Shown: piece after piece, positions 1 through 64,000 of the stretch | How positions within the stretch are numbered: position 1 is the stretch's first letter | Layout: the number at the start of each line of letters is the position of its first letter | Source: Bacilli bacterium | GTDB lineage: Bacteria > Bacillota_I > Bacilli_A > RFN20 > CAG-826 | Direction of reading: 5' to 3' | DNA length: 64,000 nucleotides | Assembly: GCA_022653695.1 (NCBI GenBank) | Contig: JALCSW010000002.1 | Coordinates: 1 to 64,000, forward strand | Translations under genes and position numbers: made by a program | The notes under the pieces: model-generated | Databases searched by the model: none | Told to the model about the DNA's origin: nothing | What the model saw: only the letters and a program-made list of their open reading frames with translations

Positions 1-328
1 TGGTGCTGGTAGAGCATCTCTAGAAATGAATTTTGATATTAATGTAAAAGCAATAAATTTTGATTTATCTTTATGGAGTGGATTGGAAAGTTTAACTGGT
101 CAAAATGATTATGTAAAATTATTTTATCTTGATTCCGAAAATCAATGGCAAGAACAGATGCAATTCTCTGTTAATAATTTATCTACTCTTAAGCAGTATC
201 CTGATAATTTTTATACTCAATTTCCAATAGATACAAATGGTATTAAATTTGAAGTATTTAAAGAAAATCCAACAGGTGATAGAAATAAAGGACGTGTTGT
301 AATAGGAAATATGAATTTATTCTATTAA
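1..328 (+). CDS. 3' end of an unidentified AT-rich (prophage?) gene
   Basis: The frame is open from base 2 with no stop, so this is the 3' part of a gene that starts outside the window; an internal Met codon lies at 26. About 108 residues are visible, ending ...GNMNLFY, rich in Asn, Phe, Asp and Lys. I recognise no domain. The DNA is strikingly AT-rich and uses AT-ending codons, unlike everything from about base 430 onward. A clear rho-independent terminator follows at 362-391. It lies directly before phage tail genes, so a phage or other horizontally acquired origin is likely, but the function is unknown. Confidence 0.45.
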   Translation, partial: GAGRASLEMNFDINVKAINFDLSLWSGLESLTGQNDYVKLFYLDSENQWQEQMQFSVNNLSTLKQYPDNFYTQFPIDTNGIKFEVFKENPTGDRNKGRVVIGNMNLFY

Positions 329-361
329 TCTGGTTGTATTCTCAATTGTTTTCAAAGTGAG

Positions 362-391
362 GCTCACACCAAGCTTGTGTGGGCTTTTTTT
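362..391 (+). terminator. Rho-independent terminator
   Basis: Arms 362-369 (GCTCACAC) and 377-384 (GTGTGGGC) pair over 8 bp with one G-U. The loop is 7 nt and a run of seven T follows at 385-391. It ends the AT-rich gene at the left edge. Confidence 0.85.
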
Positions 392-739
392 ATTCATGCA
401 ACAACTAATCAACTTAATCTTAAAAGCGAAATCAAATTCAATGACGAAGCGGTAGAGGGCAAGGTCGAGGAGATCGCGAACTTGGGAATCGGGCATTCAA
501 CCATCGACGGAAAGCAAATAAACGCCAGCGACGTCATCGTCGTGAACGCCGAGGTGGTGGACCAAGAGATGAGCAAAACGGTCAACGGAACGACCACTAA
601 CATCTACCATGATCAGGACTTCACCTGCGATAACTTCCTCTTCCTTGATCCGGGGACCTTTAAAGTCCGCTTCGATCCGGGAGTGAGCGAGAAGACCACA
701 TGCAAGTTCCAGTTCTTGGAAATGTACGAGGGCAACTGA
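377..739 (+). pseudogene. 5'-truncated phage tail (distal-tail-like) protein
   Basis: The frame is open from a stop at 359, and the only upstream start is a GTG inside the preceding terminator, so a normal gene start is missing. The first ~20 codons are AT-rich like the left flank; the rest is GC-richer and matches the following tail genes. The C-terminus (residues ~80-120, ...DNFLFLDPGTFKVRF...) has the look of the C-terminal half of a siphophage distal tail or tail-component protein. It ends one base before the next tail gene. I infer that recombination joined foreign AT-rich DNA to the 3' part of a tail gene. It may still be translated from an internal start. Confidence 0.4.
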
Positions 740-740
740 T

Positions 741-1796
741 ATGGAGCTCATGTTTTTGGATTTTAAGACTTTGTCTTACAAGGACAACGCCATAGTGGGG
801 GACGATTTTGAAATCGTCCTCGATTCCGTGGTCTACCAGAAGTCCAAGTTCACGGTCAACAAGGTGGGGATCAACGCCGACATCGGCGACATCGTCATCC
901 TCAGGGGCGTCTCGTTCTCTTTCATAGGAATACTAGACACCATGACCGTCGAGAAGGACATCAAGACCGAAGTGGAGGTCAACGACTTTGGATCGCTTTT
1001 CGATCTGGATGTTTTGGTCTCCTCGTATAGCGGTAACCTCTGTACGTTCTTATCGAACCTGATAAAGGCGACCTATAAGACCAATTCCAATAGCAAGCAG
1101 AACCTCTCGTATTTATCGGTTTATGTATATGGCTCGATAACCGGGAGCCTGACCTACGACGGAAGCGAACTGGCCAATCTTTCCGAGCTATCGGAAACTT
1201 TAGCGAAAAGTTACGGGATCAGATACACGTATTCGCTCGTCTATTCCGGAGGGAAGATAACCGGCATAGACGTCAACATCGGCGCGGTCACGAAAGGGCT
1301 TGTCATCAAGCATAACCTTCCAGTAATCACAGACCTCAAAATCGCCGATTCCAAGAAGCAGATCACGAATAAGATCGTCTTCTATCCGAAGGACGACAAC
1401 TCCTCGTATAGGAGCGTCGTTTCCTATTATCTTCTGACCGACGGGACGGTCACGACCAACTCATACAGCGACAAGCGCTATCCATACGTGAAGCTTGTGA
1501 GTGAGTTCTACAGCGACAGCGACTATTCGACGCTTCTCACAAAGGCACAGAGCGAGCTTCTAAAAAGCAACCTCGAGCATTCGATCGAGTTCAATTTGTC
1601 AGTTGACAACGATATAATCGTTCCTTTTCAAAACTTCAATCTAGGCGATTTCGTGGAGTTCGTGGGCGAAAGCAAAATCTACGAGACCATGGTCACCCAG
1701 CTATCTTTCAAAAACGGCTTTTATTCCTGCTCCGTCGTCCTCGGCGAGTACAGGGTGAAGCTCACCGACAAAATCAAACTACTTCAAAGGAGGTAA
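741..1796 (+). CDS. Phage tail-associated protein (tail tip/spike-like)
   Basis: A 351-residue protein starting one base after the upstream stop. It has a mixed beta-rich composition with many Ser, Asn, Asp and Tyr, no signal peptide and no transmembrane segment. Its place between a distal-tail-like fragment and a receptor-binding-like protein, followed by holin-region genes, is the standard siphophage tail-tip position, where Gp37-like or tail-endopeptidase proteins are found. The C-terminal ~100 residues (...FNLGDFVEFVGESKIYE...) resemble the OB/late-beta domain typical of such proteins. Family assignment rests on context and general character; no catalytic motif is visible. Confidence 0.55.
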   Translation: MELMFLDFKTLSYKDNAIVGDDFEIVLDSVVYQKSKFTVNKVGINADIGDIVILRGVSFSFIGILDTMTVEKDIKTEVEVNDFGSLFDLDVLVSSYSGNLCTFLSNLIKATYKTNSNSKQNLSYLSVYVYGSITGSLTYDGSELANLSELSETLAKSYGIRYTYSLVYSGGKITGIDVNIGAVTKGLVIKHNLPVITDLKIADSKKQITNKIVFYPKDDNSSYRSVVSYYLLTDGTVTTNSYSDKRYPYVKLVSEFYSDSDYSTLLTKAQSELLKSNLEHSIEFNLSVDNDIIVPFQNFNLGDFVEFVGESKIYETMVTQLSFKNGFYSCSVVLGEYRVKLTDKIKLLQRR

Positions 1797-1800
1797 AACC

Positions 1801-2604
1801 ATGGGGTTAATTAAAATTACATTCGACGGCTCAAGCGTATCGGCCGAGCAGGACGCTTCATTGAACCATCACATCGTCGGCCTTATTCCTGCGGGAGTCA
1901 TAAAGGGGCTCGGCGGTCAGTGCTCGGCCAGCGTCTCAAACAACTACATAACGTTCCAAAGCGGATACGTTCAGATATACGGGCGCAGGATGTTCATCGA
2001 GGCCGGTAGCCAAGTCTATGTCGCTCTCGATTCATCGATGTATGGCGCAATCGTCATTACGGTCACTCTCTCAAACAACACGGCGGTGCTAGGGAAAATT
2101 GAATCATCGTCGCCGATCACCCTTACTCAGAACGACCTATTGAATGGCGGTAACGTCTATCAGTTCGCTTTATGTAAGTACACCAAGACGACATCCTCCA
2201 TCACGTTGGATTCCAGCTATTCGCCGAACCTCATAGTTCCTTCCAATCAGCTGGCGAATCAGGCGATTGCCAGCTTCCAGACCAAGGCTGAGGAGATGTA
2301 TGGATATTCGTGTGTTCCGACATACAACATCACGGCCAGCGGGAAATACCGCTACGTGACCTGCAACAAAAACTACGTCAAGTACTGTCTAATCGGAATA
2401 AAATTCCTCGATTCAGTCTGCTATATTCCGGGGATGGGCTTACTCCAAGGCTCGTCTTTCTCGGCCACTTATTCGATTTTGAACACCAACTACACCTTGT
2501 TCGCCGAATGGCTTAGCGACGGAAGATTATGTCTTACGTTGGCGGATTCCACCCACAAGGTCTATTTCATCTATCTTTTCAATCATGGAGGGACAAAATC
2601 ATGA
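1801..2604 (+). CDS. Phage baseplate/receptor-binding-like protein
   Basis: 267 residues, with a strong Shine-Dalgarno (AAAGGAGG) about 6 bases upstream. The N-terminal ~130 residues (QDASLNHHIVGLIPAGV..., then GYVQIYGRRMFIEAG) have the pattern of N-terminal modules of siphophage baseplate-upper or tail-fibre proteins that fit onto the tail tip. The C-terminal half is a beta-rich Ser/Tyr region compatible with host binding. The stop overlaps the next ATG (ATGA). Host-receptor recognition is inferred from position. Confidence 0.5.
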   Translation: MGLIKITFDGSSVSAEQDASLNHHIVGLIPAGVIKGLGGQCSASVSNNYITFQSGYVQIYGRRMFIEAGSQVYVALDSSMYGAIVITVTLSNNTAVLGKIESSSPITLTQNDLLNGGNVYQFALCKYTKTTSSITLDSSYSPNLIVPSNQLANQAIASFQTKAEEMYGYSCVPTYNITASGKYRYVTCNKNYVKYCLIGIKFLDSVCYIPGMGLLQGSSFSATYSILNTNYTLFAEWLSDGRLCLTLADSTHKVYFIYLFNHGGTKS

Positions 2605-3200
2605 ACTTCTTAAACCATAAGATCCTCGTCAAATACAGAGCCGGATCCGACGCCTTTGGCCTAGCCAAGGACGGAAGCGACCACGATCACGTCATGATCC
2701 TTGACGATTACCATGGCCCGGCATGCGTCCACGACGAGGAAGAGGACTATTTCATCTATGGGTTGGAGGATTACAAGAAGCGTCTGGCGTTCGGCGACGA
2801 GCTTCCGGATTACTTCGTTATCTACAACATCGACACCTTCCATGCCCTAGACAACATCGAGGTCATCGATCCTGATTTCGAGGAGGAGTTCAAGAAACTG
2901 GTCCAGATAGACTGGCCGGCTCATCTTAAGGATTACCTCAGGAAATGCATTGACTATTTCTCTCGTTACATCGAATTCAAGGCAGTGAACAAGAACCTCT
3001 ATCATCTCTATCAGATAAAAGGATATCTGGATAACTACGTTAAGACCGGAACGTTTGGTGGAACCATCAGCAAAAAGACGCTCGATAAGATAAGCGCCTA
3101 CAGGTCTGATTACAAAACCCTAGACGAAAGCTCACTATCCAAGTTCCAGACAATCATAGACTCATTCAACGAATACATCGAAGGAGGTGGCAAATCATGA
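2601..3200 (+). CDS. Nucleotidyltransferase-like protein (RlaP/Pol-beta fold) in prophage
   Basis: Start chosen at 2601, where ATGA overlaps the previous stop and GGAGGG lies 8 bases upstream; the open frame extends further up but without a ribosome site. The product is 199 residues. Residues 15-29 read GSDAFGLAKDGSDHD, which fits the nucleotidyltransferase signature GSxxxG...SDxD with putative metal ligands Asp27 and Asp29, as in the RlaP-type predicted nucleotidyltransferases. The rest is acidic and helical. It sits between a receptor-binding-like gene and the holin pair, where a lysogeny cargo gene is often carried. The substrate is unknown. A third catalytic carboxylate could not be placed by eye. 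Confidence 0.5.
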   Translation: MNFLNHKILVKYRAGSDAFGLAKDGSDHDHVMILDDYHGPACVHDEEEDYFIYGLEDYKKRLAFGDELPDYFVIYNIDTFHALDNIEVIDPDFEEEFKKLVQIDWPAHLKDYLRKCIDYFSRYIEFKAVNKNLYHLYQIKGYLDNYVKTGTFGGTISKKTLDKISAYRSDYKTLDESSLSKFQTIIDSFNEYIEGGGKS

Positions 3201-3499
3201 GCTCAATAGAAATCGTGTTGACCATCATATCGGTGGCCGGGACCTTATCGTCCATCATGTTTGCCTACCTCGCCTTCAAGCGTGGTAACAAGACCGAGAA
3301 CAAGGCCGAAGGGAAGAATGAGGGAGTCCTCATATCCGACATCGGCTATATCAAATCCTCGATTGACCGAATAGAGAAATCGATCGACAAACTTCAGGAG
3401 GAAAACTCCACATTGAAGGAGAGAATCGTCAAGGTCGAGAGCGAACTCGACAACCATGTCAGAAACAAAGCAATCCACTCAGGAGGAATAAAAAAATGA
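3197..3499 (+). CDS. Phage membrane/coiled-coil protein near holin (XhlA-like)
   Basis: 100 residues starting in an ATGA overlap, with GGAGG upstream. One N-terminal transmembrane segment (about residues 4-25) is followed by a charged linker and a coiled coil (about 50-90, IKSSIDRIEKSIDKLQEEN). This one-helix-plus-coil plan next to a holin is that of XhlA-type or spanin-like lysis accessory proteins in Gram-positive phages. It ends in an ATG overlap with the holin gene. The role is inferred from architecture and neighbours. Confidence 0.55.
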   Translation: MSSIEIVLTIISVAGTLSSIMFAYLAFKRGNKTENKAEGKNEGVLISDIGYIKSSIDRIEKSIDKLQEENSTLKERIVKVESELDNHVRNKAIHSGGIKK

Positions 3500-3876
3500 A
3501 CGACATCTTAATTAACATCATATCGGTGGTGATGACCGCAGTGGTCCTACCTCTTATATCTATCGCGGGCGCGCAATTGATAAAGCTCATTAACAAGAAG
3601 ATCAGCGACAAGCAATCGGCCAAGTTTCTAGAGGACGCAACGAATATCGTCACAAGCGCGGTACGTTGCGTTTTTCAAACCTACGTCGATTCATTGAAGA
3701 AGAGCGGAACCTTCGACGCCACAGCCCAAGCCACTGCCCTCACAAAGGCCAAGGATCTAGCCTTAAAAGAGTTGTCAGAGGAAGTGAGAAGCTATATCAC
3801 GACCAATTTCGGTGACTTGGAATCGTGGTTAACTACTCAAATCGAAGCGACCATCAGTCTCTTGAAGACGAAATAA
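3496..3876 (+). CDS. Phage holin, LLH family
   Basis: 126 residues. The N-terminal hydrophobic segment (about 5-28) is followed by an amphipathic helical region including ...ATNIVTSAVRCVFQTYVDSLKKSG, the layout of the LLH holin family: a single N-terminal membrane span plus a long cytoplasmic helical tail with an aromatic/polar repeat. Holins form membrane lesions that start lysis. The Shine-Dalgarno AGGAGG lies inside the previous gene. No endolysin follows, which is unusual, because lysis genes normally sit together; the rest of the cassette is either missing or left of the window. Confidence 0.6.
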   Translation: MNDILINIISVVMTAVVLPLISIAGAQLIKLINKKISDKQSAKFLEDATNIVTSAVRCVFQTYVDSLKKSGTFDATAQATALTKAKDLALKELSEEVRSYITTNFGDLESWLTTQIEATISLLKTK

Positions 3877-3963
3877 CACTTAAAAACGCCTCATCTCACG
3901 ACAGTAGCCACCTCAAAAAACGCAATTTTGAAAATCGTCAGCGAAAAACCTACGTCTCGTTGA

Positions 3964-3982
3964 GCGCTTTTTAGCGCCTTTT
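3964..3982 (+). terminator. Weak hairpin terminator at prophage end
   Basis: Arms 3964-3968 (GCGCT) and 3973-3977 (AGCGC) with a 4-nt T loop, followed by CTTTT. It lies 88 bases after the holin stop. The stem is short, so it is a probable but not certain terminator. Confidence 0.45.
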
Positions 3983-4220
3983 GTACAAAAAATGGTATTT
4001 TCACTGTTTAACTTAATTACTTTTTTCTTGGTGTTGGTATTTCTTCTGTTTAACAAACACATCTTAGTAAAACAGCGACGATACCAAATGTTGTCGCTTT
4101 TTCTTTACCTTGATATAGTGTTTGCCAAATCTAAATCAACAAACTGTGGTAAAACATTTTTACATGTAAGACTTGACTGGAAGTATTTAAACCATGGTTT
4201 TATAGGAAGATGCAAAAAGA

Positions 4221-4285
4221 TCGCACCGCCCGAAACGGGGTGGGCATCCGGCATCCGAACCACTAGACCGCGACCTGTTTGAAAA
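4221..4285 (-). pseudogene. Possible tRNA 5'-half remnant (Glu-like)
   Basis: Read on the minus strand, the patch contains a D-arm-like stretch (GTCTAGTGGTTCGG) typical of Glu/Asp tRNAs. It is followed by a duplicated GGATGCC and an imperfect anticodon-arm-like element whose loop contains TTC. No T-arm or 3' acceptor follows; the sequence runs into AT-rich DNA. This fits a tRNA broken by prophage integration. The call rests on short matches. Confidence 0.25.
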
Positions 4286-4405
4286 GATATAAACTTTCAT
4301 TTGGATTGTGTGTTGCTTATTGATAAAAAAGCATAGGAACTAAAGAACTGTTAAAATGAAAAAACCGAATGCATATACGCAAAAGGAAAATAAGGTATTA
4401 TTGCA

Positions 4406-6358
4406 ATGGATAAAACGAAGATAAAGGCTTTGCTCCGACTGAGCAATGGGCTTTCAGGTCATCACAGTCGTTTGACGTTGTTCGTTTTGTTAGTGGCATC
4501 GGCAGTATCGAGCGTTTGCACGGTTTTGATTCCGTTTTTCGAAAAGGCCATTTTGGATGGGATTGGAACCGGAAGCGGACAGACGAGGAACATCGCCGTT
4601 TTGATTTGCGTTTGCGTGGCCTCGGCCATCGCTTTGTTTCTTTGCGCCTTCATTACCACAAAACTGTATTACTCGTTCAAGAAGGAACTTGAGTACGTTC
4701 TTCTTCACTCGCTTTCCCAGCAGGAGAGCAAAACCGTTTCCGCAAAAGGCTCCGGCGCCTTCCTTGGCGCCGTTTTTGGCGACTCTGAGCAAATCGCCAG
4801 CGTGGTGGCGGTCAATTATTTCTCAATCGCTTTCACCCTCGTCGCTTCCATCGCCTCAATTGTCATTTCGGCGGTTTGGAGTCTGACGTTCCTTTTCATC
4901 GCGGGCGTTTCCTATTTGCTTATTCTAGCGGTGATTTTCGCTGCAAACGGAATTTTTCTGTCCAATCTGAAAAAAGGAAAGGAGGAGATTTATTCCCTGA
5001 ACCCCAAAGTGCTGGAGTTCATAGAAAACAAGAACTCCATCCTTTCCTACAGTTCGTTTGACGCATACGAACAAAGCATGTTCGCCGGCTTCACGAGGCG
5101 CGATTCGTTTTTTATCAAAGCGAATCTTGCGAGCGACATCTCCAAAATTTCGATTTCCGTCATCCAAAGCCTGGCGTTGGCTGTGTTTTTTGCGTTCGCC
5201 GCGTTCGATTTGGAGGCCGGAAGGCTTGATGTCAGCACCTTGGTGGCCCTCATTTCATACTTTTCCGTGATTTTCCTTCCTATCGGCAGCGTTAAGGAGA
5301 TGTATGAGAATATTCAAAAATTCAATGTCTTTTTCGAGAAAGTCAAGGGACCGCTGTGTGCCAAGACGAATCTGTGCATTCCTAAAGATGGTCTGATTCG
5401 TTTCGATGGGGTCTCCTGTTCTTATGGGGGAAAAGCCGTTCTTCGCGACATCACTTTCCCGGTTGATGGGAAAATCGCGCTGATCGGTCTTTCGGGCGAA
5501 GGGAAAACGACGCTGATAAAACTGCTTTTCGGTTCGGTGAAACCCACTCTTGGCCAAGTCAGCATCGGCCAGCGGAAAAGCGAAAGCGTTTCGCGGAATC
5601 TTTTGTTTTCGTGCGTCCGTTATTATTCTCAGGATCTCGAGATTTTCGACGATGATTTGCTTTTCAATATAACGCTTGGGAAAAAAGGCCTTTCCGTTGA
5701 AAAATACCAAGAGGAGCGCGAACGGTACGCCCAACGGGTTTTTGACACTTTCTCAAAGGTCGTTGAAAACGCCGCTTTTTCCAGGAAAAACATCGCTGAG
5801 ACCACTTCCGTTCTTTGCGACATCTATGCGCTTGACCCAACGGATTTGAAAGACAAAGGAATCCAGAATGATGTTTTTTCCTCCATTTCGGCCATCGATG
5901 ACATCCGGGGAACGTCCAGGTTTGTTTCGGACTGCATTTTCCCTAAGAAGTTTTATGCGACGGAAAGGCTCGATCGAATCATCGCCGATCTTGAACTGGA
6001 GAAACTCGAAGGCAGGAAATTCGGCCAAAGGGGCTCGAATATTTCCGGCGGGGAAAAAGCCAGGGTTTCGTTGGCCCGGTTTCTATTGCCCCTCAGCGAG
6101 AACTCGTTCGTTCTGGACGAGCCGCTCCTTAGCCTCGACCTTCTTGCGCAGCAGAAACTCACAAAGGTCCTAAAAAGGTATTTGGGCAATCAAAACGGCA
6201 TCATCATCACGCATGACTTGGGAATCGCGAAAACGCTATCCGAAAAGATTTTCATTCTCGACGACGCGACCATCAAGTGCCGGGGCACCCATGAGGAATT
6301 GCTGACCGAATCGGCCGTTTACAAAGACCTGTATTTGGCTTATTCGAGTCAAAAGTAG
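4406..6358 (+). CDS. ABC transporter, fused permease-ATPase with insertion
   Basis: 650 residues, half-transporter type. Residues ~20-310 form a six-helix exporter-type membrane domain; the ATPase follows with Walker A GLSGEGKTT (361-369), Q-loop YYSQ (~409), signature ISGGE (~546-550), Walker B FVLDEP (568-573) and switch His in ITHD (~603). The odd feature is the Q-loop-to-signature distance, about 135 residues instead of the usual ~60: an extra helical segment (about 415-540) is inserted in the helical subdomain. Signature Gln is replaced by Glu. The substrate is unknown. No partner transporter gene is adjacent, so it probably works as a homodimer. It has no good Shine-Dalgarno; a -10-like TATTAT lies at 4396-4401. 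Confidence 0.85.
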   Translation: MDKTKIKALLRLSNGLSGHHSRLTLFVLLVASAVSSVCTVLIPFFEKAILDGIGTGSGQTRNIAVLICVCVASAIALFLCAFITTKLYYSFKKELEYVLLHSLSQQESKTVSAKGSGAFLGAVFGDSEQIASVVAVNYFSIAFTLVASIASIVISAVWSLTFLFIAGVSYLLILAVIFAANGIFLSNLKKGKEEIYSLNPKVLEFIENKNSILSYSSFDAYEQSMFAGFTRRDSFFIKANLASDISKISISVIQSLALAVFFAFAAFDLEAGRLDVSTLVALISYFSVIFLPIGSVKEMYENIQKFNVFFEKVKGPLCAKTNLCIPKDGLIRFDGVSCSYGGKAVLRDITFPVDGKIALIGLSGEGKTTLIKLLFGSVKPTLGQVSIGQRKSESVSRNLLFSCVRYYSQDLEIFDDDLLFNITLGKKGLSVEKYQEERERYAQRVFDTFSKVVENAAFSRKNIAETTSVLCDIYALDPTDLKDKGIQNDVFSSISAIDDIRGTSRFVSDCIFPKKFYATERLDRIIADLELEKLEGRKFGQRGSNISGGEKARVSLARFLLPLSENSFVLDEPLLSLDLLAQQKLTKVLKRYLGNQNGIIITHDLGIAKTLSEKIFILDDATIKCRGTHEELLTESAVYKDLYLAYSSQK

Positions 6359-6507
6359 CTCGCGGTTCGTTTTCCGCCGTTTTTCAAAAGGCCCCTTGCC
6401 CGCCCTGTGGCGGTTTGCCGATGCCTCTTTCGGTTTTTTGCGTTCCAAAAACAGAGGAATCCGAGGAAAGACGACTGAGTTTCCAGAGTTGAGGGAACAA
6501 TGAGCCG

Positions 6508-7023
6508 TCAAAACTTCCCATAGTGGATTTTGGCTTTCTCGAAACGGTCGCGGTCCCGCGCGAGGTTCCTTTCCCCGGCCTTTCCGATGATGATAAGGCT
6601 GACCGGCACATAACCCTCAGGCAATTTGAAGTAACTTATGAGCTCTTTATAGAAGTCGCTGCCGAACTTGACGCCGCACCAAAGCGACCCGTAACCCAAG
6701 TCATAGGCGGCCAAAAGGATGTTCTGGCTCACGTTGGAGCAATCCTCGATCATGAATTCCGGGGTTGGGTTTTTGTTGCCGTCCCCGACGACGAGAACGC
6801 TCAAAGCGGCTTCGGCGGCGATGGCGCAGGTGGGTTTGACTTTCGCGAACCCCTTCCAAAAAGCGTTGTCGAGGTTGACGACGAGTTCATATGGCCGCCG
6901 ATTCATGGCGCTCGGGGCTTCCATGCCCGCCTTCAAGATGGCGTCGACGTCCTTTTGCGGGATTTCCGCCTTGGCGTATTTGCGGACGCTTTGGCGGCCT
7001 TCGATGCATTTCAACGTTTCCAT
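6508..7023 (-). CDS. Nitroreductase family protein
   Basis: 171 residues, a small FMN-dependent nitroreductase. The N-terminus METLKCIEGRQSVRKYA carries the family's RxSxRxY FMN-phosphate motif, followed by APSAMNRRPYELVV and, near residue 120, LGYGSLWCGV. These proteins are homodimers that use NAD(P)H to reduce nitroaromatics, quinones or flavins; the natural substrate here is unknown. It is transcribed divergently from degV, with Shine-Dalgarno GGAGG nine bases before the ATG and a -10 TATAAT at 7053-7048. Length is normal for the short subfamily. Confidence 0.85.
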   Translation of the reverse strand: METLKCIEGRQSVRKYAKAEIPQKDVDAILKAGMEAPSAMNRRPYELVVNLDNAFWKGFAKVKPTCAIAAEAALSVLVVGDGNKNPTPEFMIEDCSNVSQNILLAAYDLGYGSLWCGVKFGSDFYKELISYFKLPEGYVPVSLIIIGKAGERNLARDRDRFEKAKIHYGKF

Positions 7024-7154
7024 GCGGATTCCTCCAATTTCCCAATTATTATAGCGTTTTCCTGCGCTTTCCGCCCATTTTTCCTTCGTTTCCTTTAGGG
7101 TACCCGCGCCCGCTCTCGCGTGCTAGAATACATGCAACAGGAACCTGACAGCTT
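7024..7154. promoter_or_regulatory. Divergent promoter region nitroreductase/degV
   Basis: On the minus strand TATAAT (7053-7048) serves the nitroreductase, giving a leader with a GGAGG site. On the plus strand an extended -10, TGCTAGAAT (7121-7129), precedes degV by 25 bases. No clear -35 is visible for either. Confidence 0.5.
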
Positions 7155-8024
7155 ATGAAAATTGCCATCTCTGCCGAAAGCACGATCGATCTTCAGGAAG
7201 ATATGCTTAGAAAGTACGACATCTATAGGATCCCCTATACGTTGGTTTTGGGCGATAAGACTGTTTCCGATGAGAAAGTAAGAGGCGAGGACATCTTCGC
7301 CTTTACCGCCCGGACCGGCGTTCTGGCCAAGACGACCGCCGTCAACGTCGCCGAATTCGAAGGGCACTTCAGAAAACTCCTCAAGGATCACGACGCGGTC
7401 ATCCATTTTTCCCTTTCGAAAGCGATGTCCTCCACCTATAACAACGCGTGCCTGGCGGCCCGAAGCCTCAAAAACGTCTACGTCATCGACAGCGCGGAGC
7501 TTTCGACCGGCATCGCCCTTGAGGCCATTTACGCCCGCAAACTGATCGACGCCGGCAAAAAAGCCGATGAGGTCGTTGACCTGGTGAAGAGGAGAATCCC
7601 CTTCGTTCAGGCTTCCTTCTCCCTCGAGCACGTTGACTACCTCTACAAAGGGGGCCGCTGCAATGCGATGGCGCTTCTCGGCGCCAATATCCTTAACATC
7701 AAACCGGAGATCATCGTTAAGAACGGCGTCATGGTGGCCGGGAAAAAAGACCGGGGCCCGATGGAGAAGGCCACGATGAGTTACGTCGAAAACACCCTCG
7801 CGGAGTTCTCCAATCCCGATCCGGAAGAGGTTTTCATCACTTTCTCGAGCAGTTACGAGCTGCCCGAGATCAAAGTCTTGGTGGATAGAGTCGCCGCCGT
7901 TCTTCGGGGACGCGGGTTCAAGAACGTCCATGCCACCCAAGCCAACGCCACGGTTTGTTGCCACTGCGGGCCCCATACCCTCGGCATCCTTTATATCAAC
8001 GACGGGCCGCACCCCATCGTTTGA
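7155..8024 (+). CDS. DegV family fatty-acid-binding protein
   Basis: 289 residues with the two-domain DegV architecture. The N-terminus MKIAISAESTIDLQEDM matches the ligand-pocket STxDL element. A KTTA motif (~residues 59-62) stands where many DegV proteins have TSQ, and the central FSLEHVDYLYKGGRCN is the family's conserved YLxKGGR region. DegV/FakB proteins bind a fatty acid and, in Firmicutes, present it to the kinase FakA for phosphorylation. Here the gene is followed after one base by a secreted phosphoesterase, so it is not in a fakA operon. Whether it is a true FakB cannot be decided from sequence alone. Confidence 0.85.
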   Translation: MKIAISAESTIDLQEDMLRKYDIYRIPYTLVLGDKTVSDEKVRGEDIFAFTARTGVLAKTTAVNVAEFEGHFRKLLKDHDAVIHFSLSKAMSSTYNNACLAARSLKNVYVIDSAELSTGIALEAIYARKLIDAGKKADEVVDLVKRRIPFVQASFSLEHVDYLYKGGRCNAMALLGANILNIKPEIIVKNGVMVAGKKDRGPMEKATMSYVENTLAEFSNPDPEEVFITFSSSYELPEIKVLVDRVAAVLRGRGFKNVHATQANATVCCHCGPHTLGILYINDGPHPIV

Positions 8025-8025
8025 T

Positions 8026-9063
8026 ATGCCCTTCGCGGATTTTCGGCATATCGGCTCCTGGCTTCTTTTGCTGGGGGCTTTTTGCGTCGGGTGCGCGCCC
8101 GCCAAAAAAGAAGAGGAGCCCGCCCTCGGCGATTATGTGAGCGAGCTTCCTTTCCGCGAAGGGTACGCGATTCTTCAGCTTAGCGACCTCCATTTCGGGT
8201 GCGAGAGCGACCTTTCGCACGAGTTGGCGTATCTCGACGCGGTGGTCGCCGCCGCGAGGCAACCCGATTTCCTCATGCTGACCGGCGATTGCTTCCTTTT
8301 GGGCAACGAGAGGGTCGCTTCCGCCCTGTTCGCGCGGATCCGCTCGTATGGGGTTCCTTACGGGGTCACGTGGGGGAACCACGACGCCGACGGGTACTAC
8401 CGTTTCTCGTGGCTCGAGGGGCTGGTTAAGGAAGGCGAAAGCGTTTACCGCCACCCGGAAGGCTCCTCCCTTAGCGGCGCCAGCAACTACGTGGTGAACC
8501 TCGTCGAAGGTGGGAAAACCGTTTGGCAGCTCTATTCCCTCGACAGCCATAGTTGCGTCCAGACGAACCCCTTCCGTTACGAGCACCCGCCGATCGACGA
8601 GGGCCAGGTCTCGTGGTACGAAAGCGAATGCGAAGCCGCGAGGAGGCCCGACGGGGCCTACGTCCCTTCCATCGCCTATTTCCACATTCCGCTCCGGGAG
8701 ACGGCGAAGGCTTACGCCGACGAGGGCGGGCTCACCACCTACCTGAGGTGGGAGAAGAACGAATCCATTTCGCCTTCCTACAAGGAATCCTCTTTCTTTT
8801 CCGCCGCCAAAAAGCGGAACGCCAAGGCTCTTTTCTATGGTCATGACCACGGCAACGATTTCGTGGCCGATTACGATGGGGTGACCCTCGGATACGGCGT
8901 CAAAACGGACAAGGAGCTCTATTACGCGAGAAGCGAGAAGCGGGGCTACGACCTCATCGGCGGCTCCCTTCTCACGCTTCACGAGGACGCGACGTTCGAC
9001 CTGACGCACCTCTACGTTCAGGACGACGCGGTTTTTACGACCTATCGGGAGAGCTACAAATGA
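8026..9063 (+). CDS. Secreted/lipoprotein-like metallophosphoesterase
   Basis: Start set at 8026, one base after the degV stop, because this Met begins a signal sequence (SWLLLLGAFCVGCAP) with a lipobox-like CVGC; a frame open upstream overlaps degV and is ignored. The 345-residue product has all metallophosphoesterase motifs: DLHFG, GDCF, GNHD, FHIP and GHDHGND, which bind two metals. It resembles the calcineurin-like exported Icc/PAP family. Probable role: extracellular hydrolysis of a phosphomonoester or diester. The -3 residue of the lipobox is Cys rather than Leu, so lipidation is uncertain. The end overlaps the next gene by 4 bases. Confidence 0.85.
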   Translation: MPFADFRHIGSWLLLLGAFCVGCAPAKKEEEPALGDYVSELPFREGYAILQLSDLHFGCESDLSHELAYLDAVVAAARQPDFLMLTGDCFLLGNERVASALFARIRSYGVPYGVTWGNHDADGYYRFSWLEGLVKEGESVYRHPEGSSLSGASNYVVNLVEGGKTVWQLYSLDSHSCVQTNPFRYEHPPIDEGQVSWYESECEAARRPDGAYVPSIAYFHIPLRETAKAYADEGGLTTYLRWEKNESISPSYKESSFFSAAKKRNAKALFYGHDHGNDFVADYDGVTLGYGVKTDKELYYARSEKRGYDLIGGSLLTLHEDATFDLTHLYVQDDAVFTTYRESYK

Positions 9064-9941
9064 GGCGGGTCCTGGTTCGCGCGACCCTGCTTTCCCTGGT
9101 TTTGGTTTATGCGGGGTGGTGCCTTTCGAATCTCTTGCTCTCCCTCGCCCAGGAAATCCCGAATTTCTTTCGCTTCGCCCTTCCTTATTGGATGGGCGAG
9201 GTCTACGCGCTCGGGGTCGTCGTTTTCGCCCTCCGCCTCCTTAGGTCCGTTTTCGAGGGCATCGCCGAGCGGACGGCGAAGCGGTGGGGCGTGGCGATGG
9301 CTCTGGTCGCGTTTGCGGTGATATCGGGGATTTGCCTCGAGGCTTCTTTCGGGGTCCTCGATTGGTTCGCGGGAGGCTTCGACCCGCTCTACCCGCTTGA
9401 GCCCTTGATCGGCTCGTTCCTGATGCTCGCCCTCGGCTCTTGGCTTTACTTTCGGAAGCCTAAAGGAGGGGGCGCGCCTCAGAAAGCGCCGCCCCGTCCA
9501 TGGTGGGAGCGTTGGGGGAAGGGGATCTTCGCCCTTCTGGCCCTCGCTTTCTTCGGCCTCTTCCTTAACGGCGTTTGGTTCCTCGACCCCGAAGGCGGGC
9601 ATCTTTCCGGACTCATCGGCCTTTGCCTTGACATGGCCCTTCCTTTCGCGATGATGGTCGCCTATCTCTATTTGTCCGCCGAAAGTGGGGCTTTGCCAAA
9701 AAAGGCCGGCCCCGTCTTCTGCGGCGTCTATTTGGCCCTCGGCCTTCTCCTCGCCCTTTGGCGTTGGCTCGCCCTATGTCTCGACCCCCTCTACCTCGCC
9801 GAAGGGGGCGCGATCCTCCTTCCCTACGATCACATGAACCGCCTCGCCTACGGGACCGTTCTCCTCTTCGTTCTCAACGTCCTCGTCCCCGCCGGGGGCC
9901 TTCTCCGCTCTTGCATACGCTCGCGTAAGCGCGTATCTTAG
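9060..9941 (+). CDS. Polytopic membrane protein, unknown
   Basis: 293 residues with an ATGA overlap to the phosphoesterase, indicating translational coupling. About seven hydrophobic segments are visible (for example residues 7-30, 45-62, 78-98, 110-130, 150-170, 185-205, 215-235, 260-285), separated by short Arg/Lys-rich loops, including a Pro-rich loop near 136-148. No catalytic motif or known family is recognisable. Strong coupling suggests a role with the surface phosphoesterase, but nothing in the sequence says what. Confidence 0.6.
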   Translation: MRRVLVRATLLSLVLVYAGWCLSNLLLSLAQEIPNFFRFALPYWMGEVYALGVVVFALRLLRSVFEGIAERTAKRWGVAMALVAFAVISGICLEASFGVLDWFAGGFDPLYPLEPLIGSFLMLALGSWLYFRKPKGGGAPQKAPPRPWWERWGKGIFALLALAFFGLFLNGVWFLDPEGGHLSGLIGLCLDMALPFAMMVAYLYLSAESGALPKKAGPVFCGVYLALGLLLALWRWLALCLDPLYLAEGGAILLPYDHMNRLAYGTVLLFVLNVLVPAGGLLRSCIRSRKRVS

Positions 9942-9992
9942 ATGGTGCGGAAGACCCTCGAGCAGGCTCCGCCAAGCTCAATAGTCTAATGT

Positions 9993-10025
9993 GAGTGGCC
10001 TTCTATTGGAGCCACTCTTTCTTTT
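9993..10025 (+). promoter_or_regulatory. Hairpin with U-tract in rimP leader (attenuator-like)
   Basis: GAGTGGC (9993-9999) pairs with GCCACTC (10011-10017) around an 11-nt loop, followed by TTTCTTTT. It lies 12 bases before the rimP ATG, directly upstream of its Shine-Dalgarno (GGGGAGG). A hairpin of this kind in front of the rimP-nusA operon is common in Firmicutes. It could end upstream transcription or attenuate the operon. Confidence 0.6.
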
Positions 10026-10037
10026 GGGGAGGCAGGG

Positions 10038-10496
10038 ATGGACGAGATATCCAAAGTGACGGCGCTTCTTGAGGCGCCCTTATCCAGAGCCGGGTACGAT
10101 TTGGCGTCGGTCAAACTGACACGCGAGAAAGACGGGCTCACGCTTCACGTGACGGTGGATCGCCTCGCGCCCATTTCGCTCGACGACATCGTCAAAGTGG
10201 GCGACATCGTCAATCCGCTCCTCGACGCGGCGGACCCCATCGGCGGGCCCTACACCCTCGATCTCAGCAGCCTCGGGGCCGAGAAGCCGATCAAACTCGA
10301 ACGGCTCGGCGATTACGTGGGCCGCTACGTCAGCCTCCATCTGTCGCGCCCCTGCCAAGGCGAGAACCTCCTTGAGGGGACCCTCGTCTCCGTGGGGAAG
10401 GACGTCCTCATTCGGGTCAAAGACAAGACCCGCTTCCGGGAGTTCACGTTCCCGGCCCAAAACGTCGATAAGGCCCGTTTGGCCATCGAATTCTAA
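10038..10496 (+). CDS. rimP: Ribosome maturation factor RimP
   Basis: 152 residues, normal length. The N-terminal alpha-beta domain (1-~75, ...GGPYTLDLSSLGAEKPI, the family's YxLEVSSPGxxRPL region) is followed by the SH3-like barrel (~80-152). RimP assists 30S subunit maturation by promoting the S12 pseudoknot region. It heads the classical rimP-nusA-ylxQ-infB-rbfA operon and lies 24 bases before nusA. The conserved SSPG is degenerate here (SSLG), which is unusual but tolerable. Confidence 0.93.
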   Translation: MDEISKVTALLEAPLSRAGYDLASVKLTREKDGLTLHVTVDRLAPISLDDIVKVGDIVNPLLDAADPIGGPYTLDLSSLGAEKPIKLERLGDYVGRYVSLHLSRPCQGENLLEGTLVSVGKDVLIRVKDKTRFREFTFPAQNVDKARLAIEF

Positions 10497-10520
10497 AGAA
10501 AGAAAAAGAAGGAAACAATT

Positions 10521-12254
10521 ATGGATGCACAAGCATTCGCCAGCGCGATTCACGAAATCGCGGAATCCAAAGGCCTCACCGACGAGGCCGTCGTGAACGC
10601 CCTTAAGGACGCTCTTCAGAAAGCCTATCTCCATTATTTGGCCCAAGGTCTCGCGATCGGCGACGACGCCGTCGTGACCGTCGACATCGACATGGCCAAA
10701 GGCGAGATCGTCCTCGCTCAGGTCAAGAAGGTCGTCGACGAGGTCCAGGACGATTACCTCGAGGTGAGCGTCGAGGACGCCAACAAAGGCCTCAAGAAGA
10801 AAAAGTACAAGGCCGGCGACGATTTCCCCATCCCGTGCCCGGCCGAGGAACTCAGCAAAATGACCGCTCAGGCCGTCAAAACGATCCTTCGCCAAAAGAT
10901 CGCCGAAGCGGAGCGCGTCGCCCTTTACGACGTTTATAAAGACCACATCGGCGAGATGATAACCGGCACCGTCGAGAAGGCGGACGACCGGAGCGTCACC
11001 GTCAACATCGGCCGCACCATGGTCGAGCTCGGCCGCCGCGAGATGATCGGCGACGAATACTTCAAAGTCGGCGACCCGATCAAGGTCTACATCCAGGAAG
11101 TCAAAGAGGCTCAGCAGGAGGGCAAGCCATCCCATGGCCCCCAGATCGAGGTCACCCGCAGCAGCGAGGGCTTCCTTAAGCGCCTCTTCGAGGAGGAAAT
11201 CCACGAAATCTACGACGGGACCGTCCTCATCAAAGGCATCGCCCGCGAAGCCGGCGTGCGCAGCAAGGTCGCCGTCGTGAGCACGAACGAGGACGTGGAC
11301 GCGACAGGCGCCTGCATCGGCCCGAGCGGCAGCCGCATCCAGAAGATCGTGAGCCAACTCGGAAACGGGAAGGACAAAGAGAAGATCGACATCATCGCCT
11401 ATAGCGACAACCCCGGCCTCTACGTCGCGGAATCGCTCCGCCCGGCCCAGGTTCTGGGAGTGGCTCTGCAACCCATCGATCCCGCGCTCCCGCACCAGAA
11501 GGCCATCGCCGTCGTCAAGGACGAGCAACTGAGCCTCGCCATCGGCAAGAAAGGCGCCAACGCCCGCCTGGCCAACAAACTGACCGGCTACAGCATCGAC
11601 ATCATGGAGGAGAGCGAAGCGCAGGAGGAAGCCCTCGAGTACGTCACTCTGGAGGAGCTCCAGAAGCAGGCCGACGACGAGAAGAAGGCCTTGGAGCGTC
11701 AGGCCTACGCCGAAAAGAGCCAGGAAGAGGCGAGAAAGCGAGCCGAGGAAGCCGCTTTGGCCGCAACCATGGCCGCTCCGGTCGCCGAGGTCCACGAAGA
11801 CGAAGCCGCCTCCCCCGTCCCCGAAGAGACGGTCGCGGAAGCCTCCGCCCCCCTCCCTTCCCCGGAAGCCCAAAGCGTTCCCGCGAAGGAAGAGGAAATC
11901 GCGCCGGCCCCCGCCCCGGTCGAGGAAAGCCCGCTCATCCCCACGACCGTCAAGACCACCAAGACCCTCGACGAACTCGAGAAGGAACTCGAAGAGGAGA
12001 AAAAGCGCGTCCCCGAGGCGAGCAAGCCTTACGAGAAGCGCAAATACGGCAAGCGCCCTCGGAAGATCACCGACGAGGAGCAGGCTCACGCCAAACCGAC
12101 GGAGGCCGCCCCTTCCGCCGATGCCATGCCGATCTATTCGCAAGAGGAACTTGACGAGATCGCCAGGGAAGAGGAGGAGGCCTCCGCCGACGCCAAATCC
12201 GAAATCGACGACCTCGACAGCGAGGATTTCGACAAGTACTACGACGACAAGTGA
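10521..12254 (+). CDS. nusA: Transcription termination/antitermination factor NusA
   Basis: 577 residues. The N-terminal RNA-polymerase-binding domain (1-~130), S1 domain (~135-200, ITGTVEKADDRSVTVNIG), KH1 and KH2 (~205-350, containing GACIGPSGSRIQKI and LAIGKKGANARLANKL) are all present. Beyond residue ~365 comes a ~210-residue Glu/Ala/Pro-rich, probably disordered tail with a basic patch (KPYEKRKYGKRPRK). Bacillus NusA ends soon after KH2, so the tail is extra. NusA modulates pausing, termination and antitermination. It lies second in the operon. Confidence 0.95.
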   Translation: MDAQAFASAIHEIAESKGLTDEAVVNALKDALQKAYLHYLAQGLAIGDDAVVTVDIDMAKGEIVLAQVKKVVDEVQDDYLEVSVEDANKGLKKKKYKAGDDFPIPCPAEELSKMTAQAVKTILRQKIAEAERVALYDVYKDHIGEMITGTVEKADDRSVTVNIGRTMVELGRREMIGDEYFKVGDPIKVYIQEVKEAQQEGKPSHGPQIEVTRSSEGFLKRLFEEEIHEIYDGTVLIKGIAREAGVRSKVAVVSTNEDVDATGACIGPSGSRIQKIVSQLGNGKDKEKIDIIAYSDNPGLYVAESLRPAQVLGVALQPIDPALPHQKAIAVVKDEQLSLAIGKKGANARLANKLTGYSIDIMEESEAQEEALEYVTLEELQKQADDEKKALERQAYAEKSQEEARKRAEEAALAATMAAPVAEVHEDEAASPVPEETVAEASAPLPSPEAQSVPAKEEEIAPAPAPVEESPLIPTTVKTTKTLDELEKELEEEKKRVPEASKPYEKRKYGKRPRKITDEEQAHAKPTEAAPSADAMPIYSQEELDEIAREEEEASADAKSEIDDLDSEDFDKYYDDK

Positions 12255-12288
12255 GGGCCTGAGCGCCTTCGCTAGGGAGGAACGCCGA

Positions 12289-12588
12289 ATGGGCAAAAAC
12301 GAATTGGGGTTCCTGGGGCTCCTCTATCGGGGCCATCAGGCCCTCATCGGCAAAGAAGCCAAAGCGGCGCTGGCGGGGGTTTCGCTCCTCGTCCTCGCCT
12401 CCGACGCCTCACCTCGAACGACTGAAGAATACGCTTCGCGGGCGGGGAAGCGGGGTATCCCCCTCCTCCGCGACGTGAGCAAAGCCGACTTGGGGCGAGC
12501 CCTGGGGCGGAAAGAGGTCAGTTGCCTCGCCATTCTTGGCAAGAAGGCGGCGGAAAGCCTCCTAGCGAAACGAAAGGAGAACGATTGA
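12289..12588 (+). CDS. ylxQ: L7Ae/YlxQ-family RNA-binding protein
   Basis: Start at 12289, with AGGGAGG 8 bases upstream; the frame is open further upstream inside nusA but that part has no coding character. The product is 99 residues with the L7Ae fold pattern: LGLLYRGHQALIGKEA, then LLVLASDASPRTTEEY, then GIPLLRDVSKADLGRALG. YlxQ proteins are small kink-turn-binding-family members encoded between nusA and infB. The usual ylxR gene between nusA and ylxQ is absent here: only 34 bases separate nusA and ylxQ. Confidence 0.85.
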   Translation: MGKNELGFLGLLYRGHQALIGKEAKAALAGVSLLVLASDASPRTTEEYASRAGKRGIPLLRDVSKADLGRALGRKEVSCLAILGKKAAESLLAKRKEND

Positions 12589-12589
12589 T

Positions 12590-14446
<1,857 letters not shown>

Positions 14447-14449
14447 GGT

Positions 14450-14812
14450 ATGGCGAACCGCCAAGGGCGCGTCAAGGCCCTCATCCAGAAAAACCTGAGC
14501 GACATCCTCACGCGCGAACTCCATAATCCGCGCGTGGGCCTACCTTCGGTCAGCGAAGTCGCGGTCAATAGCGATTACAGCCTCGCCAAGGTCTACGTGA
14601 GTTTTCTCGGCGCCAAATACCCCCGCCAATGCCTCGAGGAGTTGAACCGCTGCAAAGGCTACGTCCGCTCGTCCCTCGCCAAGAAGATGGACATTTACAA
14701 GGTGCCCGACCTCCTTTTCGTCTATGACGACCAGTTCGATAGGGCCGCCCGGCTCGAGGAGGCTTTGGCCCGCGAGGAGAAAAGCCTCGCCGACGCCAAA
14801 AAAGGCAAATGA
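14450..14812 (+). CDS. rbfA: Ribosome-binding factor A
   Basis: 120 residues with the KH-type RbfA fold: MANRQGRVKALIQKNLSDIL, then LPSVSEVAVNSDYSLAKVYVSFL, then a LFVYDDQFDRAARLEEAL C-terminus matching the family's DxSxxxxxxIxxLL end. RbfA acts in late 16S rRNA maturation, the 5' helix region. Last gene of the infB operon, with a strong terminator 8 bases beyond the stop. Confidence 0.95.
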   Translation: MANRQGRVKALIQKNLSDILTRELHNPRVGLPSVSEVAVNSDYSLAKVYVSFLGAKYPRQCLEELNRCKGYVRSSLAKKMDIYKVPDLLFVYDDQFDRAARLEEALAREEKSLADAKKGK

Positions 14813-14819
14813 AAGAAAA

Positions 14820-14847
14820 GGACCCGATTCGCCTCGGGTCCTTTTTT
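14820..14847. terminator. Bidirectional terminator between rbfA and ttcA-like gene
   Basis: GGACCCGA (14820-14827) pairs perfectly with TCGGGTCC (14834-14841), with a 6-nt loop, followed by six T. A-rich sequence on the other side makes it work for the convergent minus-strand gene as well. Confidence 0.9.
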
Positions 14848-14855
14848 CATCGCCC

Positions 14856-15971
14856 TTATTTTTCGATTCGCCTAATGTAGCGTTCCGTTTTGCGGCCCGG
14901 CTCTTTCATCTTAAGGAATCCCGCTTCCGATTTGGTTCGCTTTGAGCAGCCTAAAAGCACGAAAGTGACGGGATTCGCCGTTTTGCTGAGGATATCCACG
15001 ATCTCCTGAACCGCGATGGTTTGGGCTTTTTGCGGCCCCGAAAGACCCTCGATGACGAACCGGTGGCCGCTGAGGCGGCGATAAGCCAGCGTCCCCACGC
15101 GCTCGTGGCGGCGCAAAATGAGATAGAGGGACTCCCCTTCCCTGAGGGGCTTCCCCGCGAAAGGCGTTCCGACGATATCCTGAGCCGATATGATGGGTTT
15201 CAAAGCGTATGAGTGATCGAGGGCGCTTTCGAACTCCAGCGCGGAGAAATAGAGTTTGAACGGGGCGTAATTAGTGAGCATGCTTCGGAAATTCCCCTTG
15301 GCTTCCGGCCATTGCGCGTAGATGGACCTCAGCAGGTCTTTCGTGGCTTGGCGGTCCGTGAAGCCGTTGGCCGGGCACTGGCTTTTCAAAACGGGCATCC
15401 TCTCTTCCTCGGCGAGGAGGCTCAGGTCCCTCTCGTAGCAATAGATGAGGGGCCGAATGAAGGTCACGTGGGCCCGTTCCAGCCGCATCTTGGGCTCGAA
15501 AGTGGCGACCCTTCCCCCATGGATCATGTTCATGAAAAGCGTTTCCGTCGCGTCGTCGCTATGATGGGCGAAGGCCACTTTGTTGTAGCCGAGCTTTTTG
15601 GCGACGGCGTTCATGGCGGCCTTCTTCATCCGCGAGCAGATGCTGCAGGGAAGATGGCGGCCGCCTTTCGCGTGGGCCTTCAGGATATCGTAGACGAAAC
15701 GGGAATCGCTCACGTAGAGCTCGCTTCCTAGCGAATGGCAGAACGCCTTGAGCGCGGAGAGGTCCGGGTTTCCGAAACCCAGGTCGAGATAGACCGGCTT
15801 CACTTCGAAGTTCTTCGCGGCGAAGCGGCCGTAGAGAGAAAGGGCGCGCAGCAGGCAAAGGCTGTCTTTGCCGCCCGAGAGGCCGACGAGGATTTTATCC
15901 CCCTCGTCGATGAGCGAGAAGTCGCGGTCGGCCTTCCGCAGGGCCGCGAGGACATGTCGAATGTATTTCAT
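14856..15971 (-). CDS. TtcA-like PP-loop tRNA thiolation enzyme
   Basis: Start set at 15971 (MKYIRHVL), since the longer frame runs into truB. 371 residues. The ATP-PP-loop SGGKDS is at 32-37; Cys109-x-x-Cys112 and Cys199 have the spacing of the three [4Fe-4S] ligands of TtcA (CxxC, then a third Cys ~87 later). TtcA makes 2-thiocytidine at tRNA position 32. TilS lacks these cysteines, so I prefer TtcA-like over TilS. After residue ~265 there is a ~105-residue C-terminal part (GESLYLILRRHERVGTLAYRR...) not expected in E. coli TtcA. Divergent from truB through a shared palindromic promoter. Confidence 0.75.
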   Translation of the reverse strand: MKYIRHVLAALRKADRDFSLIDEGDKILVGLSGGKDSLCLLRALSLYGRFAAKNFEVKPVYLDLGFGNPDLSALKAFCHSLGSELYVSDSRFVYDILKAHAKGGRHLPCSICSRMKKAAMNAVAKKLGYNKVAFAHHSDDATETLFMNMIHGGRVATFEPKMRLERAHVTFIRPLIYCYERDLSLLAEEERMPVLKSQCPANGFTDRQATKDLLRSIYAQWPEAKGNFRSMLTNYAPFKLYFSALEFESALDHSYALKPIISAQDIVGTPFAGKPLREGESLYLILRRHERVGTLAYRRLSGHRFVIEGLSGPQKAQTIAVQEIVDILSKTANPVTFVLLGCSKRTKSEAGFLKMKEPGRKTERYIRRIEK

Positions 15972-15990
15972 GGGGTAAAAGCGCCTCCGA

Positions 15991-16004
15991 GACATTATAA
16001 TGTC
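15991..16004. promoter_or_regulatory. Palindromic bidirectional -10 element
   Basis: A perfect 14-bp palindrome (GACATTATAATGTC) puts TATAAT on both strands (15996-16001 plus; 15999-15994 minus). It lies in the 40-base gap between the divergent ttcA-like and truB starts, so both genes can be read from one overlapping -10. No strong -35 is visible on either side. Confidence 0.65.
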
Positions 16005-16011
16005 CCTAAGT

Positions 16012-16860
16012 ATGGAAAGCGGCATTTTATTGCTCGACAAAGAGGCGGGGATGACTTCCCGCGACGTCGATAACCGGTTGCAAAAGGAATTCGGGACGAA
16101 GCGCGTGGGGCACCTCGGCACTCTCGACCCTTTCGCGACTGGCCTTTTGCTCGTGGGGGTGGGCCGGGGGACCAAGTTCCTGCCCTATGTCGACGATTCG
16201 AGAAAAAGCTATTTGGCGACCCTCCGGCTGGGCGAGACGACCTCCTCGCTCGATCCCGACACCCCGGTGATCGCCCGAAAAAGCGTGCCGAGCCTCACGA
16301 ACGGGGATATCGTCAAGGTTTTTTCTTCTTTTAGGGGGAAAGGCGAACAGGTTCCGCCGATGACGAGCGCCATAAAAGTGAACGGGGAGCCGCTCTACAA
16401 AGCCGCCCACGCGGGCAAAGTCGTCGAACGGAAGCCGCGAAGCGTCGAGATTTTCTCGCTGAATCTCATTGAAACGAAAGAAAACGCCATCGTCTTTTCG
16501 ACCACGGTTTCGAGGGGGACCTACATCCGCGTTTTGGGGAGCGATATCGCCGCGCGGCTCGGCACCGTAGGGTACCTCACGTCTTTGCGGCGCCTTTCGA
16601 TCGGGCCTTTTCTCGTCGCGGACGCCAAGAAGCTCGCCGCCATCGGGGAGGAGCCCTTCATCGACGGGACTTTGGCCATCACCACGATGAAGCACGTCGA
16701 GATCGACGAGGACGATCTCGATCGCGCCAAGAACGGGGCGCCCTTCGACCTCGCCGAGGATTACGGGGCGAAAGTGCTGCTCACGCTCCATGGGGAGGCC
16801 GTCGCCGTTTATAGGCGTTTCGCGGACACCCATTACCGGGCCGAAAGGGGGCTTTTCTAG
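16012..16860 (+). CDS. truB: tRNA pseudouridine(55) synthase TruB
   Basis: 282 residues from the ATG at 16012; an in-frame ATG at 16000 lies inside the -10. The N-terminus MESGILLLDKEAGMTSRDV and the catalytic motif GHLGTLDPFATGLL (nucleophile Asp in TLDP, ~residue 41) identify TruB, which makes Psi55 in the tRNA T-loop. The C-terminus has the short PUA-like region. There is no Shine-Dalgarno, and the -10 begins 16 bases before the ATG, so the mRNA is probably leaderless or nearly so. Followed by ribF with a 1-base overlap, the usual truB-ribF pair. Confidence 0.95.
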   Translation: MESGILLLDKEAGMTSRDVDNRLQKEFGTKRVGHLGTLDPFATGLLLVGVGRGTKFLPYVDDSRKSYLATLRLGETTSSLDPDTPVIARKSVPSLTNGDIVKVFSSFRGKGEQVPPMTSAIKVNGEPLYKAAHAGKVVERKPRSVEIFSLNLIETKENAIVFSTTVSRGTYIRVLGSDIAARLGTVGYLTSLRRLSIGPFLVADAKKLAAIGEEPFIDGTLAITTMKHVEIDEDDLDRAKNGAPFDLAEDYGAKVLLTLHGEAVAVYRRFADTHYRAERGLF

Positions 16861-17750
16861 TGGAACGGATCTATCTTGATTACCGCAGGATCCGGCCTCG
16901 CGAAGGCAAACTCACCCTCCTTTTAGGCAGTTTCGATGGGGTCCATCGCGGGCACAGGCGCCTGATTGAGGAGGGCAAGAAAGCCGCCGAAGGCGATCTG
17001 GGGGTCTTGCTTTTCGCCGAGAATCCGGCCGCTTTCCTGCCAAACGGGAAAAGCCATGAGGTTCTGACGAGCCTTGAGGACAAACTCCGCCTTTTCGAAG
17101 CGGAGGGCCTCGACTGCGCCTTCATCCTCAAGGTCGACCGCGCTTTCTTCGATCTGTCCCCGGAGGCCTTCCTCGAGCGGGTCCTCAAGCCGCTTCATCC
17201 GGAGAGTGTGGTCGTGGGCGAGGATTACACGTTCGGACGCGGGGGCTCGGGCCGCGCGGATCTTCTTTCGGGGTCTTTCGTGGTCGCGGAGGTTCCGCTT
17301 CTTGACTACCAAGGGGCGAAAGTCTCCACTCAGCGCATCATCGCCGATTTGACGAACGGGGACATCGCCTCCGCGAACCGCCAATTGGGGCGCGACTACG
17401 AGATCCACGGCACGGTGGGGCACGGCTTCGAGAACGGGCGCCGGATCGGCTTTCCGACGGCGAACCTTGAGACGAAGACCCCCTATGCCCTTCCGAAAGT
17501 CGGCGTGTATGGGGGCCTCGTCTTCCTGCGTGGGTTGCCTTATCGATCCCTCATCAACATCGGGACCAATCCGACCGTGGGGTTATTGAGGCGGCCCCGG
17601 GTCGAGTGCTACCTCAAGGGTTTCGAAGGCTCGATTTACGGCGAGACGATCTACGTTTCTTTCCATGAGCGGATCCGCGATGAGATCAAATTCGCCTCCC
17701 TGAGCGACCTTGAGCGGCAACTCAAGAAAGATATCGCCTCGCTTGGGTAG
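16860..17750 (+). CDS. ribF: Riboflavin kinase/FMN adenylyltransferase
   Basis: 296 residues starting with GTG that shares a base with the truB stop. The N-terminal adenylyltransferase domain has LGSFDGVHRGHRRLI (~22-36) and the later VVGEDYTFGRGGSG; the C-terminal riboflavin kinase domain (~175-296) has GRRIGFPTANLE with the kinase PTAN motif. It converts riboflavin to FMN and FAD. These cofactors serve flavoproteins found nearby, such as the nitroreductase and the FAD oxidoreductases. Confidence 0.95.
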   Translation: MERIYLDYRRIRPREGKLTLLLGSFDGVHRGHRRLIEEGKKAAEGDLGVLLFAENPAAFLPNGKSHEVLTSLEDKLRLFEAEGLDCAFILKVDRAFFDLSPEAFLERVLKPLHPESVVVGEDYTFGRGGSGRADLLSGSFVVAEVPLLDYQGAKVSTQRIIADLTNGDIASANRQLGRDYEIHGTVGHGFENGRRIGFPTANLETKTPYALPKVGVYGGLVFLRGLPYRSLINIGTNPTVGLLRRPRVECYLKGFEGSIYGETIYVSFHERIRDEIKFASLSDLERQLKKDIASLG

Positions 17751-17752
17751 AG

Positions 17753-17778
17753 TTAAACCCCCTGATTGCGGGGTTTAA
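17753..17778. terminator. Hairpin after ribF (weak terminator)
   Basis: TTAAACCCC (17753-17761) and GGGGTTTAA (17770-17778) pair perfectly around an 8-nt loop, three bases after the ribF stop. No T-run follows, so its strength as a terminator is uncertain. Confidence 0.5.
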
Positions 17779-17820
17779 GAGGCATGGCGGCCGATGTTAG
17801 GAAAACGCGCCGGAAAATGG

Positions 17821-17829
17821 TAATATAAA
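17821..17829 (+). promoter_or_regulatory. Leaderless-type -10 of the MTA/SAH deaminase gene
   Basis: TAATAT (17821-17826) overlaps TATAAA (17824-17829). The ATG is at 17835 and no Shine-Dalgarno lies between, so transcription should start within a few bases of the ATG. Confidence 0.55.
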
Positions 17830-17834
17830 AAGTT

Positions 17835-19109
17835 ATGAAAACATTGTTCACGGGCGCGAAGATTCTCACGATGAGGGACGGGGAAGGCGTTTTCGACGGC
17901 GAGCTTCTCGTCGATGGGGCGGAGATTTCCTACGTAGGAGCGAAGGCCCCGCGCGAAGCCGTCGACAAGACGATCGATTGCCGGGGGAACCTTTTGATGC
18001 CGGGCTTTAAGAACGCCCACACCCACAGCGCGATGAGCTTCGCCCGCTCCCTCGCCGACGATTTGGCCCTTCACGACTGGCTCTTCGAGCGCATTTTCCC
18101 GCTTGAGGCGAAGCTCCGGCCCGATGACCAATATCGCCTCAACAAAGTTTCGATCCTCGAATACCTCACGAGCGGGATGACCGCCTGCTTCGACATGTAT
18201 TACAACCCCGACGAGATGGCGCGGGCGGCTCAGGAGATGGGCTTTCGGACGGTTCTTCTCGGCACGGTCGCCAAGGATCGCGAGTCGGTCAAGGAAATGA
18301 AAGCCGCTTACCGGCGCATCAACGGCCGCTACCCGCTCGTCAGCTACCGGCTTGGCTATCATGCCGAATACACGTGCACGGATGGGATTCTGCGGGCCCT
18401 TTCGGAGGCCAGCCACGAACTCAAATGCCCGGTTTTCACCCATATCAGCGAAACCGTGAGCGAGGTCGAGGGGTGCAAGGGGCGCCATGGCGGGCTCAGC
18501 CCCGCCGAGTATATGGAAAGCCTCGGGCTTCTCGATTACGGGGGCGGAGGTTTCCATTGCGTCCATTTCGGCGACAGGGACATCGATATCTTCAAAAAAC
18601 ACGCCGCGAGCGTCATCACCTGCCCGGGGAGCAACAGCAAACTCGCCTCCGGGATCGCCCCTTTGACGAAATTCGTCGACGCGGGGCTTAACCTCGGCAT
18701 GGGAACCGATGGCCCGGCGAGCGACAACGGGCTCGACATGTTCTACGAGATGCGCTTGGCTTGCGTGCTTCAGAAGCTGCTTCTGAAAGATCCCTCCGCC
18801 TTCGATGCCTGGGCCTCGCTAAAGGCCGCGACCGTCGGCAGCGCCAAAGCCATGGGGCTCACCGATTGCCTCTATCTTGAGGCGGGGCAGAAAGCCGATC
18901 TTATCATGATCGACCTCATGAAGCCGAACATGCAGCCGATCAACAACATCGCCAAGAACGTGGTCTATTCCGGCGCCAAGGACGACGTCAAGATGACCAT
19001 GATCGATGGCGTGATCCGCTATATGGATGGATCTTTCTATGTCGGCGAGGACATAAAGGGCATCTACGAGGAAGCCCAAAAGATCACCGATCGCCTGAAA
19101 GCGGCGTAG
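17835..19109 (+). CDS. mtaD: Amidohydrolase, MTA/SAH deaminase-like
   Basis: 424 residues, a TIM-barrel amidohydrolase of the ATZ/TRZ branch. The metal site HTH is at residues 62-64 (FKNAHTHSAMS), followed by FTHISET, FHCVHF and the Asp in MGTDGPASDNGLDM. This set matches 5'-methylthioadenosine/S-adenosylhomocysteine deaminases, which convert SAH and MTA to the inosyl forms in methionine salvage. Other 6-aminopurine deaminases cannot be excluded. It stands alone between a hairpin and a long promoter region. Confidence 0.85.
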   Translation: MKTLFTGAKILTMRDGEGVFDGELLVDGAEISYVGAKAPREAVDKTIDCRGNLLMPGFKNAHTHSAMSFARSLADDLALHDWLFERIFPLEAKLRPDDQYRLNKVSILEYLTSGMTACFDMYYNPDEMARAAQEMGFRTVLLGTVAKDRESVKEMKAAYRRINGRYPLVSYRLGYHAEYTCTDGILRALSEASHELKCPVFTHISETVSEVEGCKGRHGGLSPAEYMESLGLLDYGGGGFHCVHFGDRDIDIFKKHAASVITCPGSNSKLASGIAPLTKFVDAGLNLGMGTDGPASDNGLDMFYEMRLACVLQKLLLKDPSAFDAWASLKAATVGSAKAMGLTDCLYLEAGQKADLIMIDLMKPNMQPINNIAKNVVYSGAKDDVKMTMIDGVIRYMDGSFYVGEDIKGIYEEAQKITDRLKAA

Positions 19110-19244
19110 CCGGTGGGCGTCTTAGTTTTCTTTTCGGGTGGCCTTTCGCCCTCGAAAAAAGCGATTTCGTGCGCTTCGGCCAAAGCCGACCGGTTTGCGA
19201 AACCCTTTTCCCGCCTTATTAATTTAATTTAAGGTTGCCGCTCG
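19110..19244. other. Intergenic, no gene seen
   Basis: Between the deaminase and the promoter for the surface protein. It contains an AT-rich patch (TTATTAATTTAATTTAA, about 19217-19233) that could act as an UP-like element. No terminator with a clear T-run was found. Confidence 0.4.
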
Positions 19245-19305
19245 TTGACTTTTCGCGTCCGCGTCCCTAAAATCGAATATAATGAATATCAGTAAGCGCT
19301 TACTG
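19245..19305 (+). promoter_or_regulatory. Promoter plus LacI/CcpA-type operator
   Basis: TTGACT (19245-19250) and TAAAAT (19268-19273) are 17 bp apart; a further TATAAT is at 19278-19283. Directly downstream lies a perfect 16-bp palindrome at 19290-19305 with core GTAAGCGCTTAC and central CG, the pattern of LacI/GalR and CcpA (cre) sites. Its position after the promoter predicts repression of the surface protein gene at 19322. Confidence 0.7.
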
Positions 19306-19321
19306 TAAGTAGGGGGAATTT

Positions 19322-20602
19322 ATGAAAAAACTCAAATTGCTGTGTCTGGCCGGGAGCCTTTCGCTCGCGGTGGCCGGGGCTGGGGCCATCGGAGCGGCTT
19401 TCTCCGCCAAAAAGGCGGCGGAGCCCGTCAAGGCGGGCATGACGGCCCAAACGTTCTCGTGCAAGGTCATGAAGAACGACGCCATCACGTCTTTGCCTAC
19501 AACGATGTACGCCTACGCTTGGAACGCGGGGACCGATCCCGTCGATTCTTCCACGGTCCTGATGTATCGTAGCGATGATAGCACCGGCGATTTCGCGCTG
19601 TTCGACGTGGATTTGCCGGACGTTTACGATTCCGTCCTCTTTAAAACGGAGGAAGGCTGGTACGGGACCCAGACGGTCGATCTCAGCGCGGCCTACGAAA
19701 CGGCGGTGGAAGGCGCCGGGTATTCGGCGACGTTCGTCATCAGCGCGTTTAACGGCGATCATAAATGGACCGGCGATTGGGAGATTTCCACCCCCGAGCC
19801 CACTTTCACGAGTTCCTATTTGCGGATGTGGCTCGACCCCACCGCGGTGTCCGCCTACTCCTATGGCTACGCCTGGACGATCCATTATTGGAAAGGCGAC
19901 GGGACCGTCGACGCCGAGATCCCCCTCGACAATTGGACCAACATCGCCGCCTCGGGGGACCGCTATGCCGTTTACGCGGACGTCCCGACCGCCATCGTCG
20001 GCTGCCTCTACCAAATCAAGATTTATAACGACATCGGCGCCTATGCCGATGCGGCGACCAAAAAAGACGATTTGGGCGCCAATCAGGTCTACGCGACGGG
20101 GGATAACGCGGAACTCTATTATCTCAGCGGATCCGTCGGCTCGCTCGATTTGTCCAAAGGCATCGCCGCCAAGGACAGCGCCGAGCAAACGATCGCGGTG
20201 GCCGCTTTGGAGCAGGTCATGGCCGGTTACTTCTCTTGCGCCGCCAGCGCCGACAACGGCTATGGCAATTTCAGGACCCTCGTCACCACATGGATCCATA
20301 ATTTCGAAGATCCGCAAAAATGGTGGATTTCCGGCGACATGACGAGCGTCACCATGAACGACTTCTCCGGAAGCGGCACCGATCTTTATGGTAGCGGCCT
20401 TCCGCGCGAGACCCCGGTCACGGTCCAAGCGAAATACGATGAGATGTCGTCGCTTTACGCCAATGCCAACCCCGAGTCCTCGGTCTTCCTAAACGCGACC
20501 GAAAGGAGCGCCGTCGTTCTTCCGACGGTCCTTGTCGCCGGCGGCGCGCTGCTCGTCGGCCTCTTCTTCCTTTTGCGGAGGCGGAAAGCCAATCTCGCCT
20601 AA
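19322..20602 (+). CDS. Cell-surface protein, putative starch-binding (CBM26-like) modules
   Basis: 426 residues with Shine-Dalgarno AGGGGG. A signal peptide (~1-30) is followed by two beta-rich regions: ~48-140 (YAYAWNAGTDP, FDVDLPDVYDSVLF, TQTVDL) and ~155-245 (YLRMWLDP, WTIHYWKGDG, DNWTNIA). The order of aromatic YAYAW, a D-x-VLF strand and a QTVDL end resembles starch-binding CBM25/26 modules. The C-terminus has a membrane anchor (PTVLVAGGALLVGLFFLL, then RRRK), giving a wall- or membrane-tethered protein without an LPXTG motif. The LacI-type operator upstream supports a role in sugar capture. No catalytic domain is seen. Confidence 0.6.
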   Translation: MKKLKLLCLAGSLSLAVAGAGAIGAAFSAKKAAEPVKAGMTAQTFSCKVMKNDAITSLPTTMYAYAWNAGTDPVDSSTVLMYRSDDSTGDFALFDVDLPDVYDSVLFKTEEGWYGTQTVDLSAAYETAVEGAGYSATFVISAFNGDHKWTGDWEISTPEPTFTSSYLRMWLDPTAVSAYSYGYAWTIHYWKGDGTVDAEIPLDNWTNIAASGDRYAVYADVPTAIVGCLYQIKIYNDIGAYADAATKKDDLGANQVYATGDNAELYYLSGSVGSLDLSKGIAAKDSAEQTIAVAALEQVMAGYFSCAASADNGYGNFRTLVTTWIHNFEDPQKWWISGDMTSVTMNDFSGSGTDLYGSGLPRETPVTVQAKYDEMSSLYANANPESSVFLNATERSAVVLPTVLVAGGALLVGLFFLLRRRKANLA

Positions 20603-20628
20603 ATACCGCGAATCGGGATTTTGATCAA

Positions 20629-20662
20629 AAAGAAAAACCGGGCGAAACCGGCTTTTCTTTTT
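20629..20662 (+). terminator. Rho-independent terminator
   Basis: A CCGG/CCGG core stem extended by A-rich (20629-20637) and T-rich (20653-20662) arms around a 6-nt loop, ending in TTTTCTTTTT. It follows the surface protein gene by 26 bases. Confidence 0.75.
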
Positions 20663-20704
20663 CCCCGTTTTCGAATATTCTCCATCTGTGGGCTCAGGAG
20701 AGAA

Positions 20705-20710
20705 TATAAT
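20705..20710 (+). promoter_or_regulatory. -10 element for the zinc-ribbon membrane protein gene
   Basis: TATAAT at 20705-20710, 65 bases before the ATG with its AAGGAGG site. No convincing -35. Confidence 0.45.
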
Positions 20711-20774
20711 AAGGCATCGGAAGATTTCGTTGATGCGATCGCCTGCCTTTTCGGAAGCCGAAGGAGGAACCCTC

Positions 20775-22253
20775 ATGAGAACATGCCCCAAGTGCGGCCG
20801 CCGTTTCCCCGACGGGGTCGCGACTTGCCCCGATTGCGGGGATAAATTAAGCGACCGACCGTTCGATCCCGAGCGGGGCTTCCGGAAAAAGAAGCCGCTT
20901 GTGATCGTCATGGCCCTCTTGATTTTGGCCTTGGCGGGGCTTTTGGCCTATCTTGCCTTTTTCGACGCGGCGCTTCTACCCCTTGCCAATCCGTTTTTCG
21001 TGGGGGCCGCCCTCGCCTTTCTCGTTCTTTTCCTTCTTCTTCCCCGCGCCCGCGACGAGAAGCCCTTGGGCTTGGCGACCCTCCTCGTTCTGGCCATCGC
21101 CATCGCCTTTATCGTTTATGGCCTCGTTCTCGACTACGAGGTTCAGCTCCCGATCATGGTCGCTTACTTTCGCTCCTTGCTATCGGGCGGGGCTTTCTCC
21201 CTCGCCGAGTTCCTTGGCAACTGCGTTCCGTTTTTCTACTTTTTGGGCCTTCTTTTCGCCTTCATCGCCTTTGGGGCGGCGGCGAGAGGCCTCGCCAAAA
21301 TCAGGGGCCCGCTTCCTCCGTCCCCGCCTGAGATCCCTCTAGCGAAGGAAAGCGGATCGGCTTCGGAAACGGAGGCCAATGCCGAAACCGTCGCGGCCGC
21401 CCCTGCGCCTTCCTCTGAGGTCGAGGAAACCCCGAAGCGGAAATCGCGGGCCGCCGTCGTGCTGTACTCCTTGGCCCTTTTTCTCCTCGCCTGCGGGTTC
21501 GCCTATGGTTATTTCCTTTTCTTTTCGGGCCGCGACCGCAGCCTCTTCCTTCTGCTGTCGGCGCTTCCTTTTCCGACCATGGCCTTGGCCTTCGCCTTTC
21601 TTTTGGCCTCGGGGCCCGGCAAAAGGGCTTTTCGCGGCCTTGGCGTCGCCTTTGGGTTCGTCTCTGCCGTTTTCGCTTTGGCGGTGGCGGGCCTTTTCGC
21701 GTATGAGGCCTATCTTCGCCGCCCCGTTTCCTGGCTCTCTTTCCCTTCGTTATCCCCTTATATCGGCCTTGGGTTATTCCTTCTAGGAGGCTTGGCGGTT
21801 CTGATCGGCGCTTTCCCCGCCGGGCGCGATTTGGGGCCAAATCAGCCGGCGGAGGTTTCTTATGAGGCCGACGCCGAACCGCTTCTTGAAGGCGCCGCCC
21901 CCTCCGAGGCCCCTTCGCCCGCCCTCGGCGGGGAAAGCCGTTTCGACGGTGGGCTCCTCGGCCTCATCGGCCTCAACGTGACCAATTTCCTGATCGTTTT
22001 GCTGAGCCTTGGGATCTGCTACCCTTTCGCCTATTGTCGGAGGATCCGTTGGCGGAACGCCCACACGGTGATCGACGGGTATCGGCTTAGCTTCGATGGC
22101 AAAGCCACCCAAATCCTCGGCCGTTGGGTCTTGTGGCTGTTTCTTTGTCTCGTGAGCGTGGGAATCTATGGCCTCTGGGTCCCGTGCCGCCTCAACGATT
22201 GGAAGGCTCGGCATACCGTTTTGACCCCAGATGGCGCTGGAAAGGGGGATTGA
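20775..22253 (+). CDS. Zinc-ribbon membrane protein with DUF898-like C-terminus
   Basis: Start at 20775 from the AAGGAGG site at 20761-20767; 492 residues. The N-terminus MRTCPKCGRRFPDGVATCPDC is a four-Cys zinc ribbon. Then come about eight hydrophobic segments in two blocks (~35-170 and ~235-360) with an acidic linker between (~185-225). After another acidic/Pro linker the C-terminal ~95 residues (RFDGGLLGLIG..., RIRWRNAHTVIDGYRLSFDG..., ending WKARHTVL) form a DUF898/YjgN-like two-helix membrane module. The neighbouring gene repeats this module. Function unknown. Confidence 0.65.
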   Translation: MRTCPKCGRRFPDGVATCPDCGDKLSDRPFDPERGFRKKKPLVIVMALLILALAGLLAYLAFFDAALLPLANPFFVGAALAFLVLFLLLPRARDEKPLGLATLLVLAIAIAFIVYGLVLDYEVQLPIMVAYFRSLLSGGAFSLAEFLGNCVPFFYFLGLLFAFIAFGAAARGLAKIRGPLPPSPPEIPLAKESGSASETEANAETVAAAPAPSSEVEETPKRKSRAAVVLYSLALFLLACGFAYGYFLFFSGRDRSLFLLLSALPFPTMALAFAFLLASGPGKRAFRGLGVAFGFVSAVFALAVAGLFAYEAYLRRPVSWLSFPSLSPYIGLGLFLLGGLAVLIGAFPAGRDLGPNQPAEVSYEADAEPLLEGAAPSEAPSPALGGESRFDGGLLGLIGLNVTNFLIVLLSLGICYPFAYCRRIRWRNAHTVIDGYRLSFDGKATQILGRWVLWLFLCLVSVGIYGLWVPCRLNDWKARHTVLTPDGAGKGD

Positions 22254-22258
22254 GGGGA

Positions 22259-23014
22259 ATGGTTGACGAAAAAGAAAAACCGATTCGGCAGGCCAACGGC
22301 CGCTTCCAAAAGAGACCGCCGGCCGCTTCCTCTCCTTTTGCGGCGGATTCGGAAGCCCCCCAAACGGAACTTGGCTCGCCTTCCCCGGCGAATGCTTTTT
22401 CCGTGCCTAACCTTCACGAGGGCGCCGAGCCTTCCGAGGAGCAGGTCAACGAAATCGGCGTTTCCGATTCGTTCGTGACCTCGTGGGGCCACGAGGAGGA
22501 AGGGACGGAGCCCGCCTCGGCACTCGAGGAGGCCGCGCCCCCTTCTTCCCCCGAAGCCGAGGGGAAGGGCGGCGAAGCGCCCGCCCCCGCGGAGCCGAGC
22601 GTCTTATCGGGTCCTTCCGTTCCCGCGGAGGGGCTTGTGGCCACCCCAAAGGAAGAACCCGTTACCCAAACGGTTCCCGTCAAGAAGGCGCCCCTAAAGA
22701 ACCCCGGCCCGTCAAACCGTTTCGATGGCAAGCCTTATCAGGTTCTCTTCAATGCCCTTTTCGCCTTCTTCGTAACCGCGTTGAGCCTCGGAATCGCCTT
22801 TCCGTGGGTCTATTGCCGCTCGGTGGCCTGGGGTTACGACCATACGATCTATGAGGGGAAGCGGATCCATTTCGATGGGCATGGGGGCCAGTTGATCGGC
22901 AAATGGATCCTGTGGTGGTTCCTCTCCCTCATCACCCTCACCGTTTTCGCTTGGTGGCTTCCTCTTAAACTCGCCGCTTGGAAGGCGCGCCACTGCCATT
23001 TCGTCGAGGCGTGA
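22259..23014 (+). CDS. Membrane protein with disordered N-terminus and DUF898-like module
   Basis: Start set at 22259, 6 bases after the preceding stop, with an AGGGG site. 251 residues. Residues 1-~150 are low-complexity, rich in Pro, Ala, Glu and Ser. The C-terminal ~95 (NRFDGKPYQVLFNALFAFFV..., WGYDHTIYEGKRIHFDG..., ending WKARHCHF) repeats the module of the upstream gene. Together the pair looks like a duplication with different N-terminal regions. No catalytic motif is seen. Confidence 0.6.
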   Translation: MVDEKEKPIRQANGRFQKRPPAASSPFAADSEAPQTELGSPSPANAFSVPNLHEGAEPSEEQVNEIGVSDSFVTSWGHEEEGTEPASALEEAAPPSSPEAEGKGGEAPAPAEPSVLSGPSVPAEGLVATPKEEPVTQTVPVKKAPLKNPGPSNRFDGKPYQVLFNALFAFFVTALSLGIAFPWVYCRSVAWGYDHTIYEGKRIHFDGHGGQLIGKWILWWFLSLITLTVFAWWLPLKLAAWKARHCHFVEA

Positions 23015-23015
23015 A

Positions 23016-23048
23016 AAAAGCCCGGGCTGAGGTCAGGTCCGGGCTTTT
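23016..23048. terminator. Bidirectional terminator (DUF898 pair / typA)
   Basis: AAAAGCCCGG (23016-23025) pairs perfectly with CCGGGCTTTT (23039-23048), loop 13 nt. T-runs on either strand serve the convergent genes. Confidence 0.85.
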
Positions 23049-23050
23049 CG

Positions 23051-24901
23051 TCATTTCTTCGCGGCCAAGGCCATCTCTTGGGCGGCCGCCTTCTGATGGG
23101 CGTCGAACTTTTTCCGTTCGCTGGTGTTGAGGATCCGCTTCCGCATCCGGATCGCGTGCGGGGTGATTTCGACGAATTCGTCAAGATTTATGTAATCGAG
23201 GCAGGCCTCAAGCGACATTTTCCGGGGAGCCTTCAAAACGATCATCATCTCGCGCGTCGAGGAACGGACGTTGGTCATCGGCTTGGCCATCGTGCAGTTG
23301 ACGGCGAGGTCGACGGGGTAGCGGTGCTCGCCGACGATCATGCCCTCGTAGCACATTTCGCCCGGGACGATGAACATCGTGCCATGCTCCTCGACCTTCT
23401 GGAGGGCATAGCTCGTGGACAGGCCTTTGTCGGTCGAGACGAGGACGCCGATGTTGCGCTCGCCGACTTCGTGGTTATACATCGGGCGATATTCCTTGAA
23501 CGTGTGGTTGATGATGCCGTAGCCTTTCGTCATCGTGAGGAAATTGCTCACGAAGCCAAGGAGGCCGCGCGAGGGGATGACGTAATTGAGGCGGGTGATG
23601 CCGGCGTTGGACGCCATGTCGCCCAGAACGGCCCCGCGATCGCCCAAAGTGGTCATCATGTCGCCGACGAACTCGTCAGGCACGTCGAGCTGAAGGTCTT
23701 CGTACGGCTCGCACTTGACCCCGTCGATTTCTTTGACGATGACTTGGGGCTTGCTCACTTCGAGTTCGTAGCCCTCCCGGCGCATCGTTTCGATCAAGAC
23801 GCCGAGATGCAGTTCGCCGCGCCCGGAGACGATCCAGGTCTCGGCGTTGGGTTTGCGGACGTAACGGAGCGAAACGTCGCGTTGCGTCTCCATGAACAGA
23901 CGTTGCTCGATGAGGCGGGCCGTGACGAGTTTCCCGTCTTGGCCTCGCATCGGGCTGCTGTTGGTGCCGAATTCCATCTGCAGGGTCGGCTCGTCGACGC
24001 GAAGGGGGGGCAAAGGATCGAGGCGCTTGGGGTCGCAGACCGTGTCGCTCACGCCGATGTCGGGGAGTCCGGCGATCCCGCAGATATCGCCGGCGTCTAC
24101 GTGGTCGACCTCGTTGCGGCTCATGCCCAAGAAGGTGTAGAGCTTCATGATTTTGAAATTCGACGTCTTCCCGTCTTTGCGGACATCGGTCACCGTCTCG
24201 CCTACCTTCACGCTTCCGCGACGGACGGTCCCAACGCCGATGCGGCCGACGAAATCGTTGTAATCGAGGAGGGCCGATTGCCATTGGAAAGGCCCCTCAG
24301 GGTCGCATTTGGGGGCGGGGATCTCCTTAAGGATCATATCGAAAAGCGGATCCATCCCCGGCTTTTGGGTGGTGGGGTCGGGAGACAACGAGGAAGTGCC
24401 GTTAAGGGCGCTCACATAGCATATCGGGAAGTCGAGCAGATCGTCGGGGGCCCCAAGCTCGATGAAGAGATCAAGGACTTCGTCGACGGCTTTCCTGGCG
24501 TCGGCGTTGGGGCGATCGACCTTATTGATGACGACGATTGGCTTGATGTGGTTCTCAAGGGCGTTTTTGAGGACGAAACGGGTTTGCGGCATCGTGCCTT
24601 CGTAAGCGTCGACGAGCAAAAGGCAACCGTCCACCATGTGCATGATACGTTCGACCTCGCCGCCGAAATCGGCGTGCCCTGGAGTGTCGACGATGTTGAT
24701 TTTGGTGTCCTTGTAGTGGATGGCGGTGGTCTTGGCCAAAATGGTGATGCCGCGTTCGTGCTCGATCGGGTTCGAGTCGAGCATGCGGTCTTGGATCTCC
24801 TCGTTTTGACGGAAGGTGTGGGAGGCGGTCAGCATCGAATTGACGAGGGTCGTTTTGCCATGGTCGACGTGAGCGATGATCGCGATGTTCCTGATGTCCA
24901 T
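23051..24901 (-). CDS. typA: Ribosome-associated GTPase TypA/BipA
   Basis: 616 residues. G1 AHVDHGKT (10-17), G3 [14 protein letters not shown] and G4 NKVD are present, then domain II, EF-G-like domains and the BipA-specific C-terminus (...[19 protein letters not shown]). TypA is an EF-G-like GTPase that helps 50S assembly at low temperature and stress. Start with AAGGAGG 10 bases upstream and -10 TATAGT further up, so this gene has an ordinary leader. Confidence 0.97.
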
Positions 24902-25185
24902 AACCGATGCCTCCTTGGATAGAAACCGTGAAAAACTATAGCCTCATGCGTGCGTGGGCGCAAGGAAAATCCTCGCTCGCTCGGCCCCGCCGATCGCCTT
25001 CAACCCAAATGGATCGATGCGGTTCTTTTTTGGGAAAAACCCTTAAATGTGGCTCCAAGCGGAAAAGGAAGCGGTTTTTGCGGCGGTTTTCGGAAAAACG
25101 AGGCATTCCACGAAAAGAGCCATTATGGCCCTTCCCCATGCCTGGCTGTTCAATTTGTGGTCTCTATGGTTTAAAATACGAAATT
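24902..25185. other. Divergent intergenic region typA/GT2, no gene
   Basis: 284 bases. The minus side holds the typA ribosome site and a TATAGT -10 (about 24940-24935). On the plus side a frame is open but has an Arg/Lys/Pro-rich noncoding-like translation. The only clear plus-strand element is the -10 TAAAAT at 25172-25177. Confidence 0.5.
25172..25177 (+). promoter_or_regulatory. Leaderless-type -10 of the GT2 gene
   Basis: TAAAAT starts 14 bases before the ATG at 25186. No Shine-Dalgarno lies between. A weak -35-like TTCAAT is at 25149-25154, 17 bp upstream. Confidence 0.5.
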
Positions 25186-26520
25186 ATGGATACGGTTTAC
25201 GAGGTTCTCTATTACGCCAACTGGTTCTTCATCGCCGTGGCGTCTTTTGGCTCCATCTTCCAGTTCGTTTACATTTTCTTCGTGTGGATGAGGCCCAAGA
25301 CCTTCAAACCGACCGAAAAGAAAAACAAGGTCGGCATCATCATCTCGGCCCGCGACGAGGAATCCGTCATCGGGTCGACCGTGCGGGACATCCTTAAGCT
25401 CCAGAAATACCCAAAGGAGATGTTCGACGTCTATGTCGTGGCCGACAACTGCACGGATAGGACCGCCGAAGCGGCGGCGAAAGCCGGGGCGAAGGTGTTC
25501 GTCCACGACGATCCCGATCCGAAACACCATCGGGTGGCCTACGCGCTGAGGTTTGGCTTCGAGAAGATTTTCGAGACCAGGCGCGGATATTACGATTTCT
25601 TCATCCGCTTCGACGCCGACAACCACGCCAAAGAGGATTTCATCGCGAAAATGAACGACGCCTTCAACGCCGGAGTGGAGATCGCCCGCCCGTTTGAGGC
25701 CTCGATAAACCCGACCCAAAACACCTGGGCCACCGTTTCGGCCACCTATTACCTTCGGGATTCCCGGATCGCCAGCAATTTCCGCGAGAACGCCCACCTC
25801 GATTCGATGTGCCCCGGCAACGGCATGATGATTTCCGCCAAAATCCTCGAGAAAACCGGTTGGGACGCGATGGGCATGAGCGAGGACGCCGAATTCACGA
25901 TCGACCGCCTGATCGAGGGCAAACGGATCCATTACGTGAGCGAAGCCGTCGTCTTCGAGGATCAGCCGTCGACGCGGAAGGATACGTGGAACCGCCTCGT
26001 CAGGATGGGGCATGGCCTCCACTCGCTCTTTTGGAGAAAAGGCTTCCGGATGCTGGGGCATTTCTTCGTTTCCGGACGTTTCAGTTGCGTCGACCTTTTC
26101 GCGCAGATCCTTTTCATCCCGGTCGACATCATCGCCTTCCTGTGGTTCGCCCCCTATTACGTTTTTTTCATCGTCACGCACCTCGTGAACGGTTTTGGCC
26201 CCGCCCAAATCCTTTCGGCCTTCACGGCGGGCGAGAGCCTGGGCCAGCTTTGGGAGCTCGCGTGGATGATCGCCCTCGTGCTCGGGTTGCTTTACCTCAC
26301 TTACGCGATCCAAACTTGGATCGCCATCGTTTTGTCGAGGAAATCGGCGAACATCAGTTCCATCAAGGGCTATAAGCGCGGCATCTTCCTCGCCCCGTTC
26401 TTCATGGTGTTCTATGGCTTCGCCACCATCGCCGGGGCCCTTTCCCGCCCCGAATGGAAGAAAGTCAGCCGCAACGCCGCCTATGACGAGGCCGTGGCCC
26501 GCTCCGAGAAGCCGCGCTGA
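25186..26520 (+). CDS. Membrane glycosyltransferase, family GT2
   Basis: Start at 25186; the upstream open frame lacks coding character. 444 residues. An N-terminal membrane helix (~8-30) is followed by a GT-A domain: IISARDEESVIG, ADNCTDRT, the metal-binding DAD in FDADNHA (~142), SMCPGNGMMIS, and the acceptor-side SEDAEF. Several C-terminal membrane helices (~300-430) follow. This is the plan of processive or semi-processive GT2 enzymes such as poly-GlcNAc or hyaluronan-type synthases, although a clear QxxRW is replaced by WNRLVRMG. The polymer or glycolipid made is unknown. Confidence 0.8.
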   Translation: MDTVYEVLYYANWFFIAVASFGSIFQFVYIFFVWMRPKTFKPTEKKNKVGIIISARDEESVIGSTVRDILKLQKYPKEMFDVYVVADNCTDRTAEAAAKAGAKVFVHDDPDPKHHRVAYALRFGFEKIFETRRGYYDFFIRFDADNHAKEDFIAKMNDAFNAGVEIARPFEASINPTQNTWATVSATYYLRDSRIASNFRENAHLDSMCPGNGMMISAKILEKTGWDAMGMSEDAEFTIDRLIEGKRIHYVSEAVVFEDQPSTRKDTWNRLVRMGHGLHSLFWRKGFRMLGHFFVSGRFSCVDLFAQILFIPVDIIAFLWFAPYYVFFIVTHLVNGFGPAQILSAFTAGESLGQLWELAWMIALVLGLLYLTYAIQTWIAIVLSRKSANISSIKGYKRGIFLAPFFMVFYGFATIAGALSRPEWKKVSRNAAYDEAVARSEKPR

Positions 26521-26540
26521 ACCCCCTTGGCCGAAAAAAC

Positions 26541-26659
26541 TTGTTTTGGGCCCTAGCGAAGGATATATTCTTTTTTGCGACTTATCGTCGTGAAAGCCTA
26601 CTCCTACGACCTCACATCGATAACGCCGTGAACGGCAAAGAAAGGAGATAACGATAATT
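26541..26659 (+). promoter_or_regulatory. rpsO promoter and leader (possible S15 autoregulatory region)
   Basis: TTGTTT (26541-26546) and TATATT (26564-26569) are 17 bp apart, a good promoter. The roughly 85-base leader contains a small hairpin (GCCG-TGAA-CGGC, 26628-26639) before AAAGGAG. S15 controls its own mRNA in several bacteria through leader structures; I cannot confirm a known S15 motif by eye. Confidence 0.55.
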
Positions 26660-26929
26660 ATGGCTATCAAGAAAGAGGACGTTAACGTCGCGGTTCAGAA
26701 GTTCGGCAAGAACGCTTCGGACACCGGCAGCGCGTCCGTCCAAATCGCGCTTCTCAGCAAGCGCATCGAGGCCCTCACCGCCCATTTGAAGAAAAACGGC
26801 GAAGACGCCCCCGCCCGCCGCAGCCTCATGACTCTCGTCGGCAAGCGCCACAGTTTGCTCGGTTACTTGGCCCGCACCGATCGCGAGCAGTACCTGAAGC
26901 TTCTCGAGCGGCTTGGGCTCCGCAAATAA
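26660..26929 (+). CDS. rpsO: 30S ribosomal protein S15
   Basis: 89 residues, the standard length. DTGSASVQIALLSKRIEALTAHLK and the C-terminal GKRHSLLGYLARTDREQYLKLLERLGLRK are diagnostic. S15 binds the central domain of 16S rRNA early in 30S assembly. It has its own promoter and a strong terminator, with pnp 148 bases downstream, the usual rpsO-pnp order. Confidence 0.97.
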   Translation: MAIKKEDVNVAVQKFGKNASDTGSASVQIALLSKRIEALTAHLKKNGEDAPARRSLMTLVGKRHSLLGYLARTDREQYLKLLERLGLRK

Positions 26930-26937
26930 GCAAGAAC

Positions 26938-26966
26938 GCCAGCCTCGTCAAACGGCTGGCTTTTTT
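26938..26966 (+). terminator. Rho-independent terminator after rpsO
   Basis: GCCAGCC (26938-26944) and GGCTGGC (26954-26960) pair around a 9-nt loop, followed by six T. Confidence 0.92.
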
Positions 26967-27077
26967 ATGGGCTTGGAGCCGCCGTTTCTTAGTTTCGCTT
27001 TTCGCTCACTTAGGGCGAGGGAGGTGTGCTAAGATTAGCCCGTAATTCATTATCCAAAAAGAGGAAAAGAGGAAAAA

Positions 27078-29291
27078 ATGAAACAAACATTCGAAATGGA
27101 CTTCGAAGGCCGGCACCTTCAAGTCGAGACGGGGGAGATCGCCAAACAAGCCGACGGCGCCGCCTTCGTCCGATTCGGCGACACGGTGGTCTTATCGACC
27201 GCTTGCTGCGCCGATGAGCCGCGGGAAGGGGACTTCTTCCCCCTCACCGTCGATTACATCGAGAAACAGTACGCCGGAGGACGCATTCCGCAGAGCTTCC
27301 TTCGCCGCGAAGGCCGCCCGGATGCCCATGGCACCCTCAGCGCCCGCCTCATCGACCGCCCAATCCGCCCGCTTTTCGCGGAAGGCTTCCGCAACGAAGT
27401 CCAGATCGTGAACACCGTCATGAGCTGCGATCCGAACAATTCGCCCGAGATGAGCGCCATGCTGGGCGCCTCGCTCGCCCTCTGCGTCAGCGACATCCCC
27501 TTCGACGGCCCGATCGCCGGGGTCATCGTGGGCCGCGTCGACGGGGAATACGTGATCGACCCGACCGTCGAGCAAGCCGCCAAGAGCGACCTTAACCTGA
27601 CCGTCGCCGGCACCAAGGAAGCCATCATGATGGTGGAGGCCGGAGCCGCCGAACTGTCCGAAGAGGAGATGCTCGACGGGATCATGTTCGGCCACGAGGC
27701 CATCAAAAAGCTTTGCGCCTTTGAGGAAAAGATCATAAAGGCGGTGGGGAAACCCAAACGCCACATCGATCTCTACGCGCCCGACCCCGCGATCAAGGCC
27801 GACATCGAGAAGCGCATCGGCGAGAAACTCGTCAAAGCCATCTCGATCTTCGACAAACTCGAGCGCCAAGACGCGGTCGACGCCCTCAAGAAAGAGATTT
27901 TGGACGATTACGACGCCCGCGAATACAAAAACGAGAAAGCCCACGCCAAGACCATGATGATGGTCGGCGACATCCTCGAAGGCATGGTGGCCGCCGAAGT
28001 CAGGCGCCTCATCATCGAGGACAAAGTCCGTCCCGACGGCCGCAAAGTCGACGAGATCCGTCCGCTCGACGCCCAAGTCGATTTGCTTCCGCGCGCTCAT
28101 GGCTCGGCCATGTTCACCCGCGGGCAAACGCAGGTCATCAGCACCACGACCTTAGGGCCCCTCAGCGACGCTCAGATCATCGACAACCTGACGCCCGAGA
28201 CGTCCCGCCGTTTCATGCACCAATATAACTTCCCGCCTTATTCGGTCGGCGAAATCGGCCGCATGGGCAGCCCGGGCCGCCGCGAGATCGGCCATGGGGC
28301 CTTGGGCGAGCGAGCCTTAAGCTACGTCATTCCAGACGAGAAGTCCTTCCCTTACGCGATCCGTTGCGTAGCCGACGTCGTCGAGAGCAACGGCAGTTCC
28401 TCGCAGGCTTCCATTTGCGCGAGCTGCATGTCGCTCATGGCGGCCGGAGTCCCGATCAAGGCCATGGTCAGCGGCATCGCAATGGGTCTCATCACGAACG
28501 ACCCTTCGCGCGCTCCCGACAAGAAGAGCAACCATTACACCGTCCTCACCGACATCCAGGGCCTTGAGGACCATTTCGGGGACATGGATTTCAAGTGCGC
28601 CGGAACCGAGAAGGGCGTCACGGCCCTTCAGATGGACATCAAGATCCACGGCGTCACGCGCGAAGTCCTTTCCGAGGCTCTCGCCCAAGCCAACAAGGCC
28701 CGGGCCGAGATCAGGAAAGTCATGGCGAAAGCCATCCCCGAACCCCGCAAGGAGGTGAGCCAATACGCTCCGAAGATGGTCACCTTCCACATCGATCCCG
28801 ATAAGATCCGCGAGGTCATCGGCACCGGCGGCAAGGTCATCAACGACATCATCGCCAAATGCGACAACATCAAGATCGACGTCGAGGATGACGGGACCGT
28901 CACCCTCTACCACGTGAGCAAAGAGATGATCGAAAAGGCCAAGGCCATCATCGACGACATCGTCCGCGAGGCCAAAGTCGGCGAGATTTTCGAGGGCAAA
29001 GTCACGCGCGTCGAGGATTATGGGGCCTTCGTCAACCTCTTCGGCGATTGCGATGGCCTTTGCCACGTGAGCCGCCTCGACTGGAAGTACATCGCCAATG
29101 CCAACGACGTCGTCAAAGTCGGCGATACCCTCAAGGTGGTCGTCATCGGCCTCGACGAGAAGGGCAAAGTCAAAGTCTCGCATCGCGAGTTCCTCGACAA
29201 ACCGGCGGATTACGTCGAGCGTCCGGAGCGTCCCGCGCGGAGCTCCTTCCCTCGCCATAACGATCGCGGCGGACACGGCTTTCGCCACTGA
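27078..29291 (+). CDS. pnp: Polyribonucleotide nucleotidyltransferase (PNPase)
   Basis: 737 residues. Two RNase PH-like domains (~1-210 and ~310-540), a helical linker, a KH domain (~555-615, with IGTGGKVINDI) and an S1 domain (~620-690, GKVTRVEDYGAFVNLF) occur in standard order. PNPase degrades RNA 3' to 5' with phosphate and trims mRNA ends. A short basic/Pro tail ends the protein. The ATG at 27078 is preceded by AAGAGGAAAAGAGG and an extended -10, TGCTAAGAT (about 27027-27035). Confidence 0.97.
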   Translation: MKQTFEMDFEGRHLQVETGEIAKQADGAAFVRFGDTVVLSTACCADEPREGDFFPLTVDYIEKQYAGGRIPQSFLRREGRPDAHGTLSARLIDRPIRPLFAEGFRNEVQIVNTVMSCDPNNSPEMSAMLGASLALCVSDIPFDGPIAGVIVGRVDGEYVIDPTVEQAAKSDLNLTVAGTKEAIMMVEAGAAELSEEEMLDGIMFGHEAIKKLCAFEEKIIKAVGKPKRHIDLYAPDPAIKADIEKRIGEKLVKAISIFDKLERQDAVDALKKEILDDYDAREYKNEKAHAKTMMMVGDILEGMVAAEVRRLIIEDKVRPDGRKVDEIRPLDAQVDLLPRAHGSAMFTRGQTQVISTTTLGPLSDAQIIDNLTPETSRRFMHQYNFPPYSVGEIGRMGSPGRREIGHGALGERALSYVIPDEKSFPYAIRCVADVVESNGSSSQASICASCMSLMAAGVPIKAMVSGIAMGLITNDPSRAPDKKSNHYTVLTDIQGLEDHFGDMDFKCAGTEKGVTALQMDIKIHGVTREVLSEALAQANKARAEIRKVMAKAIPEPRKEVSQYAPKMVTFHIDPDKIREVIGTGGKVINDIIAKCDNIKIDVEDDGTVTLYHVSKEMIEKAKAIIDDIVREAKVGEIFEGKVTRVEDYGAFVNLFGDCDGLCHVSRLDWKYIANANDVVKVGDTLKVVVIGLDEKGKVKVSHREFLDKPADYVERPERPARSSFPRHNDRGGHGFRH

Positions 29292-29312
29292 TTAAAATAC
29301 CGCGGACAAAAG

Positions 29313-29345
29313 AGGCTGAACCCGAACGGATTCGGCCTTTTTTTG
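29313..29345 (+). terminator. Rho-independent terminator after pnp
   Basis: AGGCTGAA (29313-29320) pairs with TTCGGCCT (29331-29338) with one G-U, and a run of T follows. Confidence 0.8.
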
Positions 29346-29479
29346 GTTCGCTTCATAGGTTGCGCTATTGCAAAGCCGATCATTTGGGGGCCAGTCGAGA
29401 AGCCAAGCGCGGTTTTGGGCTGAGATGATAAGGAAATAAAAAAACACGAGAAAATCAGCCTTTTTCCGCCCAAGTCGCA

Positions 29480-29508
29480 TTGACACAATCGGAATTTCTT
29501 TCTATACT
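29480..29508 (+). promoter_or_regulatory. Consensus sigma-A promoter
   Basis: TTGACA (29480-29485), a 17-bp spacer and TATACT (29503-29508). It drives the two-gene membrane protein unit at 29540-30633. The rest of the 29346-29479 gap shows no gene. Confidence 0.85.
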
Positions 29509-29539
29509 GGATAAAAATCCAAAGGGGGATTGAAATCAG

Positions 29540-30169
29540 ATGAAACATAAGGTTGTTCGCATCGCGATGGCTTCGGCTTTTTTATTGCTGGCCATCATTT
29601 TCTTCGTTGCGCTCGTCGTGCCTACTTTCAGTTATAAGATATCCGATTCAAGCGTTAAAGGGTACCTCATCGCTTTGCTTGGCACGACTGTAGACACTTC
29701 TTTAGCCGGTTCAAGCGCTTCGGCAAGCGGGTCCGTGAACATGTTTTACGGGATGGTGGCCGCCTCGCTTTTCCTGATCGGCCCCGCCCTTTTCGTCTTT
29801 TCCGAGAACAAGGCGGCGAAAGCCTCTGGTTATGCGATTTCCATTGCCGTTTTCGCTCTTTCGGTCGCTCTTTGCGATAGTTTGAAAGATACATTTAAGC
29901 AGTTTATCGCCAATGATATCGATTATTCCAAAGGTGGTTACGTCATGCTGATCATCTTCATGGTTCTTTTGCTCATCGTTCTCGTGGCCGACGTCTTCTT
30001 CTCGTTCTTCTTCGACGATATCCTCGACTCCGTCAAAAAATCGAAGTCCGCTAGGAACGCGCCCGAGAAAAGCCTTGAGGATCGGCTTGTCGAATTGAAG
30101 GTCCTCCTCGACAAAAAGCTGATCAGCCAGGACGAATACGACGCCAAGCGCAAGGAGATGCTTAAATAA
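29540..30169 (+). CDS. Membrane protein with C-terminal SHOCT-like domain
   Basis: 209 residues with Shine-Dalgarno AAAGGGGG. Four hydrophobic segments (~8-30, ~65-87, ~95-112, ~132-158) enclose a Ser/Ala-rich outer loop. The C-terminus LEDRLVELKVLLDKKLISQDEYDAKRKEMLK is a SHOCT-type short helical domain, often an oligomerisation or membrane-coupling module. Its stop overlaps the next start. Function unknown. Confidence 0.65.
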   Translation: MKHKVVRIAMASAFLLLAIIFFVALVVPTFSYKISDSSVKGYLIALLGTTVDTSLAGSSASASGSVNMFYGMVAASLFLIGPALFVFSENKAAKASGYAISIAVFALSVALCDSLKDTFKQFIANDIDYSKGGYVMLIIFMVLLLIVLVADVFFSFFFDDILDSVKKSKSARNAPEKSLEDRLVELKVLLDKKLISQDEYDAKRKEMLK

Positions 30170-30633
30170 TGAAGACATCTCGTCTCGTTCTTCGAATCAT
30201 CGGCCTCGTTGTTTACGCAGTCGCGGCCGGTTTCGTGATTTACGGAATGGTGGCGCCCTTATATTCCTATCAAGTGGCCGGCTCCACGCATGAGTTCACG
30301 TTCGCCAACACTTTCGGCGGCATTTCCCCGCTTGCCCTCTTCGCTCTTTTGGCTTTCGTGCCGCCGGTCTTTTCCGGCTTCTCGTCCGTTAAGGCTTTGA
30401 AGCCGATCGGACTTGCCATAGAGGGGTGCTTCTTGGTGATGACGGCGACGAAACTCGCCGATTGCGTGGGCGAAATGAATTCTCTCGTCATCGGCTCCTC
30501 GGAAGTCGATGCCTACGCGATCAACGCCAGTTTCTTCCTTCTCGTCGTGGGGCTTGGGCTTTTCTCCCTCATTTGCCTCGCTGGCTTCATCGAGCTTTTC
30601 TTTGAGTTCGGCAAGAAGAAAAAGCAAGCTTGA
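30169..30633 (+). CDS. Four-helix membrane protein, unknown
   Basis: 154 residues with four hydrophobic segments (~8-30, ~50-70, ~80-100, ~120-145) and a basic tail (GKKKKQA). The layout and first loop (MVAPLYSYQVAGS) resemble those of the upstream protein (VVPTFSYKISDS), suggesting that the two are distant paralogs without the SHOCT end here. The start lies one base inside the preceding stop codon, so translation is probably coupled. Confidence 0.6.
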   Translation: MKTSRLVLRIIGLVVYAVAAGFVIYGMVAPLYSYQVAGSTHEFTFANTFGGISPLALFALLAFVPPVFSGFSSVKALKPIGLAIEGCFLVMTATKLADCVGEMNSLVIGSSEVDAYAINASFFLLVVGLGLFSLICLAGFIELFFEFGKKKKQA

Positions 30634-30655
30634 GGTTTTCTTGCCTTAGCCGATA

Positions 30656-30680
30656 GGCGCCCTCAAAAGGCGCCTTTTTT
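30656..30680 (+). terminator. Rho-independent terminator
   Basis: GGCGCC (30656-30661) and GGCGCC (30669-30674) form a stem with a 7-nt loop, then six T. Confidence 0.85.
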
Positions 30681-30744
30681 CGTCATGGGCAAACCATACT
30701 GCCCACTTTTTTCGGCCGTTTGTTCCCTAAAGGGAAAAATGGTC

Positions 30745-30750
30745 TATACT
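30745..30750 (+). promoter_or_regulatory. Leaderless-type -10 of the FAD dehydrogenase gene
   Basis: TATACT begins 14 bases before the ATG at 30759, with no Shine-Dalgarno between. Confidence 0.55.
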
Positions 30751-30758
30751 AACCTCAT

Positions 30759-32198
30759 ATGGAAGATGTAATCGTAATCGGTGCGGGAGCGGTCGGGGCT
30801 TTCATTGCCAGGAGCCTTTCCCGATACCAACTTTCGGTCTTGGTGATCGATAGGGAAAATGACGTTGGCGACGAAACGTCGATGGCCAATTCGGCCATCG
30901 TCCATTCCGGATACGATCCGGACCCGGGGACCAAAAAGGCTTTCTTTAACGTGGCGGGGAACCGGATGTTCCCGCAACTGGCCAAAGAACTCGACGTTGA
31001 TTTCGGTCAAGTCGGGACGATGACGATCGCCATCGAGGATAGCCAGATCCCGATGCTTAACGAACTCCTGAAGCGCGCCGCGGAGAATGGCGTTCCGGCC
31101 CAGCTATTAAGCGCCGAAGAGACGAAAAGGCTTGAGCCGAACGTTAACCCGGAGGTCAAGGCGTCTTTGCTTTGCCCGACGGGAGGCATCGTCAATCCGT
31201 TCGCCCTCGTGGCCCACGCGATGGAAAACGCTTTGGACAATGGGGTCAGGCTCGCCCTCAGCGAAACGGTGATCGGCATCGCCAGAAAAGCCGGTTTCTA
31301 CGAAGTCAAAACCGATAAGGGCGTCCACGAGGCGAAGGTCGTGGTGAACGCCGCCGGCGTCCATAGCGACGAAATCGCCTCGATGATCGAGCCGATCGAT
31401 TGGAAGATAAACCCCCGCAAGGGCGAGTATTACGTTCTTGACCATTATGCCCCCGGCCTCGTGAACCATGTTCTTTTCCCGCTTCCGAGCGCGAAAGGCA
31501 AGGGCGTCCTCGTCACCATGACCACAAGCGGCAATTACCTCGTCGGACCTTCGAGCGAATTCGTGAGCGACAAGGACGATACCGCGACGGACGGCATGAC
31601 TTTGGCCGATGTCAAGGCCCAGGCATTGAGGCTTGTCCCCTCGATTCCGTTCAATCAGGAAATCCGGGTATACGCCGGCCTTCGCGCCACGCCGTCCACC
31701 CACGATTTCATCATCGAACCAAGCAAGAAATACCGCGATTTCATCAATGCCGCCGGCATCGAGAGCCCCGGCTTGGCTTCCTCGCCGGCCATCGGCGAGT
31801 ACGTCGCGACGAAGCTCGTCGGAGCCGTCATCGATTTGGTTCCGAAGGCCGACTACAACCCGCGCGTCCGCCCTTACGTCCGCCCGTTGACGCTCAATTT
31901 GAGCGAACGGAACGCCCTGATCAGGAAGAACCCCGCCTACGGGGATATCGTCTGCCAATGCGAGAAGGTTTCCCTCGGCGAGATCCAGGACGTCCTCAGC
32001 CGTTCCCTTCCGTGCCTTTCGGTCAAGGCCCTCAAGAAACGGACGAGAGCCGGTTTTGGCAAATGCCAAGGCGGTTTTTGCCAGCCTCAGGTCATCCGGA
32101 TCCTGGCGGCCCATTATCACGAGACCCCGCTCCAGGTCCTTTACGACCGCGGGGGTTCCCATATCGTCATCGACGAGACGAAGAAGGAGGCCAAATAG
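30759..32198 (+). CDS. FAD-dependent glycerol-3-phosphate dehydrogenase-like, with [2Fe-2S] domain
   Basis: 479 residues. The N-terminal FAD-binding motif VIVIGAGAVGAFIARSL (GxGxxG) leads a DAO-fold oxidoreductase (~1-365). The C-terminal ~90 residues carry a BFD-type iron-sulphur site: CQCEKVS near 406 and GKCQGGFCQP near 440. This GlpA-like plus BFD architecture, followed by a second FAD protein and a DUF1667 protein, is a recurring three-gene cassette in Firmicutes, annotated as an anaerobic-type glycerol-3-phosphate dehydrogenase. Electron acceptor and exact substrate are not shown by the sequence. Confidence 0.8.
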   Translation: MEDVIVIGAGAVGAFIARSLSRYQLSVLVIDRENDVGDETSMANSAIVHSGYDPDPGTKKAFFNVAGNRMFPQLAKELDVDFGQVGTMTIAIEDSQIPMLNELLKRAAENGVPAQLLSAEETKRLEPNVNPEVKASLLCPTGGIVNPFALVAHAMENALDNGVRLALSETVIGIARKAGFYEVKTDKGVHEAKVVVNAAGVHSDEIASMIEPIDWKINPRKGEYYVLDHYAPGLVNHVLFPLPSAKGKGVLVTMTTSGNYLVGPSSEFVSDKDDTATDGMTLADVKAQALRLVPSIPFNQEIRVYAGLRATPSTHDFIIEPSKKYRDFINAAGIESPGLASSPAIGEYVATKLVGAVIDLVPKADYNPRVRPYVRPLTLNLSERNALIRKNPAYGDIVCQCEKVSLGEIQDVLSRSLPCLSVKALKKRTRAGFGKCQGGFCQPQVIRILAAHYHETPLQVLYDRGGSHIVIDETKKEAK

Positions 32199-32199
32199 C

Positions 32200-33459
32200 A
32201 TGATCGACAAAGATCTGGTCATCATCGGCGGCGGCAGCGCCGGCATGGCCGCGGCCATCGGAGCCTACGATTCCGGCGTCAGGGACATCCTTATCATTGA
32301 GCGAAGCCCTTTTTTGGGCGGGATCCTCAACCAATGCATCCATAACGGCTTTGGGCTCACGGAGTTCAAGGAGGAACTGACCGGACCCGAATTCGCCGGG
32401 CGTTTCATCGATCAGGTCAATGAGCGCGGGATCGCCTATGTTTTGGAAACGACGGTCACGGGCCTCACCAAAGGCAAAGTGGTGACCTACACCAACGAGA
32501 AGGAAGGCGTGGTTGAAGTTCGGGCCAAGGCCATCGTCATGGCGACGGGTTGCTATGAGCGAAGCGCTGGGGCGATCGGAATCCCCGGTGAGCGCCCCGC
32601 GGGCATCTTGACCGCCGGGCAAGCCCAACTGTTCCTCAACGAATACGGTTACCTTTGCGGGCATCGGGTTTTCATCCTCGGCTCGGGCGACATCGGCCTC
32701 ATCATGGCGCGACGCCTGACCCTCGAGGGGGCTAAGGTCCTCGGCGTCGCCGAGATCATGCCGTGGAGCAACGGGCTTAACCGCAACATGGTCCAATGCC
32801 TCTACGACTTCGGCATCCCGCTTTACCTTTCCCACACAGTGAGCAAAGTGGTGGGGCGCGGCCGTCTCGAGCGCATCGAGATCAGCAAGGTCGACGAGCG
32901 CATGAAACCCATCAAAGGCACCGAGATGTCCTTTGACGTGGACACCCTTATCCTCTCGATTGGACTTATCCCCAACAACGATTTGCTTCGTTCGATCGGC
33001 GTCCCGACTTCCCGAAGCCGGGGGGCGATCGTCAACGAGAATTTCGAAACGCCGCTTGACGGCGTCTTCAGTTGCGGCAACGTCCTGCACGTCCACGATC
33101 TCGTCGACAACGTGGTCGCCGAGGCGCGGGAGGCCGGCAAGTCCGCGGCCGCCTACCTCAAAGGCGCCTTGCCTCCGCAGGGCAAGGAAATCGACGTCGC
33201 TCCGGGGGATGGGATCGGTTACGTCGTCCCGAGCAGGCTTTCTTTCGAGGGCCCGGCCGACAGTTATCTTTTCAAATTCCGCGTCCGCAAGCCGTCGAAG
33301 AACGTCTTCATTGATTACGCCGTTGACGGAAACGTTGTCAAATCAGTCTTCAAACCCGTGATTATACCTAGCGAAATGGAAATTGAAAGAGTTCCTAAAA
33401 ATCTACTGGAAAACGCCAAGGAATCGATTACGGTGTCCCTGCGGCGGAAGGAGGCTTGA
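32200..33459 (+). CDS. FAD/NAD(P)-dependent oxidoreductase, partner of GlpA-like protein
   Basis: Start at 32200, one base after the upstream stop, with AAGGAGG before it. 419 residues. FAD motif LVIIGGGSAGMAAAIGAYDSG, a second dinucleotide motif FILGSGDIGLIMARRL (~165-180), and the C-terminal GVFSCGNVLHVHDLVDNV common to this disulphide-oxidoreductase-like family. There is no redox CxxC in the NQCIHNGFG region. It probably passes electrons between the GlpA-like subunit and a carrier. Confidence 0.8.
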   Translation: MIDKDLVIIGGGSAGMAAAIGAYDSGVRDILIIERSPFLGGILNQCIHNGFGLTEFKEELTGPEFAGRFIDQVNERGIAYVLETTVTGLTKGKVVTYTNEKEGVVEVRAKAIVMATGCYERSAGAIGIPGERPAGILTAGQAQLFLNEYGYLCGHRVFILGSGDIGLIMARRLTLEGAKVLGVAEIMPWSNGLNRNMVQCLYDFGIPLYLSHTVSKVVGRGRLERIEISKVDERMKPIKGTEMSFDVDTLILSIGLIPNNDLLRSIGVPTSRSRGAIVNENFETPLDGVFSCGNVLHVHDLVDNVVAEAREAGKSAAAYLKGALPPQGKEIDVAPGDGIGYVVPSRLSFEGPADSYLFKFRVRKPSKNVFIDYAVDGNVVKSVFKPVIIPSEMEIERVPKNLLENAKESITVSLRRKEA

Positions 33460-33462
33460 TTT

Positions 33463-33816
33463 ATGCCCGTCACGGAATTGATTTGCATCAACTGCCCACG
33501 TGGGTGCCATTTGAAAGTCGACGAGAAACTTAACGTCACGGGGAATTTCTGCCCTCGGGGAGCCGCCTATGGCAAGCAGGAAGTCACCAACCCCGTTCGC
33601 ATCGTGACCTCGACGGTCCGCGTCGACGGGGCCGAGTTGCCCCTGTGCCCGGTCAAGACGGCCCAAGCCGCCCCCAAAGGCAAGATGTTCGAGATTATGT
33701 CCTTGATCAACAAAGCCCATTTGAAGGCTCCGATCCACGTCGGGGACGTCGTCATCAAGAACGTTTGCGGGACCGGCGTCGACGTGGTCGCCTGCCGGAA
33801 CATGAAAAAGGTTTAG
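33463..33816 (+). CDS. DUF1667 cysteine-rich protein
   Basis: 117 residues with AAGGAGG upstream. The N-terminal CINCPRGCHL and later FCPRGAAYG give a four-Cys set, characteristic of DUF1667, which accompanies the two FAD oxidoreductases in this cassette. The cysteines could bind Fe-S or zinc and link the other subunits. It ends 2 bases before the phosphoesterase gene. Confidence 0.85.
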   Translation: MPVTELICINCPRGCHLKVDEKLNVTGNFCPRGAAYGKQEVTNPVRIVTSTVRVDGAELPLCPVKTAQAAPKGKMFEIMSLINKAHLKAPIHVGDVVIKNVCGTGVDVVACRNMKKV

Positions 33817-33818
33817 CC

Positions 33819-34361
33819 ATGCGCGTTCTCATCGGAAGCGATCTCCATGGCCGAACGCTCGCGGCCTGCTCATTCGAGTCGGCGGTGGGGCGTTTTTCGC
33901 CCGATCGGGTGATCGTGCTCGGCGATTTTCTCTATAACGGGCCCCGCAACGGGGTTCCGGACGATTACGATGGCATGGCCGTCGCAAAGACGCTCAAGAG
34001 GATTCCCCATCTTAGTGGGGTGCGCGGCAACTGCGACGCCGACATCGACATCTCCGTCCTTGGCTTCCCTCTTCCTCGACGCCGCGAGGAGACCATTGGC
34101 GGCCATCGCTGCGTTTTGGTCCACGGGGACGACCTCGACCCCTCTTTCGTGAACGTTAAGGCGGGCGACATCCTCATGTACGGGCACACGCACCTCCTCG
34201 AACTTGAGCGGCGCGAGGGCATCGTCTTCCTCAACCCCGGCTCCTTGGGCTTTCCCAAGGGCGGCAACCCCGCCAGCTTCGCTTTGTTCGACGGGGACGA
34301 TCTCTCCATCATCGATCTGAATGGCTTCAAAACCATCAAAGCGCTTTCTCTTATGCGATAA
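33819..34361 (+). CDS. YfcE/MJ0936-type phosphodiesterase
   Basis: Start at 33819 because MRVLIGSDLHG is the family N-terminus; the longer frame overlaps DUF1667. 180 residues with metal-binding motifs SDLHG (7-11), LGDFLYNG, GNCD, LVHGDD and YGHTH. YfcE-type enzymes hydrolyse phosphodiesters with Mn2+. Here it may act on glycerophosphodiesters, given the glycerol-phosphate cassette upstream, but this is only inferred from position. Confidence 0.88.
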   Translation: MRVLIGSDLHGRTLAACSFESAVGRFSPDRVIVLGDFLYNGPRNGVPDDYDGMAVAKTLKRIPHLSGVRGNCDADIDISVLGFPLPRRREETIGGHRCVLVHGDDLDPSFVNVKAGDILMYGHTHLLELERREGIVFLNPGSLGFPKGGNPASFALFDGDDLSIIDLNGFKTIKALSLMR

Positions 34362-34393
34362 AACTAGTTTTATCCATGGTCCCACTTTATAAT
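34357..34393 (+). promoter_or_regulatory. 18-bp perfect palindrome and -10 upstream of RNase J gene
   Basis: GATAAAACTAGTTTTATC (34357-34374) is a perfect palindrome overlapping the phosphoesterase stop. TATAAT (34388-34393) follows at the distance that puts the palindrome over the -35. It may be an operator, or a hairpin without a T-tail. Confidence 0.55.
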
Positions 34394-34453
34394 CAAGTCA
34401 GAGCGTTTTCGAAATAGTCATTTTCGCGAAACCCCCTTTTGGAAGGAATGTTT

Positions 34454-36127
34454 ATGAACGATAAAATCAGAATCTTCGCCCTCGGAGGACTCGATGAAGA
34501 CGGTAAAAATTGCGGTGTCGTCGAAATAAACGGCGACATTTTCGTCGTTGCCTGCGGCATCAGGTATCCGGACAAAACGATGCCGGGCATCGATTACGTC
34601 ATCCCCGACTTCACTTATTTGAAGGAGCACAAAGACCGTGTGAGGGCCTATTTCCTGCCGCACGGGCACGATGACGAAATGGGCGCGCTGGCTTATTTGT
34701 ACCGGAACGTCCCCGCCCCGATTTACGGGTCGAACGTCACTTTGACGATGCTCAAGATCTTCACCAAGCACGTGAATTTGGATCCGGGCGCCTATGACCT
34801 CCACTTCGTCAAGCCGTCCTCGACCTTCACCGTCGCGGGGCGGCAGGTTTCCTTTTTTCAGACTTCGCACAACATCGCTCAGTCGAGCGGCATCGCGATC
34901 TCGACCAGCTATGGCAACATCGTCTTCTCGAGCGATTTCGTGGTCGAGAACAACGCCTCCCCCAACTATCTCCATGACATGGCCGCGATCGCCAAGATCA
35001 GCGAGAAGCCGACGCTGGCCCTTTTGACCGAATCCGTCTACGCTTCCCATGATGGGTATACCGCCCCGCACTACAAACTCACCCCGCTTATCGAGCAGAC
35101 CGTCAAGGACGCCCCGGGCCGCGTCTTCATCTCCGTTTTCAGCCCCAACTTCTATAACATCGACGAGGTCATCACCTTGGCGATCGCTTCCCGGAAGAAG
35201 ATCATCCCCTTCGACGAGGAGACCTCCGAGACCATCGCCTCCATGCAAACCTGCGGGCAGTTGCTCATCCCGCGGGAGAATTTCGCCCCGATCGACGACA
35301 TCAACCGTTTCCGGGCCCAGGATATCATCGTCCTGATGCTCGGGTACGGCACCCACCTTTATTCGAAGATCGCCCTCCTCGCCGCCGGGCAAAGCGAGGA
35401 AAAGCAGGTCCGTCTTTCCCAGGATGACACCTTCGTCGTGGCTTGCCCTGGCAACGACAACACCGAAATCGAGGCGACCGACGCCATCGACGAGCTCTAT
35501 CGAAGCGGTTGCCATGTCCTCAACGTTCCGCGGAAGAGTTTCCTTCGGATGCACGCTTCGGAAGAGGACCTCAAAATGATGATCGGCCTGTTCAAGCCGA
35601 AGTATTACGTGCCGGTCAAGGGTTTCTTCAAGGATTTGCTCCACAACGCCCAAGTCGCCCTTTCGATGGGCATCAACCTCAGCCACCAGAACGTCTTCCT
35701 CCTCGAGAACGGACTTTCGTGCCTCATCGACGAGAAGGGCGGGCGCCTCTTCGACGAGAAAATCCCCCACGGCGACGTCATGATCGACGGGATCGGCGTC
35801 GGAGACGTCGGGGCCAATGTCATCGCCGACCGGCAGAAACTGGCCGAGGGCGTGGTCATTTTGGCCCTCACCCTTTCAAAGAGCCGCCAGAGGATCGTCG
35901 CGGGTCCGGACGTGCAGATGCGGGGTCTCGTCTTCGTCAAAGACGCCGACGCCATCTTGCGCGACGTCAGCAAAATCTTCGTCTCCACCGTGAATGAGAG
36001 CATCGAGGAAGACGGCTATGACCTCAACGCCATCAAGCAAAACGTCTATGAGAAATGCCTCCGGGCCATCCGGCGGCAGACGGGCAAGGAACCCATGGTG
36101 CTTCCGCTCATCGTCGAAGTCGCATAA
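34454..36127 (+). CDS. rnjB: RNase J family protein, J2-like with altered active site
   Basis: Start at 34454 with GGAAGG 7 bases upstream; earlier in-frame TTG ignored. 557 residues: split metallo-beta-lactamase plus beta-CASP domain and a C-terminal domain ending KEPMVLPLIVEVA. The signature HxHxDH reads HGHDDE (70-75), so the last His is lost. The motif usually LLSDS reads LLTES, and the usual PVHGE reads PVKGF. Bacillus RNase J2 is changed at the same first motif (HGHDEN), while J1 keeps it, so this is J2-like. It probably has weak or no catalysis and forms a complex with a J1 encoded elsewhere. Confidence 0.8.
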   Translation: MNDKIRIFALGGLDEDGKNCGVVEINGDIFVVACGIRYPDKTMPGIDYVIPDFTYLKEHKDRVRAYFLPHGHDDEMGALAYLYRNVPAPIYGSNVTLTMLKIFTKHVNLDPGAYDLHFVKPSSTFTVAGRQVSFFQTSHNIAQSSGIAISTSYGNIVFSSDFVVENNASPNYLHDMAAIAKISEKPTLALLTESVYASHDGYTAPHYKLTPLIEQTVKDAPGRVFISVFSPNFYNIDEVITLAIASRKKIIPFDEETSETIASMQTCGQLLIPRENFAPIDDINRFRAQDIIVLMLGYGTHLYSKIALLAAGQSEEKQVRLSQDDTFVVACPGNDNTEIEATDAIDELYRSGCHVLNVPRKSFLRMHASEEDLKMMIGLFKPKYYVPVKGFFKDLLHNAQVALSMGINLSHQNVFLLENGLSCLIDEKGGRLFDEKIPHGDVMIDGIGVGDVGANVIADRQKLAEGVVILALTLSKSRQRIVAGPDVQMRGLVFVKDADAILRDVSKIFVSTVNESIEEDGYDLNAIKQNVYEKCLRAIRRQTGKEPMVLPLIVEVA

Positions 36128-36166
36128 ATACTCGATTTTTTTCTTTTAGAAAAACCTTTCCCCTTT

Positions 36167-36172
36167 TACAAT
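36167..36172 (+). promoter_or_regulatory. Leaderless-type -10 of ftsK
   Basis: TACAAT starts 13 bases before the ATG at 36180. The only purine-rich stretch (AAGGG) is 2 bases from the ATG, too close for normal use. Confidence 0.5.
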
Positions 36173-36179
36173 AAGGGCA

Positions 36180-39050
36180 ATGAGCATTTCCCCTAGGAAA
36201 ACATACGCCAAAAAAAACGTTTTGCAGGCCCTCGGCGTCGCGATCGTGCTTTTCTCGATCCTTTGCCTCTTGTCGGCCGGGACTTCCCATTTATGGGGCC
36301 TATCCGCCGCGATAGCCTATCTTTTCGGCATCGAGGGGCTCTACGTGATCGTTCCGTTTTCCATGTTCTCCGGCTTCGTCCTCGCCATCCGCGGCGATTG
36401 GAAAAAACCCGATATCTCGGGGCGGGTCGGCTATGGTTTTTCCCTTGCTGCCTTGGGCTTGGGGATGCTTTGGAGCCACTTTGGCTTGGCCGGAACGGAA
36501 AGAAGCGACGATTTCTCGATCTTCCGCAACGCCTATGAGGCCTACTCTGGCAACCGCGTCGGCTTTTACACGGCCAACGATCTAGGCGGCGGCGTCATCG
36601 GGTATTTCTTCGCCGGGGTTTTCGTGAAACCGGGCTTTTGGCTGCTTTGCCTTATCTCGTCCGTGCTGCTAGCGGCGGGCCTCGTCGTCATTTTCCTGCC
36701 CTGCTTCAAAAAGCTCGCTATTTTCCTTAAGGGCCGTTCCGCCCTCAGGAAATCGCGGCGCCTCGCCGCGAAGGAGCGGCGGGAGTTTGAGCGTCAATAC
36801 GGGCCCGAAGCCGTCCGCCCTTTGCTCGGGGCGCCTTCTTCGGAGGGGCGTGAGGATCCTCTTTCCCCGCTTCAGTTAGGCGCGCCGCGCGAGGCGAGCG
36901 AACCCGCGCCCGTCCCCTCACGCGTCGAACGGAATTCCTTCGCCGCCATCAAGAGCCCTATCCCCGTCGACACGACGACCCCGGATCTCGCGAAGCCCCG
37001 TTCCGCCGTTCCGCCCAATCAACTGAGCCGCTCCGGCCTTCAGGAGGCGCTTTTCATCCCCGACGGAACTCTAGGCGCCCCTTTGGGCGCGACCGCCTCT
37101 TCCTCGGGCGTTCTGACCCCCGTCGACGCCCCCGTTTTCCAGCCTCAGGCCGCCGAAGCGCCTTTGGAAAGCCCCGTTTCGCCGTCTTTGGCCGCGGCCT
37201 CCGCCCCGAAGCAAGCCGCTCCCGTTTTCGACAACGAAGTCATTCTTGGGGAGTCCCCCGATTCCGAAGCGACCCCTTTTGGCGAGACCGCCCCCGCGGG
37301 AGATGAGGATCTTTCCGGTTCCGATGCGGCGGGCTCTTCCGGAGAAGGGAAGGTTCCTCCCGCCGAGGTTCCCGCCTCCGCTCCCGCGCCGGGGGACGAT
37401 TCTTTGGCCGCCGCCGAGTCGGCGAATCCTCCTTCGGAAACCCAAGCAAGGCCGGAGCCTAAACCAAAAAAGCCATCCAATCCGGCGGGCCAAAAGGAAG
37501 CGGTGGCCTTGCCCGATTACGCGTTTCCGCCCCTCAGCCTGCTGCTCGATCCCGTCGACGACGGCAACGCGGGGGAAGTAGCCGCCGAATGCGAGCAGAC
37601 AAAAGCCACCATCGACCATTGCTTCAGCGATTTCCGCGTGGGGGCCCACGTCGACAACTACACGGTCGGCCCGTCGGTGACCCGTTACAACATCATGTGC
37701 GACCCGAACGTCTCGGTGACCGTCATCGGCCGCTACATCGACGACATCTCGCAGCGACTTAACGGCGCCCCGGCCCGTTTTCAGGAAGTCGTCCGCGGGC
37801 AGAACACGTCGGGTCTCGAGATCCCCAACCGCGTCACGACCAAGGTCACCCTCAAGGAAATGATCGCGGCCCTGCCAAAGGGAGAGGACGACAACCTCAT
37901 GATCCCTTTTGGGAAAACCATCAGCGGCGAGTGCCTTCACGCCGACCTGTCGAATTTCCCCCATATGCTCGTCGCCGGTTCGACCGGCAGCGGCAAATCC
38001 ATTTTCATGCACGGCGTCATCATGTCGCTTATCATGCGGAACCGCCCCGAGGACCTCAAGCTCGTGCTCGTCGACCCCAAGCGCGTCGAGATGAGCAATT
38101 ACGCCGATATCCCCCATCTTCTTTGCCCGATCATCAAAGAGCCGGCCCAAGCCAAGGTCTGTTTGGACAAGCTCATCAAGGAAATGGATCGCCGCTACGC
38201 CCTTTTCGAGTGGTCGCGCACCCGCGACATTCGCCAGTTCAACCGCGATTTCGCCCCCGCCCACGCCCTTTCGAAACTGCCGTTCATCATCGTGGTGGTC
38301 GACGAGTTCGCCGATTTGGTGGATACCTGCAAGGACGTTTCCGAATCCGTCGTCCGTTTGGCCCAGAAAGCCCGCGCCGCCGGCATCCATCTCATCATTT
38401 CCACCCAGCGCCCCTCCGTCGACGTCATCACGGGCGTCATCAAGGCCAATTTGGCGTGCCGGGTCGCTTTGCGCGTGAGCCAAGCCAACGACTCGATGAC
38501 CATTTTGGGTCAAGGCGGGGCCGAAGATCTCGCCGGTTACGGCGACATGCTGGTCGATTGCGAAACGGCTTTTCGAGGCGGGTTCGTCCGTGCGCAAGGA
38601 GCTTACGTCGACACGGAGGAGCTCGATCGCGTCTGCGCTTACATCAAGAGCCAGGAGGCCGTGGTCTACGATCCCGAGTTCCTCGATTTGGCGGATCACG
38701 AGGCTGAGGAGAAGGCCGCCGAGGACAGCGTTTCGGCCCCGACCCGCCAAGAGATCAAGGCTTCCGACGACGAGGAGTACTATCAGCAACTCAAGGAGCA
38801 GGTCATGAGGAGACAATACACCTCGATCAGCCGCATTCAGCGCGAGAACGGCTTGGGCTTCCCGCGGGCGGGACGGCTTTTCGCCCGTTTGGTGAAAGAC
38901 GGCGTCGTGGCGGCCGAACCGGATGTCCCGGGCAGTTCGAAGGGTTGCCGCGTCCTGATGCACGTCGACCCCAATAACGGCAAAAACGTGGATGGATCGA
39001 CCGACGGGGTCTCCTTTCCGCACGACGGGCACCTGGGGGAAGGGCGATGA
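36180..39050 (+). CDS. ftsK: DNA translocase FtsK/SpoIIIE
   Basis: 956 residues. Four N-terminal membrane helices (~15-180), a long Ala/Pro/Glu-rich linker (~200-440), then the alpha-beta motor: Walker A AGSTGSGKS (599-607), Walker B IIVVVDEFADL, and the C-terminal winged-helix gamma domain (~880-950, YTSISRIQRENGLGFPRAGRLF). It pumps DNA at the septum and activates dimer resolution. Start predicted leaderless. The stop overlaps acpS by ATGA. Confidence 0.96.
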   Translation: MSISPRKTYAKKNVLQALGVAIVLFSILCLLSAGTSHLWGLSAAIAYLFGIEGLYVIVPFSMFSGFVLAIRGDWKKPDISGRVGYGFSLAALGLGMLWSHFGLAGTERSDDFSIFRNAYEAYSGNRVGFYTANDLGGGVIGYFFAGVFVKPGFWLLCLISSVLLAAGLVVIFLPCFKKLAIFLKGRSALRKSRRLAAKERREFERQYGPEAVRPLLGAPSSEGREDPLSPLQLGAPREASEPAPVPSRVERNSFAAIKSPIPVDTTTPDLAKPRSAVPPNQLSRSGLQEALFIPDGTLGAPLGATASSSGVLTPVDAPVFQPQAAEAPLESPVSPSLAAASAPKQAAPVFDNEVILGESPDSEATPFGETAPAGDEDLSGSDAAGSSGEGKVPPAEVPASAPAPGDDSLAAAESANPPSETQARPEPKPKKPSNPAGQKEAVALPDYAFPPLSLLLDPVDDGNAGEVAAECEQTKATIDHCFSDFRVGAHVDNYTVGPSVTRYNIMCDPNVSVTVIGRYIDDISQRLNGAPARFQEVVRGQNTSGLEIPNRVTTKVTLKEMIAALPKGEDDNLMIPFGKTISGECLHADLSNFPHMLVAGSTGSGKSIFMHGVIMSLIMRNRPEDLKLVLVDPKRVEMSNYADIPHLLCPIIKEPAQAKVCLDKLIKEMDRRYALFEWSRTRDIRQFNRDFAPAHALSKLPFIIVVVDEFADLVDTCKDVSESVVRLAQKARAAGIHLIISTQRPSVDVITGVIKANLACRVALRVSQANDSMTILGQGGAEDLAGYGDMLVDCETAFRGGFVRAQGAYVDTEELDRVCAYIKSQEAVVYDPEFLDLADHEAEEKAAEDSVSAPTRQEIKASDDEEYYQQLKEQVMRRQYTSISRIQRENGLGFPRAGRLFARLVKDGVVAAEPDVPGSSKGCRVLMHVDPNNGKNVDGSTDGVSFPHDGHLGEGR

Positions 39051-39367
39051 GAATCGGCACCGACATCGTGGAAATCCGGCGCATCTCCCTCTCGGAGTCG
39101 TTTCTGAAAGGCGTCTTGAGCCCTAACGAGCTTCTTTTGCTTGCCAAAAGCGTTGACAAGCCCTCTTTCGTCGCGGGTCGCTTCGCCGCCAAAGAGGCGT
39201 TTCTGAAAGCGATGGGGACCGGCCTTTCCGGCCCAAGGATGAGCGCGCTCGACGTCGTTTACGGGGAAAAGGGGTCCCCTGAGCTCGTTTACGAGGGGAG
39301 ACGATACGCCGTCTCGATCGCCCACGACGGAGGATACGCCACCGCGGTGGCGCTTATCGAGGAATGA
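39047..39367 (+). CDS. acpS: Holo-[acyl-carrier-protein] synthase
   Basis: 106 residues. MRIGTDIVEIRRI (catalytic Asp6), GRFAAKEAFLKAMGTGL (Glu in AAKEA) and VSIAHDGGYATAVAL identify AcpS, which attaches 4'-phosphopantetheine from CoA to ACP. It overlaps ftsK and pulA by 4 bases each, so all three are probably translationally coupled. Confidence 0.95.
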   Translation: MRIGTDIVEIRRISLSESFLKGVLSPNELLLLAKSVDKPSFVAGRFAAKEAFLKAMGTGLSGPRMSALDVVYGEKGSPELVYEGRRYAVSIAHDGGYATAVALIEE

Positions 39368-41475
39368 AAGACACCTTCCTTTCCGCCCGCCTGGTCGAGA
39401 GCGACCTAATCCGGCTCGTCGTCTTTTCCTCGGCCCCCTACGCGAATCTGAACGCCGTTTTGGTGAAGGATCACCGAAGCGAAGAAGCGATCGCCCCCAC
39501 CAAGATGACGTCCACGGCTTCCCTCATCGTGGCCGATTTCCGTTTGAAGGAGCCTTTGCCTTTGGGGCACAGTTACGCCCTTTCCCTTCCGAGTTACGGC
39601 CTTGCCCCCCTCGAGGTCACCGAGGCCACGACTTTCCCCGATTTCGACGAACTCTATGACTACGACGGCGACGATTTGGGCGCCAATTACGCCCCGGAAC
39701 GGACGAGTTTCGTCCTCTGGGCGCCTCTATCGAGCGCCGTTTGGCTCAAAATCCGCAGGAAAGGCGCGACCGAATGGAGTTATTTCGCGATGGTGCGTTT
39801 CCCCAAAGGCGTCTATCGCTACATCGCTTCCGGCGACTACGATGAGGCGGAATACGTTTATCTCCTCACGACAAGCGAACTTTCCTCGGTCGCGACCGAC
39901 CCCTACGCGAAGGGCAGCGCCCCCAACGGCGAGTTTTCCGTCGTCATCGACCCAAGGCGGTTCGTCAAATGCGACAACCGCGAGGCCTTGCCCGTCCTCA
40001 ACGGCGCCACGGATGCCATCGTTTACGAGGGCAACGTTCGCGATCTGACGATCGACAAGCACACCGACATCGTCCATAAGGGCACTTTTCTCGGCTTAAG
40101 CGAAAGCGGCCGGAAAACCGAGGGCGGCAATCCGGCGGGCCTTGATTACCTCGCCTCCCTGGGAATAACCCATCTGCAGCTTCAGCCCCTTTTCGATTTC
40201 AAGACCGTCGATGAGCTTAACCCCAGGCGAAAATACAACTGGGGTTACGATCCGGCCCAGTATTTCGTGCCGGAAGGATCCTACGCGAGCGACGTCAGGG
40301 ACCCCTATTCCCGCATCAACGAACTGCAGATTTTGGTCGCCGCTCTCCACGAGAAAGGCATCCGCGTCTCGATGGATTGCGTCTATAACCACGTCTACGA
40401 ATACGCCTCAAGCGTCTTCGAGCGCGTCGTCCCGAACTATTTTTTCCGTCGGCGCCCGAGTGGGAGGATGGCCAATGCCTCCGGCTGCGGGAACGACGTC
40501 GCCTCGGAGCGGCCGATGGTCCGCAAGCTCATCGTCGACTGCTGCCGCTACTGGATCGAGAGCTACGGGATCGACGCCTTCCGTTTCGATCTCATGGGCA
40601 TCATGGACGAGGAGACGATGAAGGAAATCGCCCGCATGGCCAAAAGCCACGACGAATCTTTCCTGCTGTATGGGGAAGGCTGGAACATGGGGGCCGAGGC
40701 CTCCTTGCCGCCCGCCTCGATGGATAACTATAAGGACCTGCCGGATTACGCCTTCTTCAATGACGGCTTCCGCGAGGCGTTCAAAGCGTGGCTGACGGGG
40801 GATAACGGGCAGGAGGCCTACGAGCGCGCCGCCCACGCCTACGTTTCGAGCTCGCTTGATTTCTATGGGGCTCCGCGCTTCCTTGGCGCCCAGCAGTCCC
40901 TCAACTATGTCGAATGCCACGACAACGAGACTTTCTTCGATTACGTTTCCTCGCGGGCGGGGGAGTGGCCGCTGAAGGAGCGGCTCGCCGCCTGCAAACT
41001 CGGCCTAGCCATGACGCTCGTTTCCTTTGGGATCCCCTTTATTCACGCGGGTCAGGAAATCGGCCAATCCAAATTCGGCAAGGACAACACCTACAACCTT
41101 CCCGACCTCTACAACAAATTCTCATATCGCCTCCTCGACGAGCGAAAGGCGATGTATGATTATTTCAAAGGGCTCACGGAGTTCCGGCGCCGCAGCCGCT
41201 ACCTCCGGGCGTATGACCCCCGCGTCATCGCTGAGTTGATCGACGTTTCCCAAATGGAAGGGGGCGGCCTCCTGGTCGTCTTCCGCGATGGAAACGCCAT
41301 CGCGCCCTACAAAGAAGTCGTCTTCGCCATCAATCCGTCCCGCCAAGGCATGAGCTGCGACCTTGGCGAGGATCACCTCGTCATCGTGGATGCCTCCGGC
41401 TATGTGGCCGTCCCGTCCACCCGGGTTCGGCGGGCCCTTATCCCGCCTCATGCGTTCATGGCCTTCGCCAGGTAA
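39364..41475 (+). CDS. pulA: Type I pullulanase (GH13), intracellular
   Basis: 703 residues, no signal peptide. An N-terminal CBM48-like beta domain (~85-180, TSFVLWAPLSSAVWLKI) precedes the GH13 barrel: YNWGYDPAQYF (~291, pullulanase signature), DCVYNH (Asp338), FRFDLMG (nucleophile Asp409), GEGWN (acid/base Glu438), HDNETF (Asp520). It cleaves alpha-1,6 links in glycogen or imported branched dextrins. Placement behind ftsK-acpS is unusual. A small CGCGG-TTTT-CCGCG hairpin (41507-41520) follows without a T-run. Confidence 0.95.
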   Translation: MKDTFLSARLVESDLIRLVVFSSAPYANLNAVLVKDHRSEEAIAPTKMTSTASLIVADFRLKEPLPLGHSYALSLPSYGLAPLEVTEATTFPDFDELYDYDGDDLGANYAPERTSFVLWAPLSSAVWLKIRRKGATEWSYFAMVRFPKGVYRYIASGDYDEAEYVYLLTTSELSSVATDPYAKGSAPNGEFSVVIDPRRFVKCDNREALPVLNGATDAIVYEGNVRDLTIDKHTDIVHKGTFLGLSESGRKTEGGNPAGLDYLASLGITHLQLQPLFDFKTVDELNPRRKYNWGYDPAQYFVPEGSYASDVRDPYSRINELQILVAALHEKGIRVSMDCVYNHVYEYASSVFERVVPNYFFRRRPSGRMANASGCGNDVASERPMVRKLIVDCCRYWIESYGIDAFRFDLMGIMDEETMKEIARMAKSHDESFLLYGEGWNMGAEASLPPASMDNYKDLPDYAFFNDGFREAFKAWLTGDNGQEAYERAAHAYVSSSLDFYGAPRFLGAQQSLNYVECHDNETFFDYVSSRAGEWPLKERLAACKLGLAMTLVSFGIPFIHAGQEIGQSKFGKDNTYNLPDLYNKFSYRLLDERKAMYDYFKGLTEFRRRSRYLRAYDPRVIAELIDVSQMEGGGLLVVFRDGNAIAPYKEVVFAINPSRQGMSCDLGEDHLVIVDASGYVAVPSTRVRRALIPPHAFMAFAR

Positions 41476-41541
41476 CGGACGGCATATTTACCCCACCATA
41501 GATTTCCGCGGTTTTCCGCGCAAAATAGGAGCGATTTCGCT

Positions 41542-41823
41542 ATGATCAGCAGCGTTTTTGTGTCGGGTCGACTTGGGAAAAGGGTGGGTAGATACCGCTA
41601 CGTCGAGGTGGATCGGGCGGTTCCTTCGCCCGATGGCCGCTACGAAACCGACCGGTTCCTCGTCCGCTCACCCCTTGGGGAGGACTCGTCCTTCATGAAA
41701 CTTCCTTTGGGCAGCTATATTTGTTTCAAAGGCCGCCTGGAGAAAGACGAGGAGCGGGGCATCGTGATCGTCGACGAACTCGACGAAACCTTCGGGGCGC
41801 GCCCGCAAAGCGGGGAGAAGTGA
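41542..41823 (+). CDS. Small protein, possibly OB-fold
   Basis: 93 residues with an AGGAG site 10 bases upstream. VFVSGRLGKRVGRYRYVEVDR, FLVRSPLG, PLGSYICFKGRLEKDEERGIVIVDEL suggest a small five-stranded barrel, with the strand order of OB-fold proteins such as SSB or PriB. No aromatic DNA-binding signature can be fixed by eye. It precedes plsC by 45 bases. Function unknown. Confidence 0.5.
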   Translation: MISSVFVSGRLGKRVGRYRYVEVDRAVPSPDGRYETDRFLVRSPLGEDSSFMKLPLGSYICFKGRLEKDEERGIVIVDELDETFGARPQSGEK

Positions 41824-41847
41824 ATCCGAAGTGGAGAGAAAAGGCCT

Positions 41848-41865
41848 TTAGTGTGATACACTAAA
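41848..41865 (+). promoter_or_regulatory. Operator palindrome overlapping the plsC -10
   Basis: TTTAGTGT (41848-41855) and ACACTAAA (41858-41865) are perfect inverted arms around the dinucleotide GA. The -10 TACACT (41857-41862) lies inside and starts 12 bases before the ATG. This predicts a leaderless plsC mRNA controlled by a repressor that would block the -10. Confidence 0.6.
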
Positions 41866-41868
41866 CCC

Positions 41869-42660
41869 ATGCTAAAATATCTTCGTTTGATTTTGACGGC
41901 CGGTTGGCGCATCCTTTGGGATTTCCTCTTCTACATCAATCGCTACGCGCGCCATCCGGAGCGTTATCCGCTTGAACTCCGCTACAAACGGGTTCGCGAT
42001 CTCATCGTTTTCATCGAAAAGAGTTACCGGCTTGACGTTCAGACCCAAGGCCTTGAAGGAATTCGCGGCCTTGAGAAGGAGAAGAGGGTCTTCCTCGTCG
42101 TGGCCGATCATCTTTCCTATTTCGATCCGCTGGGTATGGTCGCCCTTTGCGAGCGGCCGATCAGCTTCGTCGCCAAGAAGGAGACCACCAAGATGCCATT
42201 CATCGGCACGGCGGTCAAGGCCATCGACGGCGTTTTCCTCGACCGCGAGGACCTGCGGCAATCGCTTGAGGCGATGAAAACCGTCGAGAAGCGCCTCGCC
42301 TCCGGGTATTGCTCGTACATGATTTTCCCCGAGGGCACGCGGAACCGCCATCCCGAGAACGGCGTGGCCCCCTTCCATCCGGGCAGTTTCAAACCCGCCG
42401 TCGTCGCGGGGACCCCGATCGTCGTCTGCGGTCTTTACGGCACGACCCGCGTTTTTCCTAAGAAACCGGATTATACGCGAACTCCGGTCGAGTATTATTT
42501 CTATCCCCCGATCGAGGGCAAAGGGCTGCGCACGACCGAGTTCGCCCCGAAGGCTTACGCGATGGCCGTCGCCAAGTTCGAGGAGGGGAAGGCCGAGGAT
42601 AAGCGATTCTTCGAGAACGGTTTCGACAAGGTTCCGCTCCGCAAAGGGAAGGTACGATAG
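41869..42660 (+). CDS. plsC: 1-acyl-sn-glycerol-3-phosphate acyltransferase
   Basis: 263 residues. The acyltransferase motif I reads ADHLSYFDP (~82-90; Hx4D kept, the usual leading Asn replaced by Asp), followed by KKETTKMPFIGTAVKAIDGVFLDRED and motif III FPEGTRNRHPENG. One N-terminal membrane-associated helix. It makes phosphatidic acid from lysophosphatidic acid. No Shine-Dalgarno; see the operator just upstream. Confidence 0.9.
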   Translation: MLKYLRLILTAGWRILWDFLFYINRYARHPERYPLELRYKRVRDLIVFIEKSYRLDVQTQGLEGIRGLEKEKRVFLVVADHLSYFDPLGMVALCERPISFVAKKETTKMPFIGTAVKAIDGVFLDREDLRQSLEAMKTVEKRLASGYCSYMIFPEGTRNRHPENGVAPFHPGSFKPAVVAGTPIVVCGLYGTTRVFPKKPDYTRTPVEYYFYPPIEGKGLRTTEFAPKAYAMAVAKFEEGKAEDKRFFENGFDKVPLRKGKVR

Positions 42661-42690
42661 CCGCCTTTTCGGTGTCGTTTTGGTTTTTAA

Positions 42691-42727
42691 AAGGCCCCAT
42701 CGTTTGGTGGGGCCTTCGTTTTTTTAT
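42691..42727. terminator. Bidirectional terminator plsC / rRNA methyltransferase
   Basis: AAGGCCCCA (42691-42699) and TGGGGCCTT (42708-42716) pair around an 8-nt loop, followed by CG and seven T. It serves both convergent genes. Confidence 0.85.
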
Positions 42728-44013
42728 TTCAGTTCCATTCGGAGGCCTTTGGGGTAATGGTTCTTCGCCACTCCTTGGGTCGCCTTGACGAAGCCGAGGT
42801 TTTGGCTGTCGTAACTGACGATGTAGAATCCGTCGGGCCAATCGCAGGGGAAGGTTTCCCCGTGGATATAGGCTTTCGCCTCCGCGTAGGTGATGGGCTT
42901 GGAATAGTCGGGGGTCAGGAAATGGCTGAGGTGGTGGTCGGGGATGAAGATGTCGCGCATCTCGAACAGTTTGACCCCGTAGCGGAGGATATTGAGGTGG
43001 CTCACGTCGAAATGCCGATAAAGCGAGTAGAACTTACCCCGCATCATCTCGTTACTGCGGCCTTCGAGCCCGTACTCCTTGATGAAATCCTTGTAGCGGT
43101 CGTTCGCGACAACGGACTTTTTCGTCTTGACGAGAACGCCCGGTTTCCTGAAAAGGCAGATATACTGGCCTTCGCCCGGGAAACGGTGCGGGAAAAGGTA
43201 AACGGCCTCGGGCAACGCCGGATCGCGGTAAAACATGTCGGATTCGGGGAGTTTCACGAATTCGATCTCCGGATGCTTGGCCTTGAAGGCGAGCATCACG
43301 TCGGTATCCTCTTCCTTATTGAAAGAGCAGGTGCTGTAAGAGATGGAGCCCCCCTCTTTGAGCATCGAATAGGAAAGCTCAAGGATCTCAAGTTGGCGCT
43401 TAAGGCACGACTTGACCTTTTCGTAACGCCAATCGAGGCGACTTTGCGGGTTTTTCCGCATCATGGCCGAACCGGAGCACGGGGCGTCGACGATTATTTT
43501 GTCGAAAGCGTTCGCGAAGTGGATATGGGAGAAGACGAAGTCGTTGCTCGCGACGATGATGTCCCCGCGGCCCATCCGTTCGACGTTTTGGCTCATGGCT
43601 TTGGCGCGGGGGTAGGAAATGTCGTTGGAGACAACGACGCCTTCGTCGTCCATCGCGATGGAGGCGGCGATGGATTTCCCTCCCGGGGCGGCGCAGATAT
43701 CGAGGACGAGCTCGTCCCGCTTGGGCGAAAGGAAACGCACCGGCATCATGGCCGCGGCGTCTTCGATCGAATAGGCCCCGTCCTCGTAAAGGATGTCGGT
43801 GCCGAATCCGTATTCCTCTTTCCGGTAAAGGAAGGCGTGTTCCACGAACGGGTGTTTGCGGACATGGGGGTAGCGTTTCATGAACTCCTCATCGCCCATC
43901 TTCTTGGGATTGAGGATGAGGGCATGGGTCGCTTCGCCTTTATCGATGGCGTTTTCGAGCGCGGTGGCTTCGCTTTCGGGCAGATATTCCCGGATTGACT
44001 GGCTGAAATCCAT
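42724..44013 (-). CDS. rRNA cytosine-C5 methyltransferase (RsmF/NOL1-NOP2-Sun family)
   Basis: 429 residues. The SAM-binding DICAAPGGKSIAASI (~107-121), the Cys of DAPCSG (~177), and the catalytic YSTCSF (~237) mark a NSUN-type m5C methyltransferase. The C-terminal ~130 residues resemble the RsmF C-terminal domain (GVKLFEMRDIFIPDHHLS; PCDWPDGFYIVSYDSQNLGF). Target is probably a 16S rRNA cytosine. A -10 TATAAT (44025-44020, minus) starts 12 bases before the ATG, so the mRNA should be leaderless. Confidence 0.85.
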   Translation of the reverse strand: MDFSQSIREYLPESEATALENAIDKGEATHALILNPKKMGDEEFMKRYPHVRKHPFVEHAFLYRKEEYGFGTDILYEDGAYSIEDAAAMMPVRFLSPKRDELVLDICAAPGGKSIAASIAMDDEGVVVSNDISYPRAKAMSQNVERMGRGDIIVASNDFVFSHIHFANAFDKIIVDAPCSGSAMMRKNPQSRLDWRYEKVKSCLKRQLEILELSYSMLKEGGSISYSTCSFNKEEDTDVMLAFKAKHPEIEFVKLPESDMFYRDPALPEAVYLFPHRFPGEGQYICLFRKPGVLVKTKKSVVANDRYKDFIKEYGLEGRSNEMMRGKFYSLYRHFDVSHLNILRYGVKLFEMRDIFIPDHHLSHFLTPDYSKPITYAEAKAYIHGETFPCDWPDGFYIVSYDSQNLGFVKATQGVAKNHYPKGLRMELK

Positions 44014-44019
44014 GCCATC

Positions 44020-44025
44020 ATTATA
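44020..44025 (-). promoter_or_regulatory. Leaderless-type -10 of the m5C methyltransferase gene
   Basis: TATAAT on the minus strand, first base 12 bases before the A of the start codon at 44013. No ribosome-binding sequence fits in the 6-base gap. Confidence 0.6.
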
Positions 44026-44144
44026 GATAAGTCGCGAAGATTTGGGAAGGCTTGCTCTTCTAGGGGCGCAGGGGATGGTTCCGCATGGGATTAAGCCCTC
44101 AAAATCGCCCTTGCCTTGGCCTCATGTTCGGCTTTACAATTTTC

Positions 44145-44196
44145 CGTTCCATCCGCGCCGAAAGTGGAACGCGCCCCGCCGGGCGTATAATATAAT
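44145..44196 (+). promoter_or_regulatory. pdp promoter region with inverted repeat
   Basis: CGTTCCA (44145-44151) and TGGAACG (44165-44171) are perfect inverted arms 13 bases apart; two overlapping -10 hexamers TATAAT follow at 44186-44191 and 44191-44196. The right arm covers the expected -35, so repressor binding there is plausible. The rest of 44026-44144 shows no gene. Confidence 0.5.
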
Positions 44197-44222
44197 AATG
44201 GCATCGAAACGGGGTAATGGTT

Positions 44223-45527
44223 ATGAGAATGGTTGACGTCATCGAGAAGAAAAGGGACGGAGGTGAACTGACGGACGAGGAAATCCGCTTTTTCGTCAAA
44301 GGCTATACGGATGGCTCGATCCCCGATTATCAGGCGAGCGCCCTCGCGATGGCCATCGTTTGGAGGGGCATGGGAAAGCGCGAGACCGCGACTCTCACCG
44401 ACGCGATGGAGCATAGCGGCGCGACGATCGACCTTTCTAAGATCAAGGGCATCAAAGTCGACAAGCACTCAACGGGCGGGGTCGGCGACAAAACCTCACT
44501 TGCCCTAGGGCCCCTCGTGGCCGCGTGCGGGGCGAAGCTCGCCAAGATGAGCGGGCGGGGTCTGGGCCATACGGGCGGCACGCTCGACAAGATGGAGTCC
44601 GTTCCCGGAACCTCCGTCGCGATCGACGAGAAAAGGTTCGTGAGGCAAGTCAACGAAATCGGTTTGGCCATAATCGGGCAGACGAGCGAGATCGATCCGG
44701 CCGACAAAAAGCTCTATGCGTTGCGGGACGTGACGGGAACCGTCGAAAGTATCCCGCTCATCGCCTCCAGCATCATGTCGAAGAAACTCGCGAGTGGGGC
44801 GGACACGATCCTCCTTGACGTCAAATTCGGCAGCGGGGCCTTCATGAAAACGATCGAGGACGCCAAAAAACTCGCCGAAACGATGGTGGACATCGGCGAT
44901 GCCCTCGGGCGCGACACGCGCGCCATCATCACCGATATGGACGAACCGCTCGGGTTCGCGGTCGGCAACAGCCTTGAAGTGAAGGAGGCCATCGCGACCC
45001 TCCATGGGAAGGGCCCACGGGATTTCGTCGAACTCGTCACGGAGGCCGGGGCCATCATGCTGGAGCAGGCCAAAATCGCGAAAACCCACGAAGAAGGCCT
45101 CGCCTTGATTCGGAAGGCCATCGCCGACGGCAGCGGCTTCAAGAAGCAAAAGGAGCTTTTCGCGGCCCAGGGCGGAGATGTTTCCTATCTTGAGTATCCC
45201 GAGAAATTCGAGATGGCGAAACGCATCGTTCCGATCCGGGCCGAGCGCGAAGGATATGTTGCCCGCATCGACAGTTTGGCTATAGGGGTCTCGGCGATGA
45301 AACTCGGCGCCGGGCGCGCCACGATGAATGATGTCATCGACATGTCCTCCGGCATCGTCCTCGGCAAGAAAGTCGGGGACAGGGTCGAAAAAGGCGACGT
45401 CGTCGCGACGGCCTACACCAATAAAGAGGGGATTGACGGCGTGCTTAAGGACATCCACGACGCTTTCGAGTTTTCGGAGAGCGAAGTGGCGGTTCACCCA
45501 ATCGTGCACGCCTATATCCGCAAATAA
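44223..45527 (+). CDS. pdp: Pyrimidine-nucleoside phosphorylase
   Basis: Start at 44223 (MRMVDVIEKKRDG), matching the Bacillus Pdp N-terminus, with GGGG 8 bases upstream. 434 residues. The phosphate-binding KHSTGGVGDKTSL (~80), the MSGRGLGHTGGTLDKMES region and the C-terminal alpha-beta domain are intact. It splits uridine, thymidine or deoxyuridine into base and (deoxy)ribose-1-phosphate, feeding carbon salvage. It lies 1.7 kb before the secreted nuclease cluster. dtd starts 2 bases after it. Confidence 0.95.
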   Translation: MRMVDVIEKKRDGGELTDEEIRFFVKGYTDGSIPDYQASALAMAIVWRGMGKRETATLTDAMEHSGATIDLSKIKGIKVDKHSTGGVGDKTSLALGPLVAACGAKLAKMSGRGLGHTGGTLDKMESVPGTSVAIDEKRFVRQVNEIGLAIIGQTSEIDPADKKLYALRDVTGTVESIPLIASSIMSKKLASGADTILLDVKFGSGAFMKTIEDAKKLAETMVDIGDALGRDTRAIITDMDEPLGFAVGNSLEVKEAIATLHGKGPRDFVELVTEAGAIMLEQAKIAKTHEEGLALIRKAIADGSGFKKQKELFAAQGGDVSYLEYPEKFEMAKRIVPIRAEREGYVARIDSLAIGVSAMKLGAGRATMNDVIDMSSGIVLGKKVGDRVEKGDVVATAYTNKEGIDGVLKDIHDAFEFSESEVAVHPIVHAYIRK

Positions 45528-45529
45528 CG

Positions 45530-45982
45530 ATGCGCATCCTCGTTCAGCTCGTCAAGGAGGCCCGTGTGGACGTCGCGGGGAAAACCATCGGCCGCTGCGG
45601 CCGCGGGTTCCTTCTTTTCGTTGGCTTCGCGCGGGGCGACAGCGAAGTCACGTGCGAAAAAATGGCCGAGAAAATCGCAAAACTCCGCGTCTTTCCCGAC
45701 GAGCGCGGAAAAACCAACGAATCGCTGCGGGACATCGGCGGCTCGATCCTTTCGGTGAGCCAGTTCACCCTTTACGCCGATTGCGGGGAAGGGAACCGCC
45801 CCTCCTTCGTCAAAGCGATGCCCGGGGTTGAGGGCAAGCCGCTTTACGCCCTCTTCAACAACATGCTGAAAGAACGGGGATTTGCGGTGGAAACCGGTCT
45901 TTTCGGGGCCGATATGCAGGTCAGCCTCGTCAACGACGGCCCCTTCACGATCTGGCTCGACAGCGAGGATCTTTTCAAATGA
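45530..45982 (+). CDS. dtd: D-aminoacyl-tRNA deacylase
   Basis: 150 residues. MRILVQLVKEARVDVAGKTIG, LSVSQFTLYAD (family SQFTLYG region) and the C-terminal GADMQVSLVNDGPFTIWLDS (cross-subunit Pro motif region NxGPvT, here NDGPFT) identify DTD. It hydrolyses D-amino acids from tRNA. ATGA overlap with mnmA. Confidence 0.93.
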   Translation: MRILVQLVKEARVDVAGKTIGRCGRGFLLFVGFARGDSEVTCEKMAEKIAKLRVFPDERGKTNESLRDIGGSILSVSQFTLYADCGEGNRPSFVKAMPGVEGKPLYALFNNMLKERGFAVETGLFGADMQVSLVNDGPFTIWLDSEDLFK

Positions 45983-47109
45983 AGGTCCTTTTGGGCCTAT
46001 CGGGCGGCGTTGACAGCGCCATCTCGGCCTATCTTCTCAAGAGGCAGGGGTACGAGGTCACCGGGGCTTTCATGCGCAACTGGGATTCCATGCTCAATAA
46101 CGATTACCTGGGCAATCCGAACGTCAACGACGACCAATGCCCCCAAGAGAGGGACTACGACGACGCTAAGGCGGTGGCCGCGAAGCTCGGGATCCCGCTT
46201 CTTCGCGTCGATTTCGTGAAGGAATACTGGGATGAGGTCTTCTCCTATTTCCTGCGCGAGTACCGGATGGGCCGTACCCCCAACCCCGACGTTTATTGCA
46301 ACAAATTCATCAAATTCGACAGTTTCCTGAGGTTCGCCAAAGAAAAAGGCTTCGACAAGATCGCCATGGGGCATTACGCCAAAAAGGCCGTCTATGAGGG
46401 CCTCGAATACCTTTATAAACCCACCGATCGCAACAAGGACCAAACCTATTTCCTTTGCCAGCTGAGCGAGGGGCAGATTTCCTCTTGCCTCTTCCCGATG
46501 GAGGGCATCACCAAGCCCGAGGCCCGGCGGATCGCCTCGGAACTCGGCCTAAGCGAGGTGGCCGCCAAACATGGGTCGACCGGCATCTGCTTCATCGGCG
46601 AACGTCATTTCAAAGAGTTCCTGCGGAACTATTTCCCCGCGACGAAAGGCGATGTGGTGGACGTGGGCACCGGCAAGGTGCTGGGCCAGCATATCGGGGT
46701 TCTCTATTACACGCTTGGGCAACGCCATGGCTTAGGGATCGGGGGCGTGAAGGACGAAGCCTGCAACCCGTGGTTCGTCTGCGCCAAAGACGTCAGGAAA
46801 AACATCGTTTACGTTTCTAACGGCGACGAGGACGAGCACCTTCTCAGCGACCGTTGCCTCGTCGGCGACGTGAATTGGATCGGCCCTAAGCCGACGGGGC
46901 CTTTGCGGGTCGGTGTCAAATTCCGTTACCGGCAAAGCGACAATCCCTGCCTTCTCCGTTTCGAGGGCGAAAACGTGGTCCTCGATTACGAAAAGCCCGT
47001 CAAGGCGGTGACGCCCGGTCAGTTCGCCGTTTTCTACGACGGGGACAGGATGCTGGGGGGCGGGGTCATCGACCGAACCTCCTATAAGGGCGAAAGCGGG
47101 GTTCGCTAG
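45979..47109 (+). CDS. mnmA: tRNA-specific 2-thiouridylase MnmA
   Basis: 376 residues. PP-loop SGGVDS (8-13), NPDVYCNKFIKF (first catalytic Cys), GSTGICFIGER (second Cys) and the C-terminal beta domain. It makes s2U34 in Glu, Gln and Lys tRNAs, taking sulphur from a cysteine desulphurase encoded elsewhere. Coupled to dtd. No clear terminator before the next gene. Confidence 0.96.
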   Translation: MKVLLGLSGGVDSAISAYLLKRQGYEVTGAFMRNWDSMLNNDYLGNPNVNDDQCPQERDYDDAKAVAAKLGIPLLRVDFVKEYWDEVFSYFLREYRMGRTPNPDVYCNKFIKFDSFLRFAKEKGFDKIAMGHYAKKAVYEGLEYLYKPTDRNKDQTYFLCQLSEGQISSCLFPMEGITKPEARRIASELGLSEVAAKHGSTGICFIGERHFKEFLRNYFPATKGDVVDVGTGKVLGQHIGVLYYTLGQRHGLGIGGVKDEACNPWFVCAKDVRKNIVYVSNGDEDEHLLSDRCLVGDVNWIGPKPTGPLRVGVKFRYRQSDNPCLLRFEGENVVLDYEKPVKAVTPGQFAVFYDGDRMLGGGVIDRTSYKGESGVR

Positions 47110-47174
47110 AATCCTTCGCCTTAACTTCCGTTCGTGATGGTGGTAGTGTTAGCGGTTGGGCAAAAGGAGCGGAT

Positions 47175-48452
47175 ATGGCAAGGAAAAAGGATCGGATAAT
47201 AAAAGCGGAGGCCCTTCTTCTTTTGGCTTTCTCGCTCGCCGGTTGCGATAATTCCTCGAGCCCTTCTTCTTCCCTTGGGAAGCAATCCTCCTCCGCCGGG
47301 ACGGATTCGTCGTTTTCCTCATCCTCGACCACGGTCTCCTCATCGTCCTCTTCCGCCTCAGCCTATGGCCCTTCGGGTTTCATGTATGAGAAGAAGGAGG
47401 GCGACCATTTGCAGGTTTTCGCCCTCGAGATGACGGGGACTTTTGGGGACAGCACGCTTTTCAAATACGGGGATTGGGAAATGCTCATCGATGCCGGAAA
47501 CCCCTCCAGCAGCGGGCAAGTGAGGGATTTCCTGAAGGAATACGTCACCGATCGCGAACTCGACGTTTTGCTCATCACCCATCCGCACAGCGACCATTTT
47601 GGGGGGCTTGTCGGCTCAGGGAACCACGCCGAAGAAGGCGGCGTTCTCACGGATGCCGGGATCGATAAGGTCGATTACCTCGTCGACAGCGGCATGACGA
47701 ATGGCTCGCAATATGACGATTGCTGGATCCACGGGGTCCGGGAATACTGGATCGCCCACGGCGCCCAATACTGCACGGCCGCCCAAGCGGTGAAGGACCG
47801 TCTTTACGATGCCGTTTGGAAGGTGACCCCCGATGTTTCCGTCCAATGGCTGAACACAGGCACCTATGGCAAGAAGCAAGGCAACCTCAACAATAACTCG
47901 GTTTGCCTCAATCTTCGGGCCGGCACATACGATTTCCCGATGGTCGGGGACGCTCAGGACATCGAGGTCGACGGTATTATGAACACTTACAGCCGCTTGC
48001 TCCACCCGTTTATCGAATCCGGCGACACGGTCGTTTTCAAAGCCTGCCACCATGGAAGCGGCACCGCCGATTCGGGCAATACGAGCGCCTTCATGAATTA
48101 CCTTAAGCCCTCATACGGCTGGGCCAGTTCCGGGATCATCGCGAACAACGGGGCCCAAGAGGCCAGCACCCCTTCGACTCAGCAGCACCCTTATAGAAAC
48201 GCCGTCGAGGCCATCGTGGCCAAGACGGGGGACGAAAATTTCTATTGGAACGGCACGAATGGCACGATCGACATGAGTCTGTCGGAGGATTTCGAGGGTT
48301 TCGCGATCGGGGGCGAAGGCCGGAAATACGGATACGGCTACAATATCGGCGGCGTGCTCGTGAGCCCGGAAAGCGAGAAAAGCGTTCCATTGCTTGACAC
48401 CAAGTGGGCAACGACGGGCGCTTTTATCGACGGAGGCGGCGGGTCTTTGTAG
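47175..48452 (+). CDS. Lipoprotein with ComEC-like metallo-beta-lactamase domain
   Basis: 425 residues, Shine-Dalgarno AAAGGAG. The signal ends in the lipobox LAGC (Cys24), then a Ser-rich linker (~25-62). The MBL domain has THPHSDHFGG (His136, His138, Asp140, His141) and later CHHGSGTADSG, as in the extracellular ComEC/Rec2-type hydrolase domain, here without the ComEC membrane channel. Such domains are thought to hydrolyse phosphodiester bonds. First of four exported proteins at 47.2-55.6 kb. Substrate not shown by the sequence. Confidence 0.8.
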   Translation: MARKKDRIIKAEALLLLAFSLAGCDNSSSPSSSLGKQSSSAGTDSSFSSSSTTVSSSSSSASAYGPSGFMYEKKEGDHLQVFALEMTGTFGDSTLFKYGDWEMLIDAGNPSSSGQVRDFLKEYVTDRELDVLLITHPHSDHFGGLVGSGNHAEEGGVLTDAGIDKVDYLVDSGMTNGSQYDDCWIHGVREYWIAHGAQYCTAAQAVKDRLYDAVWKVTPDVSVQWLNTGTYGKKQGNLNNNSVCLNLRAGTYDFPMVGDAQDIEVDGIMNTYSRLLHPFIESGDTVVFKACHHGSGTADSGNTSAFMNYLKPSYGWASSGIIANNGAQEASTPSTQQHPYRNAVEAIVAKTGDENFYWNGTNGTIDMSLSEDFEGFAIGGEGRKYGYGYNIGGVLVSPESEKSVPLLDTKWATTGAFIDGGGGSL

Positions 48453-48519
48453 GAAGAAGCGGGCGAATTGGTGTTTTGGAAAAGTCGTTCTTGGATGCCT
48501 GCGAACTTAAGAAAATGCG

Positions 48520-48553
48520 CGAGGCCGATGTTGTTTAAATACGGCCTCGCTTT
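48520..48553 (+). terminator. Hairpin terminator
   Basis: GCGAGGCCG (48520-48528) pairs perfectly with CGGCCTCGC (48542-48550), then TTT. The T-run is short. Confidence 0.65.
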
Positions 48554-48587
48554 ATCGACAAATAGGGAAAATTCTTTTTCGTTGCAA

Positions 48588-48593
48588 TATAAT
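48588..48593 (+). promoter_or_regulatory. Leaderless-type -10 of the second MBL protein gene
   Basis: TATAAT, first base 12 bases before the ATG at 48600; the 6-base gap is AT-only, so no ribosome site exists. Confidence 0.6.
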
Positions 48594-48599
48594 AATTAA

Positions 48600-50648
48600 A
48601 TGCATTTAAAGAGCAAAGCATTTTTCGCTGTCGCTTCCATCGGAGCCATCGCACTGGCGGCCCTCACGATGGCAAACAAAGACTGGTTTAGCCTTAAAGC
48701 CGATTTAGTCGAAGACAAACAATGCGTTTGCGTATTTTTTGGATTGAATAGATATAGCAACGCGGGGAACCTTGACGCGGGGGATTACGCCGTTTCCTCC
48801 TCCAGTGGCTTCGCGGTTTCCTTGGATTCGATGTCGTCTTGCTATTCGGGCGGGGCGGGGGACGCGGCCCGAATCGGATCTTCCGATGCGGCCGGTTCAT
48901 TCACGATGTCCTTTGGCGACTGCGTCATCTCGCAGGCGAAAATCACCGGTTATTCCTTTAATGTCAGCTATCCGGGCGCGGGGACGATCGAAACATATAG
49001 CGGTTCGACGCAAATCGGAAGCGGGTCCTTTTCCGTTTCAAGCGGGGATTCGATTTCCGGGGTCACCGCTAGCAACGAAACGGACGACCCCAGCGTCGCG
49101 ATCGTCCATAACCTCGACGGCGGGAGCCGCGCCTCTTGCAACAAACTGACTTTCTCGAGCGTGATGGACGAGGCTTCGCCCTCGCATTGCGATCAGATCT
49201 CGCTCGTGAAAATCGTTCTGACCGTCCTCACCCCTCAGACCGAAACGACTTCCTCCGTTCAGGCGAAAGCCCTCTCCGCCCTTGCCCTTAGCGGCGAGCC
49301 CGCCACGACAAACTACAGCTCAGGCGGTTCTTTCGACCCCACGGGATTGACCGTCACGGCGACCTATAGCGACGGCTCGAGTGCCGACGTGACTTCGGAA
49401 GTCGTATGGACGCCCGACCCGCTGACGAGCGGCACGACGGCGGTCACGGGCACATATACCTACTTTTCGGTTTCCAAAACCGTGATTTGCCCCGGGCTCA
49501 CCGTCGTCGACTCCGGGAACGAGCTTAAAGTCATTTTCAACGAAATGGTCGGTTCTCGGTACGGGGATGGCATCTACCTGAAGTACGGCGATTGGGATTG
49601 CTGCATCGACGGTGGGACCAATAGCGACAAGACCAATATGGTCAACCTTCTTAAGACTTACTGCACCGACAAGAAACTCGACCTGTACGTGGTCACCCAT
49701 TCCCACAACGATCACGCCGGCGTCTTCACGGGCGCGACGGAGTCTTCCAATGTCTTCGTCGACGCCGGAATCACGAGCTTCGGCTATATCGTCGACTGCG
49801 GTTCCTATAAGAGCGTCCCGACGTTTTGGCAACCCTATTGCGATAACGTCCGCGACGCCTACATGGTTTCCGACTGCGGAGGCACCTACATCCCCGTTCA
49901 CTCGCTTTTCAACAGCGATCCCGGCTACGCTTCGTATCAAGGGGACGCTTTCCTTAACGTCAGCGGCGAGAACGGGCTTAGCGATATGCCGGCCACGCTA
50001 AGTTCTTCCGCCAGCGGAAACGTCTCTTTGGAGTTTCTGAACACCAACTGCTATCTTACCCCGGGCGCGGTGACGGACACCGATCCGAACAGAACTTCGG
50101 TCGCCTGCATGCTGAGCGCCTGGAACGAACGCTACATCTTCTCGGGCGACGGCACGGGCGACACGCAAAACGGCATCATGGCCAATTACAGCGATCAGTA
50201 TGGCCATTCGACCCTTTGGGACGACAGCGACGACGTATATTTGAAAGCCAATCACCATTGCTCCAACACCTATGGGTCCAACTCGCAGGAATGGATCGAT
50301 TGGGTTAATCCCGATCACGTCCTGATTTCAACCGCAGTGACTTCCGATAACGCTTCCCCGAATAGCGGCATAAGCCAAGACCATCCGGATGCGGTGGCGT
50401 TGGCCAGGTTCCTTTCGGCCACTTATGACATCCATTGGAACGGCGTGAACGGGACGATGTCCTACACGACCTCGAGCGACGGCGCCACGGTGAGTTTCGC
50501 CGGGACGGCCAAGAAAGTGCCCTATTACGTGGGGTCGACCCCAATAAGCGGCGAGGAAACGACGACGCTTCCGATGTCACAGTGGTGCCAAAGCGCCGAT
50601 TCCTATTGCCACGATTGCGCCCGTGAGAGCCCCACCGGGCACGATTGA
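48600..50648 (+). CDS. Secreted multidomain ComEC-like MBL hydrolase
   Basis: 682 residues. Signal peptide (~1-27); N-terminal beta domain (~40-205) of the kind repeated in the protein at 53026; a bacterial Ig-like domain (~215-300, FDPTGLTVTATYSDGSSADVT); then an MBL domain with VTHSHNDHAGV (His367, His369, Asp371, His372) and NHHCSNTYGSN. It parallels the lipoprotein upstream but is secreted free, with no lipobox and no anchor. Probable extracellular phosphodiester or nucleic-acid hydrolase; a choline-phosphate or other ester substrate cannot be excluded. Confidence 0.75.
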   Translation: MHLKSKAFFAVASIGAIALAALTMANKDWFSLKADLVEDKQCVCVFFGLNRYSNAGNLDAGDYAVSSSSGFAVSLDSMSSCYSGGAGDAARIGSSDAAGSFTMSFGDCVISQAKITGYSFNVSYPGAGTIETYSGSTQIGSGSFSVSSGDSISGVTASNETDDPSVAIVHNLDGGSRASCNKLTFSSVMDEASPSHCDQISLVKIVLTVLTPQTETTSSVQAKALSALALSGEPATTNYSSGGSFDPTGLTVTATYSDGSSADVTSEVVWTPDPLTSGTTAVTGTYTYFSVSKTVICPGLTVVDSGNELKVIFNEMVGSRYGDGIYLKYGDWDCCIDGGTNSDKTNMVNLLKTYCTDKKLDLYVVTHSHNDHAGVFTGATESSNVFVDAGITSFGYIVDCGSYKSVPTFWQPYCDNVRDAYMVSDCGGTYIPVHSLFNSDPGYASYQGDAFLNVSGENGLSDMPATLSSSASGNVSLEFLNTNCYLTPGAVTDTDPNRTSVACMLSAWNERYIFSGDGTGDTQNGIMANYSDQYGHSTLWDDSDDVYLKANHHCSNTYGSNSQEWIDWVNPDHVLISTAVTSDNASPNSGISQDHPDAVALARFLSATYDIHWNGVNGTMSYTTSSDGATVSFAGTAKKVPYYVGSTPISGEETTTLPMSQWCQSADSYCHDCARESPTGHD

Positions 50649-50985
50649 TTACCGTTCATCGCCGTTTTGAGAAGGCGTTGACATGCCCAAGGGGAACTTT
50701 TTCCCTGAGAAAAAACGGTGTCAATAAAATATTTCGCCGTTTTCTCGTCATGAAAACCGTCCAAGCATTCACTAAGCAATTACTTTGACGGCGATCGTTT
50801 TTTTGGAATGGTTTCTAGTCTTTTGCACTGCCTTTTTCCTTCAATTGTAAAGTCAGAAAACGTGAGTATAGGAAGATTAACCAATTAAATTGACGCCATC
50901 GGACCATAACGATTTGGGGATCGGCGAAAGGGAAACTGAGCGAATCGCCCTTATAATACCCCGATAGGGGTTTTGGGGTTGCTTC
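50649..50985. other. Intergenic with inverted repeats, no large gene
   Basis: 337 bases. TTGACA (50678-50683) and TGTCAA (50719-50724) are inverted copies; TAAAAT follows at 50725. A CCGTC...GACGG pair (about 50758-50789) before a run of seven T may terminate. TATAAT at 50952-50957 is followed by a CCCC-GATA-GGGG hairpin (50959-50970) before the small ORF at 50986. Confidence 0.45.
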
Positions 50986-51108
50986 ATGCACAATCGTTTA
51001 GTCGTTATCTTAGGCGCGATCGCTTTGCCTTTAAGCGTGTGTTCCGCCATCGATATCCATCGGGCCATTCATTGCGAAGGCCTTTGTCATAGTCGGCGTT
51101 TTTGGTAA
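50986..51108 (+). CDS. Possible 40-residue Cys-containing peptide
   Basis: An ATG at 50986, with GGGGTT about 8 bases upstream and TATAAT at 50952, opens a 40-codon frame. It starts MHNRLVVILGAIALPLSVC, has two more Cys (HCEGLC) and ends SRRFW. The N-terminus is a short hydrophobic, signal-like helix. It ends 17 bases before endA, so it could be a leader peptide or a small exported peptide. Evidence is position and composition only. Confidence 0.3.
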   Translation: MHNRLVVILGAIALPLSVCSAIDIHRAIHCEGLCHSRRFW

Positions 51109-51125
51109 AAAAGGAGTATCAGAAC

Positions 51126-52877
51126 ATGAAAAAAGGATTAGTCGCCTTAGCCTTGGTCTCGCTCGTTTTCGCGAGTTCCTGCGTCAAGCAGTCGAGCAGC
51201 GCCGTTTCAACCTCGGGTTCGGAAGCGTCTTTATCGGCGTCCGTTTCCTCGTCGTCCTCCGAAAACTCGAATTCTTCCGAATCTTCAGGCACATCGGTTT
51301 CCTCAAGCGCCGGATCGTCCTCTTCCTCGTCGTCTCACGCTTCCTCCTCATCCTCGAGCGGCGGTTCGTCTTCGCTTCCCGTTGGCTCATATTGGGAAGG
51401 CCTCGTCGCCGACGGTTCGGTCTACGGCAACGATTTCCGTCAGGATCTGAAAGACATAATGGTGAGGAAAGGCTCCAGCAACGGGACCAACAGCTACAAA
51501 GCCCTCAACGCGATCCTCAGCAAGAGCGACACCAACGGAACGGGCAAAGTCATGGCTTTCTATCGCGACAACGAAGTCACCACGAGCTGGAACAAGGAGC
51601 ACACCTGGCCCAATAGCCGCGGGGCGGGGGAAAATAGAGGCTATGCGGGGACCGACCCCCAAGTCGTCCGCCCCACCAACTCCAGCGACAACAGCTCGCG
51701 GAGCAACTATATGTACGCCCAAAGGGAAGACCCGTCGGCTAAGGCCACGGCGAGCACGGGGTGGGACCCGGCCGCTTTCGGGTACGAAGGCGCCCGCGGG
51801 GAAGCCGCCCGGATCATCCTTTACGCGGCGACGCGTTACTACAAAGTGAATCTTTCCGGGGCGGGTGGATCGTATCGTGGCAGTGCTTCCGGGATGGAGC
51901 TTACGAACAATTTGACCGATGGCTCCGCCAACGGGACGATGGGGAAACTGAGCGATCTCCTGAAGTGGAACCGCGAGTACGCGGTCACCAGTTGCGAGCG
52001 ATACCGAAACGATTACCTTTCGGGCGAAATACCTGGCTCCGCTTACGATTATTGCCGCAATCCCTTCATCGATCACCCCGAATGGGCCGATTACATCTGG
52101 GACGACGACGGAGTGAGGGCGACGCCCATGAGTTCGGTTTACGTGAGCCTTGAGAAGTCCACCCTTTCTTTGGCGGTAGGCGACAGCGCCGCGGTCACGG
52201 CGAGCGCGACCGGTTTCGACGCGGATGATTGGACGGCGGTTTCGAGCGCTCCGAGCGTCGCCTCTTCTTCCGTCGCCTCTTCGGGGCTCGTTGCCATCAA
52301 GGCCCTTTCGAGCGGCAGCGCGACCGTAACCGTCACGGGGGAAGGCGACGTTTCCAAAAGCGCCGCCATCACGGTCTCGGTCACCGATCCTTCGGACCGC
52401 TGGAGCCTCATCACGAAAGCCTCTTCTCTAGTGGCTGGAAGGAAATATCTCATCGGATCATCGGGAACGGAAGGGCCCGCCAAATTCCTTTCGACTTCTT
52501 CGGTCGCGGATTTTTACCAAGGGGTCACGGATGGGGAGATAGGCAACGGATCGTCCGTCGCCCCGACTTCCGACATGGAGCGATTAGTCCTTGGCGGGAG
52601 CGCTGATTCCTGGACTTTCAAGACAAGCGTTCGCGGCGATGAGGGCGGGTATCTCGCATGCAACGGAATCGATCACTACAATCTCGTGACGGGCGCCGAT
52701 CCCTCGCTTTACAAGACGTGGTCGGTTTCGATCGCTCCCTCAGGCGCGGCCACGATAAAGAACGTCGCGATTGATTCCTCATGCAAGCGGTATATGGAGT
52801 ATTACGCCGCCAAAAACGAGTTTTCGACTTACTCTGACGAAACCAGCGTCGTATATTTGTTCGCGAAAACCGCCTGA
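51126..52877 (+). CDS. endA: Endonuclease I family lipoprotein with Ig-like and extra C-terminal domain
   Basis: Start at 51126, 10 bases after AAGGAG. 583 residues. Signal and lipobox-like ASSC (Cys19), a Ser-rich linker (~20-85), then the EndA/NucM catalytic domain: NKEHTWPNS (His159), SSDNSSRSNYMY, GEAARIILYAATRYY, and WNREYAVTSCERYRNDYL...CRNPFIDHPEW. A Big2 domain (~338-420) follows, then a C-terminal domain (~426-583) also found in the next gene. Endonuclease I enzymes cut DNA (some also RNA) non-specifically outside the cell. Surface-tethered nuclease; intact catalytic His and Asn. Confidence 0.88.
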   Translation: MKKGLVALALVSLVFASSCVKQSSSAVSTSGSEASLSASVSSSSSENSNSSESSGTSVSSSAGSSSSSSSHASSSSSSGGSSSLPVGSYWEGLVADGSVYGNDFRQDLKDIMVRKGSSNGTNSYKALNAILSKSDTNGTGKVMAFYRDNEVTTSWNKEHTWPNSRGAGENRGYAGTDPQVVRPTNSSDNSSRSNYMYAQREDPSAKATASTGWDPAAFGYEGARGEAARIILYAATRYYKVNLSGAGGSYRGSASGMELTNNLTDGSANGTMGKLSDLLKWNREYAVTSCERYRNDYLSGEIPGSAYDYCRNPFIDHPEWADYIWDDDGVRATPMSSVYVSLEKSTLSLAVGDSAAVTASATGFDADDWTAVSSAPSVASSSVASSGLVAIKALSSGSATVTVTGEGDVSKSAAITVSVTDPSDRWSLITKASSLVAGRKYLIGSSGTEGPAKFLSTSSVADFYQGVTDGEIGNGSSVAPTSDMERLVLGGSADSWTFKTSVRGDEGGYLACNGIDHYNLVTGADPSLYKTWSVSIAPSGAATIKNVAIDSSCKRYMEYYAAKNEFSTYSDETSVVYLFAKTA

Positions 52878-53025
52878 TCGGCTTTTTCCGTTACGTTTAT
52901 GGCGGCGCTAGTCTATGATTAATGGCTGGTTGAATGCCAAACCCCTTTTTAAATGTGGGGTTTGACTCAACGAGCCGATGGCGGTTTTGACGAGCGTCGG
53001 TTTTCTTAAGAACAGACATCTAGAC
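52878..53025 (+). promoter_or_regulatory. Leader of the barnase-like protein gene
   Basis: A -10-like TATGAT (about 52913-52918) precedes a hairpin CAAACCCC (52938-52945)/GGGGTTTG (52957-52964). No normal Shine-Dalgarno lies before the ATG at 53026. The hairpin resembles the one after ribF. Confidence 0.4.
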
Positions 53026-55614
53026 ATGAACGAAAAAAGGAAAAAATACGTATTCGGCGGATTACTCGCCAGTTTGGCGATGGTTTTTGGGCTGATTGGC
53101 CTATCGAGCGCCGAAGCGTTTGGGGTTCGGGGCGAAACGACCGTCAAATGCTGCGTCGGCATGTATTTCGGCACCGCCTCAGGCGCTGGAACCGCCATCT
53201 CCAACGACGATTCGAGTTTCTACGCCATCAGCCAACCGCCCGATGAGTCTTTTTCCATTTCATCTTTGACTTCCACTAACGCCTATAAAGGTTCTTCTTC
53301 CGGATACGCCTTAAGGCTTTCGACCAGTTCCGCGGCGGCAAACATGACCTTCGCTTTCAATGCCGCTTATTCGATAACCAACGTTAAAATCACCGCTTGG
53401 GCTTGGAGTGGAACCGAAAACGGGAAAGCCACTTTTGCCTTGACTGGCAACGGGTCTTCAGTCAGTTTTACCGCCTCCGAATCGACCGCTCCGACTTTGA
53501 GCGACACGGAAGACGCCGGTGAAGGATATATGACGTATATGGCCGTCACGGGGTCGACCGTCTCGACCGGATTCACACTGTCTGGATTCTCCGACAACCG
53601 ATGCTACATTTCGAAAATCGTATTCACGATAAACGGGACATCGTCCGTATCGTCAAGCGTTTCATCCAGCGGTTACGATACGGGTACCTACGAACTCGTC
53701 ACCAAGTCGAGCGACATCCAACCCGGTGGCGTTTACGTTATCGGCGACGGCAAGGCGGCCGGTCCCGTTGGTTTCCTTGGCACCGCGATTTCGAACTCGT
53801 ATTACTTATCAAGCGTAACGGGCGCGGTCAACGGCGATCTTACGATGACGCCCACTTCTTCGATGGCGACGTTGATTTTGGGCGGCGAAAGCGGGGCATG
53901 GACCCTTACCCTTTCCAACGATGCCGATCGCCTCTTTTGCAACTCCCAATATCCAATGGATTTGCTGTGTGGCAGCGGCGGTTCGGCCATGACATGGGCC
54001 ATTTCTTTGGCCGACAGCGGCTACGGGGTGAGCCTTCAGAACGTGGCCACGTCATATTATGTTCGCCATGACGCTTTCTATTGGGATTGCTCATCATCCC
54101 CGCAAACCGTCTATCTGTATGTCCAAACGGGTTCCGTCGGGCAAACCCTAACCTCCTCCCTTACGGCGACGAACGTCACAGCCGGGGATGTCAATTCGTC
54201 GATAACCCTTACCGCCAGCGGATTCACGAGCGAGCCGACCTATGAGGCGACGGCGGACGACGCTTCGATCTGCAGCGCCTATGTCGATGGAACGACGCTA
54301 TATATCACGGGACTCGCCTCCGGCAGCACGAATCTCACGGTTCTCGCCACGAATGGCGAAGAAACCGCGAGCGTTCAAATCACCGTCACCGTGGCCTCTG
54401 CGGAAGGCGCTTTCGTGACCCTCGATCGTTCGACGCTGTCTCTAGTCGCCACGAAGACGCCCGGCTCGGTTACGGCCTCGAGCCACAACATCGCCGGAAC
54501 GGTTAGTTATTCGGCCGTTTCCGACTCAACATCCGTCGCGACCGCCTCAGTCAATTCGGTGACGGGCGTGGTAACGATAACCCCGTTGGCGGAGGGGACC
54601 GCGATCGTGACCGTGGTGGGAAGCAATGGCGAGGTAAGCGCCCACGCCACTTGCGCGGTAACCGTTGCGGCGGCTCCGGTTCCGACGGTTTCGTTAAGCG
54701 CTGGCGACAAGACCATCAGCCGTGGCGGCGCCGGGACCATAACGGCTACGGCCACCGGATTCGACGACGACGATTCCGTCGTCTTCACGGCCGTTTCAAG
54801 CAACACGGCCGTCTGCGCGGCCGCGACGACCAACAACGTCATAACCCTCACAGGAACCGCGGTCGGTTCGGCCACGGTCACGGTCACCGGCACATATTCG
54901 GCGGCTTCGCAAACCGCGGCCGCCACGTGCGACGTCACGGTTTTGGAGTATTCGGGCACTTCCACCCAATATGACACCTACCGCGTCAACGCCGTCAAGT
55001 CCAGCGGCGGAAGCGCCACGGTTTATGACGTTGAATGGGATTCATCGTTGGCGCGTTACGTAGCAACGGCTTACAAGACCCTTGACGATTCGACCGATTA
55101 TATCGAGCAAGCCGACGTTGCCGCTTACTTCGAAGCCTTTGGGACGTATCCGCAAAATTACCGCGACGGCAAAACGGGCGCTTTGAGCTACGGCCTCAGC
55201 GGTCGGGCCTGGTTTTCCTATGTCATGGGCTCTCACGATGGGTATGACGACAATTATGCCTATGGCATCCCGGGGCGCGTCGTCGACGGAAACGATCTTA
55301 GCGGCGGCAGTTATTACGAGTTGGATATCGGGACTCCGTCCACTAACCCCTCTTACAACAACGGGTCCTCCATCAACAGGGGCACTTACCGCGTCGTGGC
55401 GGCCCTGGGAAGTTCAACCATCCAAGAAGCCTATGCTGACAGCGACTGGTCAAGCGGCTATGCCCCCGTCTGCGTTTATACGACCGACCATTACGATTCT
55501 TTTCAAGAATACTATAATTACGCGGGCGCGTTCGGTTCTTCTTACGCGGCTGCCGGGACGGCTTCCTTTCAAGGCGCGGTCCCGACGACGGTCACATATC
55601 AGGTTTCGGAATGA
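53026..55614 (+). CDS. Secreted multidomain protein with C-terminal barnase-type RNase domain
   Basis: Start at 53026 because MNEKRKKYVFGGLLASLAMVF is a signal peptide. 862 residues: N-terminal beta domain (~40-210), a domain shared with EndA (222-367, YELVTKSS...), three Ig-like repeats (~370-645), then ~650-862. The last part matches barnase: YFEAFGTYPQNYRDGK (barnase YLQTYHKLPDNYITK), YELDIG with Glu765, Arg785-x3-Arg789, and VYTTDHYDSF with His822. These align with barnase Glu73, Arg83, Arg87 and His102. Loops are longer. It is predicted to be an extracellular guanyl-preferring ribonuclease. No barstar-like gene is seen. Confidence 0.7.
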   Translation: MNEKRKKYVFGGLLASLAMVFGLIGLSSAEAFGVRGETTVKCCVGMYFGTASGAGTAISNDDSSFYAISQPPDESFSISSLTSTNAYKGSSSGYALRLSTSSAAANMTFAFNAAYSITNVKITAWAWSGTENGKATFALTGNGSSVSFTASESTAPTLSDTEDAGEGYMTYMAVTGSTVSTGFTLSGFSDNRCYISKIVFTINGTSSVSSSVSSSGYDTGTYELVTKSSDIQPGGVYVIGDGKAAGPVGFLGTAISNSYYLSSVTGAVNGDLTMTPTSSMATLILGGESGAWTLTLSNDADRLFCNSQYPMDLLCGSGGSAMTWAISLADSGYGVSLQNVATSYYVRHDAFYWDCSSSPQTVYLYVQTGSVGQTLTSSLTATNVTAGDVNSSITLTASGFTSEPTYEATADDASICSAYVDGTTLYITGLASGSTNLTVLATNGEETASVQITVTVASAEGAFVTLDRSTLSLVATKTPGSVTASSHNIAGTVSYSAVSDSTSVATASVNSVTGVVTITPLAEGTAIVTVVGSNGEVSAHATCAVTVAAAPVPTVSLSAGDKTISRGGAGTITATATGFDDDDSVVFTAVSSNTAVCAAATTNNVITLTGTAVGSATVTVTGTYSAASQTAAATCDVTVLEYSGTSTQYDTYRVNAVKSSGGSATVYDVEWDSSLARYVATAYKTLDDSTDYIEQADVAAYFEAFGTYPQNYRDGKTGALSYGLSGRAWFSYVMGSHDGYDDNYAYGIPGRVVDGNDLSGGSYYELDIGTPSTNPSYNNGSSINRGTYRVVAALGSSTIQEAYADSDWSSGYAPVCVYTTDHYDSFQEYYNYAGAFGSSYAAAGTASFQGAVPTTVTYQVSE

Positions 55615-55922
55615 AAAGGCCGCTCAGGGATGGCTCCGGCCGGGCCAACGATTCGATCCGCACCTCTATTAAGCGTTTTGGAGTCGGCCTCATAGCCTTT
55701 TGCGACCCATACGGGAATGGCTATGGAACTTGAAACGAGACGAGACGACCATCGTTTACAAGGTTTGCCTTTCAGGAGTGCCGATTCTTCATAATTTGAT
55801 TGATTATACGGAAATAGATTAGGTTTTATCGACTAATTTTACGATATTCTTGTCACTGTCAAGGCAAAACGTTGCAATTCGGTGCAAGGCAGTGCAAGAT
55901 ATTCGCGAAGGAGGAGATGGCA
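55615..55922. other. Intergenic with phased TGCAA repeats
   Basis: 308 bases without a gene. TGCAA occurs three times at 55873, 55883 and 55893, exactly 10 bp apart, ending 25 bases before the next ATG. TTGTCA and its inverted TGTCAA flank 55850-55862. No terminator with a T-run was found after the barnase-like gene. Confidence 0.5.
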
Positions 55923-56297
55923 ATGCCAATCCATTGGCTTCAAACCAAAGACAGAGTCGGGCAAGCCTCGCTTACGAGCAAGTACATAACCCTCAACTCC
56001 GTCGCGTCCCTTCCCTTCCGGTCCGCCTACAAGGTGCAGGTTGGGGTCGACGATGGCGGGAACATCGTCATCGCCGCCCTTTCGAAGGAACGGGCGCTTC
56101 GGGGGGATCTCGATGAGGGCGCCTTACTGAACATCTTGTATCGGAAAAGCTATTCCCGCATCTGCTCAACCGAGCTTATGCGCGCAATCGCGGCGGCGAC
56201 CGGGCTTGCCCTCACGCAAGCCGCGCAGGCCTACGAGACGAGTTGGGACGAAAAAGAGGGCAATTTGACCATCATGGTCAGGAAAGGGGGGCGTTAG
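55923..56297 (+). CDS. Unknown protein, 124 residues
   Basis: Start at 55923, 8 bases after AAGGAGG (an in-frame ATG at 55917 is too close). MPIHWLQTKDRVGQASLTSKY opens a soluble alpha/beta protein with a strand-rich part (~20-55) and a helical part (~60-105), ending MVRKGGR. No family recognised. It lies 3 bases before nfeD, in the same direction, so it is likely in the NfeD/SPFH operon. Confidence 0.6.
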   Translation: MPIHWLQTKDRVGQASLTSKYITLNSVASLPFRSAYKVQVGVDDGGNIVIAALSKERALRGDLDEGALLNILYRKSYSRICSTELMRAIAAATGLALTQAAQAYETSWDEKEGNLTIMVRKGGR

Positions 56298-56300
56298 ATC

Positions 56301-56768
56301 ATGGAAAGTTGGATGTGGGTCGTGTGGCTATCCGTCTTCGTTTTGGCCCTCGTGATCGAGGCGATCGGAACCGATCTCGTTTCGATTTGGTTCGCCGCCG
56401 GGGCGCTCGTCGCGCTGATACTCTCGCTTATTCCGGACGTCGCGTGGTGGATCGAACTCATCGTCTTCCTCGTCATCTCGATCGCGACTTTGCTTTGCTT
56501 TCGCCCCATGGTTCAGCGTTTCACGCGCGGAAGGATCGTGAGCAGCAACGTCGATGAACTCAAAGGCCAAAAGGGCCGTTTGCTCGCGAGAATCGATCCT
56601 TTGCATCGGGGTTCCGTGATGCTTGGGGACCTCAGATGGACCGCGATCGCGAGCGACGAGAAGGCTTCCATCCCCGCCGGAGCCATGGTTGAGATCCTCG
56701 CCGTTTCGGGGAACAAATTAGTCGTCAAAGAGGTGGCTGAACCCACCCAAAAGGAAAACAAACAATGA
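56301..56768 (+). CDS. NfeD-like membrane protein
   Basis: 155 residues. Three N-terminal membrane helices (~5-75) and a C-terminal OB-fold domain (~85-150, LKGQKGRLLARIDPLHRGSVMLGDLRWTAIA). NfeD proteins pair with SPFH proteins in membrane microdomains. It overlaps the SPFH gene by 4 bases (ATGA). Confidence 0.85.
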   Translation: MESWMWVVWLSVFVLALVIEAIGTDLVSIWFAAGALVALILSLIPDVAWWIELIVFLVISIATLLCFRPMVQRFTRGRIVSSNVDELKGQKGRLLARIDPLHRGSVMLGDLRWTAIASDEKASIPAGAMVEILAVSGNKLVVKEVAEPTQKENKQ

Positions 56769-57757
56769 ACAATTTCGGTTTCGTCGCCCTCCTTAGCGAA
56801 GGCGGCAGCATCGCCATCAGCGTCGTCTCGGCCGTCGTTTTTCTCCTGCTGATTATTTGCGTGTGCAACATCCGGGTGATCCGTCAGACCGAGAAGGCCA
56901 TCGTCGAACGGATGGGGGCCTTCCATACGACTTGGGGGGTCGGCATCCATTTTCTCATTCCCTTTGTCGACCGGGTCGCCCACCGGATCTCCATGAAGGA
57001 GCAGGTCAAGGATTTCGAGCCTCAGTCGGTCATCACGAAGGATAACGTCACGATGCAGATCGACACCGTCATCTTTTTCCAGGTGACCGATCCGAAGCTC
57101 TACGCCTATGGCGTCGAGAACCCGATCGAGGCCATCGAGTACCTGTCGGCCACGACGCTTCGCAACATCATCGGCGACCTCGATTTGGATGGCACGCTCA
57201 CCTCGCGCGACATCATCAACAACAAAATGCGCAACATCCTCGACACGGCGACCGATCCGTGGGGCATCAAGGTCAACCGCGTGGAGGTGAAGAACATCCT
57301 CCCGCCGCAGGACATCCGCGACGCCATGGAGCGTCAGATGAGGGCCGAACGGGAGAAACGGGAGAAAATCCTGCTCGCGGAAGGCGAGAAGCAATCGGCG
57401 ATCCTCATCGCCCAGGGCAAAAAGGAATCGGCCATCCTCAACGCCGACGCCGCCAAGCAATCGGCCATCCTTGAGGCGGAAGGGCAAGCCGAGTCGCTTC
57501 GCGACACCAAAGCCGCGGAGGCCGACGGCATCAAGATGATCCGCCAAGCCGAGATGCAGGGCCTTAAGGACCTCAAGGCCGCCCAGGCCGACCCCGCCGT
57601 CCTGACGCTCCGCTACTATGAGGCCTTGGCCAAGGTGGCGGATGGGAAGGCTACCAAGATCATCCTCCCGAGCGATATGGGCAAACTCGGGGCGACCGCG
57701 GCGGCGATCGCCGAGGTAGTGAAGGATCCCAAAGCGAGTCAAGAGACGAAGAAGTGA
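56765..57757 (+). CDS. SPFH/stomatin-like membrane protein (QmcA type)
   Basis: 330 residues. One N-terminal membrane helix (~15-38), the SPFH domain (~45-210, EKAIVERMGAFHTTWGVGIHFLIPF...), then an Ala/Glu-rich coiled coil (~200-290) with imperfect repeats (QSAILIAQGKKESAILNADAAK). Such proteins oligomerise into ring-like scaffolds in membrane microdomains. Partner: the NfeD protein upstream. Confidence 0.92.
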   Translation: MNNFGFVALLSEGGSIAISVVSAVVFLLLIICVCNIRVIRQTEKAIVERMGAFHTTWGVGIHFLIPFVDRVAHRISMKEQVKDFEPQSVITKDNVTMQIDTVIFFQVTDPKLYAYGVENPIEAIEYLSATTLRNIIGDLDLDGTLTSRDIINNKMRNILDTATDPWGIKVNRVEVKNILPPQDIRDAMERQMRAEREKREKILLAEGEKQSAILIAQGKKESAILNADAAKQSAILEAEGQAESLRDTKAAEADGIKMIRQAEMQGLKDLKAAQADPAVLTLRYYEALAKVADGKATKIILPSDMGKLGATAAAIAEVVKDPKASQETKK

Positions 57758-57766
57758 CATGGCGTG

Positions 57767-57799
57767 GGGGCCTCGCGACGAACGAGGCCCCTTTTTCTT
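57767..57799 (+). terminator. Rho-independent terminator
   Basis: GGGGCCTCG (57767-57775) and CGAGGCCCC (57783-57791) form a perfect 9-bp stem with a 7-nt loop, then TTTTTCTTT. Confidence 0.92.
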
Positions 57800-57802
57800 T
57801 GC

Positions 57803-58056
57803 TTGAGAAACGGAAGGGCAATCCCTATAATGACGTTGCCGATGAAGGAAGAGGGATCGCCATCCCCCGCCAAGAGAGACCCGTTACGAGGATGAGACGC
57901 GGGGGCGGGAAGGCGTGAGTCGCTTCTTGAGGCCGAGGGGAGACCCTCCGCCGGCCGCGTTAAGGCCCACGAGAGCCTAGGGAAACCTAGGAAGCAGGGT
58001 GGTACCGCGCGCCGCGTCCCTATCAGGGAGGCGGTTTTTATTTTGGAGGGCCTCAT
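57803..58056 (+). promoter_or_regulatory. valS promoter and T-box leader
   Basis: TTGAGA (57803-57808) and TATAAT (57826-57831) are 17 bp apart. The leader ends with the T-box consensus AGGGTGGTACCGCG (57996-58009), followed by a terminator hairpin and T-run (about 58014-58042) before the valS start. Uncharged tRNA-Val is expected to stabilise the antiterminator. A GTC triplet at 57919-57921 is a candidate specifier; folding is needed to confirm. Confidence 0.88.
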
Positions 58057-60645
58057 ATGCTCGAGAAACATTACGATCACGCGAAGGTTGAGGAGGGCAA
58101 ATACGATAAATGGGTTAAAGCCGGCTATTTCACGGCGGGCGATCTCAGCAAAAAGCCGTTTTCCGTCGTCATTCCGCCCCCCAATGTTACCGGAAAGCTC
58201 CATCTTGGGCACGTCATGGACACGATTCCCGACGACATCGTCTGCCGCTACAAGAGAATGAAGGGTTACGACGTCCTGTGGGTTCCCGGCATGGACCACG
58301 CGGGGATCGCGACGCAAGCCAAGGTGGAAGGGAAGCTTCGCGAGAAGGGCCTTTCCCGTTACGACCTAGGGCGTGAAGGCTTCCTCAAGGAAGTTTGGAA
58401 CTGGAAGGACGAATACGCGAAAACCATCCATGCCCAGTGGGCCAAGCTCGGCCTTTCCCTCGATTATTCCCGCGAGAGGTTCACGCTTGACGAGGGGCTG
58501 AGCAAAGCCGTCCGCCACGTTTTCGTGACTTTGTATAACGAGGGGCTCCTCTATCGGGGCGAAAGGATCATCAACTGGGATCCGGAACTCAAAACCGCCC
58601 TCAGCAACATCGAAGTCGTCCATCGCGACGACGAGGGCGAGTTCTTTTATTTCAAATACGACGTCGTCGGGTCTTGCCGATCGATCATCGTCGCGACCAC
58701 GCGGCCCGAAACGATGTTCGGGGACACGGCCGTGTTCGTCAACCCCAAGGACAAACGCTACAAGGGTTTGGTCGGGAAAAAAGTCATAAATCCGGCCAAC
58801 GGGGACGAGCTTCCGCTCATGGGGGACCCTTACGTCGACGTCGGTTTCGGCACCGGCGCCATGAAATGCACCCCGGCCCACGACCCAAACGACTTCGCTT
58901 TGGCCAAAAAATACGGTTTCCCCTTCATAAAGGTCCTCGACGAGACCGCCCATATGAACGCGAAAGCGGGCAAATACGCGGGAATGGGCCGCTACGAATG
59001 CCGCAAGGCCCTCGTCGCGGAAATCAAAAGGAACGGCCACCTCGACCACATCGAAAAGTTCGTCCACTCCGTCGGCCACAGCGAGCGCAGCGGCGCGGTC
59101 GTCGAACCGATGCTCTCCAAGCAATGGTTCGTGCGGATGAAGCCCCTCGCCGCGAAAGTCCTCGAAGCGCAAAAAGGCGAAGGGAAAGTCGAGTTTATCC
59201 CGAAGGCTTTCGAGAAGACCCTCGAGCGGTGGATGGGGAACTGCGAGGATTGGTGCGTTTCCCGCCAGCTTTGGTGGGGGCACCGGATCCCGGCCTATTA
59301 CGACAAAAAGACGGGCGAGGTCCTGGTTTCGGAAGCGGAACCCGACATGGATAAGTACCGCCAGGACGAGGACGTCCTCGACACATGGTTTTCCAGCGGG
59401 TTGTGGCCTTTCGCCACGATGGGCTGGCCCGACACGGAGGCCCAGGACTACAAACGCTACTTCCCGACGAGCCTTCTCGTCACGGGCTACGACATCATCT
59501 TCTTCTGGGTGGCCCGGATGGATTTCCAGTCTCTCCATTTCACGGGCCGTCCGCCGTTCAGGCAATGCCTGATCCATGGCCTTATCCGCGATGAGCAGGG
59601 CAGAAAGATGAGCAAGAGCCTTGGCAACGGCATCGACCCGCTTGAGGTCATCGCCAAACACGGGGTTGACGCGTTGCGCTATTTCGTCACGACCAACAGC
59701 ACCCCCGGGCAGGACATGCGCTACAGCGAGGAGAAAGTCGTCGCCGCGGAGAATTACCTCAACAAAATCTGGAACGCCACCCGCTACGTGGAGGGCGTCC
59801 TCGGAGACGGCTATAAGCCCGCCAAGTTGGACAAAAAAGGGTTAGGGACGCTCGATTTGGCCATCCTCGACCGCTTGGAGAGGACCATCAAATCCGTTTC
59901 CGCCAAGATGGAACGCTACCAATTCGGCCAAGCCTCATCGATCCTTTACGACTTCGTCTATGACGATTTCTGCGGTTCCTATCTCGAAATGAGCAAAGTG
60001 ACCCTCGGTCAGGGCGGAGCGGCCGCCGCGGCCAGCAAAGCCACCTTATTCAAAGTCGCGCGCGACGTCATCCTCATGATTTACCCTTACGCCCCCTTCG
60101 TCGGCGAGGAGATGTACCTCTCTTTGCCGGAGCACAAGGACAGCGTCTGCCTCGAGAGCTATCCGGAGTTCGATAAGAGTCTCCTTTCTCCGCGCGCCGT
60201 CTCATCCTTCCGTCTCCTGCAGGCGATGATCAAGGATATCAGGAACTACAAGAGCGAGGCCGGGCTGGCCCCCAACGCCCCCGTCGACCTTCTCATCGCC
60301 CCGAAGGAGCCGTTTCGGGGCTTCGCCGCCTATCTTTCGCGCTTCACGTTCGCGAAAGAGGTGGCTTTTGCGAAGGATATCGATAGCCAAGGCGGCCATC
60401 CGTTCCTTTATCCGGGTTACGCCCTTTCCCTTAAGGAAGCCGTCAGCGAGGCTGATTTGCGGAAACGGCTCGAAGAGCGAAAAGCTTCCCTTGCCTTTGA
60501 GGTCAGCAGAAGCTCCAAGATGCTTTCGAACCCTGGCTTCGTCGCCAAAGCCCCGAAGGAGAAAGTCGCCGCAGAGCGCGAAAAACTCGCCAAAAATCAG
60601 TCATTGCTTGAAGAGGTCGATGAGCATTTGTCCGCCCTCAAATAG
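58057..60645 (+). CDS. valS: Valyl-tRNA synthetase
   Basis: 862 residues, class I. HIGH-type motif PPNVTGKLHLGH (~41-52), editing domain (~190-340), KMSKS in GRKMSKSLGN (~517), anticodon-binding domain and C-terminal coiled coil (~800-862). It charges tRNA-Val. Controlled by the T-box upstream. Confidence 0.97.
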   Translation: MLEKHYDHAKVEEGKYDKWVKAGYFTAGDLSKKPFSVVIPPPNVTGKLHLGHVMDTIPDDIVCRYKRMKGYDVLWVPGMDHAGIATQAKVEGKLREKGLSRYDLGREGFLKEVWNWKDEYAKTIHAQWAKLGLSLDYSRERFTLDEGLSKAVRHVFVTLYNEGLLYRGERIINWDPELKTALSNIEVVHRDDEGEFFYFKYDVVGSCRSIIVATTRPETMFGDTAVFVNPKDKRYKGLVGKKVINPANGDELPLMGDPYVDVGFGTGAMKCTPAHDPNDFALAKKYGFPFIKVLDETAHMNAKAGKYAGMGRYECRKALVAEIKRNGHLDHIEKFVHSVGHSERSGAVVEPMLSKQWFVRMKPLAAKVLEAQKGEGKVEFIPKAFEKTLERWMGNCEDWCVSRQLWWGHRIPAYYDKKTGEVLVSEAEPDMDKYRQDEDVLDTWFSSGLWPFATMGWPDTEAQDYKRYFPTSLLVTGYDIIFFWVARMDFQSLHFTGRPPFRQCLIHGLIRDEQGRKMSKSLGNGIDPLEVIAKHGVDALRYFVTTNSTPGQDMRYSEEKVVAAENYLNKIWNATRYVEGVLGDGYKPAKLDKKGLGTLDLAILDRLERTIKSVSAKMERYQFGQASSILYDFVYDDFCGSYLEMSKVTLGQGGAAAAASKATLFKVARDVILMIYPYAPFVGEEMYLSLPEHKDSVCLESYPEFDKSLLSPRAVSSFRLLQAMIKDIRNYKSEAGLAPNAPVDLLIAPKEPFRGFAAYLSRFTFAKEVAFAKDIDSQGGHPFLYPGYALSLKEAVSEADLRKRLEERKASLAFEVSRSSKMLSNPGFVAKAPKEKVAAEREKLAKNQSLLEEVDEHLSALK

Positions 60646-60701
60646 GCGCTTGTCGGTACCATTTCGCTTTTTCCACCTATCTTGTGGTAGGAGGGTTTTG
60701 C

Positions 60702-60887
60702 ATGGAATCGATTCCGTTGTCGGAGGAAGAAATGAGGGCGCATGTCCCCGGGGAGGCGCTGACCCTGGCCGCCGTCTTGGCGGTTCTCGCCATCGCCTTG
60801 CTCGCGATCGTGGCGTACAAGATTTGGTCGAGCGAGGGCGGCGGAAGCGCCAAATTGCCGGGTGGGTGGCAGTTTACCTGGAAATGA
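60702..60887 (+). CDS. Small membrane peptide with leader-like N-terminus
   Basis: 61 residues with a strong AGGAGGG site 6 bases upstream. PLSEEEMRAHVPGEA (residues 5-19) resembles a double-glycine-type leader (LSxxEL...). A hydrophobic helix (~20-44) and a short tail (SEGGGSAKLPGGWQFTWK) follow. Its stop overlaps the radC ATG. No family can be fixed. A bacteriocin-like peptide is one possibility, a single-pass membrane regulator another. Confidence 0.55.
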   Translation: MESIPLSEEEMRAHVPGEALTLAAVLAVLAIALLAIVAYKIWSSEGGGSAKLPGGWQFTWK

Positions 60888-61549
60888 GGTTTCGGGACCT
60901 CTCGCCTGAGCGTCGGCCCCGAGAAAAGGCCGTTTCGGAGGGCCTGAGTTCCCTTAGCGACGAAGAGCTTCTGGCGCTTCTGCTGGGGAAAGGGACCAAC
61001 GGGCGTAACGCGGTGGAGGTGGCCCATGAGTTGCTGGATTCTTTTGGGGGCCTTAAGCGGATGGGGTCGAGGCCATGGCGATCGTACGAGGGCACTCCCG
61101 GGGTCGGGATGGCCAAAGCCCTTTCCCTGGGCGCCCTTTGCGAGTTGTCGCGGCGGATCGCCCTCCCGGATTTGGGCCCGAAGCCAAAGCTTGACGGCGA
61201 GTCCCTTTTCAAGCGTTACCACGCCCTTTTCGGCGGCGACCCGCGAGAGCGCCTCGCGCTTTTGGAGCTCGATAGGCAAGGCTTCCTGATCAAGGAGGAG
61301 CTGATGTACGAAGGGACGGCCTCGGGGGTGACTTTGAATCCCGCGGAAATCGTGAAGGAACTCGCCCAGAGCGGAGCCGCTTCCTTTTACCTCATCCACA
61401 ATCACCCTTCGGGGATCGCGGCCCCTTCGGAAAAGGAAACCGCGGCGACTTACCGTCTCAAGGAGGAGTGCCGGAAACTCGATATCGTGATGAGGGATCA
61501 CCTCATCATCGGCGCGACCGGCTATTTCTCGTTTCTCGAGGGCCATTAA
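60884..61549 (+). CDS. radC: RadC/JAB-domain protein
   Basis: Start at 60884 (MRFRDLSPERRPREK), in ATGA overlap; the longer frame crosses valS. 221 residues. A helix-hairpin-helix-like region (LSSLSDEELLALLLGKG...PGVGMAKALSL) and the JAMM/MPN domain with IHNHPSG (His172, His174) and PSEKE, where the usual Asp ligand position has Glu. The role of RadC is not settled; it is no longer considered a dedicated repair enzyme. Confidence 0.9.
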   Translation: MRFRDLSPERRPREKAVSEGLSSLSDEELLALLLGKGTNGRNAVEVAHELLDSFGGLKRMGSRPWRSYEGTPGVGMAKALSLGALCELSRRIALPDLGPKPKLDGESLFKRYHALFGGDPRERLALLELDRQGFLIKEELMYEGTASGVTLNPAEIVKELAQSGAASFYLIHNHPSGIAAPSEKETAATYRLKEECRKLDIVMRDHLIIGATGYFSFLEGH

Positions 61550-61632
61550 ACCGTTTTTTCGCCTTTTTCGGTCCCATCGGGCGATGGGCGAAACCGCGTT
61601 TGGGCACTTTTCGCTTCCTTTGCGCGCGTGAA

Positions 61633-61754
61633 GTGATATATTTATCACGTTGTCGCCCTCCTATGGGGCCCCAACCGCATCTTCCGGGCGTCCAACTAAC
61701 CCTTTGAGGGTTGGCCCCACGAGCGAGTCAATAGGTCAAAGGAGGAAAATGAAC
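61633..61754 (+). promoter_or_regulatory. rplU promoter and putative L21 leader
   Basis: TATATT (61637-61642) is a likely -10, lying within an inverted repeat GTGATA (61633-61638)/TATCAC (61643-61648). The leader can form a long stem: GGGGCC..AACC (about 61665-61676) with GGTTGGCCCC (about 61708-61717). Autoregulatory L21 leaders precede rplU in Firmicutes; the structure here is not verified. AAAGGAGG follows. Confidence 0.45.
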
Positions 61755-62063
61755 ATGTACGCCATCATCGAAACCGGCGGCAAGCAGATCAAAGTCGCCG
61801 TCGGCGACAAGATTTACGTCGAGAAAATCGACGCCGAAGCCGGAAAAGACGTGACCCTCGAAAAAGTCCTTTTCGTCGGAGGCGAGAAGACGGTCGTCGG
61901 CAACCCTTACGTCAAGGGCGCCACCGTCGTCGCCAAAGTCGAGAAGCAAGGTCTTTCGAAGAAGATCCTCGTCTACAAGTACAAGAGCAAAGCCAACGAG
62001 CGCAAGAGCCACGGCCACCGTCAGCCCTATACTTGCCTCGTCGTCAAATCCATCAACGCCTAA
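61755..62063 (+). CDS. rplU: 50S ribosomal protein L21
   Basis: Start at 61755 ([14 protein letters not shown]), 9 bases after GGAGG; an upstream in-frame ATG at 61749 is too close. 102 residues, as in Bacillus. The C-terminus [24 protein letters not shown] matches the family. Its stop shares a base with the prp start. Confidence 0.97.
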
Positions 62064-62377
62064 TGATCCTCATCACCGTCCTTGAGAAAAACGGCTCCTT
62101 CGTCTCGTTGGAGATAAAGGGCCACGCGAACAGCGCCCCAAGAGGGGAGGACCTCGTCTGCAGCGCCGTCAGCGCCATCGCCGTCGGAGGGCTCAACAGC
62201 CTTCAAGACCCCAAAGGGACTTACGATGCCACGGTCGAGTCCGGATGCGTGAGGCTCGTCGCCCTAAAGCGGCCGAGCCAACGCGACCAAATCGCGCTCG
62301 AGACGATCATTAGCCAATTAGAAAGCGTCGCGGAAAGCCAAAAGGCTTATGTGAAGCTAGAAAGGAAAAAACCATGA
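62063..62377 (+). CDS. prp: Ribosomal-processing cysteine protease Prp
   Basis: 104 residues. GHA with His21 and [10 protein letters not shown] with Cys33 are the catalytic dyad of Prp, known from Staphylococcus aureus to remove the N-terminal extension of L27. It lies between rplU and rpmA, the standard place in Firmicutes, and overlaps rpmA by 4 bases. Confidence 0.93.
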
Positions 62378-62664
62378 AATTCATCATCGATCTTCAGCTC
62401 TTCGCCTCCAAAAAGGGCGTTTCGAGCACCCGTAACGGCCGTGATTCGGCCGGACGTCGGCTGGGCTCAAAGGTCGGCGACGGCCAAAAGGTTTTGGCCG
62501 GCAATATCCTCTATCGCCAAAGAGGCACCAAGATGCAAATCGGCGAAGGGACCGCCCTCGGGAAGGACGATACGATTTACGCCCTCATCGACGGGATCGT
62601 GAAGTTTGAGCGGAACGGACGCGTCGGCAAGCGCATTTCCGTTTACGCCGAAACCGCGAAATAA
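62374..62664 (+). CDS. rpmA: 50S ribosomal protein L27 with Prp-cleaved N-terminus
   Basis: 96 residues. The N-terminus [25 protein letters not shown] contains the Prp site (LQxFA before SKKG), so cleavage is expected after Ala11, exposing the tail that reaches the peptidyl-transferase centre. The rest ([23 protein letters not shown]) is standard L27. Confidence 0.96.
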
Positions 62665-62684
62665 GAATCCGCGATAAGTTTCAA

Positions 62685-62708
62685 GGGGGTCTTTGGATCC
62701 CCTTTTTT
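62685..62708 (+). terminator. Rho-independent terminator after rpmA
   Basis: GGGGGTC (62685-62691) pairs with GATCCCC (62696-62702) with one G-U and a 4-nt loop, then six T. Confidence 0.85.
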
Positions 62709-63044
62709 CGCGCTTTGCGAAATAAGGGACGGTCCTTTTCCCGATCGAAGCCAGTCCACCGATCGAAGTTATAAGAAAACAAGCCGGCATTTCAGCGAAC
62801 GCCTGTTGAAATCGCTAAGTCTCATCGAGAGAAAACCGGCATTTCGATAACTTACGAAATTTTCTTAAGCCCAAATTCGTTAGTTACGATGCCACCTTTT
62901 TGTAATCGCTTACAAAGCGGTCTTCACAAAAACGGAAACCCGAATTATTATAACGAGTGTTAATTATTTAAATTATGCGAGGGGAGTGCAGAAGTCCTTT
63001 TGATTCGGGCGTCCCTCAAACTAATTTGGAAAGGAGCGTAATTG
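62709..63044 (+). promoter_or_regulatory. Control region of sugar-uptake operon with cre/LacI-type site and repeats
   Basis: 336 bases without a gene. TGTAATCGCTTACA (62901-62914) fits the cre/LacI pattern TGnAAnCGnTTnCA. Direct repeats are present: CGATCGAAG at 62742 and 62760, and CCGGCATTTC at 62784 and 62836. An AT-rich stretch (about 62944-62978) may hold the promoter. AAGGAG precedes the ATG at 63045. Confidence 0.65.
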
Positions 63045-63575
63045 ATGATTAACAAATCGAAGACGCTGGTTCTCGGTTTGGCCGCGATGGCCACCCTGGG
63101 ATTGGCGGGTTGCGGGGAAACGAGCGGCGCGGACTCCTCTGGGCCGGACATCGCCCCCATTTCGCAGAACGATTCTTCTATCCCTGACGTGACGGAGAAT
63201 CTGCAGTTGGTCGGAGACGTGAAATCCGACGCCGAGGGAACCGTTGTCGCGACTTGGGATCCAACCACGAAGAACAATCCCCATTTCACGAAGGTGAGCA
63301 AAATGCTTTACACCTTGTCGGACGTTACCATCTACGGAAACGGCGACACCGACGATTCGTCTCAGTTCAAGTTCACGTATGACGACAAATGGAGCAACGA
63401 CTTTGGATTCGACGCCGTGCAATTCGACGCAGCCATATCCGATGACTTCAAGAGCGCCGATGGCAACATTAAGTGCCTTGTCGCCGGAACGTACGATTTC
63501 GAGTACCATCCGTTTTTCGTCGCCGAGGAAGGCGTTACCGCTAAGATGCTTATCAAAGCGGCCACGCTCATCTAA
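63045..63575 (+). CDS. Lipoprotein, possibly carbohydrate-binding (X25-like)
   Basis: Start at 63045, 8 bases after AAGGAG. 176 residues with lipobox LAGC (Cys23) and a short acidic linker. The mature part (LQLVGDV..., YTLSDVTIYGNG, SQFKFTYDDKWSNDFGF, SADGNIKCLVAGTYDFEYHP) has the alternation of X25/SusE-like starch-binding modules: a QFKFT strand, a W-aromatic NDFG turn, then GNI and a YDF strand. First gene of an operon with a solute-binding protein, so a sugar-capture role is inferred. Confidence 0.55.
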   Translation: MINKSKTLVLGLAAMATLGLAGCGETSGADSSGPDIAPISQNDSSIPDVTENLQLVGDVKSDAEGTVVATWDPTTKNNPHFTKVSKMLYTLSDVTIYGNGDTDDSSQFKFTYDDKWSNDFGFDAVQFDAAISDDFKSADGNIKCLVAGTYDFEYHPFFVAEEGVTAKMLIKAATLI

Positions 63576-63595
63576 TGGGAAAGGATAAATATCCA

Positions 63596-64000
63596 ATGAA
63601 AAAGAATCTCTTGATCGCGGCCCTTATGGTCGCTTCGATGGGCGCGGGCCTTGCCTCTTGCGGCACGAGTTCGTCCGTCGTGCCGCCGGCCCCGACCGCC
63701 GCCGATGCCCATTTTATGGACGTCAATGCCCCGATCGTCGTTTGGGCGCCATCCGAGGAAGAGTCCACCATCAAATCCATTGTCGACGCGTACAACAACA
63801 ACCAAACCGAGGCCACTTCGAAGTTCAGTTACACATTTGTTGGCGTGTCCGAATCCGATGGCGGCACTACGCTGGCCACCGATCCGACGGTCGCCAATTA
63901 TCCGTCGCTCGTCGCGGTCGCCGATGACCAAATCAACAATTTGGTGACCAAAGGGGACATCAACCCGCTTGGCGGCGCGATGCTCGAACGCGTCACCAAT
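63596..64000 (+). CDS. ABC sugar transporter solute-binding lipoprotein (5' part)
   Basis: Begins at 63596 and runs off the window; 135 codons are visible. Signal and lipobox LASC (Cys20), a short linker, then PIVVWAPSEEESTIKSIVDAYN, the N-terminal lobe pattern of MalE-type extracellular solute-binding proteins (family 1). The site upstream and the preceding lipoprotein suggest an oligosaccharide importer such as maltodextrin; the ligand cannot be fixed. Confidence 0.8.
   Translation, partial: MKKNLLIAALMVASMGAGLASCGTSSSVVPPAPTAADAHFMDVNAPIVVWAPSEEESTIKSIVDAYNNNQTEATSKFSYTFVGVSESDGGTTLATDPTVANYPSLVAVADDQINNLVTKGDINPLGGAMLERVTN

Follow-up and report, generated by a model that had tools for sequence, protein, structure and literature searches.

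How are two divergent tRNA-modification genes transcribed when no more than 40 nt separate their start codons? The locus that raises this question lies in a 64,000-nt stretch of DNA (the window) from a 1.29-Mb genome bin of four contigs that is 79% complete (G000). As judged from open reading frames and family profiles, a gene for a TtcA-like PP-loop protein of 371 aa (minus strand, 14856–15971, ATG at 15971) and truB, which encodes a tRNA pseudouridine(55) synthase of 282 aa (plus strand, 16012–16860), diverge from a gap at 15972–16011, taking the start of truB to be at 16012. The plus-strand product was assigned to TruB at 200 bits, which is above the cut-off. The minus-strand product exceeded the cut-off for the Pfam PP-loop family (49.9 bits) and scored 165.4 bits against the NCBIfam TtcA profile, below the cut-off of 272, and hence we refer to it only as TtcA-like; it is 92% identical to the corresponding protein of the closest named locus, JALCDB010000002.1. 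Four genus mates (G034, G026, G036, and G014) have two TtcA-like matches each, both about 28–31% identical to that of the window, and most other genus mates have a single, closer copy.

Directly downstream of truB is ribF (plus strand, 16860–17750), the inferred product of which is a bifunctional riboflavin kinase/FAD synthetase. In other bacteria truB is commonly transcribed from the infB–rbfA operon. Here the end of rbfA is at 14812, and between the 3' ends of rbfA (plus strand) and the TtcA-like gene (minus strand) is a terminator-like hairpin (14816–14845), so that truB–ribF would need a promoter of its own. The hairpin is not evidence by itself, as 12 terminator-like sites were found in 5.5 kb when 6.5 were expected from shuffled sequences.

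The gap contains a 14-bp perfect palindrome, GACATTATAATGTC (15991–16004), and we confirmed that, as had been noticed in a sequence-only reading of the window, it displays TATAAT on both strands. The plus-strand hexamer (15996–16001) is the predicted −10 element of truB and lies 10 nt upstream of the ATG at 16012, in keeping with the presence of TATAAT close upstream of truB in relatives. The minus-strand hexamer (15994–15999) is the predicted −10 element of the TtcA-like gene and lies 22 nt upstream of its ATG, in keeping with an overlapping minus-strand TATAAT in relatives. The two hexamers have four base pairs in common, and the symmetric −10 thus presents on both strands the TANNNT sequence by which bidirectional promoters are recognized. 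A second in-frame ATG for truB, at 16000, overlaps the −10. A palindrome of such length is uncommon in shuffled versions of the gap (p = 0.002, 1000 dinucleotide shuffles), and the exact 14-mer occurs once in the 1.29-Mb, 79% complete genome, although at up to three mismatches it was not rarer than chance in the 64-kb window (1 found, 1.05 expected). The site was absent from the output of a simple sigma-70 scan, which requires a −35 element, and TTGACA-like hexamers 16–18 nt from the core showed no clear enrichment on either side among 29 loci.

We propose that the palindrome is, very probably, a bidirectional housekeeping promoter in which one symmetric −10 serves truB–ribF to the right and the TtcA-like gene to the left. 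RNA polymerase containing the main sigma factor would recognize the same A+T core in either orientation, producing a truB–ribF mRNA rightward and a ttcA-like mRNA leftward; a recognizable −35 is absent and would not be needed, and no regulator would be required. Judging from the positions of the hexamers, the divergent start sites would be about 21–23 bp apart: with a spacing of 6–7 nt, transcription of truB is predicted to start at 16008–16009 (plus strand), 3–4 nt before the ATG, and that of the TtcA-like gene at 15986–15987 (minus strand), with a leader of 15–16 nt. The two orientations of the polymerase would be mutually exclusive. Since two polymerases cannot fit the site at once, sharing would mean exclusion rather than coupling; expression of the two genes need not be tied, and the original supposition that it would be is not supported. 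The geometry of the site, its recurrence, its link to tight divergence, and the existence of two modes of leader length are seen in the sequences; the use of both directions and the positions of the start sites are predictions.

To what extent does the shared core recur? The regions upstream of truB were compared in 138 genomes of the order, of which 137 were usable (L034 was dropped, as its contig ends without a truB start). At 77 of the 137 usable loci a TtcA-like gene is divergent from truB within 130 nt (larger gaps were scored as not divergent, and gaps of more than 66 nt as not tight), and these yielded 76 distinct gaps, one being identical to another. Overlapping or abutting −10-like hexamers on the two strands were found in 42 of the 76, in the forms ATTATAAT (29 gaps), ATTATACT (five), ATTATATAAT (four), ATTATAAAAT (two), ATTATAGAAT (one), and ATTATATATAAT (one). 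The ATTATACT, ATTATAAAAT, and ATTATAGAAT forms have TATAAT on the minus strand and a merely TATAAT-like hexamer on the plus strand, and some of the 42 loci (L057, L066) have, in addition, a separate TATAAT closer to truB. Palindromes in the 76 distinct gaps exceeded those of shuffled sequences at p ≤ 0.01 in 19 cases and at p ≤ 0.05 in 24, for a combined P of 5e-15, which ignores kinship and is indicative only. A quickly built tree of 75 loci, which omitted one row whose ttcA was short, required at least 17 changes of the shared state, and 34 of the 76 gaps have no counted two-strand core. Thus, the shared core is recurrent rather than strictly conserved.

Other symmetric forms were seen by eye in some of the 34 core-less gaps and were left out of the counts. 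Five ttcA/truB gaps (L114, L155, L163, L167, and L221), also outside the shared-core count, contain AATAAT-TAT-ATTATT or a near version of it. Genus mates that lack a TtcA-like gene next to truB (L019–L024, L028, and L029) have AATCATTTATAATGATT or a near copy of it around the truB −10, which may be what is left of a promoter once shared. In outgroup loci (the Erysipelotrichia/Erysipelotrichaceae records L043–L047, and L261) the −10-like boxes appeared by eye to be separate. In a search across the class truB was present in 239 of 247 genomes, and from it nine further loci were read beyond the set for the order.

The predicted start sites imply unusual leaders. The truB box, at 10 nt from the ATG, is too close to leave space for a leader with a Shine–Dalgarno (SD) sequence, the arrangement by which leaderless genes are recognized, and truB in the window is probably leaderless, with a leader of about 4 nt. 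The TtcA-like gene differs: its box is at 22 nt, beyond the limit of about 12 nt used for leaderless genes, and between box and start codon is GGAGG (15984–15988, minus strand), which SD-like motif scoring marks as its likely SD sequence. This motif is 12 nt before the ATG, a long spacing, and is predicted to sit at the extreme 5' end of the ttcA-like mRNA, the roughly 16-nt leader of which would begin at the SD sequence. The comparison among relatives speaks for the very short leaders originally expected, but in the window the two sides are unequal, with predicted leaders of about 4 nt for truB and of about 16 nt, with an SD sequence, for the TtcA-like gene.

Relatives have the same kind of core between the two genes, and there, from the sequence, either leader can be short or long regardless of the other. 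At 43 loci, which have 86 sides, the spacing between core and start codon was bimodal, with 45 sides at 5–12 nt and 41 longer, these mostly at 19–38 nt (three sides are at 15–17 nt and none at 13, 14, or 18 nt), and the two modes were alike on the ttcA and truB sides. An SD-like motif was present on 28 of the 41 longer sides, as compared to an average of 16% after shuffling, and on one of the 45 short sides, although this last contrast is weak because most short sides have no room for an SD sequence. At five loci with gaps of 22–26 nt (L013, L026, L089, L143, and L106) both genes are of the leaderless type, and gaps of 22–27 nt leave no room between the start codons for another promoter.

Leaderless-type starts are a minority in the source genome. 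In an approximate survey of 304 kb (the window and twelve 20-kb stretches, with 246 genes from a simple caller of our own) SD motifs predominated, and TAWAWT was located 6–10 nt upstream for 22 of 650 candidate starts that are in frame, as compared to none of 345 that are out of frame. In the source genome (L172, contig C4, about 1197–1215) and in G015 (L187), an ORF that we take to be recN has ATTATAAT 8 nt upstream of its ATG, again an arrangement of the leaderless type; at L172 there are possible starts on both sides of the site, the plus frame being doubtful. We also considered whether a shared symmetric −10 is a general design of the genomes of this group and rejected the idea: among 20 ATTATAAT sites inspected, one (L181) was between clearly divergent ORFs.

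The symmetry of the shared sites extends beyond the 8-bp core. The letters of the flanking arms vary by lineage yet tend to complementarity, as illustrated by GACATTATAATGTC in the window, AACATTATAATGTT (L009), GATATTATAATATC (L011), TTCATTATAATGAA (L106), and TCATATTATAATATGA (L133). Over six positions in 27 distinct arm pairs (from 29 sites, merged if five letters per side were identical), matches per position were 0.549, as compared to 0.387 when arms were re-paired across loci (P 5e-5). The excess was confined to the first four positions and was small at the second; with one locus per genus (18 genera) the median P was 0.001 and the worst 0.013. At truB −10s that are not shared, arms compared in the 8-bp core register showed no excess (P 0.26), and arms centered on the hexamer matched at 0.341 versus 0.266 (P 0.019, runs of three or more in two of 41). 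A small held-out set, in which 29 loci gave 18 that were divergent within 130 nt and eight with ATTATAAT, showed a match of 0.562 versus 0.483 (P 0.25); in this set the arms of L220 duplicate those of L143, and L231 shares its arms with L238. Pooling all 37 loci gave the floor value of P, 5e-5, a result driven by the original sites. Nine hand-chosen pairs of near relatives showed four mirrored and three unmirrored double changes (P 0.14). We regard covariation of the arms as likely but not settled.

We prefer to explain the arm symmetry, unproven though this is, by selection for balance between two competing orientations. A fuller version, which we advance tentatively and regard as rather doubtful, the more so as generic sites are slightly symmetric too, is that evolution has kept twofold symmetry well beyond the −10, over about 16 bp, while the two arms drift in mirror image, since mutually exclusive orientations would need balance, and that the same box can replace both 5' leaders to create a two-gene control region of 22–27 bp.

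The alternative that survives best, possible if on the unlikely side, concerns the arms only and is compatible with a bidirectional promoter: template switching, which tends to make short palindromes perfect where they are not, would have used the bidirectional −10 as a seed. Such a process would account for arms whose letters vary between lineages while complementarity is kept, and a small excess of arm matches is indeed present at generic ATTATAAT sites (0.32 versus 0.239, P 0.010; 43 sites besides those of truB, from six genomes scanned). The excess at these same-core sites is, however, far smaller: symmetric runs of three or more occur at one of the 43, as compared to 15 of the 29 shared sites (and one of 41 unshared truB −10s), with the caveat for this control that many generic sites may be young or constrained by coding.

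Does the TtcA-like gene use the box at all? Conceivably truB alone does, the minus-strand TATAAT arising simply because TATAAT is nearly symmetric and the TtcA-like gene having its promoter in another place, such as within truB. TATAAT near the ATG of truB is indeed kept in many loci without an adjacent ttcA, and the 34 divergent gaps without counted two-strand cores point the same way. Nevertheless, among loci with TATAAT within 60 nt of truB, a minus-strand TATAAT overlaps or abuts that of truB in 31 of the 38 tight loci (gap of 66 nt or less) and in only six of the 41 others. (ATTATAAT is present in six of the 41 unshared truB loci, and among these L072, L073, and L154 have a divergent ttcA at 67–76 nt.) Moreover, the distances to the start codon fall into the same two modes for ttcA as for truB, and many of the long ttcA sides carry an SD-like motif. 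We therefore give little credence to exclusive use by truB. The claim of the sequence-only reading that one symmetric −10 serves two divergent genes is backed by this comparison together with the 42 shared cores among 76 gaps.

It is similarly improbable that the palindrome serves a dimeric regulator as an operator that overlaps the promoter, and that this regulator rather than the sigma factor sets the symmetry of the arms. A dyad of about 16 bp is a usual size for an operator, and the symmetry ends sharply after four arm positions. On the other hand, copies that would mark a regulon were not seen in three genomes: in the source genome (G000) the palindrome at up to two mismatches has two other sites, both weak and at two mismatches, as compared to one for a reversed control pattern; G108 has no copies at up to three mismatches; and G115 has one at two mismatches. 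We therefore rejected the idea of a palindrome regulon in these genomes. The variety of the arms, with 27 distinct pairs among 29 sites, and the absence of core-register symmetry at unshared truB −10s also argue against an operator; a local regulator with a single site is possible. Finally, an RNA hairpin, with transcripts beginning further upstream and the palindrome folding in the leader of each mRNA, is very improbable: base pairing, too, usually shows itself in arms that change their letters and remain complementary, but the center of the palindrome is mostly TATAAT-like, loci without a close ttcA retain TATAAT near truB with no core-register arm symmetry, and, if the −10 is used, both arms would never be on one transcript.

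A bidirectional promoter with a shared −10 has known counterparts. In the promoters described by Warman, Grainger, and co-workers in E. coli and Salmonella (PMC12825309, PMC10268837), one symmetric −10 likewise serves both strands, and the separation of 21–23 bp predicted here is, going by the excerpted text of these papers, inside the defining window of 7–25 bp (PMC10268837) and close to the common 23-bp class (PMC12825309). The same excerpts attribute such promoters to the −10 being nearly symmetric by nature and report that the E. coli examples tested had low basal activity and little interference, and that activation of one direction represses the other (PMC12825309). Unlike the E. coli and Salmonella promoters, the ttcA-like/truB core recurs at one named pair across an order, has leaderless-type starts for one gene or for both, and has arms that tend to symmetry; two-way transcription is, in our case, a prediction.

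Leaderless genes in Firmicutes are known as well. In the excerpted text of Zheng et al. 2011 (PMC3160421), leaderless genes have a Pribnow box before the start codon, like the TATAAT-like box 5–12 nt upstream here, and were found in 56 of 209 Firmicutes genomes (mean 4.2%, range 2.4–16.6), mostly in Lactobacillales and Mycoplasma; genes without an SD sequence, including those of Mollicutes, are treated in PMC5397173, as far as its excerpt goes. In contrast to those leaderless genes, the box described here is common to a divergent gene, and the excerpt of PMC3160421 does not mention this uncultured Bacilli lineage, for which leaderless-type starts are now added. Titles and abstract openings, with most subscription papers outside their range, yielded no bidirectional promoter for two leaderless genes and, likewise, no description of the ttcA/truB pair as such. 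Within that range, what appears to be new is the recurrence at one gene pair, the leaderless-type starts of one or both genes, and the covarying, lineage-variable palindromic arms, this last part not being settled. The ttcA-like/truB loci, where a symmetric box recurs across the order and the leader on either side can be reduced to almost nothing, constitute a natural series for asking if selection acts on symmetry as such and how a single polymerase site is divided between two orientations.

Finally, we note that the generic ATTATAAT site with a symmetric run of three or more is located, in G131, between divergent ORFs that we presume, from the sequence and without a family search, to be rqcH-like and gmk-like. 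In 21 of 30 loci these two ORFs diverge at a distance of 180 nt or less. We considered the pair as a second test case and rejected it: its −10s are, by eye, mostly separate and the letters of the dyad are rather fixed, and the pair thus tests something else. Often a TATAAT lies no more than about 10 nt from the ATG of the gmk-like gene and follows an inverted repeat that resembles ATAAATAnnTATTTAT (L192, L198, L200, L204, and L207).
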